Under the pieces are notes generated by a model. It was not told the origin of the DNA and searched no databases. It worked only from the letters and a program-made list of their open reading frames with translations. Shown piece by piece: positions 1 to 52,631 of a stretch of 52,631 nt of DNA. Positions within the stretch are counted from its first letter, which is position 1. Each line of letters begins with the position of its first letter. The position numbers and the translations under genes are program-made. Source of the DNA: Bacilli bacterium (GTDB taxonomy: Bacteria > Bacillota_I > Bacilli_A > RF39 > UBA660); assembly GCA_017434825.1 (NCBI GenBank), contig JAFSGC010000013.1, forward strand, positions 1 through 52,631. Reading direction: 5' to 3'.

Positions 1-195
1 CGTATCATCAAAATACTTTTGAGCTCCTACTTCAATTCGATTTATTACATTCTTTTCTTGGGCTTCAACAACTCTTTTTTGCACTGATGATATTGAAAGT
101 GTTGCTATTGAAAACACCACACCAATTAACGCTATTACCGCCAATAACTCTATCAGTGTAAATCCTTTGTTATTTTTTGAAATTAATCGCTTCAT
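1..195 (-). CDS. Prepilin-like protein, N-terminal part (cut by left edge)
   Basis: The reading frame starts at ATG 195 and runs open to the window edge (65 codons). It begins with a short basic leader, then the type IV prepilin signature GFTLIELLAVIAL followed by a single hydrophobic helix and an amphipathic segment, as in pseudopilins processed by a prepilin peptidase after the Gly. The N-terminus closely resembles that of the giant prepilin at 651-3185 (both contain SISS followed by a charged helix), so they are probably paralogues assembled by the same machine. It is the third gene after the giant prepilin, with a short AGGGAT ribosome site. The C-terminal domain is outside the window, so its size and role cannot be judged. 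Confidence 0.85.
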   Translation of the reverse strand, partial: MKRLISKNNKGFTLIELLAVIALIGVVFSIATLSISSVQKRVVEAQEKNVINRIEVGAQKYFDDT

Positions 196-215
196 TTTAT
201 CCCTACTTTTCTATA

Positions 216-638
216 TTATTCATCTAAATTCTTACAATTTAGATTTAAGCTACGATATGGAATTCCATCCTCTACATATGCAATAAACTTAGAAGAAGAT
301 AAATCACATTGGATTGTGCTGGTATTCAAATATTCAAAACCAACGTAATATTTATCTTTTATTTCTTGTAACGAAATTATATACTCACCATTTGCATTAT
401 ATACAAACGCAAAGTTTTCTTTAAAAACTGTATTAATCAACTCTAAAGTTTTAATATCAAGTTTTTCCTTCCAACCATAAAACTCTACTTCATCACTACC
501 GCCAGTTCCTAGTCCTGCAACTTCGTGACTTTCGTTTTCTCTATTTTTTGTACTATTAGATTTATATATAATAAACGCTGCAATAGTTATTAGAATAAAT
601 AGAATTAGAAATGCTAATATCTTTATATGTTTTTTCAT
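216..638 (-). CDS. Small membrane-anchored extracytoplasmic protein in the prepilin cluster
   Basis: This is a 140-residue protein with one N-terminal hydrophobic segment (about residues 8-26) preceded by lysines, then a soluble domain of about 110 residues predicted outside the membrane. It contains two cysteines near the C-terminus (about residues 111 and 135), a possible disulfide in line with the Cys-rich neighbour. It lies between two prepilin genes with only a 12-nt gap to the upstream stop and has a good AAGGGAT ribosome site, so it is probably co-transcribed. I recognise no family. By position it may be a minor pilus or accessory component, but that is inference only. Confidence 0.75.
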   Translation of the reverse strand: MKKHIKILAFLILFILITIAAFIIYKSNSTKNRENESHEVAGLGTGGSDEVEFYGWKEKLDIKTLELINTVFKENFAFVYNANGEYIISLQEIKDKYYVGFEYLNTSTIQCDLSSSKFIAYVEDGIPYRSLNLNCKNLDE

Positions 639-650
639 ACTATATCCCTT

Positions 651-3185
651 CTATTTGCATGAACACCAATATGATGCCCAAGTACATCCCAATTCTTTTT
701 TCAAAGATTTCGATGTTCTCCCTTTATATTCTCCACATTCTTCAGCTACGCAAATTCTTTCATAGCCAACTTTTGCATAACAAGTTGTTCCGTTGGCGTG
801 GCACCAATCATCTCCCCAGGATTTATTTGCAGATACAGCAGATCCAGAGTTACCAGCATAATGGCCTTTATACTTTCCAAACAATACATCACCACCATAT
901 GAACAAATATTTACATCTGGAGTGCCATTTGGAGTAATAGATCCGTTTGGAGTTACCGATATTAGATCATTTTTATCCTCAAGACAATATGATGGGATAT
1001 CATCTTTTAATTCATTGTACTTTACATTAACATTTGTAGATACACCATTAATTGAAGTGACTTTACACTTTGGATTATTTTTTAAAGGGCCTTCACAGTA
1101 AGTTACATAAACTCTATTACAGTCATCCAAATAGTAATAATCATTTAAATATACTTTATTAGAACAACTTGATTCATATACTGTTGTAACTTCTTGGCCG
1201 CCGACCGTTGATGTACACGTTGTTTCTTGTTTCTCATTTACACACGCGCCAGGGATTGAACATGTTCCTCCGTAACTACAAGTATCAGTGGTAGTTCTTG
1301 TTTCCCATTCGCCTTTACAACCATTATATCTTGATTCAATAACAAATCCCTGATTAGAACAACTATCGTATTCCCATTCACCTTCATCACAACAAGCTTG
1401 TGTGTTGCAAGGTTTTGTGTAATCTAATCGATATCCAGTACGACATTCATGAGATGTGAAATATGCGTCATAATATACAACATTTCTTTTATAATATCCT
1501 CCGCCACAAGATTCAGAACAAATACTTGTTAGCGTGCCATCGCTTGAAGTTTCCTCGGCGCAATATCGATACAATCTATAACTTGAAGATTTACTACTTG
1601 AAATGTTTCCAAGACTATCTTGAGCAAATGCATATAAAACATATTCTCTACCAGTTTGATGACCGCTAAAGTCAAAAGTATAACTGATTGTCGCAGGATT
1701 TCCTTTGTATTGTTCCCATGTACAAGTAGTTGGATTATTATAAGTAGTAATACAAATTTTACCTCCGGTCATTCCACTTTGAGCATCTGATGCATTTACT
1801 TTTATTGTCGTTTGAGTCGAATGATATGCATTAGAATTCGATGTGATGGTAAAACTACCAATAATTGGCCCAGACTCATCAACGTACACTGGAATTTGTT
1901 TTGCATTACATATAGTACTATTTCCAGCATTATCATAAATCGTATATTGTGGTAATGAATATTTTAATGTAGTATTAGATATTGTAACAGGATTCGCATA
2001 TAATATTACCCCCGCAGGAAGTGATAAAGATGAAGATACTGAATTCAACGGTTCTTTACATCCAGAACCACCAGAATCCTTACAACCCCACCATACAGTT
2101 ATAGGGCCATTTTTCCATTCGTCACTAAACTGACTTTCTATACACTGAGGCGCAACACTATCAACTTTTATAATTTGTATTTTGTTTTTAGAATTTTCGT
2201 AATCAACATTATTTATATTTCCAGCGTTGTCTTTGATCCATATAAAGTACGTACCGATTGATGTAATTTTTTTATTAATTGTTAAATCTTTACTATTTAC
2301 ATCCGTCCATTCACTTGACCCCTCTTCAGGAGGCGTATTCGATGTGGTAATGGCATAAGCAGCAATTCCCGATCCATTATCAAGCATGCGAACTGAAAGG
2401 GTCTTTTCATTTGCCCATTCATCCTGTTTTTCTACAAATAAACTATTAATTGATGGTTCATGCGTATCTATTTTGACCTTTGTTGATGCAGAATACTCTT
2501 TACTATTGTAAAGTACTTTAACTTGGTACGTAGCATCTATGTATCCAGTTGTTGGAGTATTAACCGTTAGAGTTTGAGACGTTCCCTGAGTAGAAGATGG
2601 ATCAAGTGGAATTATCCATGTATACGACACTCCCAATGACTCATCAAATGACGGCATATTTTTTAAATTTGAAATATCTGCTCCAAGCGTAATGTTTTTA
2701 CTACTCCAACCATTACCCAGTTCACTAATATCTTTTCCATCAGTAATCGGATTACAACCAACAGTTTCACAATACTTAATATTTATAATAGCATCTGCTA
2801 TTAGTTCTTCGTTACATTTTCCGTTCACTGCTTCGGTTTTTGTTACAGTAGGATTAGATTCATCCATGAAATCAACAATATAACAATTCATTGATTCTTT
2901 TTCTACTGGATCTACTATTTCTTTAGCTTCATTATCAGCTTCAATAAAACCGTTTGATATTAATGTTTCTACATATACCTTTTTAATTCCGGTATCGTTA
3001 ACATATTTTTTTGCAGCTACCTTAATATTAGAAATCACGTTTGCTTTCTGTGTTTCTTGAACCTTGTGCTTAATTGATGAAATTGATAGACTGGCTATTG
3101 TGAAAACAACACCTAACAATGCAATAACTGCCAAAAGTTCTACTAATGTAAAACCGTTTTTAACTTTTAAAAATTTACTTTTCAT
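651..3185 (-). CDS. Giant prepilin with Ig-like repeats and Cys-rich C-terminal region
   Basis: This 844-residue protein starts with a class III (type IV) prepilin leader: KNGFTLVELLAVI at about residues 9-21, then a hydrophobic helix and a short pilin-like domain to about residue 130. It continues with several Ig-like beta domains of the type ending in DxxGN, such as KDNAGNI and YDNAGNS, between about residues 160 and 540. The last 300 residues hold about 26 cysteines by my count, many in CxxC or CC settings, suggesting a disulfide-rich stalk or tip. Ordinary pseudopilins have 100-200 residues, so this one is unusually long. It follows a terminator and probably begins a new transcript with the two genes after it. 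A role as tip adhesin or minor pilin is inferred from architecture. Confidence 0.85.
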   Translation of the reverse strand: MKSKFLKVKNGFTLVELLAVIALLGVVFTIASLSISSIKHKVQETQKANVISNIKVAAKKYVNDTGIKKVYVETLISNGFIEADNEAKEIVDPVEKESMNCYIVDFMDESNPTVTKTEAVNGKCNEELIADAIINIKYCETVGCNPITDGKDISELGNGWSSKNITLGADISNLKNMPSFDESLGVSYTWIIPLDPSSTQGTSQTLTVNTPTTGYIDATYQVKVLYNSKEYSASTKVKIDTHEPSINSLFVEKQDEWANEKTLSVRMLDNGSGIAAYAITTSNTPPEEGSSEWTDVNSKDLTINKKITSIGTYFIWIKDNAGNINNVDYENSKNKIQIIKVDSVAPQCIESQFSDEWKNGPITVWWGCKDSGGSGCKEPLNSVSSSLSLPAGVILYANPVTISNTTLKYSLPQYTIYDNAGNSTICNAKQIPVYVDESGPIIGSFTITSNSNAYHSTQTTIKVNASDAQSGMTGGKICITTYNNPTTCTWEQYKGNPATISYTFDFSGHQTGREYVLYAFAQDSLGNISSSKSSSYRLYRYCAEETSSDGTLTSICSESCGGGYYKRNVVYYDAYFTSHECRTGYRLDYTKPCNTQACCDEGEWEYDSCSNQGFVIESRYNGCKGEWETRTTTDTCSYGGTCSIPGACVNEKQETTCTSTVGGQEVTTVYESSCSNKVYLNDYYYLDDCNRVYVTYCEGPLKNNPKCKVTSINGVSTNVNVKYNELKDDIPSYCLEDKNDLISVTPNGSITPNGTPDVNICSYGGDVLFGKYKGHYAGNSGSAVSANKSWGDDWCHANGTTCYAKVGYERICVAEECGEYKGRTSKSLKKELGCTWASYWCSCK

Positions 3186-3216
3186 ATATCTTACATCCCT
3201 ATTATTATAAGTATAA

Positions 3217-3248
3217 CAAAAAAAGATAGTTTTTGAAACTATCTTTTT
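3217..3248 (-). terminator. Intrinsic terminator overlapping the stop codon of the 286-aa gene
   Basis: Arms 3222-3232 and 3236-3246 form an 11-bp stem with a three-base loop, followed on the minus strand by a run of T. The TAG stop of the upstream gene (3239-3241) lies inside the stem. A TATAAT box follows at 3204-3209 with no clear -35, so the giant prepilin may have its own weak promoter or depend on read-through. Confidence 0.8.
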
Positions 3249-4099
3249 TCAAGTTCAATTACAGCACGTATTCCGATGTTATCATAATGGTCTACATCAT
3301 AAGCATGAAGTTGAATTCCACTATCTTCAAATTCTGCACTTCTTACTGCATAAGCCTTAGCGTTATAACCATTTTGTTTTTCTGTTGCCGATGTTAAAGT
3401 CCAAAATTTATTAGAATTTTCTAGCCATTTAATCGAACCATCTGTATATGTTTGCAATAAAGTGATTTCTTCTTTTGTAACAGTTCTTACTCTAAGTTTA
3501 CGATTATCTAAAATAAACGAACTTTCAAAACTAGTTTGACTAGTTATATTTCCGTTTTCAATTACCAACGAATGATAACCCGCTCCTTTTTCTAAACTAG
3601 AGCAGTCATAATTATGATTTTCTATACTATAGTCTTTACATATGCTAGCATATTGACCATAACCTAGGTCAAAATATTCATAATGTTTAATTGGCTCAAT
3701 GTTATCCCAATTTTTAGTCGCTTCCAATAGAGAAATTATAAGATTATTTGGCCCATATACATTCGTATCCTGTATGTACCATATTGCATCATCAATAATA
3801 TTCTCAGCGCTAATAAGAGTCATCTTTTGTGGAGTGTTACTTAAAACATAAAAATCTAATAATGTTTTATTGTTAACAGGAACCGAAACCTTTATACCTT
3901 TAATAATTTCTTTACCAATACAAACCTTTCCTGCATCTAAACAGTTTGATGTTACTTCCTTAGGATAAAGTATACTCATCACTGCATTTTCTGGCTCTAC
4001 GCTTGGTTTATCACTGAAAAAATAACAAGCAATAAGTCCAGCAAAAACAACTATAGATATCAAAAGAACTATAAATGTTATTTTGTTTCTTTTTATCAT
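3239..4099 (-). CDS. Membrane-anchored extracytoplasmic protein, possibly DUF6273-like C-terminus
   Basis: This 286-residue protein has a single N-terminal transmembrane segment (about residues 8-28) and a large outer domain. Residues 40-75 carry two cysteines in a short spacing (NCLDAGKVC). The C-terminal part (about 210-286) has aromatic blocks ending in GIRAVIELEK. That pattern is like the GVRPVxxL ending of DUF6273-type modules common in surface proteins of gut Firmicutes, but I cannot confirm the match. It follows the preceding gene with a 2-nt gap and ends in a terminator that contains its stop codon, so it is the last gene of the transcript starting at 7124. A structural or accessory role in the pilus/secretion locus is inferred from position. 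Confidence 0.75.
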   Translation of the reverse strand: MIKRNKITFIVLLISIVVFAGLIACYFFSDKPSVEPENAVMSILYPKEVTSNCLDAGKVCIGKEIIKGIKVSVPVNNKTLLDFYVLSNTPQKMTLISAENIIDDAIWYIQDTNVYGPNNLIISLLEATKNWDNIEPIKHYEYFDLGYGQYASICKDYSIENHNYDCSSLEKGAGYHSLVIENGNITSQTSFESSFILDNRKLRVRTVTKEEITLLQTYTDGSIKWLENSNKFWTLTSATEKQNGYNAKAYAVRSAEFEDSGIQLHAYDVDHYDNIGIRAVIELEKR

Positions 4100-4101
4100 A
4101 A

Positions 4102-5025
4102 TTAGTCCCCTATTTTATATTCATCATACAAATTAGAACCATTATATATTTTTACTACACCATTTTCAATTGCATAAGTTAATGTTTCGCCAAATTCACT
4201 AAATTCTTTAATTGTATTTTCATACATATAATCGTAAATCTTAACTTCTCCATCATTATTAGCAATAACATGATGATTATCTACAGTGTCAATCTTTGTA
4301 ATATCTTCATAAGCTAATATTCTTGATCCATCGTAAGTATGAATATAATAAACCGCATCATCAATATAATAAATAAACTTTTCATCATAATCATATATCG
4401 GATAAACAGAACCTTGAGATAACTTTTGGTCAGTATCATCAATAACATACCATGTCGTATCCTCTAATACTGCTATACGATCACTTTTTAATTCCCCATT
4501 TTCAATATTTGCTGCTAGGCCCATAAACGAGTATCTAGTCTCAAAAGCAAATGAAACAGTGTCTAAATTAAATAGTCCATACTTCCCAGTAGTGTCTTTT
4601 ATTATTAAGCGATTTCCTGCAATTCTTGTCCCATAGTTCTTGATAGCAGAAAGATCTAAAATTGATATACCTTTTATTGTGTTTTTATTTAAACTGTGAA
4701 GCATCATTTTGTCACCATCTTGAATAATTATATATTCAGATCCTACCATTCCAATTGGTTGACCTTCACCTTCATAATGTTTTAGATATTCATCATCAAT
4801 TGTAGCAACAGCATCATCACAATTAAGATTTTTACAATCATAAGTTCCAATTAATGTATTTTCTTCGGAATAGTAATACAACGTATTTCCGATTTTATGC
4901 AGGTGTTCTGGATTACCGCCTTCTTTAGCAATTACTATCTTATTATATATCCCATAAATCGACAGGGGTAAAAAGCAAAGTAGCAATAGGATTATTAACG
5001 GTAAAACTACTTTGTTATTTTTCAT
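4102..5025 (-). CDS. Membrane-anchored beta-propeller-like protein, single-module paralogue
   Basis: The ATG at 5025 overlaps the upstream TGA stop in an ATGA arrangement, so I chose it over an in-frame TTG at 5043. The product has about 307 residues: one N-terminal transmembrane helix (about residues 6-27), then an outer domain of short beta-strand repeats. It shares a module with the larger upstream protein, including IGTYDC near the start and a KYGLFNL strand like KYGLIEF there. Such strings (KYGL, YDYxG) resemble degenerate WG-type or propeller repeats. Operon position after the 700-aa paralogue suggests they act together at the membrane surface. No enzymatic motif is visible. Confidence 0.75.
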   Translation of the reverse strand: MKNNKVVLPLIILLLLCFLPLSIYGIYNKIVIAKEGGNPEHLHKIGNTLYYYSEENTLIGTYDCKNLNCDDAVATIDDEYLKHYEGEGQPIGMVGSEYIIIQDGDKMMLHSLNKNTIKGISILDLSAIKNYGTRIAGNRLIIKDTTGKYGLFNLDTVSFAFETRYSFMGLAANIENGELKSDRIAVLEDTTWYVIDDTDQKLSQGSVYPIYDYDEKFIYYIDDAVYYIHTYDGSRILAYEDITKIDTVDNHHVIANNDGEVKIYDYMYENTIKEFSEFGETLTYAIENGVVKIYNGSNLYDEYKIGD

Positions 5026-7124
5026 TCTTCTACTTTGCTCCAATCTGTTAAATTATATTTATAATCCACTGTTGCATTTTCACCTTGTTTTATTTTAATA
5101 ACATAACAATCACTGTGGATTGCCATTTCATATCCTTTAGCAACATCATCTGCAGTAATTTCTAAGTCTTCTGCTAATAATTTTGTTTTTCCGTCTTTAT
5201 AGTTATATACATTTAATTTTTTATCTTTAATTCCTACAAAGAAGTTTTCAAATAGCTCAACGTGATCTAATTCTTCAGAAATAATTGTGCCTGATTCTGC
5301 ACTAGCCATTTCATATATTAGATAGCCTTTATCTTTTACAACTAAATATTTACCACGATAATCCTTAATAGCAAACTTACTTGTAGCTACCAAAATGCCA
5401 TTTTTAGTATATAGATAATTTTTATCGCCTCTTACAGCTAAAATATAATTATCTAAAAGACTAATACTTTTTGTTCCGATGTCGCCCTCTTTAAATTTAA
5501 TTAATCCCTGAGGGCCATTATCAGTAAATGTTATAACGCCTAGGTTACCATCAGTATTTTTAGCATATATTAGCCCGTTAATGCTATCTACAAATGTAAT
5601 ATCTGTTGAACTAATCCCCGTATCAATTGATTGATATTTAACTTTTTGAGCACTATTCTTTAAATCATATAGAATAATATTGTTTCTTGTTGCCCCAGTC
5701 TTTGTATCGTTAATGAACACATAATTATTATTAAAAATTGGAACGTAGCCAAGTTCATCTTTATTATTAACTATATTTGAATCTTTTGCTATAAAACAAT
5801 TATTATATGTATCTTCAGCACTAGATACTGAGTTTTTGTTTATACAACTATAACTTCCTAATAAATCTGTCTTTTCAACATCACTATATACATAAATAAC
5901 ACCATCAATGTAACTTACATAAGATAATCCTTTATTTATTGCAGTTTCATATAAATTAATTGATTTAGTACTTTCATCACTAAGTTCGATAGTAATAGCT
6001 CCGTTTGTAAAACTAATACTATAAGCTTTCTTAGTCTCTTTTAAATTCTTATTTTCATCAAAAACATATATTTTATTATAATCATCATTTTTGGTTCTTA
6101 TGCCAACTTCATTTAATTTATACAGTTCGTCATCGTAAGCAAATATTTTCTTGTTTGTTATAGTAAATACGTAACTATTTGCAAAATCAATATAATCAAA
6201 TGAATCCTCTAAAGCTTTTTGACCTGTGTAATCATATAAACTATATTCGTCTTCAAAAACAGCTATATAATCATCAGAGAAGTTCTTAATATCTCCGCGA
6301 ATTTTTGACGTTAAAGTTTTACCGTTTTTATCTACTAGATAGGAATAAGTCCCATCTTTTGCTACGAATTTATCTGCGGCATTAATAATTCCTAAATAAT
6401 CATATGTAAAGTCTAAAACAATCTTAGACTCAGATGAACTAAATTCAATTAACCCATATTTGTCATTTGCATCTTTTGCCACAACAATATCAGCATCAAC
6501 TGCACCAGTTTTAATTAAAGTGTATTCACCTATTTTTGTTTCTTTATCGATGTCATATAAAACAATTTTCTCTTCATCATATATAAATACAAAACGATCA
6601 TTATATATTTTAGATTTTTGTTCGATTGGAACATCATCTTCGTCTACATATTTTGGTATATCAAACGTATCTTCACTAGATAATGATGCTACATAACATT
6701 TCTCAACATCAGCATCTATACAAGTATAAATTCCAATAACGTCATCTGAGCTATTAAGAAGTTTTAATTTACCATTATCATATATGTAATTGTCTTTTTC
6801 TATGACAATATTTTCTTTCGGAGGTTCCTTTGGTACATCATCATTCTTAAATACTAAAAAGTATAACAAAAGCGCTATTATAACCACTAAAATCACACTT
6901 ATTGATACTATCATTATGATTTTAGCTTTCTTACTCATTTTATTCCAAAAAAATTCTTTTTTAGGTTTCTTTGTATTTGCCTTTTTCTTTTTTTGTTTTA
7001 CTTTAATTTCGTTTTCTTTTACTTCAGTTACAGGCTCCGTAGTTTTCTCATCATATAAAGTATCTTCAGTAACAGAACTTAATTCAACGATTGTATTTGC
7101 ATCTGTAGAATTTCTTTCTTCCAT
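5022..7124 (-). CDS. Large membrane-anchored protein with two propeller-like modules
   Basis: I start this at ATG 7124, which has a GGGAAGTG ribosome site; an upstream in-frame extension lies across the promoter and terminator and is rejected. The product has about 700 residues: an acidic then very Lys-rich cytoplasmic tail (residues 1-70), one transmembrane helix (about 72-95), and an outer region of beta repeats. A module beginning IGIYTC (about residue 130) recurs in changed form from LLGSYSC (about 430), so the outer region looks internally duplicated. The next gene encodes a one-module paralogue. The basic cytoplasmic tail could contact nucleotides, acidic partners or the phospholipid surface. 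The protein is probably a scaffold or accessory factor of the adjacent Tad machinery, by context only. Confidence 0.78.
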   Translation of the reverse strand: MEERNSTDANTIVELSSVTEDTLYDEKTTEPVTEVKENEIKVKQKKKKANTKKPKKEFFWNKMSKKAKIIMIVSISVILVVIIALLLYFLVFKNDDVPKEPPKENIVIEKDNYIYDNGKLKLLNSSDDVIGIYTCIDADVEKCYVASLSSEDTFDIPKYVDEDDVPIEQKSKIYNDRFVFIYDEEKIVLYDIDKETKIGEYTLIKTGAVDADIVVAKDANDKYGLIEFSSSESKIVLDFTYDYLGIINAADKFVAKDGTYSYLVDKNGKTLTSKIRGDIKNFSDDYIAVFEDEYSLYDYTGQKALEDSFDYIDFANSYVFTITNKKIFAYDDELYKLNEVGIRTKNDDYNKIYVFDENKNLKETKKAYSISFTNGAITIELSDESTKSINLYETAINKGLSYVSYIDGVIYVYSDVEKTDLLGSYSCINKNSVSSAEDTYNNCFIAKDSNIVNNKDELGYVPIFNNNYVFINDTKTGATRNNIILYDLKNSAQKVKYQSIDTGISSTDITFVDSINGLIYAKNTDGNLGVITFTDNGPQGLIKFKEGDIGTKSISLLDNYILAVRGDKNYLYTKNGILVATSKFAIKDYRGKYLVVKDKGYLIYEMASAESGTIISEELDHVELFENFFVGIKDKKLNVYNYKDGKTKLLAEDLEITADDVAKGYEMAIHSDCYVIKIKQGENATVDYKYNLTDWSKVEE

Positions 7125-7152
7125 TAAAATCACTTCCCTATTATCATTTTCA

Positions 7153-7181
7153 ATTATATCAAAACAAATATTTATTTTCAA
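7153..7181 (-). promoter_or_regulatory. Sigma-A promoter of the 700-aa/313-aa/286-aa transcript
   Basis: On the minus strand TTGAAA (7176-7181) is followed after 17 bases by a perfect TATAAT (7153-7158), about 30 bases before the start codon at 7124. It begins just after the terminator of the Tad operon. Confidence 0.85.
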
Positions 7182-7182
7182 T

Positions 7183-7230
7183 AAAAAAGGGCCGGTGAAA
7201 TTAGCCAAAATAATTAATTAACACCGGGCC
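7183..7230 (-). terminator. Terminator of the Tad operon
   Basis: Arms 7189-7197 and 7222-7230 form a GC-rich 9-bp stem with one C-C mismatch and a 24-base loop, followed by six T on the minus strand. The TAA stop of tadC (7201-7203) lies in the loop. The GC content stands out sharply from the surroundings. Confidence 0.8.
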
Positions 7231-7899
7231 TAAAATTAATAACATAATAAGTGGGATAAATAACAATACCGATACTACAGAAATCTTCGTTGGCATTTTA
7301 TTTATTCTTCCCTTAATTTCTAATATTCTCTTATCTGTTAGATATTCAATTTGATTATTTAATGAATCTACAATGCTGTTTCCATATACATTTGATTCAA
7401 TTAAACTTAGTATTACATTGTTAACATTTTTTGAGGGAATCCTCGTTTTAAGATCCTCTAAAGCTTCCGTAAGAGATTTTCCTAATCTAATTTGCTTTAA
7501 TGCTACTTTAAACTCCGTAGATATGTCACTATCAATTGCATCGCTAGTTATTTGTAAACACAATTTTAAATTTCTTTCGCTTTGTAATGTTAAGGCTAAA
7601 ACTTCGAAAAAGAAAATGGCGTCATGCTCTAAGTTGTTTATTCTCTTTTTTATTTGATAATCTAAAAAATAATAATCATACAGTATATATACTAAAATAG
7701 TAATCACTGGAGATAATAAATAACCATGTTCAAAATAGACAAGGCAAAATATAAAAGTAGTAATTAATATTACAATCTTAGTATTCAAAAATTTGTTAAC
7801 GTCAAGCTTACAATTTGTTCCTAATGATGTAATTTTTTTATTCAAACGATTTAAAGATCTTTTTGAGTAGATTTTTCTGATTAATATATTCGGTTTCAT
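7201..7899 (-). CDS. tadC: TadC-like inner-membrane platform protein (GspF domain)
   Basis: This 232-residue protein has paired N-terminal membrane segments (about residues 48-85), a cytoplasmic helical domain with charged motifs (LTLQSERNLK; KQIRLGKSLTEAL), and a C-terminal membrane pair ending LLILGPVLINYF. That is the layout of TadC, the smaller GspF-family platform protein of Tad pili. Its start overlaps the TGA stop of tadB (ATGA), as is usual for this translationally coupled pair. TadB and TadC together form the membrane platform that the CpaF ATPase drives. It is the last gene before the operon terminator. Confidence 0.85.
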   Translation of the reverse strand: MKPNILIRKIYSKRSLNRLNKKITSLGTNCKLDVNKFLNTKIVILITTFIFCLVYFEHGYLLSPVITILVYILYDYYFLDYQIKKRINNLEHDAIFFFEVLALTLQSERNLKLCLQITSDAIDSDISTEFKVALKQIRLGKSLTEALEDLKTRIPSKNVNNVILSLIESNVYGNSIVDSLNNQIEYLTDKRILEIKGRINKMPTKISVVSVLLFIPLIMLLILGPVLINYFG

Positions 7900-8906
7900 A
7901 CTTCCTCCACTCTCATCATTCGTTTTATAATCATTATATATATAACATATAAAACTAAGATTGCTAAATCAATTATATATCCAATTTTTGTACTTATAAG
8001 AGGATTAAAATACGTAGGATTCATAGCTACTATAACCAAAATAAATAAAATCGGTAAACTTATTAACATGCGATATAGAAATTTGCTAGAGCTAGTTAAT
8101 GCTTCAAGTTCATTTTTTATCTTTAATCGATCATAAAAGTTTTTTTCAATCATGTTAAATACAGTCACAATATTACCACCTGTTTTACTTAGTAGTGATA
8201 ATGATGAGGTTATGTATTTAGCCTCTTCAACCTTAACACGATTATAAAAACGTTCAAAGCATACATTTATATCTAATCCATAAGTTAAATCAGTATATAT
8301 GATTGAAAACTCATCTTTAATTGGACTAGGTAATTCCTTTTTTACGATTGAAATTGCCTGTAATATATTTTTTCCACTTTTAAATGCGCTGTTCATCATT
8401 ACTATTGCTTGCAACAGTTGTTGTTCAATAAGTTTCTTGTGATTCTTATAAAGCCATATGATTATAAAATCCACGCTGAAAAAGCCAATGATTGAACCAA
8501 TTAAAAATACTGGTAACGAAAATGCAGCATATTTAATTGATAAAGATATTACATATAATATTTGAATACCAAACATAACTAAAAATTTTAAAGATATATA
8601 ATCGATACTTTTAAATGTTTGGTTATCATTATAAATCAAATATTTTTCAAAATGCTTAGCGTAATCATTTAATACCTGTGATTTTTTTAATGATTTAGAA
8701 AATATCTTTATACTATTCAAACAAAACTTTAAGAACAAATCCGCAATCGATAAGTCATCTTGAGTTTTGTCATCTAAAGCAAAAGCCTTAATTCTTCTTT
8801 CGCTTTTGATAGAAAATAATGTTTTAACAACAATGAAAACAAGTATCAGGAAGATACTACAAATAATTATTTGAGACATCGTAACTGTTAATACTTGTTT
8901 ATTCAT
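7896..8906 (-). CDS. tadB: TadB-like inner-membrane platform protein (GspF domain)
   Basis: This 336-residue protein has an N-terminal transmembrane helix, a second membrane pair (about residues 110-155), a GspF/T2SSF cytoplasmic helical domain (about 160-285, with the typical SAFKSGKNILQAI and SLLSKTGGNI segments), and a C-terminal membrane pair. Order and length fit TadB, the partner of TadC. It lies 11 nt after cpaF and overlaps tadC by 4 nt. It is expected to anchor the motor ATPase at the membrane and help extract pilin subunits from the bilayer. Confidence 0.87.
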   Translation of the reverse strand: MNKQVLTVTMSQIIICSIFLILVFIVVKTLFSIKSERRIKAFALDDKTQDDLSIADLFLKFCLNSIKIFSKSLKKSQVLNDYAKHFEKYLIYNDNQTFKSIDYISLKFLVMFGIQILYVISLSIKYAAFSLPVFLIGSIIGFFSVDFIIIWLYKNHKKLIEQQLLQAIVMMNSAFKSGKNILQAISIVKKELPSPIKDEFSIIYTDLTYGLDINVCFERFYNRVKVEEAKYITSSLSLLSKTGGNIVTVFNMIEKNFYDRLKIKNELEALTSSSKFLYRMLISLPILFILVIVAMNPTYFNPLISTKIGYIIDLAILVLYVIYIMIIKRMMRVEEV

Positions 8907-8917
8907 TATTTTCCTTT

Positions 8918-10240
8918 CTATTTAAATATTTCTTTTATATCTTCAAATCCATACGCAATTATGCGATCTAAAACTTTTGGTTTACCTTTAACGATCTCAT
9001 AAACACCATCAATTTCTTTTTTATCAGTTAAACCCAATTGTTTAAATCTAAAAATTTCTTGTAATTTTATTTCGTCATCGTCAAAGCCTGTAACTTCGCT
9101 TATTGAAGTAATCTTTCTTTTGCCATCTGCTAAACGATCAATATTTACAATAATATTGATTGCGCTTTGAATATATTCTCTAACCGCTTTAACTGGTAAA
9201 TCGATATTTGCCATTAATACCATAGTTTCTAAACGATGAAGCGCATCAGTTCCACTATTAGCATGCAGTGTCGTTAAACTTCCTTCGTGACCAGTGTTCA
9301 TAGCTTGAAGCATATCAAACGCTTCTTTTCCTCTTACTTCTCCGACGATTATTCTATCAGGTCTCATTCTTAATGAGTTTCTTACTAAATCACGAATTGT
9401 AATTTCTCCGCTTTTTTCATAATTTGTTGTACGAGTTTCAAGACTAATTACATGCGGTTGATGGAGTTTTAACTCTGCAGCATCTTCAATAGTAACAATT
9501 CTTTCTTTAGGGCTAATAAAACTACTTAGAATGTTTAATAAAGTTGTCTTACCACTACCAGTTCCACCACAAACAATTATACTTAGTTTAGCATTAACAG
9601 CTGCTTCTAAAAAACGAGCCATATCAGGAGTTAAAGACCCCACCCTAATAAGATTTTCAATACTATTCATCGATTCTTTAAACTTACGAATTGTAATAAC
9701 CGGACCTCTTGTAGAAAGCGGCGGAATTACAGCATTAATACGAGATCCATCTTTTAAACGTGAGTCAACCATTGGACTAGTAGAATCAATGGTTCTCCCC
9801 ATCGGTTCAATTAATCTTTGAATTGTTCTTACAATATGTTCGTCATTAATAAAAGACACACTTTCATCTTTTACTAAGTTACCATCAATTTCAATATATA
9901 TCTCTCTTGGAGAGTTGACCATTATTTCTGTGATGTTATCATCTTCAAGAAGTTCAGTTAATGGACCGTAACCATTTATTTCGTTATCAATTAAATTATA
10001 TAAATGACTTCTTTCTAAATTTGTTAAATCATACCCTTCTATTGAACGATCAATTTCTTTATTAATGTAATCATTTAAACTTTCGCCATCAGGAATTTTA
10101 GTATCAATAATGTTTTCTACAATTTGAGTTCTTAAAGAGTCTAATAAATCCTTATCCTTAAAGATATCGTAGTCACTAATAATATTTACTTGAGTTTTAT
10201 TTTCCGCATATTCAAATATATTTCTTAAACTATTTTTCAT
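8918..10240 (-). CDS. cpaF: CpaF/TadA-type secretion ATPase
   Basis: This is a 440-residue VirB11/GspE-superfamily ATPase of the Tad branch. It has an N-terminal helical domain (1-90), a linker region with NGYGPLTELLEDD, the Walker A motif GGTGSGKTT (about residues 224-232), an Asp box (IVTIEDAAEL), the His box LTTLHANS (about 320) and a Walker B-like RPDRIIVGEVRG segment. It powers assembly of Tad/Flp-type pili or a related secretion filament. It overlaps the CpaE-like gene by 11 nt and is followed by tadB and tadC, which fixes its assignment to the Tad family and not to PilB. All catalytic motifs appear intact. Confidence 0.95.
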   Translation of the reverse strand: MKNSLRNIFEYAENKTQVNIISDYDIFKDKDLLDSLRTQIVENIIDTKIPDGESLNDYINKEIDRSIEGYDLTNLERSHLYNLIDNEINGYGPLTELLEDDNITEIMVNSPREIYIEIDGNLVKDESVSFINDEHIVRTIQRLIEPMGRTIDSTSPMVDSRLKDGSRINAVIPPLSTRGPVITIRKFKESMNSIENLIRVGSLTPDMARFLEAAVNAKLSIIVCGGTGSGKTTLLNILSSFISPKERIVTIEDAAELKLHQPHVISLETRTTNYEKSGEITIRDLVRNSLRMRPDRIIVGEVRGKEAFDMLQAMNTGHEGSLTTLHANSGTDALHRLETMVLMANIDLPVKAVREYIQSAINIIVNIDRLADGKRKITSISEVTGFDDDEIKLQEIFRFKQLGLTDKKEIDGVYEIVKGKPKVLDRIIAYGFEDIKEIFK

Positions 10241-10997
10241 CTTCTTGCTCCATTAAATCGTTACATACTGTTAAATAAGCTTTATATACTCTTGGATAAA
10301 CTTTAGACATTTTCTTTTCTAAAGTTAAGATTTTTCCATCCGCAACATAGTTATCCATACTCTTTAAGTAAAAACTTGGTTCAACTACATAATCAACATT
10401 AGCTTTAATAACGCTTTTTATATCATATAAACTGTAATATCTTTTATATGGATTAATACAGCCATTTAATAAAACTTTATAATTTGTTTTTTCAGCGTCT
10501 TTAAAGATTCTAATTACATTACGCATGTTTTTTAAATCAAGTAAATCGTTAGATAAAACAAGAAGAACACTATCACACTTATCTAGAATAGTGACATTAA
10601 ATTCACTTAACATATGGTTTGTATCAACTAAAACAACATCATATTCATATACCGCTTTTTCTAAAACGATTTCAATATAATTTGAAGCTATTTTACTTCC
10701 TTGACGAGGATCTTTAGATGCTGCTAAAAAATCGATGTTATCATTAAACTTAGTAACATAACTTTTTATACCTTGATAACGATTGTTTGCATAATCATCG
10801 ACAAAATTATAAATTGTTTTCTCAAATGGTTGGTTTAAGTATGTCGCAATAGCTCCGCCCATTGTATCAAAGTCAATAATCAAAACTTTTTTGTCTAAAG
10901 CACAAAAAACTCCTGCTAAGTTAAGTGCAGTAGTACTTTTACCAACTCCACCTTTAGCAGAAAAGATACATAAGCTTTTTCCTTTTGCTTTACCCAT
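10230..10997 (-). CDS. cpaE: CpaE-like MinD/ParA-family ATPase
   Basis: The ATG at 10997 is preferred to a TTG two codons earlier. The protein has about 255 residues and begins with the deviant Walker A motif KGGVGKST, followed by the switch segment VLIIDFDTMGG, and later DVVLVDTNH. CpaE proteins are MinD-like ATPases that localise or regulate Tad assembly; most carry an N-terminal receiver-like domain, which is absent here. The gene sits between the TadE-like genes and cpaF, the usual place for cpaE. A chromosome-partition role is less likely given the operon. Confidence 0.85.
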   Translation of the reverse strand: MGKAKGKSLCIFSAKGGVGKSTTALNLAGVFCALDKKVLIIDFDTMGGAIATYLNQPFEKTIYNFVDDYANNRYQGIKSYVTKFNDNIDFLAASKDPRQGSKIASNYIEIVLEKAVYEYDVVLVDTNHMLSEFNVTILDKCDSVLLVLSNDLLDLKNMRNVIRIFKDAEKTNYKVLLNGCINPYKRYYSLYDIKSVIKANVDYVVEPSFYLKSMDNYVADGKILTLEKKMSKVYPRVYKAYLTVCNDLMEQEDEK

Positions 10998-11003
10998 AAT
11001 CAA

Positions 11004-11372
11004 CTAACCCTTTTCATAATATATTTTTTCTTTTTTTAAATAACCCTTTATTTTTATGTTTATATCATAACTTTCTTTTCCTATGATATTTCCAAAATAA
11101 CTATTTGCGCTAGTTTTAAGATTAATTTGCAAACCATCACTAACATCTATAGCTACATTATCTACTTTGATATCATTCTTATTATACAATAATATTATAT
11201 CATCTTTTTCACATCTATCAATACAATTTGCAATTATTGTTTTAGTAACCGAAGTGATTTTGTTTTTGTTATATGTAAGTAATGAGTATTCAATAATTGT
11301 TCCAAGTATTATTAATAGTAGTGGCAATACAATAATAAACATAACTAGTGACTGTCCCTTATTATTCAGCAT
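11004..11372 (-). CDS. TadE-like pseudopilin (second of pair)
   Basis: This 122-residue protein begins NNKGQSLVMFIIVLPLLLIIL, the short leader and hydrophobic helix typical of TadE/TadF minor pseudopilins, except that the usual Glu after the GQSLV position is replaced by Met. The rest is a short extracytoplasmic domain with one cysteine pair near residues 47-51. It overlaps the first TadE-like gene and precedes cpaE, so it belongs to the Tad operon. Loss of the Glu+5-like residue could alter how it is inserted in the filament. Assignment to the TadE group rests on the N-terminus and context. Confidence 0.78.
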   Translation of the reverse strand: MLNNKGQSLVMFIIVLPLLLIILGTIIEYSLLTYNKNKITSVTKTIIANCIDRCEKDDIILLYNKNDIKVDNVAIDVSDGLQINLKTSANSYFGNIIGKESYDINIKIKGYLKKEKIYYEKG

Positions 11373-11670
11373 ATACAGTCCTTTCGACCATCACCTTATA
11401 AGAGTTATCAATAACTAGCGTAATAAGTGGCGAAGTGATATCTACATCTTTAGATAATCTATATGTGATCATATCATTTTCAGTTTCTTTATTTAATAAA
11501 ACATTATCTTCTAGTTTATAATTATTATCAAGAATAACTTCTTCGATAGCAGACTCTAGAGTCATTTTAGTTTGAATTATTTTTACAAAATCAAAAGCTG
11601 CCAATAATAACATAACGAAAATTGGCATTACTATAATAAATTCGACTAAAGCTTGTCCCTTCTTATTCAT
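11362..11670 (-). CDS. tadE: TadE-like pseudopilin (first of pair)
   Basis: This 102-residue protein starts NKKGQALVEFIIVMPIFVMLL, the near-canonical TadE signature (GQALVEF), followed by one hydrophobic helix and a small outer domain. TadE-family proteins are processed by the TadV-type prepilin peptidase and act as minor pilins of Tad systems. It is the first gene of the operon, with the ribosome site GGGGAC and a near-consensus promoter immediately upstream. No flp major-pilin gene or tadV peptidase gene is found in the window. Confidence 0.85.
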   Translation of the reverse strand: MNKKGQALVEFIIVMPIFVMLLLAAFDFVKIIQTKMTLESAIEEVILDNNYKLEDNVLLNKETENDMITYRLSKDVDITSPLITLVIDNSYKVMVERTVYAE

Positions 11671-11692
11671 ATGTCCCCTACTATCTTTTTAA

Positions 11693-11721
11693 ATTATAAG
11701 ATATTTTTATAAAAATTACAA
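11693..11721 (-). promoter_or_regulatory. Sigma-A promoter of the Tad operon
   Basis: On the minus strand TTGTAA (11716-11721) is separated by 17 bases from TATAAT (11693-11698). The 5' untranslated leader would be only about 15 bases. Confidence 0.8.
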
Positions 11722-11730
11722 TTATAACCA

Positions 11731-11802
11731 AAATAAAAAGTAGTTAAAACTACTTTTCCTAAATTGAAATTACAATATTAAAAATCCAGATTAACTGGAT
11801 TT
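11731..11802 (-). terminator. Tandem terminators after the 459-aa gene
   Basis: Two hairpins followed by T runs on the minus strand: arms 11782-11789/11795-11802 directly after the stop codon, and arms 11736-11745/11748-11757 further on. Between this pair and the Tad start codon lies only the Tad promoter. Confidence 0.7.
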
Positions 11803-11805
11803 AAT

Positions 11806-13185
11806 TTATAAACTTCTTGATTCGTATTCAGGAGCGCCTAATGATTGACCGTACTTATACGCCATATCATATAATTCTTGGAAAAATTCGTTATGACAAA
11901 CGATCTCATCATCTAACTTAATTGTCATATTATGACCTTGACCAGGATCGTCTACTATCGAAACTCCTTTGGTTAAACATTCTAATTTTAAATAAGTATA
12001 TATGTTTTTATCTGTAACGCGACTTAAATATGCTTCAGATTCTTGTTCATTCATATTCTTATCTTTAATTGTTTTATAATAACGAAGCGGCATATAATCA
12101 ACTACATCAATCGTTTGAATTCCCATTCCGTTTAATAAGCCAAAAGCTAATATTAAAGATGTCATATGTGTAGGGTTATAAAAGTTATAACTTTTTGTTC
12201 TTGGAATCTTACTTTTGATAATTGCGTCTATTTCTGGATTAGATCCAGTCTTTTGTGAAGTTTGAACTGCGATGATATAGGCTTTATTACGTTCTTGAGA
12301 TAATCCAATACGGACATTAGGAAGTTCTAGACGTGTGTTTGCAAGCATAAACGATAAATAATATGGGGTTTCATATTCAAAGTCAGATTTTCCTACTTTA
12401 AACCACAATTGATCATCAAATGCTTCTCCAACATAATTAACACCCTTTATTTCCCCAAGTACTGGATCAGTAATAAACTCTGTAAAACGTTTAAAGAACA
12501 AGTCAATATTAGCTAAATCATAAGCGGTTGCATTTAAAATGACACCTTCGAAAAGCATTTTGATTTGCTCTTCTTCAGAATAACTACTATAACCTTCTTT
12601 TGCAAATAAATTATAGTGTGTATCACTTGCTTTAACAGCTTCAACAAATTCTCTTAAAACATTTTCAGTATGGTCAAAGTTACTGATTATTACAGTTGGC
12701 AGTGGAGTTGTTGTTGGTCTTTTAGCTTTAGCTATAATAAACGACTTTGCATCACGATTATGTTTTAAGATAGCTTCAGCATTATCTGAATATACATTTG
12801 TTTTACCTTCATTACCAAGTTTACCATCATATTCACGACTGAATATTTTCTTCATAACTGCAGCAAACATTTTAACATACGGATGAGTCTCTAAAAATTC
12901 TACATATTCGTCTTTGTATTCGCTAATCAAATCAATTAAGTCGCCGCTAGAATTTACAGGTAAGTTTCGACAAATGTTATCGATATATATACGCACTTCA
13001 CCTAAGTTGTATGCACCATTAAAACGGAAACCTAATACAGAATAAATAAAACTTCTTAAAGCTTCCTCGATTCTTTCGTAATTTTCCTTTTTTAGCCCAT
13101 TTTCAATGGCTAAACAACGTTGATAGCCAGATTCTATCCCAGTTTTGTATGATTCAATAAATATTTTTGTAAATAATAAATCCAT
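11806..13185 (-). CDS. Conserved-looking protein of unknown function, 459 aa
   Basis: I do not recognise this protein. It is soluble, without signal peptide or membrane helix, of mixed helix and strand composition, with no Walker, zinc or obvious catalytic motif. An N-terminal helical part (1-130) is followed by a region with several NFDHTEN and DLFFKRF type segments and a C-terminal part containing QTIDVVDYMPLRYY. It is monocistronic: an own promoter lies upstream and tandem terminators downstream. Codon use and base composition match its neighbours, so there is no sign of recent transfer. It sits between priA and the Tad operon but is not linked to either by transcription. Confidence 0.75.
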   Translation of the reverse strand: MDLLFTKIFIESYKTGIESGYQRCLAIENGLKKENYERIEEALRSFIYSVLGFRFNGAYNLGEVRIYIDNICRNLPVNSSGDLIDLISEYKDEYVEFLETHPYVKMFAAVMKKIFSREYDGKLGNEGKTNVYSDNAEAILKHNRDAKSFIIAKAKRPTTTPLPTVIISNFDHTENVLREFVEAVKASDTHYNLFAKEGYSSYSEEEQIKMLFEGVILNATAYDLANIDLFFKRFTEFITDPVLGEIKGVNYVGEAFDDQLWFKVGKSDFEYETPYYLSFMLANTRLELPNVRIGLSQERNKAYIIAVQTSQKTGSNPEIDAIIKSKIPRTKSYNFYNPTHMTSLILAFGLLNGMGIQTIDVVDYMPLRYYKTIKDKNMNEQESEAYLSRVTDKNIYTYLKLECLTKGVSIVDDPGQGHNMTIKLDDEIVCHNEFFQELYDMAYKYGQSLGAPEYESRSL

Positions 13186-13208
13186 ACTAATCCCCCTTAA
13201 TTGCTAGT

Positions 13209-13237
13209 ATTTTACCATATTTACGGGGAAAAATCAA
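13209..13237 (-). promoter_or_regulatory. Sigma-A promoter of the 459-aa gene
   Basis: Minus strand TTGATT (13232-13237), 17-base spacer, TAAAAT (13209-13214), then an AAGGGGGAT ribosome site before ATG 13185. Confidence 0.7.
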
Positions 13238-13240
13238 ATT

Positions 13241-15421
13241 TCAGAACCTGGAAGGATTAAATGTAATTTCGATATTAACTTTTTTGTCAGTCGAAAACAT
13301 CTGATCTATTTCTTTTAGAACATCTTTTAAATTGTCATCAAATGTATATTTGATAGTGATTTGAAAATTATAAATGTTATTTACTTTAAATATTGCCGCA
13401 GGAGTCGGTCCAAACAAAATGCTTTTAGCATCTAACCTTTTTGACAAAATTTTCTTAATATCATTGGCTTTCGAAGAAGCTAAATCATAATCCCCAGATT
13501 TTACCATTAACAAGCAAATATAAGTATATGGAGGATATTTTAGTTTATGTCTAATATTCATTTCATACAAATAAAATCGATTATAATCATTTTGTTCAAC
13601 CAATTTTAGAACTTCATTATCAGGATTGAAGGTTTGAATAATTACTTCACCCTTCTTTTGATCTCGACCGCTTCTTCCTGATGTTTGATATAAAAGTTGA
13701 AACGTTTTTTCGTTTGATCTAAAGTCTGGAATATTAAGCGAGGTGTCAGCATTTATCACTCCTACTAAAGTTACATTTTTAAAATCTAAGCCTTTACTTA
13801 TCATTTGAGTGCCGAGTAAAACATCGTATTTTCCATCTGCAAAATCGTCAATTATTCTTTGATAACTTCCTTTAGCTAAGGTTGTATCTTGATCCATGCG
13901 CACAACTCTAGCTTCTGGATACAGTTTTAAAAATTCTTCTTCTAGTTTTTGCGTTCCCAACCCCAAATAATTCAGAGCGTCTTCTTGGCATTTTGGGCAT
14001 TTATCATCTTTTTTTATAACATAGCCGCAATAATGACATCTTAAATTGTTCGATGTTTTATGATAAGTTAATGTAATATCACAATTGGGACATTTGTATG
14101 TATGCCCGCACGAAGTACAATTAACAAAGGTCGAAAACCCTCTTCGATTCAAAAGCAATATTATTTGTTCTCCCTTTGAAAGCCTGTCTTCTACTTTCTC
14201 TTTAAGTACACTTGAGAAGATAAAATTTCGATGTTTGATTTCCTCTGTCATGTCAACAATTGTAGTTTTTGGTAAAGACATATTATTTGCTCTTTTATTT
14301 AGAGTTAGTAATTTATATACCCCTTTATCTGCCCGTGCTTTGCTTTCTAACGACGGAGTGGCCGAAGCTAGTACCAATGGAATATTGTTTCTTTTTGCTC
14401 GATATATCCCCATATTTATAGCGCTATACCTTGGATTAGAATCTTGCTTATATGTATCGCTGTGTTCTTCATCAATAATAATTATTCCTAAGTTTTTTAA
14501 CGGAACAAAAATACTTGACCTTGTCCCTACAACTATTTTCACTTCATTATTGTATATTTTTTTATATTCATCGTATTTTTCGCCATTAGAAAGACCGCTG
14601 TGGAATATAGCAACATCACTACCGAAGCGATTATAAAACCTTTTAACAGTTTGCGTTGTTAAACATATTTCTGGAACTAATACAATTGCAGTTTTACCAT
14701 TATCGATAACTTCCTTTATTAGTCTCATATAAACTTCCGTTTTACCAGAACCAGTTACACCTTGCAATAAAAACACATTATGCTTATTTAACTCTTGCTT
14801 TATTGCATTATATGCATTTTGTTGTTCTTCATTCAAATTTGGTAGTACATCTCCGTTGCCACTAACATTAATCCTTCTTTTTTCTACTTTCACTTCTTTT
14901 ACAATGTTATTTTTCAAAAGTACATTTAATGATGAACCACTAATTTCTTTTTTTAATATATCTTTTTCTAAAAGTGACTCTAAAATTTCAATTTGTTTAT
15001 GACTACGAGAATTTTCAATAATATACTTATTAATTTCATTTTCGTCTTTTGCTAAGCTAATGTAAGTATCATATAAGTCATAATTTTGCTTTTGGTCTTT
15101 AATTTTTAGAGCTGAAGGAAGCATTGTTTGGTAGGCAGTTATCAAAGTACATAAAGTTTCCTCTTTTAAGAACTTTCCTAAGTCCATTTGTTCTTCATTC
15201 AAATATATTTCTGGATTATCTATATAACAAATTTCTTTAGTATCATATGAAGGCGCATCTTTAACTATATTAATAACAATCCCATTTACTACGCTGTTTC
15301 CAAATGGTACAACAACTTTCATCCCAACTTTAATAATTTCTAAATCTTGAGATTTTACTTTATATGTAAAACATTTATCTAAAGTTTTTACTGGATATTC
15401 AATTATTACTTCAGCGTACAT
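13241..15421 (-). CDS. priA: Primosomal replication helicase PriA
   Basis: This 726-residue protein is a full-length PriA, the 3'-5' helicase that restarts stalled replication forks. It shows the N-terminal DNA-binding domain (1-110), Walker A GVTGSGKTE (about 218-226), the DEEH box (IIIDEEHSD, about 316), a paired zinc-binding region with eight cysteines (CTSCGHTYKCPNC and then CHYCG and CPKC, about 435-480), and motifs V and VI (GTQMISKGLDF; YQTSGRSGR). The start overlaps the end of the SipW-like gene by 11 nt, indicating coupled translation. All metal-binding cysteines are present. Confidence 0.96.
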   Translation of the reverse strand: MYAEVIIEYPVKTLDKCFTYKVKSQDLEIIKVGMKVVVPFGNSVVNGIVINIVKDAPSYDTKEICYIDNPEIYLNEEQMDLGKFLKEETLCTLITAYQTMLPSALKIKDQKQNYDLYDTYISLAKDENEINKYIIENSRSHKQIEILESLLEKDILKKEISGSSLNVLLKNNIVKEVKVEKRRINVSGNGDVLPNLNEEQQNAYNAIKQELNKHNVFLLQGVTGSGKTEVYMRLIKEVIDNGKTAIVLVPEICLTTQTVKRFYNRFGSDVAIFHSGLSNGEKYDEYKKIYNNEVKIVVGTRSSIFVPLKNLGIIIIDEEHSDTYKQDSNPRYSAINMGIYRAKRNNIPLVLASATPSLESKARADKGVYKLLTLNKRANNMSLPKTTIVDMTEEIKHRNFIFSSVLKEKVEDRLSKGEQIILLLNRRGFSTFVNCTSCGHTYKCPNCDITLTYHKTSNNLRCHYCGYVIKKDDKCPKCQEDALNYLGLGTQKLEEEFLKLYPEARVVRMDQDTTLAKGSYQRIIDDFADGKYDVLLGTQMISKGLDFKNVTLVGVINADTSLNIPDFRSNEKTFQLLYQTSGRSGRDQKKGEVIIQTFNPDNEVLKLVEQNDYNRFYLYEMNIRHKLKYPPYTYICLLMVKSGDYDLASSKANDIKKILSKRLDAKSILFGPTPAAIFKVNNIYNFQITIKYTFDDNLKDVLKEIDQMFSTDKKVNIEITFNPSRF

Positions 15422-15908
15422 GTTGACCTCTTATTCTGAGAGTTATCCCCACTAAAACTGGAATGGTTATTACAATAGCTAATAATAGATATTTATATTG
15501 CCAAATATAGCTTAAAAGCGTGCCTACCCCAGGAATAATAAGCATTAATCTTCCATATATTTCATCGCTTTCTACAGGTCTACCATCAATAAATTTATTA
15601 TTGTCCCCTTTTGTTATATAAGTATCATTTTTAATATCAATAATTCTATGGGTAGTAATATAATTATCTGCACTTATATAAGATATTATTTCATCAATTT
15701 GATATGACTTTTCTTTTTTAATAATAATTAAATCTCCAGGTTTGAATTTAGGGAGCATACTACTTCCAGTATTTATAAAACCCGTATAATTAAAGACATA
15801 AGTTAAATACCCCTGGTTTTTATTATATAAGAAAAAACTTGTAACTAAAACAAGTAAAACCACTAAAACTGTTAATATGCTTAAAACTAATCTTATAAAT
15901 ATTTTCAT
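15411..15908 (-). CDS. sipW: Signal peptidase I of the SipW/ER type
   Basis: This 165-residue protein has an N-terminal transmembrane anchor (about residues 7-28), the nucleophile Ser50 in GSSMLPKF, and His87 in TTHRI in place of the usual catalytic lysine. It has a second membrane helix near the C-terminus (about 130-157). The Ser-His form is typical of SipW and of eukaryotic and archaeal signal peptidases. In Bacillus, SipW processes biofilm proteins TasA and TapA. Here no TasA-like substrate is visible, but the nearby pilus genes are candidate clients. A classical Ser-Lys LepB is encoded at 23657-24142, so the two peptidases coexist. The start lies very close to the topA terminator and lacks a clear ribosome site. 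Confidence 0.9.
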   Translation of the reverse strand: MKIFIRLVLSILTVLVVLLVLVTSFFLYNKNQGYLTYVFNYTGFINTGSSMLPKFKPGDLIIIKKEKSYQIDEIISYISADNYITTHRIIDIKNDTYITKGDNNKFIDGRPVESDEIYGRLMLIIPGVGTLLSYIWQYKYLLLAIVITIPVLVGITLRIRGQHVR

Positions 15909-15923
15909 AAAACTATTATTACA

Positions 15924-15963
15924 TTAAAAAAAGAAAAAATCTATATTTAGATCTTTTCTTTTT
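15924..15963 (-). terminator. topA terminator
   Basis: A long A/T-rich hairpin with a loop around 15943 and a T run on the minus strand begins a few bases after the topA stop codon. Confidence 0.75.
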
Positions 15964-15965
15964 GA

Positions 15966-17993
15966 TTATTCTTGATTATCACAAGTAGGACAAATAATAA
16001 TTCTATTTTTATCTACCAGTAAATCATTACAAGTTGGACATTTATCTCCAGTGGGTTTATACCATGATGCATATTTGCATTTTGGATAGTTTGAACATCC
16101 CCAGAAAACTTTTCCTTTGCGTGTTGGCTTTTCTACTACATCACCATCACATTTTGGGCACTTACAAACTACGCTTGTTTCTTTCTTTTCTTTCTTAATG
16201 TACTTGCAAGTAGGATAATTTGAGCAAGCAACAAATTCTCCATATTTACCTTTTCTAACTACAAGAGGATTACCACACTCAGGACAGGCTTCTCCGGTTT
16301 CTTCCGCTGGTTTCTTTTCCATATTCTTAAATGCAGCATCTACCAAAGGAGCAAAGCCTTCATAAAATTCTTGTAATACCTTTAAATAATCGGCTTTATC
16401 CTCGGCAATTTTATCTAAGTCAGTTTCCATAGCTGCTGTATATTTAACATTTACTATACTAGAGAAAAATTCTTGTAATTTATCAGTGGTTTCAAAACCA
16501 ATTTCCGTTGGGACAAATTTCTTTTCTTCTAAAGTAACATATCCACGATCTTTTATTGTTCCTAAAATTGTCGCATATGTCGAAGGTCGACCAATTCCCA
16601 AACTTTCAAGTTCTTTAATTAATGAACTTTCAGTATATCTACTTGGCGCCTTTGTAAAATGTTGATATTTCTCTATTTTATCGCAAGTAACTGTTCCGTC
16701 TTTAAAGTCTTTAAAATTAGGCAAAATTGTATCTTCTTGATCTTCATAGTCACCATAAACTTTTAAGTAACCATCAAATGTTAAAACGCTTCCATTAGCC
16801 TTAAATATATAATCATTATTATTAAGCTTAACTGTAGTGGCTAAAAATTTTGCATCTGCCATTAATGAAGCCAATGCTCTAGTATATATTAATTTATATA
16901 ATTTATATTCATCAGCACTTAAGTACTTTTTCATCTCTTCAGGAGTACGGTTAATTGATGTTGGTCTAATACCTTCGTGAGCGTCTTGTACATTATCTTT
17001 CTTTTTACCTTTTTTTACATAACCAACATAGTTTTCTCCATATTTTCCATTAATAAATCCATAAGTTGATTTAATAAATTCATCAGAGATTCTAGTGCTA
17101 TCTGTTCTCATATAAGTAATTAACCCTGCTGATTCAGCACCAATATCTACACCTTCATATAGTTTTTGAGCTAATTTCATTGTTTTAGATGCCGCAAAAC
17201 CTAATTTCGAAGATGCTACTTGTTGCAATGTTGAAGTTTTAAAAACTTCTTTAGCACTACGATTCTTTTCTTTCTCTTCAATTGAAGCAATTTTAAAATC
17301 TTTAGATAATTTAGATAATATTACATCAGCTTCTTCTTCATTATTAATTTCAATTTCATTATCTTTGTATGAATCAAGTACAGCTGTAAAATCTTTAAAT
17401 TCTGCTTCAATAGTCCAATATTCTTTTGGTATAAATGCTAAAATTTCTCTTTCGCGGTCAACAATTAACTTTAATGCTACACTTTGAACTCTTCCAGCAG
17501 ATTTGCCTCCAGTTTTAGATTGCATTAATTTACTTAATCTAAAGCCTATAATACGGTCCAAGAATCTACGTGTTTCTCCACTATGAACAAGATTCATATC
17601 AATTCTTCTTGGGTTTTCCAGCGCTTTTAATACGATATCTTTGGTTATTTCGTTAAACACTACACGATCATATTTATCTTCAGGAATAGCAAGTTCATCA
17701 AATAAGTGCCATGAAATTGTTTCTCCCTCACGGTCTGGGTCGGTTGCAAGATAGATATGATCAGCTTGCTCTACTAATTTTTTTAAATAATTAACATCCT
17801 TCTTTTTACCAGATATTATTGTGTAATTAGGTTTAAAATTATTCTCTAAGTCAATTCCTAATCCGTATTTACCAGTAGTTGCTAAATCTCTAATATGTCC
17901 CTTTGAAGATACTACACTGTAATCTTTACTTCCTAAATACTTCTCAATCGTCTTACATTTCGCAGGCGATTCCACTATTACGACGTTTTTCAT
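15966..17993 (-). CDS. topA: DNA topoisomerase I
   Basis: This 675-residue type IA topoisomerase relaxes negative supercoils. The TOPRIM domain is at the N-terminus (VIVESPAKCKTIEKYLG; DPDREGE at about 92-98). The active-site tyrosine is in the YMRTDSTR motif at about residue 294. The C-terminus has three zinc-ribbon modules of the CPxC(G)...CSNYPxCKY type (about residues 570-670), the last being CPTC...CPTC. Length and order are those of bacterial TopA. The start overlaps the TGA stop of the upstream LtaS-like gene in an ATGA arrangement. Confidence 0.97.
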   Translation of the reverse strand: MKNVVIVESPAKCKTIEKYLGSKDYSVVSSKGHIRDLATTGKYGLGIDLENNFKPNYTIISGKKKDVNYLKKLVEQADHIYLATDPDREGETISWHLFDELAIPEDKYDRVVFNEITKDIVLKALENPRRIDMNLVHSGETRRFLDRIIGFRLSKLMQSKTGGKSAGRVQSVALKLIVDREREILAFIPKEYWTIEAEFKDFTAVLDSYKDNEIEINNEEEADVILSKLSKDFKIASIEEKEKNRSAKEVFKTSTLQQVASSKLGFAASKTMKLAQKLYEGVDIGAESAGLITYMRTDSTRISDEFIKSTYGFINGKYGENYVGYVKKGKKKDNVQDAHEGIRPTSINRTPEEMKKYLSADEYKLYKLIYTRALASLMADAKFLATTVKLNNNDYIFKANGSVLTFDGYLKVYGDYEDQEDTILPNFKDFKDGTVTCDKIEKYQHFTKAPSRYTESSLIKELESLGIGRPSTYATILGTIKDRGYVTLEEKKFVPTEIGFETTDKLQEFFSSIVNVKYTAAMETDLDKIAEDKADYLKVLQEFYEGFAPLVDAAFKNMEKKPAEETGEACPECGNPLVVRKGKYGEFVACSNYPTCKYIKKEKKETSVVCKCPKCDGDVVEKPTRKGKVFWGCSNYPKCKYASWYKPTGDKCPTCNDLLVDKNRIIICPTCDNQE

Positions 17994-20011
17994 TCAGTTA
18001 TTTCCCTTTCCTCTACTTCTTTCAATTTATTTTCTAAGTAATTAAAATAATTATTTTTAATCGACATTGATGACGAATTCATTTTAGCATAAATTAAGCT
18101 ATTTATGTTTTTTATTTCTTCATCGGTATACGTAAAATCTGTATAATATGTTATTTCTCCTGTAGAGGCATTGTAGTATGCTTTATCGTTTTTCCAAGAA
18201 GAATCTGCAAATGCAACGATATTATCGTATTGTTTACTAAAAATATCGACACCAGCATATAAACGTGGATCAAAGTCTAAATTAAATAAATTAGCTATAG
18301 TAGGAGTCAGGTTTAAATAACTCGTATATGTATCGTATTGTTTTGCTTCAGTATCACTATTATAAATTACTAAAGGAACTTTCTCGTTTTCATAATTGTT
18401 TAAATCACGATCTAGTACTTCATTTAAAATATTTAATGGAATACCATATGGATAATGATCTCCAAACAACACGATAACTGTATCATCTAAAATGCCTCTT
18501 TGTTCAAGCCCCTCAAGTAAAATACCTAGAGAATTATCTAATACTTTTAATTTAGACATATAACGACGAAGTGTCTTTGAATATCCTATACCTTCAGTCA
18601 TGTCTAAATACATATCACCATATGGAGATGAGTTAGAATAAGGTTGATGCGATGTAACTGTAGTAATAAAGCTCATAAACGGAGTATCTTGTTCATAAGT
18701 ATCAACAATATTTAAATACTGGTTCATTAAATCTTCATCACTAGCCCAACCGCCATAGTAAGTATAAAATGGGATTTTTAAGTCTTGTACACCATAATAT
18801 GCTTTTGATCCCATATTCTTATGAATAGTTGAACGATAATAATACGCTTCAGTGAAATTATGTAAGCTATTAGTATAATAACCTGCATTATTAAATAAAT
18901 TAAATATTGAAGTTGAATAAGTATTATTTAAATATATATTTGATGTACAGCTATTATATATAGAATATAGCCCTGTCATTGCACTAAATTCGTTATTACC
19001 AGTTGCACAACTATTACGTGGCGAATAATTATTTTCAAAATACCAACCTTCGGTAGCTAATTTATAAAAATTAGGAAAATACTCTTCATTTAATATTACA
19101 TCATTAACACTTTCCATCATAATAACAATTAAGTTTTTATCTTCGAAAAGTCCTGTCATTTCATTTTTATCAGTTATTTGAGCATTTATATAGTAATTAT
19201 TTAAATTATTATATGTTTTATTTTTTTCCTCAGAAATAATAGTTTCCCAATTAGTATCATCAAACTCCCTTGAAGAATCCACTTCTGAGTTATCGCCTTC
19301 GTGTTCATAATAAATAAGGTTTTCTTCATCTACTCCAACAACTTTAGTTTTAACGTCGATTAAGCCATATGAAAGAACGCCAAACTCTTTTACACATAAT
19401 CCAGGATTAGATGCCGTTTTAAATAAGTCTTCGTTAGACATTACTTGATAACTATCCTCTAAAAATTTGTCGTGTAACGTGTATTCAAAAGCCCCACATA
19501 AAAGAATTAATATTAAAGCAACTGAAATAAAATTAATTTGACTGCCATAAGTATATCTTCTTTTTAGTCTAAAATGTGTATCTTTTTTTCTAGTGTTTGC
19601 AATCAATATATAAAATCCAACAATAAGGACAAACGGAATAAACGTCACTAAATAAAGAGGTTTCATTGAATGTAAAAAATCAACAATATAGTCTTTAACG
19701 GCTCCAAATTGACTTGAGGTGTTAAGAGAAATATAAACTCCCAAGAAATTATAAAAGCCTAGTTGTAGCCACGAATAAACAGAAGCCACTAAGACAATCA
19801 ACGAATTAAATATTCTAGTATATTTAAACTTTACTAATGAAGTTAAATATCCTAAAAAAAGTGAGACAATATTAAGTAATATAAATACTCTAAAAAAGGA
19901 AAAATTAAAGATGCTTCCCCCACTAACTAACCTAAATAAAATTTCTGTCATCAATAAAAATGATAGCAGTGTAATATAACTTAAAAACGTCTTACTTTTG
20001 AATATTCTCAT
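17990..20011 (-). CDS. LtaS-like membrane sulfatase/phosphoglycerol transferase
   Basis: This 673-residue protein has about five N-terminal membrane helices (residues 8-185), a linker, and an extracellular sulfatase-fold domain (about 285-620). Metal-binding and nucleophile motifs are visible: IVIMMESVND, the ATGNNEF segment with the likely catalytic threonine in the position of KTSDSEF in LtaS, TSHQPY, and FGDHYPY. Family members transfer glycerol phosphate from phosphatidylglycerol to make lipoteichoic acid or modify polysaccharides. It lies between rnhB and topA in one operon, with overlaps at both ends. Whether it is a true LTA synthase or an LTA primase/transferase cannot be decided from sequence alone. 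Confidence 0.88.
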   Translation of the reverse strand: MRIFKSKTFLSYITLLSFLLMTEILFRLVSGGSIFNFSFFRVFILLNIVSLFLGYLTSLVKFKYTRIFNSLIVLVASVYSWLQLGFYNFLGVYISLNTSSQFGAVKDYIVDFLHSMKPLYLVTFIPFVLIVGFYILIANTRKKDTHFRLKRRYTYGSQINFISVALILILLCGAFEYTLHDKFLEDSYQVMSNEDLFKTASNPGLCVKEFGVLSYGLIDVKTKVVGVDEENLIYYEHEGDNSEVDSSREFDDTNWETIISEEKNKTYNNLNNYYINAQITDKNEMTGLFEDKNLIVIMMESVNDVILNEEYFPNFYKLATEGWYFENNYSPRNSCATGNNEFSAMTGLYSIYNSCTSNIYLNNTYSTSIFNLFNNAGYYTNSLHNFTEAYYYRSTIHKNMGSKAYYGVQDLKIPFYTYYGGWASDEDLMNQYLNIVDTYEQDTPFMSFITTVTSHQPYSNSSPYGDMYLDMTEGIGYSKTLRRYMSKLKVLDNSLGILLEGLEQRGILDDTVIVLFGDHYPYGIPLNILNEVLDRDLNNYENEKVPLVIYNSDTEAKQYDTYTSYLNLTPTIANLFNLDFDPRLYAGVDIFSKQYDNIVAFADSSWKNDKAYYNASTGEITYYTDFTYTDEEIKNINSLIYAKMNSSSMSIKNNYFNYLENKLKEVEEREITE

Positions 20012-20624
20012 GTTCTGTCCTTTCTAGGATGTCCTTTACCGGTTTAAAAGTCTTCCTATAAATATCTAATATACCATACTTATCGATAATTTCAAGATGT
20101 CTTTTTGTAGGATAACCTTTATGTTTTGCAAATTCGTATTCTGGATACTGTTTGTCAATTTCATACATAATACGATCTCTTGTCACTTTAGCAATTACTG
20201 AAGCAGCTGCAATTGTAATACTTTTTTGATCGCCTTTAATGATTGGAAGACAATTGTCGCATCTTAAATCCATAGCATCAGTTAAGATAAACTCTGGTTT
20301 TACATTAAGTTTACTAACAGCCTCATTCATAGCAAACCTCGAGGCTTCCAAAATATTAATTTCATCTATTTTATAATTATCAACAATTGAAACACCCACA
20401 CTGATAGCATCTCTCATAATAATTGGGTAAAACTTTTCTCTTTGCTTTTCTGTAAGTTTCTTCGAATCAGTTAATCCCTCGAGAACATAATCTTTTGGAA
20501 GAATTACTGCACTTGCGACAACAGGACCACATAAAGGACCACGTCCCGCTTCATCACAGCCTGCGATTAAAGTATACCCTTGATTATATAAATCTTTTTC
20601 ATACTGTAGTAAATCTATTTGCAT
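19992..20624 (-). CDS. rnhB: Ribonuclease HII
   Basis: This 210-residue enzyme removes ribonucleotides misincorporated in DNA. It contains the family signature GCDEAGRGPLCGPV (about residues 22-35) with the first catalytic Asp-Glu pair, the conserved LTDSKKL, the Asp in ILTDAMDL, and SVIAKVTRD with the last acidic residue. Length is normal. It overlaps rbgA by 10 nt and the next gene by 20 nt, so the run rbgA-rnhB-ltaS-like-topA is translationally coupled. The rbgA-rnhB order is widespread in Firmicutes. Confidence 0.97.
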   Translation of the reverse strand: MQIDLLQYEKDLYNQGYTLIAGCDEAGRGPLCGPVVASAVILPKDYVLEGLTDSKKLTEKQREKFYPIIMRDAISVGVSIVDNYKIDEINILEASRFAMNEAVSKLNVKPEFILTDAMDLRCDNCLPIIKGDQKSITIAAASVIAKVTRDRIMYEIDKQYPEYEFAKHKGYPTKRHLEIIDKYGILDIYRKTFKPVKDILERTEHENIQK

Positions 20625-21484
20625 ATGTCTAATGTTATTTTTGATACCTTTCCATTAATTAAATCGTTATATATTCTTTCACAAGTCTTTGTATAATCTA
20701 CTTCGCCATTACGAGCAAATCCCCATCTTTTTGCAAGTGTTTCAATCATTTCGATTTCATCAGTTATTTCAACTTTATATTGTTCTTCAATTATATGAGG
20801 ATATCTATCAGCATATACACTTATAATATATGATGCAATGTCATAAAGGTTTAATACTTCTTTTTTTATTGAACCAATAGACGCTATATTAATTGCAACT
20901 TGCTGATCATCAAGTTTAGGCCATAAAATACCCGGTGTATCTAAAAGAGTAATACCAAAGTTTGTCGGTAAGAAATTTAAGTGCTTCGTTACTCCAGGTT
21001 GATTAGCTACATTAGCTACTTTCTTACCTACCATTTTATTAATTAAAGTACTCTTTCCTACGTTAGGAATACCTACGACTAAAGCTTTAATTTCTTTATT
21101 TTTTAACCCCTTCTTAAGCCTTTTTTCTTGAATATCTTTAGTAGCTTCATTAGTAATATCAATTAACTTCTTATAATCTTTATTATCTTTTAAATCTAAA
21201 CAAATAACTTTATATCCGAGGTTTTCATAATACTTTATCCATTTATTAGTTTCATTTAAATCGCATAAGTCTTTTTTAGTCATGATTAAAATTCTTATTT
21301 TCTTTTTAATAAGTTCATCGATATCCTTTATTTTTGAAGAAAACGGAATTCGAGCATCAATTACTTCGTAGACAATATCAATTAAGTCAATATTTTCCAA
21401 TATTTGTCTTTTGGTTTTTGCCATATGCCCTGGATAATAGTTTATTCTGTTTTTATTAACAGTATTATCTTGAATATTTTTCAT
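20615..21484 (-). CDS. rbgA: Ribosome biogenesis GTPase RbgA (YlqF)
   Basis: This 289-residue circularly permuted GTPase is needed for late assembly of the 50S subunit. The permuted order is visible: G4-like TKKDL (about residue 69) precedes the Walker A/G1 motif GIPNVGKST (about 138-146), G2 and G3 (LLDTPGIL, about 178). An N-terminal NYYPGHMAKTKR segment and a C-terminal RNA-binding domain are present. It heads the operon with rnhB and topA, with ribosome site AAGGGAAGTG. A TATAAT box lies just after the upstream terminator. Confidence 0.96.
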   Translation of the reverse strand: MKNIQDNTVNKNRINYYPGHMAKTKRQILENIDLIDIVYEVIDARIPFSSKIKDIDELIKKKIRILIMTKKDLCDLNETNKWIKYYENLGYKVICLDLKDNKDYKKLIDITNEATKDIQEKRLKKGLKNKEIKALVVGIPNVGKSTLINKMVGKKVANVANQPGVTKHLNFLPTNFGITLLDTPGILWPKLDDQQVAINIASIGSIKKEVLNLYDIASYIISVYADRYPHIIEEQYKVEITDEIEMIETLAKRWGFARNGEVDYTKTCERIYNDLINGKVSKITLDICK

Positions 21485-21530
21485 TTATATCACTTCCCTT
21501 TTAAAATTTTAATCATCAACAATTATAACA

Positions 21531-21558
21531 TAAAAGAGTAGATTTTGTTATCTACTCC
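21531..21558 (-). terminator. Terminator overlapping the stop of the 167-aa gene
   Basis: Arms 21536-21543 and 21550-21557 form a stem followed by T on the minus strand. The TAG stop (21552-21554) is inside the first arm as transcribed. Confidence 0.75.
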
Positions 21559-22055
21559 TTTGTTTTTTCTTGTTTGTAGTAATAAATGCTATGCTCATCC
21601 AGATCAGAAATCGTAATTGCACCAAATTTTAGGGCTTGAGTTACAGTTTCTTCATAACCACTTTCATATTGAACGACAATATGTTCTCCTTTCATACAGC
21701 TATAGTAATATGTATACTCATCATCTGTATAAAATGATTCTAAAGCTTCAGCGCATACAAAGTCGTCCATATCTTTAGTTTTATCAATTATATTTACAAC
21801 ATTTCCAAGTTCTGTTCTACCACCGGCACACGCAAATTTTGTTCCTTTAACCTTTATTTGAGGTACTGAATATTCAATACAATTATATGTATCAAAAAAA
21901 ATTCCACGATATACTACATTAACTTTATCTGAACTTACTTCTTTTTTAGCAAAAATTGGCTTTTCTAACAAAAACACAGACCCAATATCAATTATAAAAA
22001 CTGAAACCGCTAAGAATAAAGCAATAGCTAATAAATTTAAAATAAACTTTCTCAT
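21552..22055 (-). CDS. Membrane-anchored protein of unknown function, 167 aa
   Basis: One N-terminal hydrophobic segment (about residues 7-30) anchors a small outer domain with four cysteines (about residues 58, 76, 100 and 119), which may form disulfides. No catalytic motif or known domain is recognised. The gene has its own ribosome site (GGAGG-like, CGGAGGTC before ATG) and is followed by a terminator that contains its stop codon. It may be co-transcribed with, or independent from, the HTH-membrane gene upstream, from which a 57-nt gap separates it. Confidence 0.65.
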   Translation of the reverse strand: MRKFILNLLAIALFLAVSVFIIDIGSVFLLEKPIFAKKEVSSDKVNVVYRGIFFDTYNCIEYSVPQIKVKGTKFACAGGRTELGNVVNIIDKTKDMDDFVCAEALESFYTDDEYTYYYSCMKGEHIVVQYESGYEETVTQALKFGAITISDLDEHSIYYYKQEKTKE

Positions 22056-22112
22056 AAGACCTCCGTCTATCTTGATATTTATATTGTATCATAAATCAAA
22101 AATTAAAAATAT

Positions 22113-23561
22113 CTATTTAATTTCAAATTCAACAGAAATATACTTTCGGTCTTTTTCAGTAACAGCACGATCGACATTTGGAAGAACAATTTTTACTAAA
22201 CGATAATAACCTTTAGGAAGCTCGCCATACATATATGACCAATCATGATTAAATTCAAGTTTTCCCATTTTATCTACGCTATATGCCATTAAATTCCACG
22301 CATAATCATCATGAATCGACTCTACTTCTTCCCACTTTCCATTTTCTTTTCTATCTACCCTAAATTCAGAACCGTAACTCCATTTATGACCACTTACATC
22401 GGTAATCATTACAGTTGCACTTGTCGTTGTTAGAGTTCCTTCTTTGATTTCCATAGTAATACTATCTACCTCGTTAAGTTCTACTGTAGTTTTTTCTAAA
22501 TCATTAACTATAATGGCTTCATTTATTTGATTACCTATTACTCTATCAGTTTCTTTTACGCTTAATAAAGTTGAATATATAAATATATTTTCAATGGTAT
22601 CTTTATAATTTTCAAATGTATAGAAAGTAAATTCATATGTTTTTCCTACAATTAGACTAGTAGATTTATTTACTAATACTTTTGCTTTTTCTTTGTTATT
22701 TTGTTCTAAAACTACACTTAAGAATTCACCATCTTCTTCCAATACTGAAGACAGTATTTTATAAGTTCTTATAAATTTTTTTATTGGATTTTTAGCATGA
22801 CCACAATATCCGCTGTCAAGTTTGTCAGCCATATCACTAATTCCAATATAAATATCCTTGTTCCCTTCAGTAGTATTACAAAATATTATTGAATAATTAT
22901 CACTTTCGTATATACGTGTTCCACCATCCCACAACTGGTGAGCCATGACATTTCCAATTCTAGTTTGACTCTTTAAATAATCTTCTAATTTTTCCAAACT
23001 AATTTGATTATAGTCAAAAACTGAATTTAAACCATAACAATTATCTTTTGAATCACATATTTGAGCATAATCTATACCATAATAAAAGATATTTTGGGCT
23101 CCAAAAGAGTACGCATTAGATATGTTATATGGTTTTTCCGGATCGCTCCATAATGCAAATATACTATAAATATCAAATTTCGGATGAATATTTCGATATC
23201 TTACAAACAAGACAATTATTATAACTATTAATGCAGTAAGCAATCCAAATAATCCTTTAATAATATTGTTAGATTGTTTCTTTGCCTTTTCTTTCGTTTT
23301 TAATGTATTTATTATTGTGTTATCAGAACTAGAAAGCAATTTACTCTTCTCCACTTTTTGACCATTGACTAATTCATTGACAGAAATGCCCAGGGTTTCG
23401 CACAAGTCTCTAAACAAAGATATATCTGGCATTCTTCGTCCATTTTCCCAATTTGAAACAGCGCGATCGGTTACATGTAATTTGTCTGCTAGGTCTTGTT
23501 GGGTCATTTTCTTTTCTTTACGTAGTGATGCAATAAACTCACCAATTTCCTTTTGATCCAT
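22113..23561 (-). CDS. Membrane-anchored XRE-family regulator
   Basis: This 482-residue protein joins an N-terminal Cro/C1 helix-turn-helix domain (about residues 5-60, with KMTQQDLADKLHVTDRAVSNWE) to a transmembrane helix (about 100-122) and a large outer domain of unknown fold. HTH-membrane one-component regulators of this kind sense outside conditions and act directly on DNA, but the ligand here is unknown. An inverted repeat overlaps the -35 region of its own promoter, so autoregulation is plausible. The small membrane protein that follows could be a target or partner. The stop is followed by a short gap without a clear terminator. Confidence 0.82.
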   Translation of the reverse strand: MDQKEIGEFIASLRKEKKMTQQDLADKLHVTDRAVSNWENGRRMPDISLFRDLCETLGISVNELVNGQKVEKSKLLSSSDNTIINTLKTKEKAKKQSNNIIKGLFGLLTALIVIIIVLFVRYRNIHPKFDIYSIFALWSDPEKPYNISNAYSFGAQNIFYYGIDYAQICDSKDNCYGLNSVFDYNQISLEKLEDYLKSQTRIGNVMAHQLWDGGTRIYESDNYSIIFCNTTEGNKDIYIGISDMADKLDSGYCGHAKNPIKKFIRTYKILSSVLEEDGEFLSVVLEQNNKEKAKVLVNKSTSLIVGKTYEFTFYTFENYKDTIENIFIYSTLLSVKETDRVIGNQINEAIIVNDLEKTTVELNEVDSITMEIKEGTLTTTSATVMITDVSGHKWSYGSEFRVDRKENGKWEEVESIHDDYAWNLMAYSVDKMGKLEFNHDWSYMYGELPKGYYRLVKIVLPNVDRAVTEKDRKYISVEFEIK

Positions 23562-23584
23562 AATAATACTCCTTTAATAGTTCA

Positions 23585-23622
23585 ATTATATAACAAAACA
23601 AAAAGATTGTATCCAAACAATC
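23585..23622 (-). promoter_or_regulatory. Promoter with operator-like inverted repeat upstream of the HTH-membrane gene
   Basis: TATAAT is at 23585-23590 on the minus strand. GATTGT and ACAATC (23605-23622, six-base spacer) form a perfect inverted repeat that covers the expected -35 position, as expected for an XRE repressor operator. The repeat followed by T could also act as a weak terminator. Confidence 0.5.
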
Positions 23623-23629
23623 CGTGGAG

Positions 23630-23658
23630 TAAAAAAAAGAAGCTATATTTAGCTTCTT
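23630..23658 (-). terminator. lepB terminator
   Basis: Arms 23638-23645 and 23650-23657 form a perfect 8-bp stem followed by eight T on the minus strand, directly at the lepB stop. Confidence 0.85.
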
Positions 23659-24142
23659 ATGATACTTTTCCGATTTTATTAAATGGATAAATTATTATGC
23701 TTGTTTGGCCTTCAATATACTTTTCTTTAACAGATCCAAAATAACGGGAATCCTGAGATACCATACGATTATCTCCTAAAACAAAATATTCGTCATTAGA
23801 AAGTGTTACTTCCTTAAAATCATTAGTTTCTCCATATGCATATTTATCATTATACACTTTATTATTAATATAAATTATTCCGTCTTCACACTTAATTGTT
23901 TCTCCAGGCATCCCAATAATTCTTTTGATAATATTACTTCCTTGTACCGCTTTATCGATAACTACAATATCTTCTCTATCAATATTAGCTTGTTTATATA
24001 AAAGCATAATATCCCCGCTTTTAAGTGTCTTATCCATCGAAGATCCATTTACCTTTACTGGAGTAATTAAAAAAGTTCTTGTTAGAATAACTAGAACTAA
24101 AATTACTATATATGGAACATACTCTTTCAAAAACTTTTTCAT
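23657..24142 (-). CDS. lepB: Signal peptidase I (LepB/SipS type)
   Basis: This 161-residue protease removes signal peptides at the outer face of the membrane. It has one N-terminal membrane helix (about residues 10-27), the nucleophile Ser35 in GSSMDKT, the general base Lys73 in NIIKRIIG, and the conserved box YFVLGDNR followed by DSRYFG. This is the compact Gram-positive form with the Ser-Lys dyad. It follows rplS directly, separated by a terminator. It is the housekeeping partner of the SipW-like enzyme at 15411-15908. Confidence 0.96.
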   Translation of the reverse strand: MKKFLKEYVPYIVILVLVILTRTFLITPVKVNGSSMDKTLKSGDIMLLYKQANIDREDIVVIDKAVQGSNIIKRIIGMPGETIKCEDGIIYINNKVYNDKYAYGETNDFKEVTLSNDEYFVLGDNRMVSQDSRYFGSVKEKYIEGQTSIIIYPFNKIGKVS

Positions 24143-24152
24143 TTTTCCTCCT

Positions 24153-24186
24153 AAAAAAAGAAAGGAAAGATTAATTTCTTTCCTTA
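24153..24186 (-). terminator. rplS terminator containing the stop codon
   Basis: Arms 24162-24170 and 24177-24185 form a perfect 9-bp stem with a six-base loop and a T run on the minus strand. The rplS TAA (24171-24173) is in the loop. Some read-through into lepB is likely because lepB has no obvious own promoter. Confidence 0.85.
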
Positions 24187-24512
24187 ACTTTGTATTCTTT
24201 TCGCATATTCTTAATAAAGTTAAGTTTTGCTCTTCTAACTTTACCTTTTTTGATTACTGTAATCTTATCAATAGTTGGTGCATTAACAGGGAAAATTCTA
24301 ATTACAGAAACAGTACCACTCTTCTTACGAACAGAGAAAGTTTCTGAAACGCTTCCACCTTTCTTAGCTACTACTAAGCCTTCGAAAGCTTGAATTCTTT
24401 CTTTTTTTCCTTCTTTAACCCAAACATCAACTCTAACAGTGTCTCCTACGCGAAATTCTGGAATGTCCTTACGAACGTGCTTTTCATTAATCTTATCGAT
24501 TAGATTAGCCAT
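24171..24512 (-). CDS. rplS: Ribosomal protein L19
   Basis: This 113-residue protein is L19 of the large subunit, located at the 30S-50S interface. The typical segments are FRVGDTVRV, KKERIQAFEGLVVAKKG, and the C-terminal KINE-type basic end with GKVRRAKL. Length is normal. It has a strong promoter and a 70-base leader upstream that can fold. A terminator overlaps its stop codon and lepB follows. Start ATG 24512 has the ribosome site GAGGTG. Confidence 0.97.
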   Translation of the reverse strand: MANLIDKINEKHVRKDIPEFRVGDTVRVDVWVKEGKKERIQAFEGLVVAKKGGSVSETFSVRKKSGTVSVIRIFPVNAPTIDKITVIKKGKVRRAKLNFIKNMRKEYKVKERN

Positions 24513-24519
24513 AATTTCA

Positions 24520-24586
24520 CCTCTTTCTTAAATAATATTACGTGCAATCATTACATTTGTAAGCGGATTACATACCTTTTGGGCAA
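24520..24586 (-). promoter_or_regulatory. Possible L19 leader (autoregulatory RNA)
   Basis: The untranslated leader between the rplS promoter and its ribosome site contains TGTAA-TCCGC-TTACA and further complementary segments ending near the start. L19 leaders of this size are known upstream of rplS in Firmicutes; I judge the similarity by eye only. Confidence 0.5.
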
Positions 24587-24590
24587 AAAC

Positions 24591-24619
24591 ATTATACCAC
24601 AACCAATATCTTTTGGCAA
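24591..24619 (-). promoter_or_regulatory. Sigma-A promoter of rplS
   Basis: Minus strand TTGCCA (24614-24619), 17-base spacer, TATAAT (24591-24596). Confidence 0.88.
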
Positions 24620-24695
24620 TAAAATTATTTTTATTAAATATTTCCTGATTATATGGAGATTTTTTAATATGCAAAAAATTATATTAGATTAATTC

Positions 24696-24724
24696 TTGTT
24701 AAATTAAATTCAATGTATTATAAT
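24696..24724 (+). promoter_or_regulatory. Sigma-A promoter of the PilB-like gene
   Basis: Plus strand TTGTTA (24696-24701), 17-base spacer, TATAAT (24719-24724), followed by AAAGGG just before the start codon. Confidence 0.8.
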
Positions 24725-24744
24725 AATTAATAGTAAAGGGTTGT

Positions 24745-26070
24745 GTGAATACTATGTTTAGAGAATTTGACTATGAAAACAAACCGGTAGTCGATATAGT
24801 TAATGAAATTATCGAAGATTCTATTGCTAAGGGTGCATCGGATATTCACTTTGACCCAGATGACAAAGCAATTAACGTAAGAATAAGAGTCGATGGTGAG
24901 CTACATGATTATTGTCGAGTTCCCGATTCGGTAAAAAAGAATCTTGCTACAAGAGTTAAAATTATAAGCGGAATGAATATTACAGAATCACGTTTACCTC
25001 AAGATGGAGCTATTAAACATTTAGATAATGATCGTCAGCTAGACATGCGTGTGTCTTCACTACCTACTATTCACGGCGAAAAAATAGTTATAAGAATTTT
25101 GGATTATACAATGTCACTCGCAGGATTAGATACTTTAGGATTTTCTGATCACAACTTAAAATGTATTAAAAGAGTTATAAATAATCCAAATGGTATTATC
25201 TTAGTTGCCGGGGCAACAGGTTCAGGTAAATCTACTACAGTATATTCAATGCTTCAAAGATTAAACAAACCAGAAACAAATATTATCACAGTAGAAGATC
25301 CCGTAGAAATGAAAATGAAAGGTTTAAACCAAGTTCAAGTTATGAGTGAAATTGGATTAGACTTTAATACAACTTTAAGAAGTATTTTGCGTCAAGACCC
25401 GGATGTAATAATGATTGGGGAAATTCGTGACGGAGAAACTGCTAGAATTGCTGTTAGAGCGTCAATTACTGGTCACTTAGTACTTTCTACTATCCACACC
25501 AACAACTCGTTAAATACAATCGAAAGATTATTAGATATGGATATTGAAAGATATTTATTAGGTACAGCACTAAACGGAATTATTTCTCAAAGATTGGTTA
25601 AGAAGTTATGTCCTAAATGTCGCAAATCAAGACCTACTACTCAATATGAGAAAAATCTATTTAAAAAGACTTTAAACAAAGATGTTAACGCTATATATGA
25701 ACCAGTTGGTTGTGATGATTGCTTTAGTGGATATCGAGGAAGAGCTGCAGTTCATGAAGTCCTATTATTAAATCAAGATATTAGAGATGCTATTACAAAT
25801 AATATGCGAAAAGAAGATTTAAGAAAACTTGTTTATGATAAGAAAAACACCTTTACCCTACTTGAGGATGGACTTGAAAAAGTTATTCTTGGAACAACAA
25901 GTATCGACGAAATAATCAGAGTAATTAGTATCGAAGATGACTTCGGTGAAGATGATGAAGATATCAAGAAAGCATTTATCGGTAGTGACATTGGTGATAC
26001 TTTAGAAGAAGATACTGTCACAGAACAACCAAAAGATGATTCACATCAAGATTTAGTAGAAATGTTATAA
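24745..26070 (+). CDS. PilB/GspE-family type IV pilus or type II secretion ATPase
   Basis: This 441-residue ATPase is distinct from the CpaF homologue. It has the GspE/PilB segments ASDIHFDP (about residues 36-43), Walker A GATGSGKST (about 155-163), the Asp box (ITVEDPVE), Walker B (PDVIMIGEIRDGET), His box STIHTNN and the tetracysteine zinc motif CPKC...CDDC (about 292-332). The N-terminal domain is short, as in ComGA-like forms, and the C-terminal 35 residues are strongly acidic, which is unusual. Start GTG 24745 has AAAGGG four bases before; ATG 24754 is an alternative. It has its own promoter and terminator and no gspF/pilC neighbour. It may drive the prepilins in this window. Confidence 0.93.
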   Translation: MNTMFREFDYENKPVVDIVNEIIEDSIAKGASDIHFDPDDKAINVRIRVDGELHDYCRVPDSVKKNLATRVKIISGMNITESRLPQDGAIKHLDNDRQLDMRVSSLPTIHGEKIVIRILDYTMSLAGLDTLGFSDHNLKCIKRVINNPNGIILVAGATGSGKSTTVYSMLQRLNKPETNIITVEDPVEMKMKGLNQVQVMSEIGLDFNTTLRSILRQDPDVIMIGEIRDGETARIAVRASITGHLVLSTIHTNNSLNTIERLLDMDIERYLLGTALNGIISQRLVKKLCPKCRKSRPTTQYEKNLFKKTLNKDVNAIYEPVGCDDCFSGYRGRAAVHEVLLLNQDIRDAITNNMRKEDLRKLVYDKKNTFTLLEDGLEKVILGTTSIDEIIRVISIEDDFGEDDEDIKKAFIGSDIGDTLEEDTVTEQPKDDSHQDLVEML

Positions 26071-26098
26071 AACTCAGGAAATCCTGAGTTTTTTATTT
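26069..26098 (+). terminator. Terminator of the PilB-like gene
   Basis: An 11-bp stem (26069-26079 with 26082-26092) followed by T-rich sequence; it overlaps the TAA stop. Confidence 0.88.
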
Positions 26099-26103
26099 TG
26101 GCA

Positions 26104-26130
26104 TAAAAAAAGAAATCAGTATGATTTCTT
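26104..26130 (-). terminator. ddl terminator
   Basis: Arms 26111-26118 and 26122-26129 form a perfect stem followed by T on the minus strand, facing the PilB terminator in a convergent pair. Confidence 0.82.
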
Positions 26131-27301
26131 ATTTCTTTACTCCTTTAGAACCGTTGAAACTTGCAAGGACATTTGTTTCAAATGATGATAATTTCTTAGC
26201 TTTATTTTGATACTTACGAATTCCGCATTCAATAATTCTTGTTAGTAATTCAGAATATTTAACTCCCTTTGGAGCCCATAAATAGAATGATAATGAACCA
26301 GGGATAATATTTAATTCATTTAAATATACATCTCCAGTTTTACGATCCATTAAGTAATCAATTCTTACTACTCCACACGTATTTAATGCTTTACAAGCTT
26401 TAATTGACATATCCTCAATAGCTTTTTTAGTTTTAGCTGGAATATCTGCAGGGATTTTTCTTCCTGTAGAAGCCATTCCTTTTGATGGTCCACTGTTTTT
26501 AGAAGAATCAGACATATATTTATCTTTATATGATAATATTTCATCACTACCATATACTTCTTCGATTAAACTAGCTTCATAGCCAAAATTATCACCAACA
26601 ACAGAACAGTTTAATTCACATAAATTACTTATAACTTTTTCTACTAGAATCTTTTCATCATAGTTAATAGCTTCTTCAATAGCTTCGATTAATTCTTCTT
26701 TAGTCTTAGCAATATTGATTCCTACACTACTTCCTTGTCTTGATGGTTTTACAATAACAGGAAATTTTAATTTCATTACATCTTTTAATACTGCTTCACT
26801 GTCTGCTTGATAATCACTTTCATAGAAATATTTATAATCTACTACACTTACCCCATTCGCAGATAATACTTGCTTTTGGAAAATTTTATCTTGTCCAATA
26901 ACTGAAGCATATATATCGCTTTCACAAAATGGAATGCCTAGAACTTCAAGGTATCCTGCGATTGAACCATCCTCAGTATTATATCCATGCATAATTGGAA
27001 ATGCGATGTCTATTTTTTCAAGTGTAATATATGGGAACTTATTTTTCATTAAAACAAATTCATTATTTTTCTTTAAGAATAATACTTCATTTACTTTTGA
27101 TTTTAATTTTTTTAAATCCTTATAGGTATCCATTTTAAGTAGTTCTTGTCCAGTATACATTACATTATCTTTTGATAGATAAATAGGAACAATATTGTAC
27201 TTGTCAGTATCCATATTGTTCATTGCTTGAACAGCACTAATAATACTTATTTCGTGTTCAGTAGAGTTTCCTCCATACATAACCCCAACATTAATTTTCA
27301 T
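26129..27301 (-). CDS. ddl: D-alanine--D-alanine ligase
   Basis: This 390-residue ATP-grasp enzyme makes the D-Ala-D-Ala dipeptide for peptidoglycan. Visible segments are MYGGNSTEHEIS (N-terminal substrate loop), FPIMHGYNTEDGSI (about residues 98-111), FPVIVKPSRQGSSVGI (ATP binding), and the metal-binding end RIDYLMD...LNELNIIPGS (about 310-340). NIIPG replaces the more common NTxPG. Four genes form an operon in the order lon, hydrolase, murF, ddl; murF and ddl act in succession in the same pathway. The gap to murF is 2 nt. Confidence 0.95.
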   Translation of the reverse strand: MKINVGVMYGGNSTEHEISIISAVQAMNNMDTDKYNIVPIYLSKDNVMYTGQELLKMDTYKDLKKLKSKVNEVLFLKKNNEFVLMKNKFPYITLEKIDIAFPIMHGYNTEDGSIAGYLEVLGIPFCESDIYASVIGQDKIFQKQVLSANGVSVVDYKYFYESDYQADSEAVLKDVMKLKFPVIVKPSRQGSSVGINIAKTKEELIEAIEEAINYDEKILVEKVISNLCELNCSVVGDNFGYEASLIEEVYGSDEILSYKDKYMSDSSKNSGPSKGMASTGRKIPADIPAKTKKAIEDMSIKACKALNTCGVVRIDYLMDRKTGDVYLNELNIIPGSLSFYLWAPKGVKYSELLTRIIECGIRKYQNKAKKLSSFETNVLASFNGSKGVKK

Positions 27302-27303
27302 TT

Positions 27304-28884
27304 TTACTCCTCCATATAACTATCTGGTAAATCATTTTCAATTAATACTGTAATTTTCTTATTACCAGAGTTTCTAACAACTTCATTATAAGCTTCCTTA
27401 AATGAGTTATACACAAATATTTTCTTCTTATCGTATTTTTTACTAATTAAACCATTATAGATCGGCGCAGTTTGCTTCTTCCCTACTAAGTAGACTTTAT
27501 CGCAAACGTCAGCCATTTGTTTTCCAAAGTTTTCGTTTAAAGTTTCTTGCTCTGCTCCCATTTCAATCATTCCTGGAGTAATAATAATCTTTTCTCCAGC
27601 CATAAGTTTAAGAACTTCAAGAGCATTTTTAGCACCTTCCGGATTAGAATTAAATGAGTCATCAATAATTGTCATATTTCGATTTTCTTTAATCTCTAAA
27701 CGATGGTTGATTGGAGCAATATTTTTAACACCTTGAACAATTGCTTTATCACTTACTCCTAAGTGTTTTGCTAGCGCCACTCCCGATAAAATATTATAGA
27801 TATTCTTCTCTCCTAATAAGATTGTACTTACTTTAAGAACCTTTTTACTTCCTTTGAAACAAATATCAAAAGTAGTTCCTTTATTAGTTATTTTCATATT
27901 TTTAGCCATTACATCAGCTGCATTATTAATACCAATCCATATTACTTTACAATCATTTTTTAAATCATATTTTCTTTGGTATTCATCATCTTTATTTAAA
28001 ATCGCTACACCATCACTAGGTAATGACTCGATAAGTTCAAATTTTGTCTTACAAATATTATCTAAGCTTTTAAAACTTTCTAAATGCGCAGCTCCTATCG
28101 AAGTAAGAATACCATATTTCGGCTGAACTAAATCACATAATTCTTTAATTTCTCCAACGTTCTTAGCCCCCATTTCACTAATAAAATAATCATTAAAGAT
28201 TGTTGGTTCACTATTGATTGTCATTAAAATCCCGTTTGGAGTATTAAAGCTCGCAGGAGTATAAAAGCCTTTATACGTTGTTCTTAAAATTGAATCTAAT
28301 ATCATTTTAGTGCTAGTTTTACCAAATGAACCAGTAATACCAATTCTATTAATATTACTCATCTTATCCAGCTTACTTAATGCAGCATTTTTATAATGAT
28401 TAAATATCATTTTTTCTACCGGAGATAACACATATACTACACATATTAGAACGAAAGAATTAATACTAATATAAAGTAAACTTAAACCAGAGAAAATTGC
28501 TAATTTAAAGTCTGAAGCGTAGAATTGAAGTATTAAAAACAACAGTAAATCTAAGCCAGCGATTCTAAGCATCCTTTTAGTAAATTTAAGAGGAAGCTTA
28601 TCATTGTGTTTGTTATATACAGAATAACTATTTACAATTAAAATAAGCATTATTACTATAAAGAAAACAAATAAATAAGTACTCATACTCGTAAACAATA
28701 AAAGCGATATAGCAAATAAATATTTTAATAAATAAGTCTTATAATTTTTCTTAATATCTTCCATTAAGAATTTATAAAACTTGTTATTTTCGTTATAACT
28801 ATTTTGTTGTAACATTTGTAGTTCATACATAGTTGTATAGATAAATAATAAATCTAGTAATACCACTAGTAAAAAATTTTTCAT
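27304..28884 (-). CDS. murF: UDP-MurNAc-tripeptide--D-Ala-D-Ala ligase with N-terminal membrane region
   Basis: This 526-residue protein has a MurF-type ligase domain with ATP loop GITGSFGKTSTK (about 181-192), conserved ISEMGAKNVGEI, KYGILTSIGAAHLESF and the end domain with GEKIIITPGMIEMG. Classical MurF has about 450 residues; here about 160 N-terminal residues form several membrane helices, which replace the usual substrate domain. Membrane-attached MurF-like proteins of this form are known in Firmicutes. It precedes ddl, whose product is its substrate, which supports the assignment. Confidence 0.9.
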   Translation of the reverse strand: MKNFLLVVLLDLLFIYTTMYELQMLQQNSYNENNKFYKFLMEDIKKNYKTYLLKYLFAISLLLFTSMSTYLFVFFIVIMLILIVNSYSVYNKHNDKLPLKFTKRMLRIAGLDLLLFLILQFYASDFKLAIFSGLSLLYISINSFVLICVVYVLSPVEKMIFNHYKNAALSKLDKMSNINRIGITGSFGKTSTKMILDSILRTTYKGFYTPASFNTPNGILMTINSEPTIFNDYFISEMGAKNVGEIKELCDLVQPKYGILTSIGAAHLESFKSLDNICKTKFELIESLPSDGVAILNKDDEYQRKYDLKNDCKVIWIGINNAADVMAKNMKITNKGTTFDICFKGSKKVLKVSTILLGEKNIYNILSGVALAKHLGVSDKAIVQGVKNIAPINHRLEIKENRNMTIIDDSFNSNPEGAKNALEVLKLMAGEKIIITPGMIEMGAEQETLNENFGKQMADVCDKVYLVGKKQTAPIYNGLISKKYDKKKIFVYNSFKEAYNEVVRNSGNKKITVLIENDLPDSYMEE

Positions 28885-28895
28885 AAAACCTCCAT

Positions 28896-29618
28896 TTATT
28901 CAAAGAAATTATTCAAAATTGCCAATGTTTGATTTAATCTTTCAAGATATGCATAATGATGGGCATTTTCATATTCAACTAAACCGGCATCTTCGATTAA
29001 TTTTTCTAACTCTCTTGCTTCTGTTATTGGTACAGCAGCATCTTCTTTTCCATAAATCATCAGTACTGGACATTTAATAGTCATTGCATATTTAGTTAAA
29101 TCGTCATTAACCACTTTTACTAGTGTACCTCGATTTATTTCACTAGCATTTTTATAGTCTTCAGATCCCCATTTTTTCCTTAAATATTCTCTTAATCCTT
29201 TTAGACACTTATATTTTTTTACAAAATTAAATATTTTTACTCTCCAATTTGAACTTTTTTGAGTCGACGGTCTAAATGGTGCAGATAATAGAACAACTTT
29301 ACTCGTAGGATACTTGGCTGCATAACAAATTGATATTCTTCCTCCGAATGAATGCCCTATTAAGATAGGATTATCCACTTTTAAGCTTTTTAACAGCATA
29401 TACACTGCTTTTGCGTAATCTGATACACTTGATGGCTTATCCGGTTCCGGAGATTTACCAAAACCAGGAAGATCCAAGACGATAATACGATATTTATCCG
29501 AAAATGGTCGACCAAGCATATCCATCATTTCAATATTTTGGCCCCAACCATGCAAAAGCACAATGGTTCCTAGCTTATCTGTTCCATAATCCAGATAATT
29601 TATACTTTTGATATTCAT
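28896..29618 (-). CDS. Alpha/beta hydrolase
   Basis: This 240-residue alpha/beta-hydrolase fold protein has the oxyanion motif LLHGWGQN, the nucleophile elbow IGHSFGGR (Ser about residue 93), an acidic residue in YGKEDAAVP and the final His in ENAHHYAYLE. No substrate can be named. It is located between lon and murF in the same operon, separated from murF by 11 nt. A role linked to envelope metabolism is only suggested by the company. Confidence 0.88.
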   Translation of the reverse strand: MNIKSINYLDYGTDKLGTIVLLHGWGQNIEMMDMLGRPFSDKYRIIVLDLPGFGKSPEPDKPSSVSDYAKAVYMLLKSLKVDNPILIGHSFGGRISICYAAKYPTSKVVLLSAPFRPSTQKSSNWRVKIFNFVKKYKCLKGLREYLRKKWGSEDYKNASEINRGTLVKVVNDDLTKYAMTIKCPVLMIYGKEDAAVPITEARELEKLIEDAGLVEYENAHHYAYLERLNQTLAILNNFFE

Positions 29619-29669
29619 TAATTCACTTCCATTTAAAAACTTTATATATTCAAGAAAATTATACCATAC

Positions 29670-31928
29670 TTATCTAAAAAGAACATCATATATTTCACTA
29701 AAGTTACTAACAAGATTTACAGCCATTTGATCAAAAATAGTCACCGGTACATCAGCCAAGTCTAATTCGTTAGCTTTTGGTATAAACACTGTTTTCACCC
29801 CAGCAGTTGCTGCAGCTACCAGCTTTTCTTTCAAACCTCCAATTGGCATAATATCCCCTTTTAAAGTTATCTCGCCTGTAAATGCAATATCACCATCAAT
29901 TACACGTTTTTGAAATAAAGATAACATAGCTACCGCAATAGATACACCTGCAGAAGGACCATCTTTCTTTTGAGCAGCACTAATAAAATGCACATGAACA
30001 TCGTAGTCTTGTGATTCTATTTCATATTCACTAGTTAAATAAGTTAAAACAACCTCTGCACTTTCAGTTAATATGTCACCAGAGTTACCAGTTACTTTTA
30101 ACTTTCCTGAACCTTTATATTTTGCAACTTCAACATGGGTAATTTGCCCACCCATCATAGTATATGCTAAAACATTAGCGATGCCATAATCGCGAACTTT
30201 TGGTAAATAATTTGTTATTTCATTCCCTAAGTACTTACAAGCTAAATTCATTGTAATGCTTTTACAATCCTTTTCATATACGCAAATTTTTCGAACTAAC
30301 TTTTCTAAAATTCGTTTTAATTCTCTGACACCAGGTTCTTTTGTATAATGAGTTACAATATATTCAATTACATCTTTTGAAGCCTTAAGATTACAATCAT
30401 ATAATTCGTAAATGTTTTTTAGTAGATAGTTACGAGCAATATCTACTTTTTCCATCATTGTGTAACTACTTAGAGTGATAACTTCCAAACGATCTAAAAG
30501 CGTTGGAGGTATTTTATCAATTTCATTCGCAGTTAGTATAAACATTGAATTAGATATATCAAAAGGTTCCTCAATATAGTTATCTACAAACATTTTATTT
30601 TGACTTTCATCTAAAATTTCTAATAGCGTTGATGCAGGATCCCCTTTATAATCTTTAACCATCTTGTCTACTTCGTCAATTAAAATTAACGGGTTATTCA
30701 CTTTGCTTTTGATAATAGCTTGCATTATTTTCCCCGGAGCAGCTCCAAGATAAGTTTTACGGGAACCTACAAGCTCTGTTGAGTCATTTAATCCGCCAAC
30801 GCTTAATTTATAAAATTCTCTTCCTAAAGCATTTGCGATTGACATTGCTATTGAAGTTTTACCTACACCCGGAGGCCCTACCAAACAAATAATAGGAGCA
30901 CTAATTTCCGGAGCTTGAGCCTTCAAAGATATATACTCAATGATTCTGTCTTTTACTTCTGTTAGCCCATAATGTCTTTCATTTAATACTTTTCCTATTT
31001 CTTTTGGATCATTATTTTCTTTCGAAGATTTATTCCATGGTAAATTTACTACAGTATCTAAGTAGTTTCTAATAACTGTGCTTTCAGGACTATAATCAGA
31101 TGATGATGCATATTTTTTTACTTCGTTTAATAATTTATCTTTAATCTTTTTGCTTATTTTTAAGCTATTGATTTTATTAGTAAGTTCTTCGATTTCATCG
31201 TCTTTATCGTTACCTAGTTCGCTATTAATTTCTTTTAATTTTTCTTTTAAAATATATTCTCTTTGGCCATGTTCCAAACTTTCTTGTAATTTTTCATCAA
31301 GTTCTTTGTCAATATTACTTATATTAATTTCCTCTTGTAAATCATTTATTAAGTTACTAGCTCTTGTTAGTGGATTAATACATTCCATATATTCAAGCTT
31401 CTTAACAAATTTAAATGGCATAAAAGAAGTAATTACATCGGTGATTACATTCAAATCAGATGTATCTTGTAAATTCTTTAAGATACTATTAGAAACATTT
31501 TTATTAAGAGAAATATATTCTTTTGTAAGTGCTATTAATTTGCGTCTTATTGCAGTTTCTTTAGTTACATCAAAAGCAGGCAGTTCCACTACCTCTGTAG
31601 AACATTTTAATACTTTTGTATCTTTATTTTGAAAATATTTATCAATTTTCACACGTGTTTGTCCACGCAAAACAATTCTCAAATTGCCATTAGATAACTC
31701 TAATTTACTTTTTACAAGGGCAATTACCCCTACTTTCGGTAAATCTTCAATCGAGGGTGATTCTTCTAAAGAATTTTTGGGAGCTATGACTAACACTTGG
31801 TTACTATTATTCTTATCTGCTGCCTTAATAATTTTTTTGCTACCTTCATTAGTAAGATCGATTTTTATTTCTTGGTTTGGAAGTATTACTAACTCATTTA
31901 GAATAAAAACCGGTGTATAATTAGTCAT
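29670..31928 (-). CDS. lon: ATP-dependent protease La (Lon)
   Basis: This serine protease degrades misfolded and regulatory proteins in the cytoplasm. I use ATG 31928, which has the ribosome site GGAGGAG, instead of a TTG upstream inside that site; the product has 752 residues. The N-terminal LON domain (1-190), coiled region, Walker A GPPGVGKTS, Walker B PLILIDEVDK, and the protease domain with KKDGPSAG and a Lys in LKEKLVAA are all present. The promoter is near consensus; no CIRCE-like operator was seen. It heads the operon with the hydrolase, murF and ddl. Confidence 0.96.
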   Translation of the reverse strand: MTNYTPVFILNELVILPNQEIKIDLTNEGSKKIIKAADKNNSNQVLVIAPKNSLEESPSIEDLPKVGVIALVKSKLELSNGNLRIVLRGQTRVKIDKYFQNKDTKVLKCSTEVVELPAFDVTKETAIRRKLIALTKEYISLNKNVSNSILKNLQDTSDLNVITDVITSFMPFKFVKKLEYMECINPLTRASNLINDLQEEINISNIDKELDEKLQESLEHGQREYILKEKLKEINSELGNDKDDEIEELTNKINSLKISKKIKDKLLNEVKKYASSSDYSPESTVIRNYLDTVVNLPWNKSSKENNDPKEIGKVLNERHYGLTEVKDRIIEYISLKAQAPEISAPIICLVGPPGVGKTSIAMSIANALGREFYKLSVGGLNDSTELVGSRKTYLGAAPGKIMQAIIKSKVNNPLILIDEVDKMVKDYKGDPASTLLEILDESQNKMFVDNYIEEPFDISNSMFILTANEIDKIPPTLLDRLEVITLSSYTMMEKVDIARNYLLKNIYELYDCNLKASKDVIEYIVTHYTKEPGVRELKRILEKLVRKICVYEKDCKSITMNLACKYLGNEITNYLPKVRDYGIANVLAYTMMGGQITHVEVAKYKGSGKLKVTGNSGDILTESAEVVLTYLTSEYEIESQDYDVHVHFISAAQKKDGPSAGVSIAVAMLSLFQKRVIDGDIAFTGEITLKGDIMPIGGLKEKLVAAATAGVKTVFIPKANELDLADVPVTIFDQMAVNLVSNFSEIYDVLFR

Positions 31929-31954
31929 AATGCACTCCTCCAAATTTAAAACTT

Positions 31955-31983
31955 ATTATATAGTTTTATTATACATTTGTAAA
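31955..31983 (-). promoter_or_regulatory. Sigma-A promoter of lon
   Basis: Minus strand TTTACA (31978-31983), 17-base spacer, TATAAT (31955-31960). A second TATAAT-like box occurs within the spacer. Confidence 0.78.
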
Positions 31984-32004
31984 GTTAAAAAGGCTAATAT
32001 TTTC

Positions 32005-32040
32005 ATAAAAAAACTCAGTAAATAATTACTGAATTTTTTA
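32005..32040 (-). terminator. der terminator
   Basis: Arms 32014-32021 and 32026-32033 form a stem followed by seven T on the minus strand; it overlaps the TAA stop of der. Confidence 0.85.
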
Positions 32041-33339
32041 ATCATTTTTATTATTAAATTGCAAGATAATCGGAGTGCCTTCTAAATCAAATGATTTACG
32101 AATTTCATTTTCTAAATATCTTTCATATGAAAAGTGAACTAACTTCTTATTATTAACCTCAAATGTAAATTTCGGAGGTCTACTTGATGTTTGATGAGTA
32201 AAATATATCTTTAATCTCTTGCCTTTATATGATGGAGGTTGATGCATTGAAACAGCTTCTAATACAACGTCATTTAGTAATGATGTTGGGATTTCCTTCG
32301 TATGATTTTCATACGCTTTAATTATCTCTGGCATTAAATCTCCAAGTCTTTTCTTAGTCTTTGCAGATACAAATACAACTTTAGCATATGGAACAAATTT
32401 AAATTCTATTTCCATTTTTTGTTTCCATAATTTTAAATCCTCATTCGGATCATTTATTGTATCCCATTTGTTTACCGCAATAACTAGTGCTTTACCAGCC
32501 TCAATTACATAAGAAGCAATATGTTTGTCGTGTTCAATGATTCCTTCATTTGCATCAATAACTAATACACAAACATCACTTCGATCGATAGTTTTTAAAC
32601 TACGTAAAAAACTATATTTTTCAATATGTTCATATATCTTTCCTTTTTTACGCATGCCAGCAGTATCAATTACAGTGTATTCTTCTCCGTTATATCTAAA
32701 TTTGGTATCCACTGCATCTCTAGTAGTACCAGCTTCATTTGATACTATTAATCTATCTTCATTAAGTAAAGCATTAATTAAACTACTCTTACCTACGTTA
32801 GGACGCCCTACTAAACAGAATTTTAAATTTTCATCTTCTCTAGGTTCTTCTTCTGGAATATCCTTAACTATCATATCTAATAATTTATCAAACCCAATAT
32901 TATGTTCACCAGATACTCCAATTACAGTTTCAAAACCTAATTCATAAAAATTATAGATATTTTCTTCGCGTTTGGAATTATCTATTTTATTAACCACAAC
33001 AATCACTTTTTTATTTGATTTATGAAGTAATCCTTGAACCATTTTATCTTCGTTATCAATGTCAGTAAGGCCATCAACTACAAATAAAATAACATCTGCT
33101 TCATCAATCGCAAGACTAGCTTGCATTAAAACTTCCTTACCGAAAGCGCTATTTTCTAGAGTTATTCCACCGGTATCAATTAAGTGAAATGATTTACCTT
33201 TATAATTTACAGTTCCATAAATACGATCTCTAGTAACTCCAGGAGTGTCCATAATTATTGATTTTTTTTCTTTTATTAAACGATTAAAAATCGTACTTTT
33301 TCCTACATTTGGTTTCCCAATCAAACAAACTGTTTGCAT
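32038..33339 (-). CDS. der: Ribosome-assembly GTPase Der (EngA)
   Basis: This 433-residue protein has the tandem G-domains unique to Der: GKPNVGKST (residues 7-15) with DTPG and NKID, and GRPNVGKSS (about 177-185) with DTAGMRKKG and NKWD. A C-terminal KH-like domain follows (about 345-433). Der acts in 50S subunit maturation. It follows the pseudopilin gene by 10 nt and engB before that, so two ribosome GTPases flank a pilin-like gene in one operon. Ribosome site GGGGGAT precedes ATG 33339. Confidence 0.97.
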   Translation of the reverse strand: MQTVCLIGKPNVGKSTIFNRLIKEKKSIIMDTPGVTRDRIYGTVNYKGKSFHLIDTGGITLENSAFGKEVLMQASLAIDEADVILFVVDGLTDIDNEDKMVQGLLHKSNKKVIVVVNKIDNSKREENIYNFYELGFETVIGVSGEHNIGFDKLLDMIVKDIPEEEPREDENLKFCLVGRPNVGKSSLINALLNEDRLIVSNEAGTTRDAVDTKFRYNGEEYTVIDTAGMRKKGKIYEHIEKYSFLRSLKTIDRSDVCVLVIDANEGIIEHDKHIASYVIEAGKALVIAVNKWDTINDPNEDLKLWKQKMEIEFKFVPYAKVVFVSAKTKKRLGDLMPEIIKAYENHTKEIPTSLLNDVVLEAVSMHQPPSYKGKRLKIYFTHQTSSRPPKFTFEVNNKKLVHFSYERYLENEIRKSFDLEGTPIILQFNNKND

Positions 33340-33349
33340 ATTATCCCCC

Positions 33350-33850
33350 TTATCTACAATAGTAATTTAAATGGCTATATTCTGACCAATCAGATTTTTC
33401 TTCAAGTTCATTTCTATTTTCATCAGAAACCGGAATACAAGCATATACACGATTATTATCTAGGTATACAAATACTTTCAAGTTATTTACTACTTTTCCA
33501 GTCATATCGTTAGTAACAATTTTATTGCCATAAGAATCTTTTTCATCCGTTTCTAAATCTGTAGAAGCAATTAATTGCTGAACAGTTTTGAATGTTCCTG
33601 CTTTTGTTTTATCAGCTACAGCATTAGACGCATTTAAATATTTTATCGTTTCGTCGCTAGCTAATTCTTCTTTATTGTCTTGTCCCCAACTCTTAGCTGC
33701 GCCAATAATAAGCTCTAACTTAGTTTCAAACATATTTTTATTAATTTTGTTTCTAACTCCACCAATACTAACTGTTCCAATTAACATAACAACAGCCAAT
33801 ATAACTATTACTGCTAATAATTCAACTAATGTAAATCCCTTTTTATTCAT
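33350..33850 (-). CDS. Type IV pseudopilin-like protein
   Basis: This 166-residue protein starts MNKKGFTLVELLAVIVIL, a complete prepilin peptidase signature with Gly before Phe and Glu at position 5 of the mature form, followed by the hydrophobic helix and a small outer domain with two cysteines near the C-terminus (about residues 142 and 165). Its N-terminus differs from those of the prepilins at 1-195 and 651-3185 after the first 20 residues. It has a strong ribosome site (AGGAGG) and lies between engB and der with small gaps, an unexpected place for a pilin. It is a candidate substrate for the PilB- or CpaF-type ATPase. Confidence 0.9.
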   Translation of the reverse strand: MNKKGFTLVELLAVIVILAVVMLIGTVSIGGVRNKINKNMFETKLELIIGAAKSWGQDNKEELASDETIKYLNASNAVADKTKAGTFKTVQQLIASTDLETDEKDSYGNKIVTNDMTGKVVNNLKVFVYLDNNRVYACIPVSDENRNELEEKSDWSEYSHLNYYCR

Positions 33851-33858
33851 AAATCCTC

Positions 33859-34452
33859 CTATATATATGATGAGATAATATTTAATATATCTTCTCTACC
33901 TTTTTTAGTAATCGTAGAAAATGGTATAAATAACTGATTATCTTCTAACTTTAATGTTTCTCTAATTAATTTATCCTGTTTAATACGACCATTTTTAGTT
34001 ATCTTGTCATACTTAGTAGCTACTATTGTAATATTTAAGTTATAGTACTTCAAAAACTCATACATCAATACGTCATCTTCAGTTGGTTTATGACGATAGT
34101 CTACTAATAAGAAAACATGTTTTAGATTTTCTCTTGTTTTCAAATATTCTTCAATCATCATTCCAAATTTCTTTTGAGTATCTTTAGCAACTGATGCATA
34201 TCCATAACCTGGAACGTCCACTAAATAAAAACTTTTATTAACTTGATAAAAATTTAGTGTTTGTGTTTTACCTGGTTTTGAGGATGTTTTTGCAAAATTT
34301 TTTCTTTCTATTAAACAATTAATAAAACTACTTTTTCCAACGTTGCTTCGACCTACTAGTAAAAATTCAGCTCGATTATCTTCAGGATATTGACTTCTTC
34401 TTACTGCTATTTGAGGTTCTTCTACTGATAATATTTCCATTTTTTTCACCAA
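33859..34452 (-). CDS. engB: Ribosome biogenesis GTPase EngB (YsxC)
   Basis: This 197-residue GTPase contains G1 GRSNVGKSS (about residues 32-40), G2 region SSKPGKTQTLNFY, G3 DVPGYG, G4 TKYDK and G5-like FST. EngB acts in large-subunit assembly. It is the first gene of the operon with the pseudopilin and der. An extended -10 promoter (TGCTATAAT) lies upstream, divergent from the small plus-strand gene. Confidence 0.97.
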   Translation of the reverse strand: MVKKMEILSVEEPQIAVRRSQYPEDNRAEFLLVGRSNVGKSSFINCLIERKNFAKTSSKPGKTQTLNFYQVNKSFYLVDVPGYGYASVAKDTQKKFGMMIEEYLKTRENLKHVFLLVDYRHKPTEDDVLMYEFLKYYNLNITIVATKYDKITKNGRIKQDKLIRETLKLEDNQLFIPFSTITKKGREDILNIISSYI

Positions 34453-34496
34453 TTAAATTATATATTAAATGCTTATAAAAAGCAAATTTATCGCAT

Positions 34497-34505
34497 ATTA
34501 TAGCA
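34497..34505 (-). promoter_or_regulatory. Extended -10 promoter of engB operon
   Basis: Minus strand TGCTATAAT (34497-34505) with no clear -35. It overlaps the start region of the divergent plus-strand gene, so the two transcripts may interfere. Confidence 0.6.
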
Positions 34506-34519
34506 TAAAATTTACTAAT

Positions 34520-34792
34520 ATGAAAAGATTTCCTAATGGAATTGATCCAAATCTTTATGCATTAGTCGGGATCGCTATTGCTGCAGTACTTTCCGATGAT
34601 TTTAATTACTACGAACTAAACTCGCTTGGGAATTGGCTAGAATTAATTGGCCAATACATTCTAACAATTGCAGCTCAAGAATCACTAAATAATCATATAC
34701 TAAACGGCAATAATAATTTTAATATCAATGATTTAATAAGAGCAATAAACAAAATAGAAAGTGAACTCGAAAAAATAAAAAAAGAAATTTAG
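34520..34792 (+). CDS. Small protein of unknown function, about 90 aa
   Basis: I take ATG 34520 (starting MKRFPNGIDPNL) as start, since the 17 extra residues from ATG 34469 are over the promoter zone and look non-coding; no good ribosome site precedes either, so a near-leaderless message is possible. The protein has a hydrophobic part (YALVGIAIAAVL), a middle with LNSLGNWLELIGQ and AAQESL, and a charged C-terminal helix with IESELEKIKKEI. Similar short proteins seem familiar from gut Firmicutes, but I know no function. It is one of two plus-strand genes, divergent from engB and convergent with glmM at a shared terminator. Confidence 0.6.
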   Translation: MKRFPNGIDPNLYALVGIAIAAVLSDDFNYYELNSLGNWLELIGQYILTIAAQESLNNHILNGNNNFNINDLIRAINKIESELEKIKKEI

Positions 34793-34815
34793 ATTAAATT
34801 CCAAATTTCTCTTTA
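34776..34815. terminator. Bidirectional terminator between the small gene and glmM
   Basis: Arms 34783-34790 and 34803-34810 form a perfect 8-bp stem, with T runs on the minus side and a weaker T-rich side on plus. Both stop codons (34790-34792 plus, 34794-34796 minus) are within it. Confidence 0.7.
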
Positions 34816-36128
34816 ATTATATCTGCGATTGAATTAGCTTTTGCAGTTATATCTTCTTGATCTAATCCCTCAAGCATTACTCTAATTAAGCCTTCAGTTC
34901 CTGATGGTCTTATTAATACTCTTCCATCTGATCCCATACTTTTCTCAACGTCTTTGATAGCTTTAGTAATTTGTGAATCATTTTCGTATTGAGTTTTACC
35001 CTCTTCTCTAACTTTTACATTAACCAAAACTTGAGGATATCTTTTCATTATTGAAGCTAATTCAGATATCTTTTTATTTTCTTCGGTTATAAAGTTTAAC
35101 ATCTGAACTGAAGTTAATTGACCATCTCCAGTGTTGGCGTAATCTTTAAAAATTACATGTCCTGATTGTTCTCCACCAATTACATAATTACATTCAAGCA
35201 TTTTTTCAAGAACGTAACGATCTCCTACTTTTGTAGCTTCGAAGTTAATATTATGTTCTTCACAAAATTTAACTAGACCTAAGTTAGACATTACAGTACC
35301 AACTAAAGTGTTTCCGGATAATTTATTATTATTTTTCATTGCTAAAGCGCTAATCGCCATAATTTGATCGCCGTCAATTAACTCACCGTTTTCATCTACC
35401 ATTAAGCATCTATCGGCATCACCATCATATGCTATCCCAACGTCAGCATTTAGTTCTTTTACCTTTTGAACTAAACCTTCCAAATGTGTTGAACCGGCAT
35501 TAGCATTAATGTTTAATCCATCAAATTCATAATTAATAAATGTAGCATTAACACCAAGTTTATCAAATAATATTTTGGCAGTAGTACTTGCAGAACCATA
35601 AGCGCAGTCTACTACTACATTGAGTTTATCATCTATTTTCTTTGAAGTTGAAGCAACATGATCTGTGTAGTCCTCTATTGCTGTTTCACAAACTTCATAT
35701 GTTCCCATTTTATTAGAACCAGGTATAGCTTTACCTAACAAATACTTTTCAATTTCATTTTCAGTAGCATCAGGAAGTTTAAAACCATTTGCATCAAATA
35801 ATTTAATTCCATTATATTCTGCAGGATTATGAGAAGCAGAAATCATTGCTCCCATTGTCGCCCCATATTTTTTTACCAAATATGACACTGCAGGAGTAGG
35901 CACAATACCTAAGTCAATGACTTTAGCACCTTGACTCATTAACCCTGCACTTAAAGCTGCAAGTAACATTTGGCCAGAGATTCGAGTATCTCTACCTATT
36001 AGGACAGTTACGTCACTGCTTTTTCCTAAAACATAAGCAGCCGCACTTCCTACTTTCATAGCTAATTCTTTTGTTAAATCTTCACCAACGATTCCTCTTA
36101 CTCCGTCAGTTCCAAATAATTTTCCCAT
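34794..36128 (-). CDS. glmM: Phosphoglucosamine mutase
   Basis: This 444-residue enzyme converts glucosamine-6-phosphate to glucosamine-1-phosphate for UDP-GlcNAc synthesis. It shows the N-terminal FGTDGVRG, the phosphoserine loop ISASHNP (about residues 97-103), the metal loop YDGDADRC (about 238), the sugar loop GGEQSGHVI and the phosphate loop RPSGTEGLIRVM at the C-terminus. All domains are complete. It follows the beta-helix protein directly (stop and start overlap by 1 nt) and is in the same region as glmS. Confidence 0.97.
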   Translation of the reverse strand: MGKLFGTDGVRGIVGEDLTKELAMKVGSAAAYVLGKSSDVTVLIGRDTRISGQMLLAALSAGLMSQGAKVIDLGIVPTPAVSYLVKKYGATMGAMISASHNPAEYNGIKLFDANGFKLPDATENEIEKYLLGKAIPGSNKMGTYEVCETAIEDYTDHVASTSKKIDDKLNVVVDCAYGSASTTAKILFDKLGVNATFINYEFDGLNINANAGSTHLEGLVQKVKELNADVGIAYDGDADRCLMVDENGELIDGDQIMAISALAMKNNNKLSGNTLVGTVMSNLGLVKFCEEHNINFEATKVGDRYVLEKMLECNYVIGGEQSGHVIFKDYANTGDGQLTSVQMLNFITEENKKISELASIMKRYPQVLVNVKVREEGKTQYENDSQITKAIKDVEKSMGSDGRVLIRPSGTEGLIRVMLEGLDQEDITAKANSIADIIKEKFGI

Positions 36129-36793
36129 TATCGTTCTTCCTTTTCAATTATATTTTGCATATCTTTAACAATTTTGTTTGGTCCTATAACTCCACGAACT
36201 CTCGTTAAAGGATAAATGTTAGTGTTTGGATATATAATAGTCCCTGGACATAATACACTATTACATCCAACTTCTACATGATTACCAACAATAGCACTAA
36301 ACTTTCTCAAACCAGTTTCAATAGTTTCGCCATCCAATTTTAAAATCACATTGCTTTTATCACTTTTAACATTTGATAAAATAACTCCTGCTCCAGTATG
36401 AGCAAATTCTCCTAAAAGAGCATCACCAACGTAATTATAATGTGGACACTGTACATTATTAAAAATAATTGCATTTTTTACTTCTGTCGAGTTACCAATT
36501 ACACATTTATTTCCAACAATTACACTGCCTCTTATATAAGCGCAATGTCTTACTTCTGTATCTGCTCCTATAATAGTAGGGGCATCAATACATGCTGTTG
36601 GACTTATCTTAGCACTTTTATGCGCATATACATTTTCACTTAATTGAATATATTCATCTCCTAAAGTAGGAATTAAATCTAAAATATATTCTTTAATTTT
36701 GGGAAGCACTTCCCATGGGTGTTCGACCTTTTCAAATAATTCTTTTGCAATAGTTGCATCTAAATTTAAAAGGTCATTATATTTTTTTAACAT
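36128..36793 (-). CDS. Left-handed beta-helix (hexapeptide) transferase, GlmU-like acetyltransferase candidate
   Basis: This 221-residue protein has an N-terminal alpha part (1-55) and a run of hexapeptide repeats (about 56-200; e.g. ISPTACIDAPTIIGADTEV, VIVGNKCVIGNST) that form a left-handed beta-helix, with CPHYNYVGDALLG and HTGAGVILSN as in sugar-nucleotide acetyltransferases related to GlmU. It lacks a nucleotidyltransferase domain. Because it is between glmM and the FAD protein, with glmS nearby, it may acetylate glucosamine-1-phosphate. That is inference; a maltose- or serine-type acetyltransferase role is less likely. Confidence 0.8.
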   Translation of the reverse strand: MLKKYNDLLNLDATIAKELFEKVEHPWEVLPKIKEYILDLIPTLGDEYIQLSENVYAHKSAKISPTACIDAPTIIGADTEVRHCAYIRGSVIVGNKCVIGNSTEVKNAIIFNNVQCPHYNYVGDALLGEFAHTGAGVILSNVKSDKSNVILKLDGETIETGLRKFSAIVGNHVEVGCNSVLCPGTIIYPNTNIYPLTRVRGVIGPNKIVKDMQNIIEKEER

Positions 36794-38244
36794 AGTTCTC
36801 CTTTTATTTTACTATCTATTATTCTTCCCATTTGTATTCCTGAAGCAGAAGCCATTATTAATCCGGTAGTAAGCCCGCCTCCATCTCCGATACAATATAG
36901 GTTTTTAACATTTGTTTCAAAGTCGTGATTTATTTCTACTACATTGCTATAAAATTTTATTTCTGGTCCATACATTAGATTATCAGGATTTGCAAAACCA
37001 GGAATAACCTTATCTATCGCTTTTATAGTATTTATAATATCAGTCATTGTTCGATATCCCAAAGCAAACGAAATATCTCCCGCAGTAGCATCTGTTAAAG
37101 TAGGAACAACACTATTATTTTTTAGCTCATGATCCCACGTTCTTTTTCCATTAAGTAAGTCTCCTAATCTTTGAACTACTAACTTACCATTACCTAATTG
37201 ATTTAAGTTTTCTGCAACGTTCCTACCATAATCTAATGGTCTATCAAATGGAGTTTTAAAGTTATGCGATACTAAGATTGCCAAATTAGTATTTTCACTT
37301 TTTTTATTTTTATATGAGTGACCATTAGCTAAGACGATTTTGTTGTCATAAACCTCAGTGGATACAAATCCACTTGGATTTTGACAAAAGGTTCTTACTT
37401 TGTCTTTAAACGGAGCTACTCTTCCAATAAATTTTGCTTCATATAAATATTTATTAACATCTTTCATTACTGAGTCTGGAAGTTCATATCTAATTCCAAT
37501 ATCAATTGGACCTGAAGAGGAATTAATCCCTTTGTTTTGACACACACCAAATAACCAATGTGCGCCTTCTCTACCAACTGCTAAAACAATATGTTTTCCG
37601 TAAATTTGCTCAGTCTTTGTCTTGTCATAAGTATTTACAACGCTTATTCCTGAACAAATCCCTTCTTTTATTTCAACATCTGTAACTTCAGTATCAAATT
37701 TAATTTCAATGTGCTCCAATAAATAATCTTCAATACGAGTAAATAACTCATGGGTCTTTTCAGTCCCAATGTGTCTTATCGGAAATGTCACTAAACTCAA
37801 ATCCGCTTCAACAGCTTTATCTTGCAGTTCACTAATCTCTTTTTGATATTCAGTACCCTCTAGTTTAGGTTCAGCACCGAATTTCAAATATACTTCATCA
37901 GTGTATTTTATGACATCTTTTATGCTTTCAATATCGTAATACTTACGATAGTAACCGCCGTCATTGCCACCTAAATAAATGTCACCAGGAACACCAGTAT
38001 TAGACAAATGATAAGAATTTAACTTACCATCCGAAAACGCACCAGCCCCAGAAAATCCTGCAGTTATATTACAAACGGGTTTACAATTTATACATTTACC
38101 CATCTTTTCTCTAGGACAAAATCTTTTTTTAATTGAATGCCCTTGTTCAATTAAAAGAATTTTTAAGTCCCTTCTTTTTTGAATCAATTCATAGGCCGTC
38201 ATCACTCCAGATGGTCCCGCACCTACGATTATAACATCATACAT
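36787..38244 (-). CDS. FAD-dependent dehydrogenase-like protein (COG2509 type)
   Basis: This 485-residue flavoprotein has the N-terminal dinucleotide fold VIIVGAGPSGVMTAYEL, a four-cysteine segment (CPREKMGKCINCKPVC, about residues 43-58), the GFSGAGAFSDGKL loop and a C-terminal FAD-binding end with YCIGDGGGLTTGLIMASASG. These are the marks of the widely conserved but uncharacterised COG2509 group. The cysteines could bind a metal or Fe-S cluster. It overlaps the next gene by 7 nt. The substrate is unknown. Confidence 0.88.
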   Translation of the reverse strand: MYDVIIVGAGPSGVMTAYELIQKRRDLKILLIEQGHSIKKRFCPREKMGKCINCKPVCNITAGFSGAGAFSDGKLNSYHLSNTGVPGDIYLGGNDGGYYRKYYDIESIKDVIKYTDEVYLKFGAEPKLEGTEYQKEISELQDKAVEADLSLVTFPIRHIGTEKTHELFTRIEDYLLEHIEIKFDTEVTDVEIKEGICSGISVVNTYDKTKTEQIYGKHIVLAVGREGAHWLFGVCQNKGINSSSGPIDIGIRYELPDSVMKDVNKYLYEAKFIGRVAPFKDKVRTFCQNPSGFVSTEVYDNKIVLANGHSYKNKKSENTNLAILVSHNFKTPFDRPLDYGRNVAENLNQLGNGKLVVQRLGDLLNGKRTWDHELKNNSVVPTLTDATAGDISFALGYRTMTDIINTIKAIDKVIPGFANPDNLMYGPEIKFYSNVVEINHDFETNVKNLYCIGDGGGLTTGLIMASASGIQMGRIIDSKIKGELC

Positions 38245-38246
38245 AT

Positions 38247-38864
38247 TTAAACCTCGCTATTATACACATACTCTGTTTCTATTTTTACTAATATTTTGTC
38301 GCTTATAACTAATTTTATTACCAAACCACTTCCATCATACGTAGATACATAGTTGTAAGAGTATCCGGTGTCTGTTTGTTCTACGTTTTTAAAAGTATAA
38401 TCATATTTTGGGTCTTTTTTAGTTACCTCATAAGCGGGATAAAATTGTGATTCATATAAGTCTGTGAAGTAATTATTACATACTACCTTTTTAAACGGTT
38501 CCATATCATAATTTACTTCTTCTACTGGCTTATCAAAATCTAAATCTTCATACTCTATATAGCATTTACCATCTTTAGTATATACTCCATTAGAATTTGG
38601 AGAATCTGTTTGATAGGCAGGAGATTTTTCTATATATTCACTTAAATCTATCACTTCATTTTTATGTGTAAGTTTAGATAAATATGTTTCTATAGCATCT
38701 ATATCACTGTCTTTAAATAGACTTTTATCATATGTACTAGTTCGATAAAAACTCAAAACTAAGTCTGCTATTGAGTCATAATAATTATCGTCTTTATTCA
38801 TTAAATAATTTGCTCCAATTACAATTAAAAATATTGTTGCAATTATTATTACCACTTTTTTCAT
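38247..38864 (-). CDS. Membrane-anchored protein of unknown function, 205 aa
   Basis: A single N-terminal hydrophobic segment (about residues 4-20) is followed by an acidic, Tyr-rich outer domain with two cysteines (about residues 108 and 130). No lipobox is visible: the anchor lacks a suitable Cys. The gene touches the membrane-M23 gene upstream (stop and start coordinates share one base), so the two are coupled, and it may assist the hydrolase. I recognise no family. Confidence 0.65.
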   Translation of the reverse strand: MKKVVIIIATIFLIVIGANYLMNKDDNYYDSIADLVLSFYRTSTYDKSLFKDSDIDAIETYLSKLTHKNEVIDLSEYIEKSPAYQTDSPNSNGVYTKDGKCYIEYEDLDFDKPVEEVNYDMEPFKKVVCNNYFTDLYESQFYPAYEVTKKDPKYDYTFKNVEQTDTGYSYNYVSTYDGSGLVIKLVISDKILVKIETEYVYNSEV

Positions 38865-40156
38865 TATCCACCTGCCACTATATTATAGCTACTCGTACCA
38901 TTCGGTATTCCATATAACGTCTCTGTAGCCTTTGTATAAAATCCATTTTCATACGATCCTGAATAATAGGTCATATGTAAATGCGGTGCCCATCCTACTG
39001 ACTGAGCAGACCCTGCAGCATTTCCCACAAAGCCTAGCAATTCACCCTTTTGAACAGTTCTATTACATGTACCTCTAGCACATCTATATACAATTCCAGA
39101 CATATGAGTCATAAATACGTTAGTTATAGTTTTGCCTTGAACTGTTATTGGATTTGACAATTTAATTGAAACTGTGTATGCCGTTTCGTCTCCCCCGCGG
39201 TTTACTGTATGTCCCCACTCAGAATATTCTAATATCCCATCTACAGGCGCGTAGATTGGAGTACCTACAGTTGCCATAATATCAATTCCATTATGTTGAT
39301 AGACAAAATGATAATTACTATTTGTTGGAGTGCAAGGCCAAATTAATCCTCCGGAATATACCTTATAACCACTTAACTGCGTAGTTATGCTTCCGTAGTT
39401 TTTTGGCCACGCACCAAGCGGAAGACCGGTCGCCTTATCACTTGGATATATAAAGTTATCAGCGATAAGCATACCTCGTCCCGCCCAATAATTGATAGCA
39501 GACGAAGGGTCAGGTTCACTGTTTTGATATACTCCCGCTTGAGCTACGCCATTACCTGCAGAAGCATAAGAACCAGATACTTCTAAATCCTTTTTATCAG
39601 GATTATTTTTTTCGTATTCTTCATAATCTTTTTGCCATTGTTCTTCTTTTTCTCTAATGTTTTCTTCTCTTTCTTTTTCAATAGTACTATTTACCAATTC
39701 CAAACGTTTTGATAAATTTGTCTTTTCTGTTGAATTATCTAATTTAGCTACAGCACTTAGCGCTGAAGAATAATCATCATAATCTGCAGTTCTCTCAGCT
39801 GAAGCTACTGCTGCTATAGCTATATCTAAATATGCTTTTTTAATAGTCTCTTCACTTGCATTATTAAAACATATCATGTAATCCGAATTAGGAGCTGCAA
39901 TATTGATAAAGGCTCCAACAAACGTTGGCACAAAGAACACGCATGCTCCTACCAAAAATTTCACAAAAAGTAATCCGGCAGCATTTTTAATTTGGTTATC
40001 ATCTTCATTCATAACCGCTTTTGCAAAGCTAATAATCCCAGTTATAATGATAATGACAGGAACTAAAATTTTAATTACCATTATCACCATATTTATTATT
40101 TTCATTATCGATAAAATATCCGGATTTGAACAAACTGACAAAAACATATTTAACAC
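38864..40156 (-). CDS. Membrane protein with VirB2/TrbC-like N-terminus, coiled coil and M23 endopeptidase domain
   Basis: This 430-residue protein has two hydrophobic helices (about residues 20-42 and 60-88) with the spacing of VirB2/TrbC-type pilin-like proteins, then a charged coiled coil (about 150-190, EKEREENIREKEEQWQK) and a C-terminal M23 metallopeptidase domain (about 255-420). The metal ligands are visible: HNGID, MTHM and HLHM. Family members cut peptidoglycan cross-bridges. The combination suggests a membrane-bound wall-lytic enzyme, perhaps of a secretion or conjugation-type apparatus, but no other conjugation genes are near. It follows glmS and has its own promoter inside the glmS end. 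Confidence 0.85.
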   Translation of the reverse strand: MLNMFLSVCSNPDILSIMKIINMVIMVIKILVPVIIIITGIISFAKAVMNEDDNQIKNAAGLLFVKFLVGACVFFVPTFVGAFINIAAPNSDYMICFNNASEETIKKAYLDIAIAAVASAERTADYDDYSSALSAVAKLDNSTEKTNLSKRLELVNSTIEKEREENIREKEEQWQKDYEEYEKNNPDKKDLEVSGSYASAGNGVAQAGVYQNSEPDPSSAINYWAGRGMLIADNFIYPSDKATGLPLGAWPKNYGSITTQLSGYKVYSGGLIWPCTPTNSNYHFVYQHNGIDIMATVGTPIYAPVDGILEYSEWGHTVNRGGDETAYTVSIKLSNPITVQGKTITNVFMTHMSGIVYRCARGTCNRTVQKGELLGFVGNAAGSAQSVGWAPHLHMTYYSGSYENGFYTKATETLYGIPNGTSSYNIVAGG

Positions 40157-40175
40157 CTCTATTACAACCTTTTTA

Positions 40176-40204
40176 ATTATATCATTAAATCTACTCTACT
40201 GTAA
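40176..40204 (-). promoter_or_regulatory. Promoter of the membrane-M23 gene, overlapping glmS end
   Basis: Minus strand TTACAG (40199-40204, inside the glmS C-terminal codons), 17-base spacer, TATAAT (40176-40181). Confidence 0.6.
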
Positions 40205-41954
40205 CTGATTTTGCTAAATTACGAGGTTTATCGATATCTAACTCACGTAAATACGCTACTTCGTAGGCAATTAATTGTAATGGCATTACCATTAATATTG
40301 AATTTACTATTTCGTGAATATCTCTAATAACTATTTTATCATCATAAAAGTCGCCGTTTTCATCTTTATTAGTTAGCCATAGTACATATGCACCGCGAGC
40401 GTGAACTTCTTTAATGTTACTAATTGTTTTATATTTAATATTTTCATCACTAACAATTGAAATCACCGGAGTATCTTCTGTTATCAAAGATATAGTTCCA
40501 TGCTTTAATTCTCCTGATGGAAAAGCAGATGAATTTATATAACTGATTTCTTTAAGTTTTAGACTGCCTTCTTCACATAAACCATAATCTATTCCTCTTC
40601 CAATAAAGAAAGCATTTTCATGTTTATAGATTTTTTTCGCATACTTTTTAAAATCCATCTTTAAGATTTTATTAAGCTCATTACTTAAATCTTCGAAATA
40701 TTTTAATTCATTTTCTTTATTTGCCATTCTTAGCACAAGAAGAGCAAGCATTGTAAGTTGAGCTGTAAAAGCTTTAGTTGTAGCTACTGCAATTTCAACA
40801 CCAGCTTTAATATATAATACTTGGTCAGCTTCTCTAGCGATCGAAGACGATACAACATTTACAATTGCAAGTGTATCAATTCCATCATTTTTAGTTCTAC
40901 GCAAAGCTTCTAAAGTATCTGCAGTTTCTCCAGATTGAGAGATAAAAATTACTAAAGTATCTTTATCATAAAATAACTGTTGGTATCGATATTCACTTGC
41001 TATATATACAGTTACAGGTATATTTAAATATTTCTCAAATAAAGATTTTGAAATATCTGCTGTATAGCAAGCGCTTCCACACCCTACAATAAATATCTTT
41101 TTATATTTCTTAAAGCTTGGCATATTATCGTTAAATTTACCATCCGAAGTATAATAATCAAGAATATTTTTTACCACTGTAGGTTCTTCATTAATCTCTT
41201 TTAACATGTAATGCTCATATCCATTTTTCATGGCATCATTACTGTCACCATCAAAAATAATTGTTTGCTTATTTATTTCTTTTAAACTTTCGTCATAAAT
41301 ATGTAATTTATCATCTACTTTAATGATTTCATTATTTTCAAGCAAGATGTACTCATTTGTATATTTTAATATTGCAGGTACATCAGAAGCTAGAAAATAA
41401 TCATTATCTTTAATTGCAACAATTAATGGCGAATTACATCTAATAGCATAGAGCTCATTTAAATTGTCATCACACATTATTAGCAAAGCATAACTTCCAT
41501 GAACTAACTTTGTCATTTTATTAATTGCAATTAATAAATTGTTTTCTGTTTCATATAAATCATTAATTAAAGCACATAAGATTTCGGTATCAGTTTGGCT
41601 TTGAAATTCATATCCTTTTTGCTCAAGTTCAATTTTTAAACTAGCATAGTTTTCAATAATACCATTATGAACAATTGTAATTTTACCTACTTTATGAGGG
41701 TGGGCATTTTCCACTGATACTTTACCATGGGTAGCCCAACGTGTATGCGCAATACCAATTTCGCTATTTGCATCATCATTTAATAAACTTTTTAAATTAC
41801 TTACCTTTCCAATATTTTTTACTATTTCTATTTTTTTCCCACTCTTAAAAGCAACTCCTGCTGAGTCGTAGCCGCGATATTCTAAAGATTCTAAGCCGCT
41901 TATCAAAACAGGAATTGCGTTTTGACTACCTTTGTAGCCAACAATTCCACACAT
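40191..41954 (-). CDS. glmS: Glutamine--fructose-6-phosphate aminotransferase
   Basis: This 587-residue enzyme makes glucosamine-6-phosphate, the first step to UDP-GlcNAc. The N-terminal glutaminase domain begins MCGIVGYKG with catalytic Cys after Met removal, with HTRWATHGK and HNGIIENY. Two SIS sugar-isomerase domains follow (CGSACYTADI; FISQSGETADTLEALR; GRGIDYGLCEEGSLKLKEISY), and the C-terminus ends in DKPRNLAKSVTVE. It is preceded by the glmS ribozyme, which senses the product. The length is slightly shorter than the usual 600 residues but complete. Confidence 0.97.
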   Translation of the reverse strand: MCGIVGYKGSQNAIPVLISGLESLEYRGYDSAGVAFKSGKKIEIVKNIGKVSNLKSLLNDDANSEIGIAHTRWATHGKVSVENAHPHKVGKITIVHNGIIENYASLKIELEQKGYEFQSQTDTEILCALINDLYETENNLLIAINKMTKLVHGSYALLIMCDDNLNELYAIRCNSPLIVAIKDNDYFLASDVPAILKYTNEYILLENNEIIKVDDKLHIYDESLKEINKQTIIFDGDSNDAMKNGYEHYMLKEINEEPTVVKNILDYYTSDGKFNDNMPSFKKYKKIFIVGCGSACYTADISKSLFEKYLNIPVTVYIASEYRYQQLFYDKDTLVIFISQSGETADTLEALRRTKNDGIDTLAIVNVVSSSIAREADQVLYIKAGVEIAVATTKAFTAQLTMLALLVLRMANKENELKYFEDLSNELNKILKMDFKKYAKKIYKHENAFFIGRGIDYGLCEEGSLKLKEISYINSSAFPSGELKHGTISLITEDTPVISIVSDENIKYKTISNIKEVHARGAYVLWLTNKDENGDFYDDKIVIRDIHEIVNSILMVMPLQLIAYEVAYLRELDIDKPRNLAKSVTVE

Positions 41955-42029
41955 ATATAAATTTTCCTTTCATTTAAATTAATGATATATCCTTTGTTAT
42001 AATTTCTATTTTATTTTTTAAATATATCT

Positions 42030-42112
42030 TTCGATCTAATTTAAACCGCTATAGCACCCGCTGATAATTCGATAGCTATAGTCCTCGTCACCTATAAACG
42101 GCCATGCGCTAT
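42030..42112 (-). ncRNA. glmS ribozyme (GlcN6P-responsive)
   Basis: On the minus strand, the conserved cleavage-site region AGCGC (from about 42109) is followed by GACGAGGA, ATCGAATTATCAGCGGGTGC and then P3-like sequence. The complementary arms CTATAGC and GCTATAG frame the core. This matches the core of the glmS self-cleaving riboswitch class, located about 90 bases before glmS. The self-cleavage is stimulated by glucosamine-6-phosphate and leads to decay of the mRNA. Confidence 0.93.
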
Positions 42113-42152
42113 TGTAAAAAATATCTCCTTCTCGATTTTTACAATTTACTAA

Positions 42153-42181
42153 ATTATAGCATTTATTATATTCAATTACAA
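42153..42181 (-). promoter_or_regulatory. Sigma-A promoter of glmS
   Basis: Minus strand TTGTAA (42176-42181), 17-base spacer, TATAAT (42153-42158). It is placed about 40 bases before the ribozyme cleavage site. Confidence 0.85.
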
Positions 42182-42183
42182 AC

Positions 42184-42208
42184 AAAAAAACTAGGAAGAC
42201 CTAGTTTA
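42184..42208 (-). terminator. Terminator overlapping the stop of the 226-aa membrane gene
   Basis: An AAACTAGG/CCTAGTTT stem with a four-base loop and seven T on the minus strand; the TAG stop lies in the stem. Confidence 0.85.
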
Positions 42209-42878
42209 GTTTTATGTAATAATAATCTAATTCTGAATTTAAATCTTTTTTATTTTCTTTAGGAACCCCGATTCCTAATTTAGTGCCCTCTTCTATAGGT
42301 TTATCGAAGAAAAGATATCCTGATAATGTAACACCAGAAAAAAAGGTTATTCTAGGGAACTCATCTATTCGTTCAGTTTGCATCAAAACGCCAGAATCAG
42401 TATCTATTATTTCGTTCTTTTTATTAAAAAGTGCAAACTGTAAATTTGATATATCTGCGTTTTCCAAAGAGTTATTTGTTATCGAAACATTTACTTGATT
42501 ATACATATTATTTCCTATTGCAAATGACTCAACAAACACATCTTCTTTAATATGATCTACTTTAACAGTTATATCATAATTTCCGTTTTTTATTTTTAAA
42601 TGCTCACCAAAATCTACTGTTGGGTTAGAAATCAAAAAAATCAAATACCCTATTAATATAAGTATAGCAATGGTCAATAATACCAAAATTATTCCTAAAA
42701 TAGAATTTTGTTTAATAAATTGAATCGGTTTAATCTTTGATAAAATACCACTTACATTATTTTTGGGAGCCACATATCCAGGATTAACGTTTGTGTTAAA
42801 GCCATGCACATCATTAGCATTATTAGTAACTAGGACAGTCGCCGGTGCCATTTGATGATTAAAATTATTACCATTCAT
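42201..42878 (-). CDS. Membrane-anchored protein with DUF4352-like outer domain
   Basis: I use ATG 42878 with AGGG eight bases before, in place of an upstream in-frame GTG. The product has about 225 residues: an Asn-rich cytoplasmic N-terminus (about 1-45), one transmembrane helix (about 60-82) and a beta-rich outer domain. Segments like NNMYNQVNVSITNNS and FPRITFFSGVTLSGYLFFDKP resemble the DUF4352 immunoglobulin-like fold found in many Gram-positive anchored proteins; the match is by eye. It stands alone between ffh and glmS, with its own terminator. Confidence 0.7.
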   Translation of the reverse strand: MNGNNFNHQMAPATVLVTNNANDVHGFNTNVNPGYVAPKNNVSGILSKIKPIQFIKQNSILGIILVLLTIAILILIGYLIFLISNPTVDFGEHLKIKNGNYDITVKVDHIKEDVFVESFAIGNNMYNQVNVSITNNSLENADISNLQFALFNKKNEIIDTDSGVLMQTERIDEFPRITFFSGVTLSGYLFFDKPIEEGTKLGIGVPKENKKDLNSELDYYYIKLN

Positions 42879-42956
42879 AATATTCACCCTATTATTAGAT
42901 TACCACATTTTTTAAATCTTTTCCTTACGAAATTATAATTTACAGTCTATAAATGT

Positions 42957-42981
42957 AAAAAACTAGCTTAAAGCTAGTTTT
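42957..42981 (-). terminator. ffh terminator
   Basis: A stem of nine bp (AAAACTAGC with GCTAGTTTT) followed by T on the minus strand, right after the ffh stop. Confidence 0.82.
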
Positions 42982-44287
42982 AAAATGGAAGTTTCATATT
43001 ACCGTTACTTATTTCTTTCATCATCTTTTTCATACTTTCAAATTGATTTAAAAGACGATTTATTTCCTCAACGCTTCGACCGCATCCTTTGGAAATTCTT
43101 TGCTTGCGAGATGCTTTAATAACTTCAGGATGTTTTCTTTCATACGGCGTCATCGAAGTTATAATTGCCTCAATATGAGCCATATCTTTAGGATCAATTG
43201 CAATACTATTTAGTCCCATTTTTCTTGCTTGAGGCAGCATTTTAAGAATATTTTCTAAAGGCCCCAACTTTTTTATTTGGTTTAGGTTATTTAAGAAGTC
43301 CTCTAAATCATATTTACCTTTGCGCATTTTAGCGACGTCCATTTTGGCATCTTCTTCGCTTATTACTTCCTCAACCTTTTCAGCAATTGAAAGAATATCG
43401 CCCATATCTAAGATACGTTCAGCCATTCTGGTAGGATTAAACTCAGATAAGCCATCTAATTTTTCAGAATCACCAACAAACTTGATTGGTACATTAGTTA
43501 AATGTCTAACACATAACGCTACTCCACCTTTAGTATTGCTGTCCATCTTTGTAAGTATAGCACCAGTTAGATTTAAATTGTCGTTAAATCCAGATATAAC
43601 GTTAATAGCATCTTGACCAATCATTGCATCAACCACTAGAATTTTTTCGTGAATTTCAAAAGATGATTCTATATCCTTTAATTCTTGCATTAACGCTTCA
43701 TCTACTTGAAGTCTTCCTGCTGTGTCGATAATTACAAAATCATTATTATTTTCTTTAGCAAATTCTAAGGCATCTTTTACAATTTCCACAACGTTTTTGC
43801 TATCTTTTTTAAATACTGGAATGCCTAAGGATTTACCAATTACCTCTAATTGATCAACTGCTGCAGGACGATAAATATCACAAGCAACTAATAAAGGATT
43901 TTTGTGATGACGTTTTCTTACAAAGTTAGCAATCTTACCAGCAGTTGTTGTTTTACCACTTCCTTGAAGCCCAACTAACATTAAAAGCGTAGGTTTCTTA
44001 CTAACTTCTAATTCAGATGTTTCCTCGCCAAGAAGTTTTACGAGTTCATCTTTAACTATTCCAATAAATAATTCATCCGGTTTTAAATGTTTTTGAACAT
44101 CTGCTCCTAAAGCTTTTTCTTTAACCGTTTCAGTAAATTCTTTTACTACCTGATAGTTAACATCAGCTTCTAATAAAGCCATTCTGATTTCTCTAATTGC
44201 TCCAGAAATATTCTCTTCAGTAATTTTTCCCATACCACGAATATTCTTTATTGCATTAGAAAGTCTATCTCCTAAATAATCAAACAT
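42980..44287 (-). CDS. ffh: Signal recognition particle protein Ffh
   Basis: This 435-residue GTPase binds signal sequences and SRP RNA for co-translational targeting. The N-domain (1-85) is followed by G1 GLQGSGKTTT (about 106-115), the DIYRPAAVDQL segment, DTAGR, and TKMDSNTKGG. The Met-rich M-domain (about 300-425) contains RxxRISKGCGRSVEEINRLLNQF, the SRP RNA-binding helix. The SRP RNA gene itself was not found in the window. A promoter with an extended -10 (TGGTAAAAT) precedes it. Confidence 0.97.
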   Translation of the reverse strand: MFDYLGDRLSNAIKNIRGMGKITEENISGAIREIRMALLEADVNYQVVKEFTETVKEKALGADVQKHLKPDELFIGIVKDELVKLLGEETSELEVSKKPTLLMLVGLQGSGKTTTAGKIANFVRKRHHKNPLLVACDIYRPAAVDQLEVIGKSLGIPVFKKDSKNVVEIVKDALEFAKENNNDFVIIDTAGRLQVDEALMQELKDIESSFEIHEKILVVDAMIGQDAINVISGFNDNLNLTGAILTKMDSNTKGGVALCVRHLTNVPIKFVGDSEKLDGLSEFNPTRMAERILDMGDILSIAEKVEEVISEEDAKMDVAKMRKGKYDLEDFLNNLNQIKKLGPLENILKMLPQARKMGLNSIAIDPKDMAHIEAIITSMTPYERKHPEVIKASRKQRISKGCGRSVEEINRLLNQFESMKKMMKEISNGNMKLPF

Positions 44288-44313
44288 ATTCTATCACTCT
44301 TTTCAATATGTCT

Positions 44314-44322
44314 ATTTTACCA
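44314..44322 (-). promoter_or_regulatory. Extended -10 promoter of ffh
   Basis: Minus strand TGGTAAAAT at 44314-44322, just after the terminator of the preceding gene; no clear -35. Confidence 0.55.
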
Positions 44323-44334
44323 TGAATATTCCAA

Positions 44335-44364
44335 GAAAAAAACTAATAATTTCTTATTAGTTTA
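44335..44364 (-). terminator. Terminator overlapping the stop of the zinc-ribbon membrane gene
   Basis: AACTAATAA/TTATTAGTT stem (44341-44349, 44354-44362) with a GAAA loop and T run on the minus strand; the TAA stop is in the stem. Confidence 0.87.
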
Positions 44365-45241
44365 ATATTGAAAAGATATTTTCGTAATTTACATTAGCTT
44401 TTCCAACCGTTATGTTGTTTGAGTTTGTTTGAATTGCTGCAGAAGCAATGATATCTTTTACATCATCAGTTAACAATTCACCTTCTGTAGCAGATACTTG
44501 GCCATAAATAACTTTTTCTGCATTATATTGATAATAGAAATCAACAAACTTCATGTTTTCAGAAGCAAAACTAACATAAATAATCTTTTTAGAGTTCAGA
44601 GCATCTTCAACAACAGTCGCATCAACGTATCCTTGGTTAACATATTCATTCTTTAATGCTTCTGACGTAACTTTATCTACTAATCCATTTTTAGTATTAA
44701 ATAGTAGTATTGAAATTGTACCATTAGTTAATACTGCCTCGTTAGCGGTTTGGGTATATATCCAGTCACTTGGCATCACAAATGTGTATGCACTTGTTAT
44801 ACCATAAATACCTTGGATACATTCGCCTTCCTCACCACAAGTTGGAATGGTTTCACATGGTTTTGAGCCAGCCACTTTTAATTTATTATTTTGAGAATAT
44901 AAGACTAAACTTAATCCTAAAAGAACCACTATAACAATTACCATTATTAAAGTTCCTAAATTTATCTTAATTGGTTCTTTATCTCTTTTTTCCTTTATCC
45001 TTTTCTTCTTTTCATTTTTATTAGGAGAAAAGTCATTAGATTGGACAGTTCCTTGTGGTCCCGGAGCCAAATCGTTTATATCAATGCCAGTAATTGATTG
45101 AATATTATTACTTTGAGCTATATTAACCCCTTGACCAATGTCATTTAGATTTATACTACGAGGCCCATATAAAGATGAACCACATTTATTACAATAATTA
45201 TTGTTTTCTGTAACCTCATTACCACAACTAGGACATTTCAT
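44357..45241 (-). CDS. Zinc-ribbon membrane protein with outer domain
   Basis: This 294-residue protein starts with a double-CxxC zinc ribbon (MKCPSCGNEV...CNKCGSS), then a low-complexity cytoplasmic linker ending in a Lys-Arg-rich stretch, one transmembrane helix (about residues 95-117), and an outer domain of about 175 residues with three cysteines near residues 133-146. The arrangement zinc-ribbon/TM/outer domain is common in Firmicutes but functions are largely unknown. It has its own promoter (TTGACT-N17-TAATTT) and terminator and lies between the structured RNA candidate and ffh. Confidence 0.78.
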   Translation of the reverse strand: MKCPSCGNEVTENNNYCNKCGSSLYGPRSINLNDIGQGVNIAQSNNIQSITGIDINDLAPGPQGTVQSNDFSPNKNEKKKRIKEKRDKEPIKINLGTLIMVIVIVVLLGLSLVLYSQNNKLKVAGSKPCETIPTCGEEGECIQGIYGITSAYTFVMPSDWIYTQTANEAVLTNGTISILLFNTKNGLVDKVTSEALKNEYVNQGYVDATVVEDALNSKKIIYVSFASENMKFVDFYYQYNAEKVIYGQVSATEGELLTDDVKDIIASAAIQTNSNNITVGKANVNYENIFSILN

Positions 45242-45265
45242 TTTTATTCACCTATCTTCTTATTA

Positions 45266-45294
45266 AAATTATCATTTTTCACATAAAAAGTCAA
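45266..45294 (-). promoter_or_regulatory. Promoter of the zinc-ribbon membrane gene
   Basis: Minus strand TTGACT (45289-45294), 17-base spacer, TAATTT (45266-45271). Confidence 0.65.
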
Positions 45295-45308
45295 TATAAG
45301 CTAAGCAT

Positions 45309-45338
45309 CAAAAAAAGGATATTTCTATCCTTTTTTTT
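45309..45338 (-). terminator. Terminator after the spoIVB fragment and structured RNA
   Basis: AAAAAAGGATA and TATCCTTTTTT form an 11-bp stem closed by a GAAA tetraloop, followed by T on the minus strand. Confidence 0.88.
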
Positions 45339-45455
45339 GCAGGACGATTTCTCGCCTTTCCTGCTGAAATTTTCGGGTTTTATACCCTACATTGGGTCAT
45401 TTTGATACTTAATTAACAGTACTAATGTACCGTCTACCATTTAATTAAATATCAA
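45339..45455 (-). ncRNA. Candidate structured RNA between the spoIVB fragment and a terminator
   Basis: In this 117-base non-coding stretch three structured pieces occur in order on the minus strand: ACGGTAC-ATTA-GTACTGT (7 bp, flanked by matching TAATTA arms), an ACCC/GGGT/ACCC switch-like triple, and GCAGGA...TCCTGC (45339-45364) with an inner CGA-GAAA-TCG helix. The terminator follows at once. It could be a 3' UTR structure, a small RNA, or an attenuator; I could not match it to SRP RNA, 6S or a known riboswitch. Confidence 0.4.
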
Positions 45456-45476
45456 TATTATGATAGCAAAATCCAA

Positions 45477-46022
45477 TTAATTTGTAAACTCCTTTTCCCC
45501 CTCTTCTAACATTTTGGTAATTAAAAGTCCATATCCAGTTACAGGATTATCTACCACAACATGTGTTAAAACGCCTACAATTTGGTCATTTTGAATAATT
45601 GGCGATCCACTCATTCCTTGAACAACGCCGCCAGTTTTTTCTATCAAATTATTGTCAAGTATTTTAAAGACTATATTTTTAGTCTGACTATTTTCATTAA
45701 TGGATGTTATCTCAATATCAAAAGTTTGTACTGTTTCTTGATCTAGAACGGTTTTGATATATGCAGGGCCTATTTCAATATCCTTACTAACTTTTATTGG
45801 AGTTGCACTTGGCAGTTCATCTTCATAAATCCCAAATATCCCATACTTAGTATTTTTATATATTGTTCCGTATCGATTCTCGTAATTAAATGAAGCTAAC
45901 TTACTTCCTGGAACTCCAGGTTTACTTTTTTGAATGCCTGTAATTGTATTTTGAAATATTAGACCACTTTTTATTTCAACTATGCTATTGGTTTCTGTTT
46001 CACTAATTTCATGTCCTAAACA
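45477..46022 (-). pseudogene. spoIVB: spoIVB, 3' fragment (SpoIVB peptidase S55), split by mobile element
   Basis: The frame on the minus strand gives about 181 residues ending at TAA 45477-45479. It matches the C-terminal half of SpoIVB peptidase: LGHEISETET at the start (family: ALGHxISDxDT with the catalytic His), KPGVPGSKLASF, NTKYGIFG, GPAYIKTV, and GGVVQGMSGSPIIQND with the catalytic Ser, then VGVLTHVVVDNPVTGYG. SpoIVB is the serine protease that triggers processing of pro-sigma-K at the spore membrane. No in-frame start codon exists, and similarity stops just before LGH, about 20 bp from the recombinase stop. The transmembrane, PDZ and first peptidase part are missing from the window. 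No stop or frameshift is seen in the fragment. Confidence 0.9.
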
Positions 46023-46042
46023 TGATTCGCGAAGTAAAATTA
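46010..46042. other. Attachment-site junction of the integrated element
   Basis: SpoIVB-coding sequence ends and element sequence begins in this interval, between the codons of LGH and the recombinase stop (46040-46042). A crossover within or beside GTTTAGGACAT on the minus strand would restore the codons of the LGH motif. The other attachment site is beyond the right edge, so the core cannot be defined here. Confidence 0.65.
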
Positions 46043-47659
46043 AACTTTGAACTCTGCAAGTTCTTCTATATTAAACAGAACATCAATCTCATTATTTTCT
46101 CCCACATCAATTCTTTTTATTATTTGATGAATTAAATCTTGTGTAATTAATTCTGAATTAAGAAAACCATTTAATATATTCTTTATATCATTATATTTAT
46201 GTTTATCTTTATCTAATTTTTCATGTAATAAAGCAATATCTTTTTCTATCTTAGTTTGTTGCTCTCTAAATGTATCTAATTCCTTTGATTTTTTTTCAGA
46301 TAAAGTTTTATATATATTTAAATCTAAGTCTCCATTTAATTTATCTTCATATAGTTTCATCATAAATACTTCTGCTTTTTCTAATTCATTTTTATTTCTT
46401 CGAGATTGTAGTTCCTTTTCTCTTATTTTTTCTTGTAAGTTTTTATAATTATCTTTTATAAAAGATGGTGTATCTATTTTTTCAATATACTTTCTGGAAA
46501 TCATTTTAATATAACTTATTACTTGAGTTTCTAATTCATCATAATCAATATAATGTGGAGTACATACTTTATGCTTACTATATTTTTTATAAAAATTACA
46601 TACACCATTTCTTCCTTGTTCATGTTTCTTTGGATTCTTCCAAGCTATTGCAATTCTATGCTGACAATCCTTACAATGAAGTAGTTTTCCTAATAAATGT
46701 TTTTCACCAGGCAATCTTGTATATTTTTTTTGTGATAATTCCAACATTTTTTGAATTGATTCAAATACTTCTCTTGAAACAAGTGGTTCGTGAGTATCTT
46801 TAACTATAATCCAATCACTTCTATCATTTCTAATAGTTTTCTTTGATTTATAGCTTGCTTTCTTAATCTTACATTGTGTTAAATCACCCATATAGACTTC
46901 ATTTGTTAATATTCTTCTTACCATACCTGTTGTCCATATTTCACCAACTAAATCACTTATTCTTCTATCCTTACGAACTCTTTTACAATAAGCACCTGGT
47001 GTTATATATTTCTTTTCATTTAGAATATTTGCAATTTTAGTAGTACCTAAACCAGAATATGCTAGTTCAAAAATTTCTTTAACTATATATCCAGTTTGTT
47101 CATCTACTTCTAGATAATGTTTATCTTCTTTGTTTTTAACATATCCATAAGGAGCAAAACTTCCCATATATAGTCCTAATCTTTTCTTACTATTTAAATT
47201 ACTTTTAATTTTTCTAGAAATATCTGCACAATAAACATCATTATATGCTAATTTCCATAAAATTAAATCAACTGAATCATATTTTGAATCCCAATTATCA
47301 TTTATTGAAATGTATCTTATTTTATGTTCAGGAAAATACTTTTCAATATAATAACCAGTTTCTGTATGATCTCTTCCCAGTCTAGATAAATCCTTAGTGA
47401 TAACACAATCAACTAATCCAGCTTCAATATCTCTTATTAATTGATTCCAGCCATCTCTTTCAAAAGTTTGACCTGTTATACCATCATCGTAATAGTATCC
47501 TGTATTTATTATGTTTTTCTCATCACAAAATTGCTCAATTATTGTTCTTTGGGATGATATACTATTACTTTCCATAGAGAAATTTCTTTTATCTCTATCT
47601 TCATCAGATAAACGACCATATCCTTTTGATTTTTTTATATCTTCATATATTCTATTCAT
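46040..47659 (-). CDS. Large serine recombinase (TndX/TnpX-like)
   Basis: This 539-residue site-specific recombinase integrates or excises the element. The N-terminal resolvase domain (1-150) has Tyr14-x-Arg16-x-Ser18, the catalytic serine context YGRLSDED, and ITKDLSRLGRD. A recombinase domain (about 160-270) with GSFAPYGY is followed by a zinc ribbon (HCKDC about residue 338, later CNF...C) and a long coiled coil (about 395-500). The domain order and length fit the TndX/TnpX type of clostridial transposons. It ends about 20 bp from the spoIVB fragment, as usual for integrases adjacent to an attachment site, and is transcribed in the spoIVB direction. Its ribosome site GGAGGGAGG is very strong. 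All catalytic motifs appear intact. Confidence 0.95.
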   Translation of the reverse strand: MNRIYEDIKKSKGYGRLSDEDRDKRNFSMESNSISSQRTIIEQFCDEKNIINTGYYYDDGITGQTFERDGWNQLIRDIEAGLVDCVITKDLSRLGRDHTETGYYIEKYFPEHKIRYISINDNWDSKYDSVDLILWKLAYNDVYCADISRKIKSNLNSKKRLGLYMGSFAPYGYVKNKEDKHYLEVDEQTGYIVKEIFELAYSGLGTTKIANILNEKKYITPGAYCKRVRKDRRISDLVGEIWTTGMVRRILTNEVYMGDLTQCKIKKASYKSKKTIRNDRSDWIIVKDTHEPLVSREVFESIQKMLELSQKKYTRLPGEKHLLGKLLHCKDCQHRIAIAWKNPKKHEQGRNGVCNFYKKYSKHKVCTPHYIDYDELETQVISYIKMISRKYIEKIDTPSFIKDNYKNLQEKIREKELQSRRNKNELEKAEVFMMKLYEDKLNGDLDLNIYKTLSEKKSKELDTFREQQTKIEKDIALLHEKLDKDKHKYNDIKNILNGFLNSELITQDLIHQIIKRIDVGENNEIDVLFNIEELAEFKV

Positions 47660-47683
47660 TTATCCTCCCTCCGAATAAAATAA

Positions 47684-47743
47684 AGAAGATTAACTACAAT
47701 TTAATTATACACCAAACAAGGCAAAAATTGTTACTAATCTTCT
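47684..47743. repeat. Inverted repeat around the recombinase promoter
   Basis: AGAAGATTA (47684-47692) and TAATCTTCT (47735-47743) are perfect complements, with inner matches ACAATTT/AAATTGT. The pair surrounds a TATAAT box on the minus strand. It may be an operator or a hairpin controlling the recombinase, or part of a terminator for the small ORF before it. Confidence 0.6.
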
Positions 47744-47759
47744 CTATTACCAAAAATTT

Positions 47760-47933
47760 CTAATCTATATAATCTATTAAATACTTTTTAAAGAGATTTT
47801 CTAATACTCTTTTAAAGTTTACTTCCTTAGTATCACTATAAATATAATTTATTTTATACTCTTGTTTATTTTTCTTTATAAAATCAACTCCCTTACCTTT
47901 ATTATTATTTCACAAAATAATAGATTTATTCAT
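47760..47933 (-). pseudogene. Small ORF upstream of the recombinase, interrupted by an in-frame TGA
   Basis: From ATG 47933, which overlaps the end of the 69-aa gene, the frame reads MNKSIIL, then TGA (47910-47912), then continues open for 49 codons to TAG at 47760. The later part (e.g. EYKINYIYSDTKEVNFK) has coding character, and small ORFs of this size often precede serine recombinases in related elements. As TGA is a stop elsewhere in the window, this is likely a nonsense mutation, possibly of a Trp codon. A start after the TGA without ATG/GTG/TTG is not evident. Confidence 0.5.
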
Positions 47934-48135
47934 CTTCTATAACGATGCCTATATTATTATATAAGGTGTTTAAATCTTTGTATTTTAGCAACATCTTATT
48001 AATCATTTCATCAACAGACCAAAAATCACTAGGTAAATGATTTCTAGAATAAAAATAATTTTTACATATTTTAAATATTTCACACATTAAATAATATACC
48101 CTTAATTCTTCTTCATTTGAAAATTTCTTTTTCAT
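47926..48135 (-). CDS. Small element-borne protein of unknown function, 69 aa
   Basis: A short, mostly helical, soluble protein with mixed charge and no recognised domain. Two cysteines (residues 18 and 24) are not in a metal-binding pattern that I know. It has a ribosome site (AAAGGGG) and overlaps the broken small ORF by 8 nt, so it would be in one transcript with it, upstream of the recombinase. Regulatory small proteins often occupy this place in such elements, but there is no direct evidence. Confidence 0.55.
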   Translation of the reverse strand: MKKKFSNEEELRVYYLMCEIFKICKNYFYSRNHLPSDFWSVDEMINKMLLKYKDLNTLYNNIGIVIEDE

Positions 48136-48157
48136 TTATACCCCTTTCTTTTATCAA

Positions 48158-48184
48158 ATAAAAAAAAGCATTTCTGCTCTTTAA
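48158..48184 (-). terminator. Terminator of the three-gene cargo operon
   Basis: A short AGCA-GAAA-TGCT hairpin extended by A-T pairs, with a T run on the minus strand, after the stop at 48201. Confidence 0.6.
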
Positions 48185-48200
48185 TCTATATTTATTTTAA

Positions 48201-48785
48201 TTAAAATTTTATATTGAAATCACATAATCCTTTTTTATAATTCTCTAAAAATCTATCTACTTTTAAAGTTAAATCTTTTCCTCTATATGTTTTATTAGAA
48301 AATAAAATCTTATTTTCTTTACATAAATCAAATAAACTGACTGAACATATTTGTTTTCTTATCCCATCCCAAACTTTATTAATTGGAATATCTATATTGT
48401 TTGCACATTTAGATGTACTAATATGATGAAAACTAAATTGAATATTATTAAAATCAAATATTAAACATTTTTTATCAGTTTTATCATATCCGAATGAAAG
48501 TTCATTAATATTTGTGTTAATTATTAAATTATCAAGAAATATTCCTATATTGTTTTTAAAATTATAAGAAATTTTAGAATCCTTTTGCTTAATATATGAA
48601 TTTAATAAATTTATTGAGGATAAAAATAATAAATAATCTCCTTGTTGCTTTAAACTTATTAAAGAAACATAACATAAAGCTTCAAAAGCTTTTTCATCAC
48701 TTACATTTTCTTTTTCTTGTGATTGATTATTTTTACAAAATTCATTCAGTTCTAGACAAAAATTATCAAATTGATTAATATCCAT
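48201..48785 (-). CDS. Element-borne protein of unknown function, 194 aa, third gene of cargo operon
   Basis: No family is recognised. The protein is soluble, with an N-terminal helical part (1-100) and a C-terminal part with FDFNNIQFSFHHIS, VWDGIRKQICSVSLFDLC and LKVDRFLENYKKG. It could be a nucleic-acid-related or immunity-type partner of the nuclease gene before it: the 4-nt gap between the two implies tight co-translation. Very low GC, as in the other element genes. A terminator follows. Confidence 0.65.
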   Translation of the reverse strand: MDINQFDNFCLELNEFCKNNQSQEKENVSDEKAFEALCYVSLISLKQQGDYLLFLSSINLLNSYIKQKDSKISYNFKNNIGIFLDNLIINTNINELSFGYDKTDKKCLIFDFNNIQFSFHHISTSKCANNIDIPINKVWDGIRKQICSVSLFDLCKENKILFSNKTYRGKDLTLKVDRFLENYKKGLCDFNIKF

Positions 48786-48789
48786 ATCT

Positions 48790-49707
48790 TTAACTTCCTA
48801 ATTTTTCAATCTCTTTTAGATTAAGTTTTTTCAATAATTTTTCTAGTCTTATTACTGAATTCATACATATTTCCATTTCACTTATATAGTTTGTAAATTC
48901 TTGAGTAAAATCCATTACTGGAACTAATAATCTTATTGAAACAGATTTATTTGTTATTTCTAAAGTCATATCTTCGTCTAAATAATCTTTTACTAAGTCA
49001 TATAATTCATAATATTTATTAGCCAATCCAGCAAATTCTAAATCCATATATCCTCTATCAGATTTATGTCTAATTTTTATTTTTTTTATAGGTGTATTGA
49101 AGATCGGCCAACTAGCTCTAGAACCTCTTGGACCATCAACTTTATTAATATTAAGTGACGGATAATTTATATTAATATAATGATAATAATTATCCCAAAA
49201 TAATGTAACATTTTGATTTTCTATTATTATATAACCTTTTTTCTTTTCTTCTATTGCTTGTTCTAATAAAGTTTTAGCATATAAATCCTCTTCAAATAAA
49301 CTAACTAATTCTTCATAAGAAATTTGATTTTCATATTTTTTTGCTTCTTCATTTGAATCAAGATATTCTTTAGGAGCTATAATAAAAACAAAATACTCTT
49401 CATATTCTTTATTTTTAATACCTTTATTTCCTCTTATATCATATCTTCCTCTTTGATTAGGCATCGCAATAGCATCAATTTTATCTTCAATTAGAAAAGC
49501 AATCTTTTTTGAACCATTATTTAAAATAACTGTTATATCACTTTCACCATTTTCATCCATTAATGAATGTTGTAAAGATTCTACCAGATAATTTTCAATT
49601 CCTATTTTAGACGAAAAATAATGACAAGTTTTATTTTCATTAACAAATTTATTAATCATTAATAAATCAATATCTCTTTCAAAAACTTTTTCCATATTAA
49701 TATTCAT
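48790..49707 (-). CDS. PD-(D/E)XK nuclease-like protein
   Basis: The start is put at ATG 49707, which has a GAGGTG ribosome site overlapping the upstream stop; a TTG four codons earlier is unlikely. The product has about 305 residues. An N-terminal domain has ENYLVESLQHSL, then GESDITV and FLIEDKID followed by QRGRYDI, the Asp...Glu-x-Lys...Gln pattern of the PD-(D/E)XK superfamily seen in restriction-like and other DNA nucleases. The C-terminal domain (about 160-305) is of unknown fold with KIRHKSDRGYMDLEF. Placed on a mobile element within a three-gene operon, it may be part of a defence or element-maintenance system. Confidence 0.72.
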   Translation of the reverse strand: MNINMEKVFERDIDLLMINKFVNENKTCHYFSSKIGIENYLVESLQHSLMDENGESDITVILNNGSKKIAFLIEDKIDAIAMPNQRGRYDIRGNKGIKNKEYEEYFVFIIAPKEYLDSNEEAKKYENQISYEELVSLFEEDLYAKTLLEQAIEEKKKGYIIIENQNVTLFWDNYYHYININYPSLNINKVDGPRGSRASWPIFNTPIKKIKIRHKSDRGYMDLEFAGLANKYYELYDLVKDYLDEDMTLEITNKSVSIRLLVPVMDFTQEFTNYISEMEICMNSVIRLEKLLKKLNLKEIEKLGS

Positions 49708-49715
49708 AAAACACC

Positions 49716-50345
49716 TCAATCATAAAAATAATTTTTTATATCTTTTTGACATCCTTTTTTTATTAAATCTTTATATAAACCATCTAAAATATTTACTAAA
49801 GGAATAATACATTTAGGACATTCATCATTATTCATGTAATAAAAGAAATTAAAACCTGTAATAGATAATTTTAAATTATCTTTCTTTATATAAAAATAAT
49901 CTTCGACTCCATCTAAAACTGACGGAAAAGGAATTTCTTTAATATTAAATACTTCTAGATTATTATTTACAATATTAATAAAATTTTTAATATCATAATC
50001 TTTAATTTCAAATAAATCTTCATCTAAAGAAGAATATTCAAGATTGTTTTCTTTTCTGTCATATATTCTAAGTGAAAATAATGTATTATTAAAAGGTCCT
50101 TTAAATGCTTTTATAACTCTATATTCAAATATTAAATCTTTATCATTCTCAAGATTAATTTCGCATTCACAATTATTACAATAATATTCTTTTGTATCAT
50201 CTAAGAATGGAAATATCTCTTCACATCCTCCTAATTTGATTAATCCTTTTTTAGCATAATCAAACATTTCAGAAGATGGCATTCCATATATTATTTCTAC
50301 CAATTCTTTTTTACTACATCTAGGACATATAATTTTTTTATACAT
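49716..50345 (-). CDS. Zinc-ribbon protein, first gene of cargo operon
   Basis: This 209-residue protein starts with CPRCSKKELVEI, then GMPSSEMFDYAKKG and LGGCEE, and CNNCECEI, the arrangement of a small zinc-ribbon family in which a CPxC...GGC...CxxC module is frequent in gut Firmicutes. The remaining 130 residues include another CPKC (about residue 180). It precedes the nuclease gene with the stop overlapping its ribosome site. A substrate- or partner-recognition role is possible but not shown. Ribosome site GGTGAT. Confidence 0.68.
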   Translation of the reverse strand: MYKKIICPRCSKKELVEIIYGMPSSEMFDYAKKGLIKLGGCEEIFPFLDDTKEYYCNNCECEINLENDKDLIFEYRVIKAFKGPFNNTLFSLRIYDRKENNLEYSSLDEDLFEIKDYDIKNFINIVNNNLEVFNIKEIPFPSVLDGVEDYFYIKKDNLKLSITGFNFFYYMNNDECPKCIIPLVNILDGLYKDLIKKGCQKDIKNYFYD

Positions 50346-50382
50346 GTTATCACCACCATTAATTGCTACCCATATTATAACA

Positions 50383-50415
50383 TAAAAAAAGCAAATCTTA
50401 TTATGGATCTGCTTG
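50383..50415 (-). terminator. Terminator of the HTH-membrane operon
   Basis: Arms 50390-50397 and 50406-50413 form an 8-bp stem with one G-U pair and a T run on the minus strand. It separates the regulator operon from the nuclease operon. Confidence 0.75.
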
Positions 50416-50432
50416 TTAAATTGTAATTTGTA

Positions 50433-50735
50433 TTATTTTTTTATTTTCTTTTTTATCAAATAACTGATAAAACTTAATATATTATAAATAATCACTAAAT
50501 CAATACAATTTCCCATATTAAATATCATATTAATTGGTATTAGAAATGATATTGATAAAAAAATTAAACTAATTAGTAGTTCTAATTTAAAATCAGTGCT
50601 GACTATTCCAAGTGCAATATACATAATCGGGAAGGCAATATATATACCATTCAATATATCTTTACCATCTCTCCATAAATATATTAGTAACAACATCAAC
50701 ATAGATGGAATAATAATTTTCAAAATTCTTTTCAT
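50433..50735 (-). CDS. Small integral membrane protein, 100 aa
   Basis: This protein contains three hydrophobic segments (about residues 5-20, 30-48 and 52-72, and a further one at 75-95), with few charges outside a Lys-rich C-terminus. No family is recognised. It follows the HTH-membrane gene by 16 nt, has GAGG as ribosome site and lies before a terminator, so it is the partner of that gene. Small membrane partners of HTH-membrane proteins may act in sensing, but no evidence is available. Confidence 0.6.
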   Translation of the reverse strand: MKRILKIIIPSMLMLLLIYLWRDGKDILNGIYIAFPIMYIALGIVSTDFKLELLISLIFLSISFLIPINMIFNMGNCIDLVIIYNILSFISYLIKKKIKK

Positions 50736-50751
50736 TTATTACCTCTTTTAA

Positions 50752-52302
50752 TTATTCATTATTATTTTCATACATAGATAATTGATTTTTTAAATTATTA
50801 ATTTCTTCTTTATATTCCCACTCTTTTTGAATATAGTTATCGATTTTTTGTTGTAACTCATTTATCTCTTTTTCATAAGAATTAATCGTATTTTGATGTT
50901 GAACTTCAATATCAGTATAATCTTTATAATTTTTCTTTAATATTTCAATATTTTCTTTTGTTGTATATACTTTAACATCTTGTAGTTGATTATTTATTGA
51001 AACAATTTTCTTATTATTAAAATTATTTATTACTTCTTTTATTATTTTAATTGGATTCTCACAACTACTCCACATATGAAATACTTCGTCAGATAATTCA
51101 GAATGATTTATTTCACAATATTTATTTATAGTATACTCTATCTTAATATTATCATTATTAGATTCAATATATTTTACTTCAGGATAATGATAACCAAAAA
51201 TTAAATTGTCTTTCATATCAATTTCCATATAATCTGTTTTTAATATACTTTTATCATTTTCTATATATTCAAAGTTTAATGCACCTACTATAACGAAACC
51301 AATTCCTACTCCGAACATGACAAGTGATATAATAAATGACCATATCATTTTCTTTTTATCATTTTTTCTATTAAATACAAAGTTTAATGAAAGTAATATC
51401 AATACTATATTTATAATTGCAGAAGATATTATTGCTAATAATAATCCTATAAAAACCAATCCAGTTTTAATTGCTAAAAAAGAAACTACAAATAAGCAAA
51501 ATAAAGATATTAAAGATGCAAATAATATTATCGAAAAACATAATACAAAGAATTTAATAAATCCCACAATTCCTTTAAACAAACCATTTATAAATTTATA
51601 TTCACTATGTTTAGGATCTCTAATTATAATTTTATCTTCATTCTTTTTAAAATATATTTTATTTTTCTTTTCCAACTTTTCTTCTTTCTCTAAATCTTCT
51701 GATAGCAAAGTTTCTTCTTTTGATTCATTAGAAGAATCTTTTTTTATCTTATCGTAATAATCTAAATATCTTGTTTTAAAGATATGCACCATTATTACAA
51801 CTGAACTTGTAATAGCAAATAAAATATATACAAAATTAAATATTGAACGCATAATAGCAAAAATTTTATCAGGCATAATATCAATCGTTGAATATAATAA
51901 ACTTTCTCCTACTGAACCAACAATTAAACAAATAATTATTAATATTATTCCTATAATAAGCTGTTCAAATAAACATTTACATTTACTTTTAAAACTCATA
52001 TTGCAAAATAAATTTATAGTGTTGGTAATAAAGTTCAAGAAATCTTCAATATATTTGTTAATATTCTTTTTACTTTCTTCTTCTCCTTTTACTTCTCTAA
52101 TATCTTTATGTAATAAATCATCAATATTCAAATTAAATTTTTCACATAAAGTAATTATTTTATCCATCTCTGGATATGCAACTGCCGATTCCCATTTTGA
52201 TATTGCTTGTCTTGAAACACCAAGTTCATCAGCAAGTTGTTCTTGTGAAAGATTATTGTCTTTTCTAATCTTTTTTAAATTTTCAGAAAACTTATTATTC
52301 AT
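50752..52302 (-). CDS. XRE-family regulator fused to membrane domain
   Basis: I start at ATG 52302, 8 bases after a perfect AGGAGG; an upstream in-frame extension of 35 residues covers the promoter and is rejected. The product has about 516 residues: an N-terminal Cro/C1 HTH (about 2-60, NLSQEQLADELGVSRQAISKWE), then five or six hydrophobic segments in two groups with a charged loop (about 185-225) between, and a C-terminal coiled coil (about 470-510). The HTH sequence is typical of regulators on mobile elements. It likely controls genes of the element or the small membrane partner, in response to membrane signals. Confidence 0.82.
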   Translation of the reverse strand: MNNKFSENLKKIRKDNNLSQEQLADELGVSRQAISKWESAVAYPEMDKIITLCEKFNLNIDDLLHKDIREVKGEEESKKNINKYIEDFLNFITNTINLFCNMSFKSKCKCLFEQLIIGIILIIICLIVGSVGESLLYSTIDIMPDKIFAIMRSIFNFVYILFAITSSVVIMVHIFKTRYLDYYDKIKKDSSNESKEETLLSEDLEKEEKLEKKNKIYFKKNEDKIIIRDPKHSEYKFINGLFKGIVGFIKFFVLCFSIILFASLISLFCLFVVSFLAIKTGLVFIGLLLAIISSAIINIVLILLSLNFVFNRKNDKKKMIWSFIISLVMFGVGIGFVIVGALNFEYIENDKSILKTDYMEIDMKDNLIFGYHYPEVKYIESNNDNIKIEYTINKYCEINHSELSDEVFHMWSSCENPIKIIKEVINNFNNKKIVSINNQLQDVKVYTTKENIEILKKNYKDYTDIEVQHQNTINSYEKEINELQQKIDNYIQKEWEYKEEINNLKNQLSMYENNNE

Positions 52303-52411
52303 TTTCTTTTCCCTCCTTTTCACCAACATTTTATAATTTTCTACTGGTAGCAGACCACCACTTTTTGGTTGTTTTTTGTTGAAAGTTGGTTGCAAGATAA
52401 AATTCATGTAT

Positions 52412-52420
52412 ATTATACCA
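52412..52420 (-). promoter_or_regulatory. Extended -10 promoter of the HTH-membrane operon
   Basis: Minus strand TGGTATAAT at 52412-52420. The 110-base leader before the start codon has CCAAC and GGTGG repeats that might be operator sites; they are not further defined. Confidence 0.55.
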
Positions 52421-52421
52421 T

Positions 52422-52449
52422 AAAAAAGAATAGATATTTCTATCTACCC
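52422..52449 (-). terminator. Terminator of the PAP2 gene
   Basis: GTAGATA-GAAA-TATCTAT stem with a T run on the minus strand, after the stop at 52466. Confidence 0.78.
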
Positions 52450-52465
52450 TATAAATTGTAATTTG

Positions 52466-52631
52466 TTAATCTATTTTCTTATTTAAATTTAAAATTGAAT
52501 AAAATAACATTAATAAAAAACTTGATATTAATATTCCACCAACTATATCAGTGAACCAATGAACTCCTGAAATTAATCTTCCGATAATCGTAATAATTAT
52601 TATAAATAAAGATATAACATTTATTATTTTA
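52466..52631 (-). CDS. PAP2-family phosphatase, C-terminal part (cut by right edge)
   Basis: The minus-strand frame is open from the right edge to TAA 52466-52468. It contains GRLISGVHWFTDIVGG, the third signature motif of PAP2 phosphatases (Arg...His...Asp), and then a hydrophobic helix and basic end. PAP2 enzymes dephosphorylate lipid phosphates such as undecaprenyl pyrophosphate or phosphatidic acid at the membrane. Only the C-terminal quarter is in the window, so its membership in the element is not settled. Confidence 0.82.
   Translation of the reverse strand, partial: KIINVISLFIIIITIIGRLISGVHWFTDIVGGILISSFLLMLFYSILNLNKKID

Follow-up and report, generated by a model that had tools for sequence, protein, structure and literature searches.

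A candidate restriction-type nuclease with two companion genes on a serine-recombinase element that interrupts spoIVB in a Bacilli bacterium

Three genes lie almost end to end near one end of a contig from a Bacilli bacterium (JAFSGC010000013.1, assembly GCA_017434825.1), and the question that they raise is whether they constitute one system. An earlier note on this DNA had taken them so, as a compact operon of the kind that mobile elements often devote to defence against phages or plasmids. Within the window, by which we mean the whole stretch of 52,631 nucleotides that was analysed, the reading that we favour, at about an even chance, is a simpler one: a restriction-type nuclease, possibly anti-phage, is carried as cargo on a serine-recombinase element together with two passenger or accessory genes. 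The features of the operon are as follows.

49716..50345, minus strand: gene 1, 209 amino acids, with an N-terminal zinc ribbon of the CPxC..IYGMP..LGGC..CxxC type and a C-terminal region
48790..49707, minus strand: gene 2, 305 amino acids, predicted PD-(D/E)XK nuclease (E10, D57, E74-x-K76, Q85) with a C-terminal domain resembling YbjN and secretion chaperones
48201..48785, minus strand: gene 3, 194 amino acids, with a QFSFHH..W-GIRKQ signature
50389..50414, minus strand: intrinsic-terminator-like hairpin upstream of the operon, ending the preceding gene (50433-50735)
48163..48182, minus strand: weak A/T-rich hairpin with a T-run, downstream of gene 3

All three minus-strand reading frames are coding, since each has distant homologues. 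The nuclease would be 309 residues long if read from a TTG at 49719; its start is nevertheless probably the ATG at 49707, because a GAGGTG Shine-Dalgarno sequence lies 4 nt before this codon, overlapping the stop codon of gene 1, and because the N-termini of its relatives align from about the same point. The first junction is thus most likely an 8-nt gap, and the overlap described in the earlier note, which would need the TTG, gives way, while the 4 nt between the nuclease and gene 3 stand. Likewise, the description of an operon bounded by terminators on both sides holds well upstream, where the hairpin has nine pairs and a T-run and the terminator rule found one site against 0.3 expected, and poorly downstream, where the eight A/T-rich pairs fail the rule and fold only weakly better than shuffled sequences (z -1.8). 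The three genes are probably co-transcribed as one unit.

Gene 2 offers the firmest ground. D57, E74, K76 and Q85 are invariant in all 24 aligned nuclease sequences, and E10 is kept in 23, the exception (L037) having an N-terminal part that is read in the wrong frame. An AlphaFold model built from the alignment (mean pLDDT 89.7) places helices at residues 10-23 and 25-34, strands at 41-51, 54-63 and 68-75, a helix at 85-98 and a final strand at 104-111; residues 10-111 of the model thereby contain the alpha-beta-beta-beta-alpha-beta core of the PD-(D/E)XK superfamily. In the model, D57 falls within the strand 54-63 and E74-x-K76 at the end of the strand 68-75, which are the positions expected of the motif. 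When Foldseek matches were re-aligned, residues 4-145 superposed on the small subunit of R.BspD6I, Can2, FokI, MspJI, McrC and Cap4 with Z values of 5-7.6, although structural Z values below 8 are common even between unrelated folds. The nuclease-like character proposed in the earlier note is therefore borne out by homologues and modelled core alike, and we take gene 2 to encode a genuine PD-(D/E)XK nuclease, for which motif and model predict metal-dependent DNA cleavage. The remainder of the protein, residues 166-305, compares with ExsC (Z 7.6), YbjN (7.2) and SycT (6.9) over 110-118 residues, a range that is also seen for models without clear matches; the structure tentatively suggests that an alpha/beta fold like that of YbjN and the type III secretion chaperones forms a second domain. 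This second assignment is tentative owing to the Z values below 8, and the first is firmer as it draws on a motif as well as on structure. Searching the sequences in the PDB with a profile of the nuclease gave no match, nor did Foldseek find a full-length match to the nuclease among PDB and viral structures, the best viral one being A0A6J4EH71.

The two companions have a different distribution. The protein of gene 1 matches no Pfam family above the cut-off, and its C-terminal region is shared over its length with one relative only, from locus L031. This relative sits in a possible defence island (L031, 201-8494) made up of an Stk2-like kinase, a small protein, a KAP NTPase, PDC-S14 (DUF4357), the zinc-ribbon protein and a DUF4011 helicase. 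Relatives of gene 3 are chromosomal, outside defence contexts, and in two genomes are fused to ArsR-type regulators. When the ArsR part was kept in the profile, most matches were ArsR regulators; a trimmed profile was therefore used, and apart from L078 and L079, already seen with the longer profile, it gave relatives only in two genomes of one genus in the sample searched. At L078 (4286-4756) and L079 (4399-4878), the gene 3 relative immediately follows a methylated-DNA methyltransferase-like gene and converges with a DNA glycosylase-like gene, both enzyme names being a reading of the sequences rather than a profile result; these relatives could belong to an uncharacterised DNA-repair-associated family. 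A single-sequence structure prediction for gene 3 was uninformative (pLDDT 43).

Does the trio, then, recur as a unit? The profiles of the zinc-ribbon protein and of gene 3 were run over 2714 open reading frames at 25 nuclease loci from genomes, phage contigs and plasmids, and nothing better than E 0.026 was obtained. The trio as a recurring unit was rejected, there being no pairwise or triple association at these loci, and the three were never found together in the genome, phage and plasmid sets searched. The closest nuclease relative, which is 73% identical and lies on phage contigs between unrelated genes (L028, L029), lacks both partners. The proposal of the earlier note that the three genes form one system thus finds no echo in the sets searched, an outcome that the note itself had named as refuting its reading. 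The genes come from three separate families, each with contexts of its own, and unless the trio turns up again elsewhere it is most sensibly seen as cargo assembled locally. It could still be argued that the three genes make up a genuine system of three components, for defence or of a toxin-antitoxin-like kind, rare and unsampled elsewhere, whose zinc-ribbon and gene 3 proteins sense a trigger or restrain the nuclease. The tight spacing (8 and 4 nt), the genes' own ribosome-binding sites and the flanking hairpins would suit such an arrangement, as would the occurrence of the full-length zinc-ribbon relative in an island with the kinase, the NTPase, PDC-S14 and the helicase; yet the 25 loci, the partnerless close relative and the chromosomal setting of the gene 3 relatives all speak to the contrary, and we consider the idea unlikely. 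Its most specific form, a rare anti-phage or anti-plasmid system on the spoIVB-interrupting element in which the YGMP zinc-ribbon protein is the sensor, the PD-(D/E)XK/YbjN-like nuclease the effector and the QFSFHH-family protein the regulator, is a longer shot still; were it true, a sporulating cell would lose the system from its chromosome, provided that sporulation is when the element excises. Close spacing is not enough to define a system, and the nuclease travels without genes 1 and 3.

Relatives of the nuclease were found at 19 genome loci, on 3 viral contigs and in 9 plasmid records; there were none in the phage record collection, and in 193 genomes of the order to which the window belongs, the window's genome alone had one. 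Several have a restriction or candidate defence gene next to them. At L018 the neighbours are PDC-S11 and the R subunit of a type I restriction system; at L007, PDC-S02 with its Mrr domain; at L009 and L016, PDC-M46 genes; and at L004, a Fic protein and a type I methyltransferase. Ordinary genes flank many others (L005, L013, L015, L017). In an unbiased count, PADLOC matches at E<=1e-30 fell on about 9-12 of 69 genes within 2.5 kb of the nuclease relatives versus 2-3 of the 55 that lie beyond 4.5 kb at the same loci, the ranges reflecting overlapping PADLOC models, as the tool counts models and not proteins. The near list had been reduced from 79 to 69 genes by removing ten doubtful frames by hand before the PADLOC scan, and some neighbour tests that preceded the near/far count were hand-picked. 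The excess is borderline (one-sided Fisher p 0.01-0.13), so that a tendency of the relatives to adjoin restriction or candidate defence genes is suggestive.

Part of the same distribution points elsewhere. Relatives on phage contigs (L028-L030) lie within replication or packaging modules, and that of L012 adjoins a ParB/methyltransferase-like gene, as might be expected if the nuclease served the element or phages themselves, in replication, recombination or competition with other elements, or as a moron gene, rather than host defence. Most relatives, however, are outside recognisable phage modules and several are beside restriction systems, and we regard service to the element or to phages as possible, if on the doubtful side. 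On one of the phage contigs, the gene immediately upstream of the nuclease relative (L028, 4480-4980) codes for a second PD-(D/E)XK-like protein, with an ECKGK motif.

Under the favoured reading, that of restriction-type cargo, the three genes would be carried as a single unit on the serine-recombinase element, and the two-domain nuclease would come from a diffuse family that travels with phages, plasmids and defence islands. It would most likely act as an accessory restriction enzyme does and cut phage or plasmid DNA that enters the cell, both the DNA substrate and the anti-phage role being inferred; the N-terminal domain would form the metal-dependent cutting core, and the C-terminal domain may serve in dimerisation or in binding a target or partner. 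The zinc-ribbon and third proteins would be accessory or passenger genes recruited locally rather than conserved partners, and may bind nucleic acid or tune expression. Several points count against a restriction-type enzyme: the 6.6 kb of the element on the contig show no protective methyltransferase, the neighbour excess is borderline, many neighbours are ordinary, and the Pfam and PADLOC matches are below or near threshold. As for the suggestion of phage defence in the earlier note, the mobile element and the relatives in phages and beside restriction genes agree with it, while the weak PDC-S26 match and the uncertain excess leave it short of established.

The carrier itself merits attention, and two further features define where it begins.

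46040..47659, minus strand: serine recombinase of the element
45477..46022, minus strand: 3' part of spoIVB (Peptidase_S55 positions 31-210), where the element begins

The segment from about 46018 to the contig end at 52631 is compositionally foreign, as expected of an acquired element: its GC content is 22% against 30% in the rest of the window, where the lowest 2-kb stretch of host DNA has 25.6%. The end of the recombinase gene is 18 nt from the spoIVB remnant, which lacks a start codon and the first 30 positions of the S55 domain. In an alignment with intact genes, the interruption falls at the LGHE codons, within TTTAGGACATGA or adjacent to it. spoIVB is intact in a genome of the same genus (G028) and in most of the family, and its 5' part was not found anywhere in the assembly of the window's genome (G000); the contig ends inside the element, and the missing part either lies in a gap beyond that end or has been lost. 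A second apparently interrupted spoIVB, in genome G490, proved to be an artefact of runs of N. Also on the element is a gene for a 551-residue protein (50752-52407) that begins with a Cro/C1-type HTH and whose C-terminal part is hydrophobic and probably spans the membrane; it is possibly a regulator of the element, and its true start is likely downstream of the first ATG. Large serine recombinases abound in the family of the window's genome, where 71 of 108 genomes have one at E<=1e-30, with up to nine matches per genome.

With the other end of the element missing from the assembly, a close relative (L003) broken by a stop codon and the trio not recurrent, it might be supposed that the genes are passengers unrelated to one another on an element in decay, sharing no function and under no selection for activity. 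Against this, all three frames of the window are intact and the catalytic residues of the nuclease fully conserved, and we find such a scenario very improbable. The nuclease represents a well-defined, unnamed two-domain PD-(D/E)XK family of phages, plasmids and defence islands, which joins the nucleases that deserve a test for activity against phages.

It remains to set the locus beside known systems. The window nuclease shares the core fold and the D...ExK...Q motif with PDDEXK_4 (PF14281), and several of its relatives match that family at E 3e-4 to 1e-3, with up to 21.2 bits against a gathering cut-off of 22.3; the window nuclease itself remains below this cut-off at 11.4 bits (E 0.31) and has the additional C-terminal YbjN/secretion-chaperone-like domain. 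Its resemblance to PADLOC PDC-S26 is weak and runs across the catalytic stretch (E 0.0035, 14.5 bits; 1.5e-4 for the best relative), but it spans model positions 105-184 of 400, which is no confident full-length match. PDC-S11 (DUF4268) and the Mrr-type PDC-S02 are neighbours of nuclease relatives rather than homologues, and are absent from the window. The N-terminal domain of gene 1 is 35-52% identical, over 38-68 residues, to short zinc-ribbon proteins of the YGMP kind that phages and plasmids encode; these are mostly stand-alone proteins of 66-76 amino acids, whereas gene 1 adds about 140 C-terminal residues. Finally, intervening elements are known in sporulation genes, among them skin, SPbeta in spsM and gin in gerE (PMC4191935, PMC5595907), and no report of spoIVB as an insertion target was found in the open-access literature searched. 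Like skin, SPbeta and gin, the AT-rich element of the window interrupts a sporulation gene, and by this analogy it is a candidate skin-like intervening element with putative excision.
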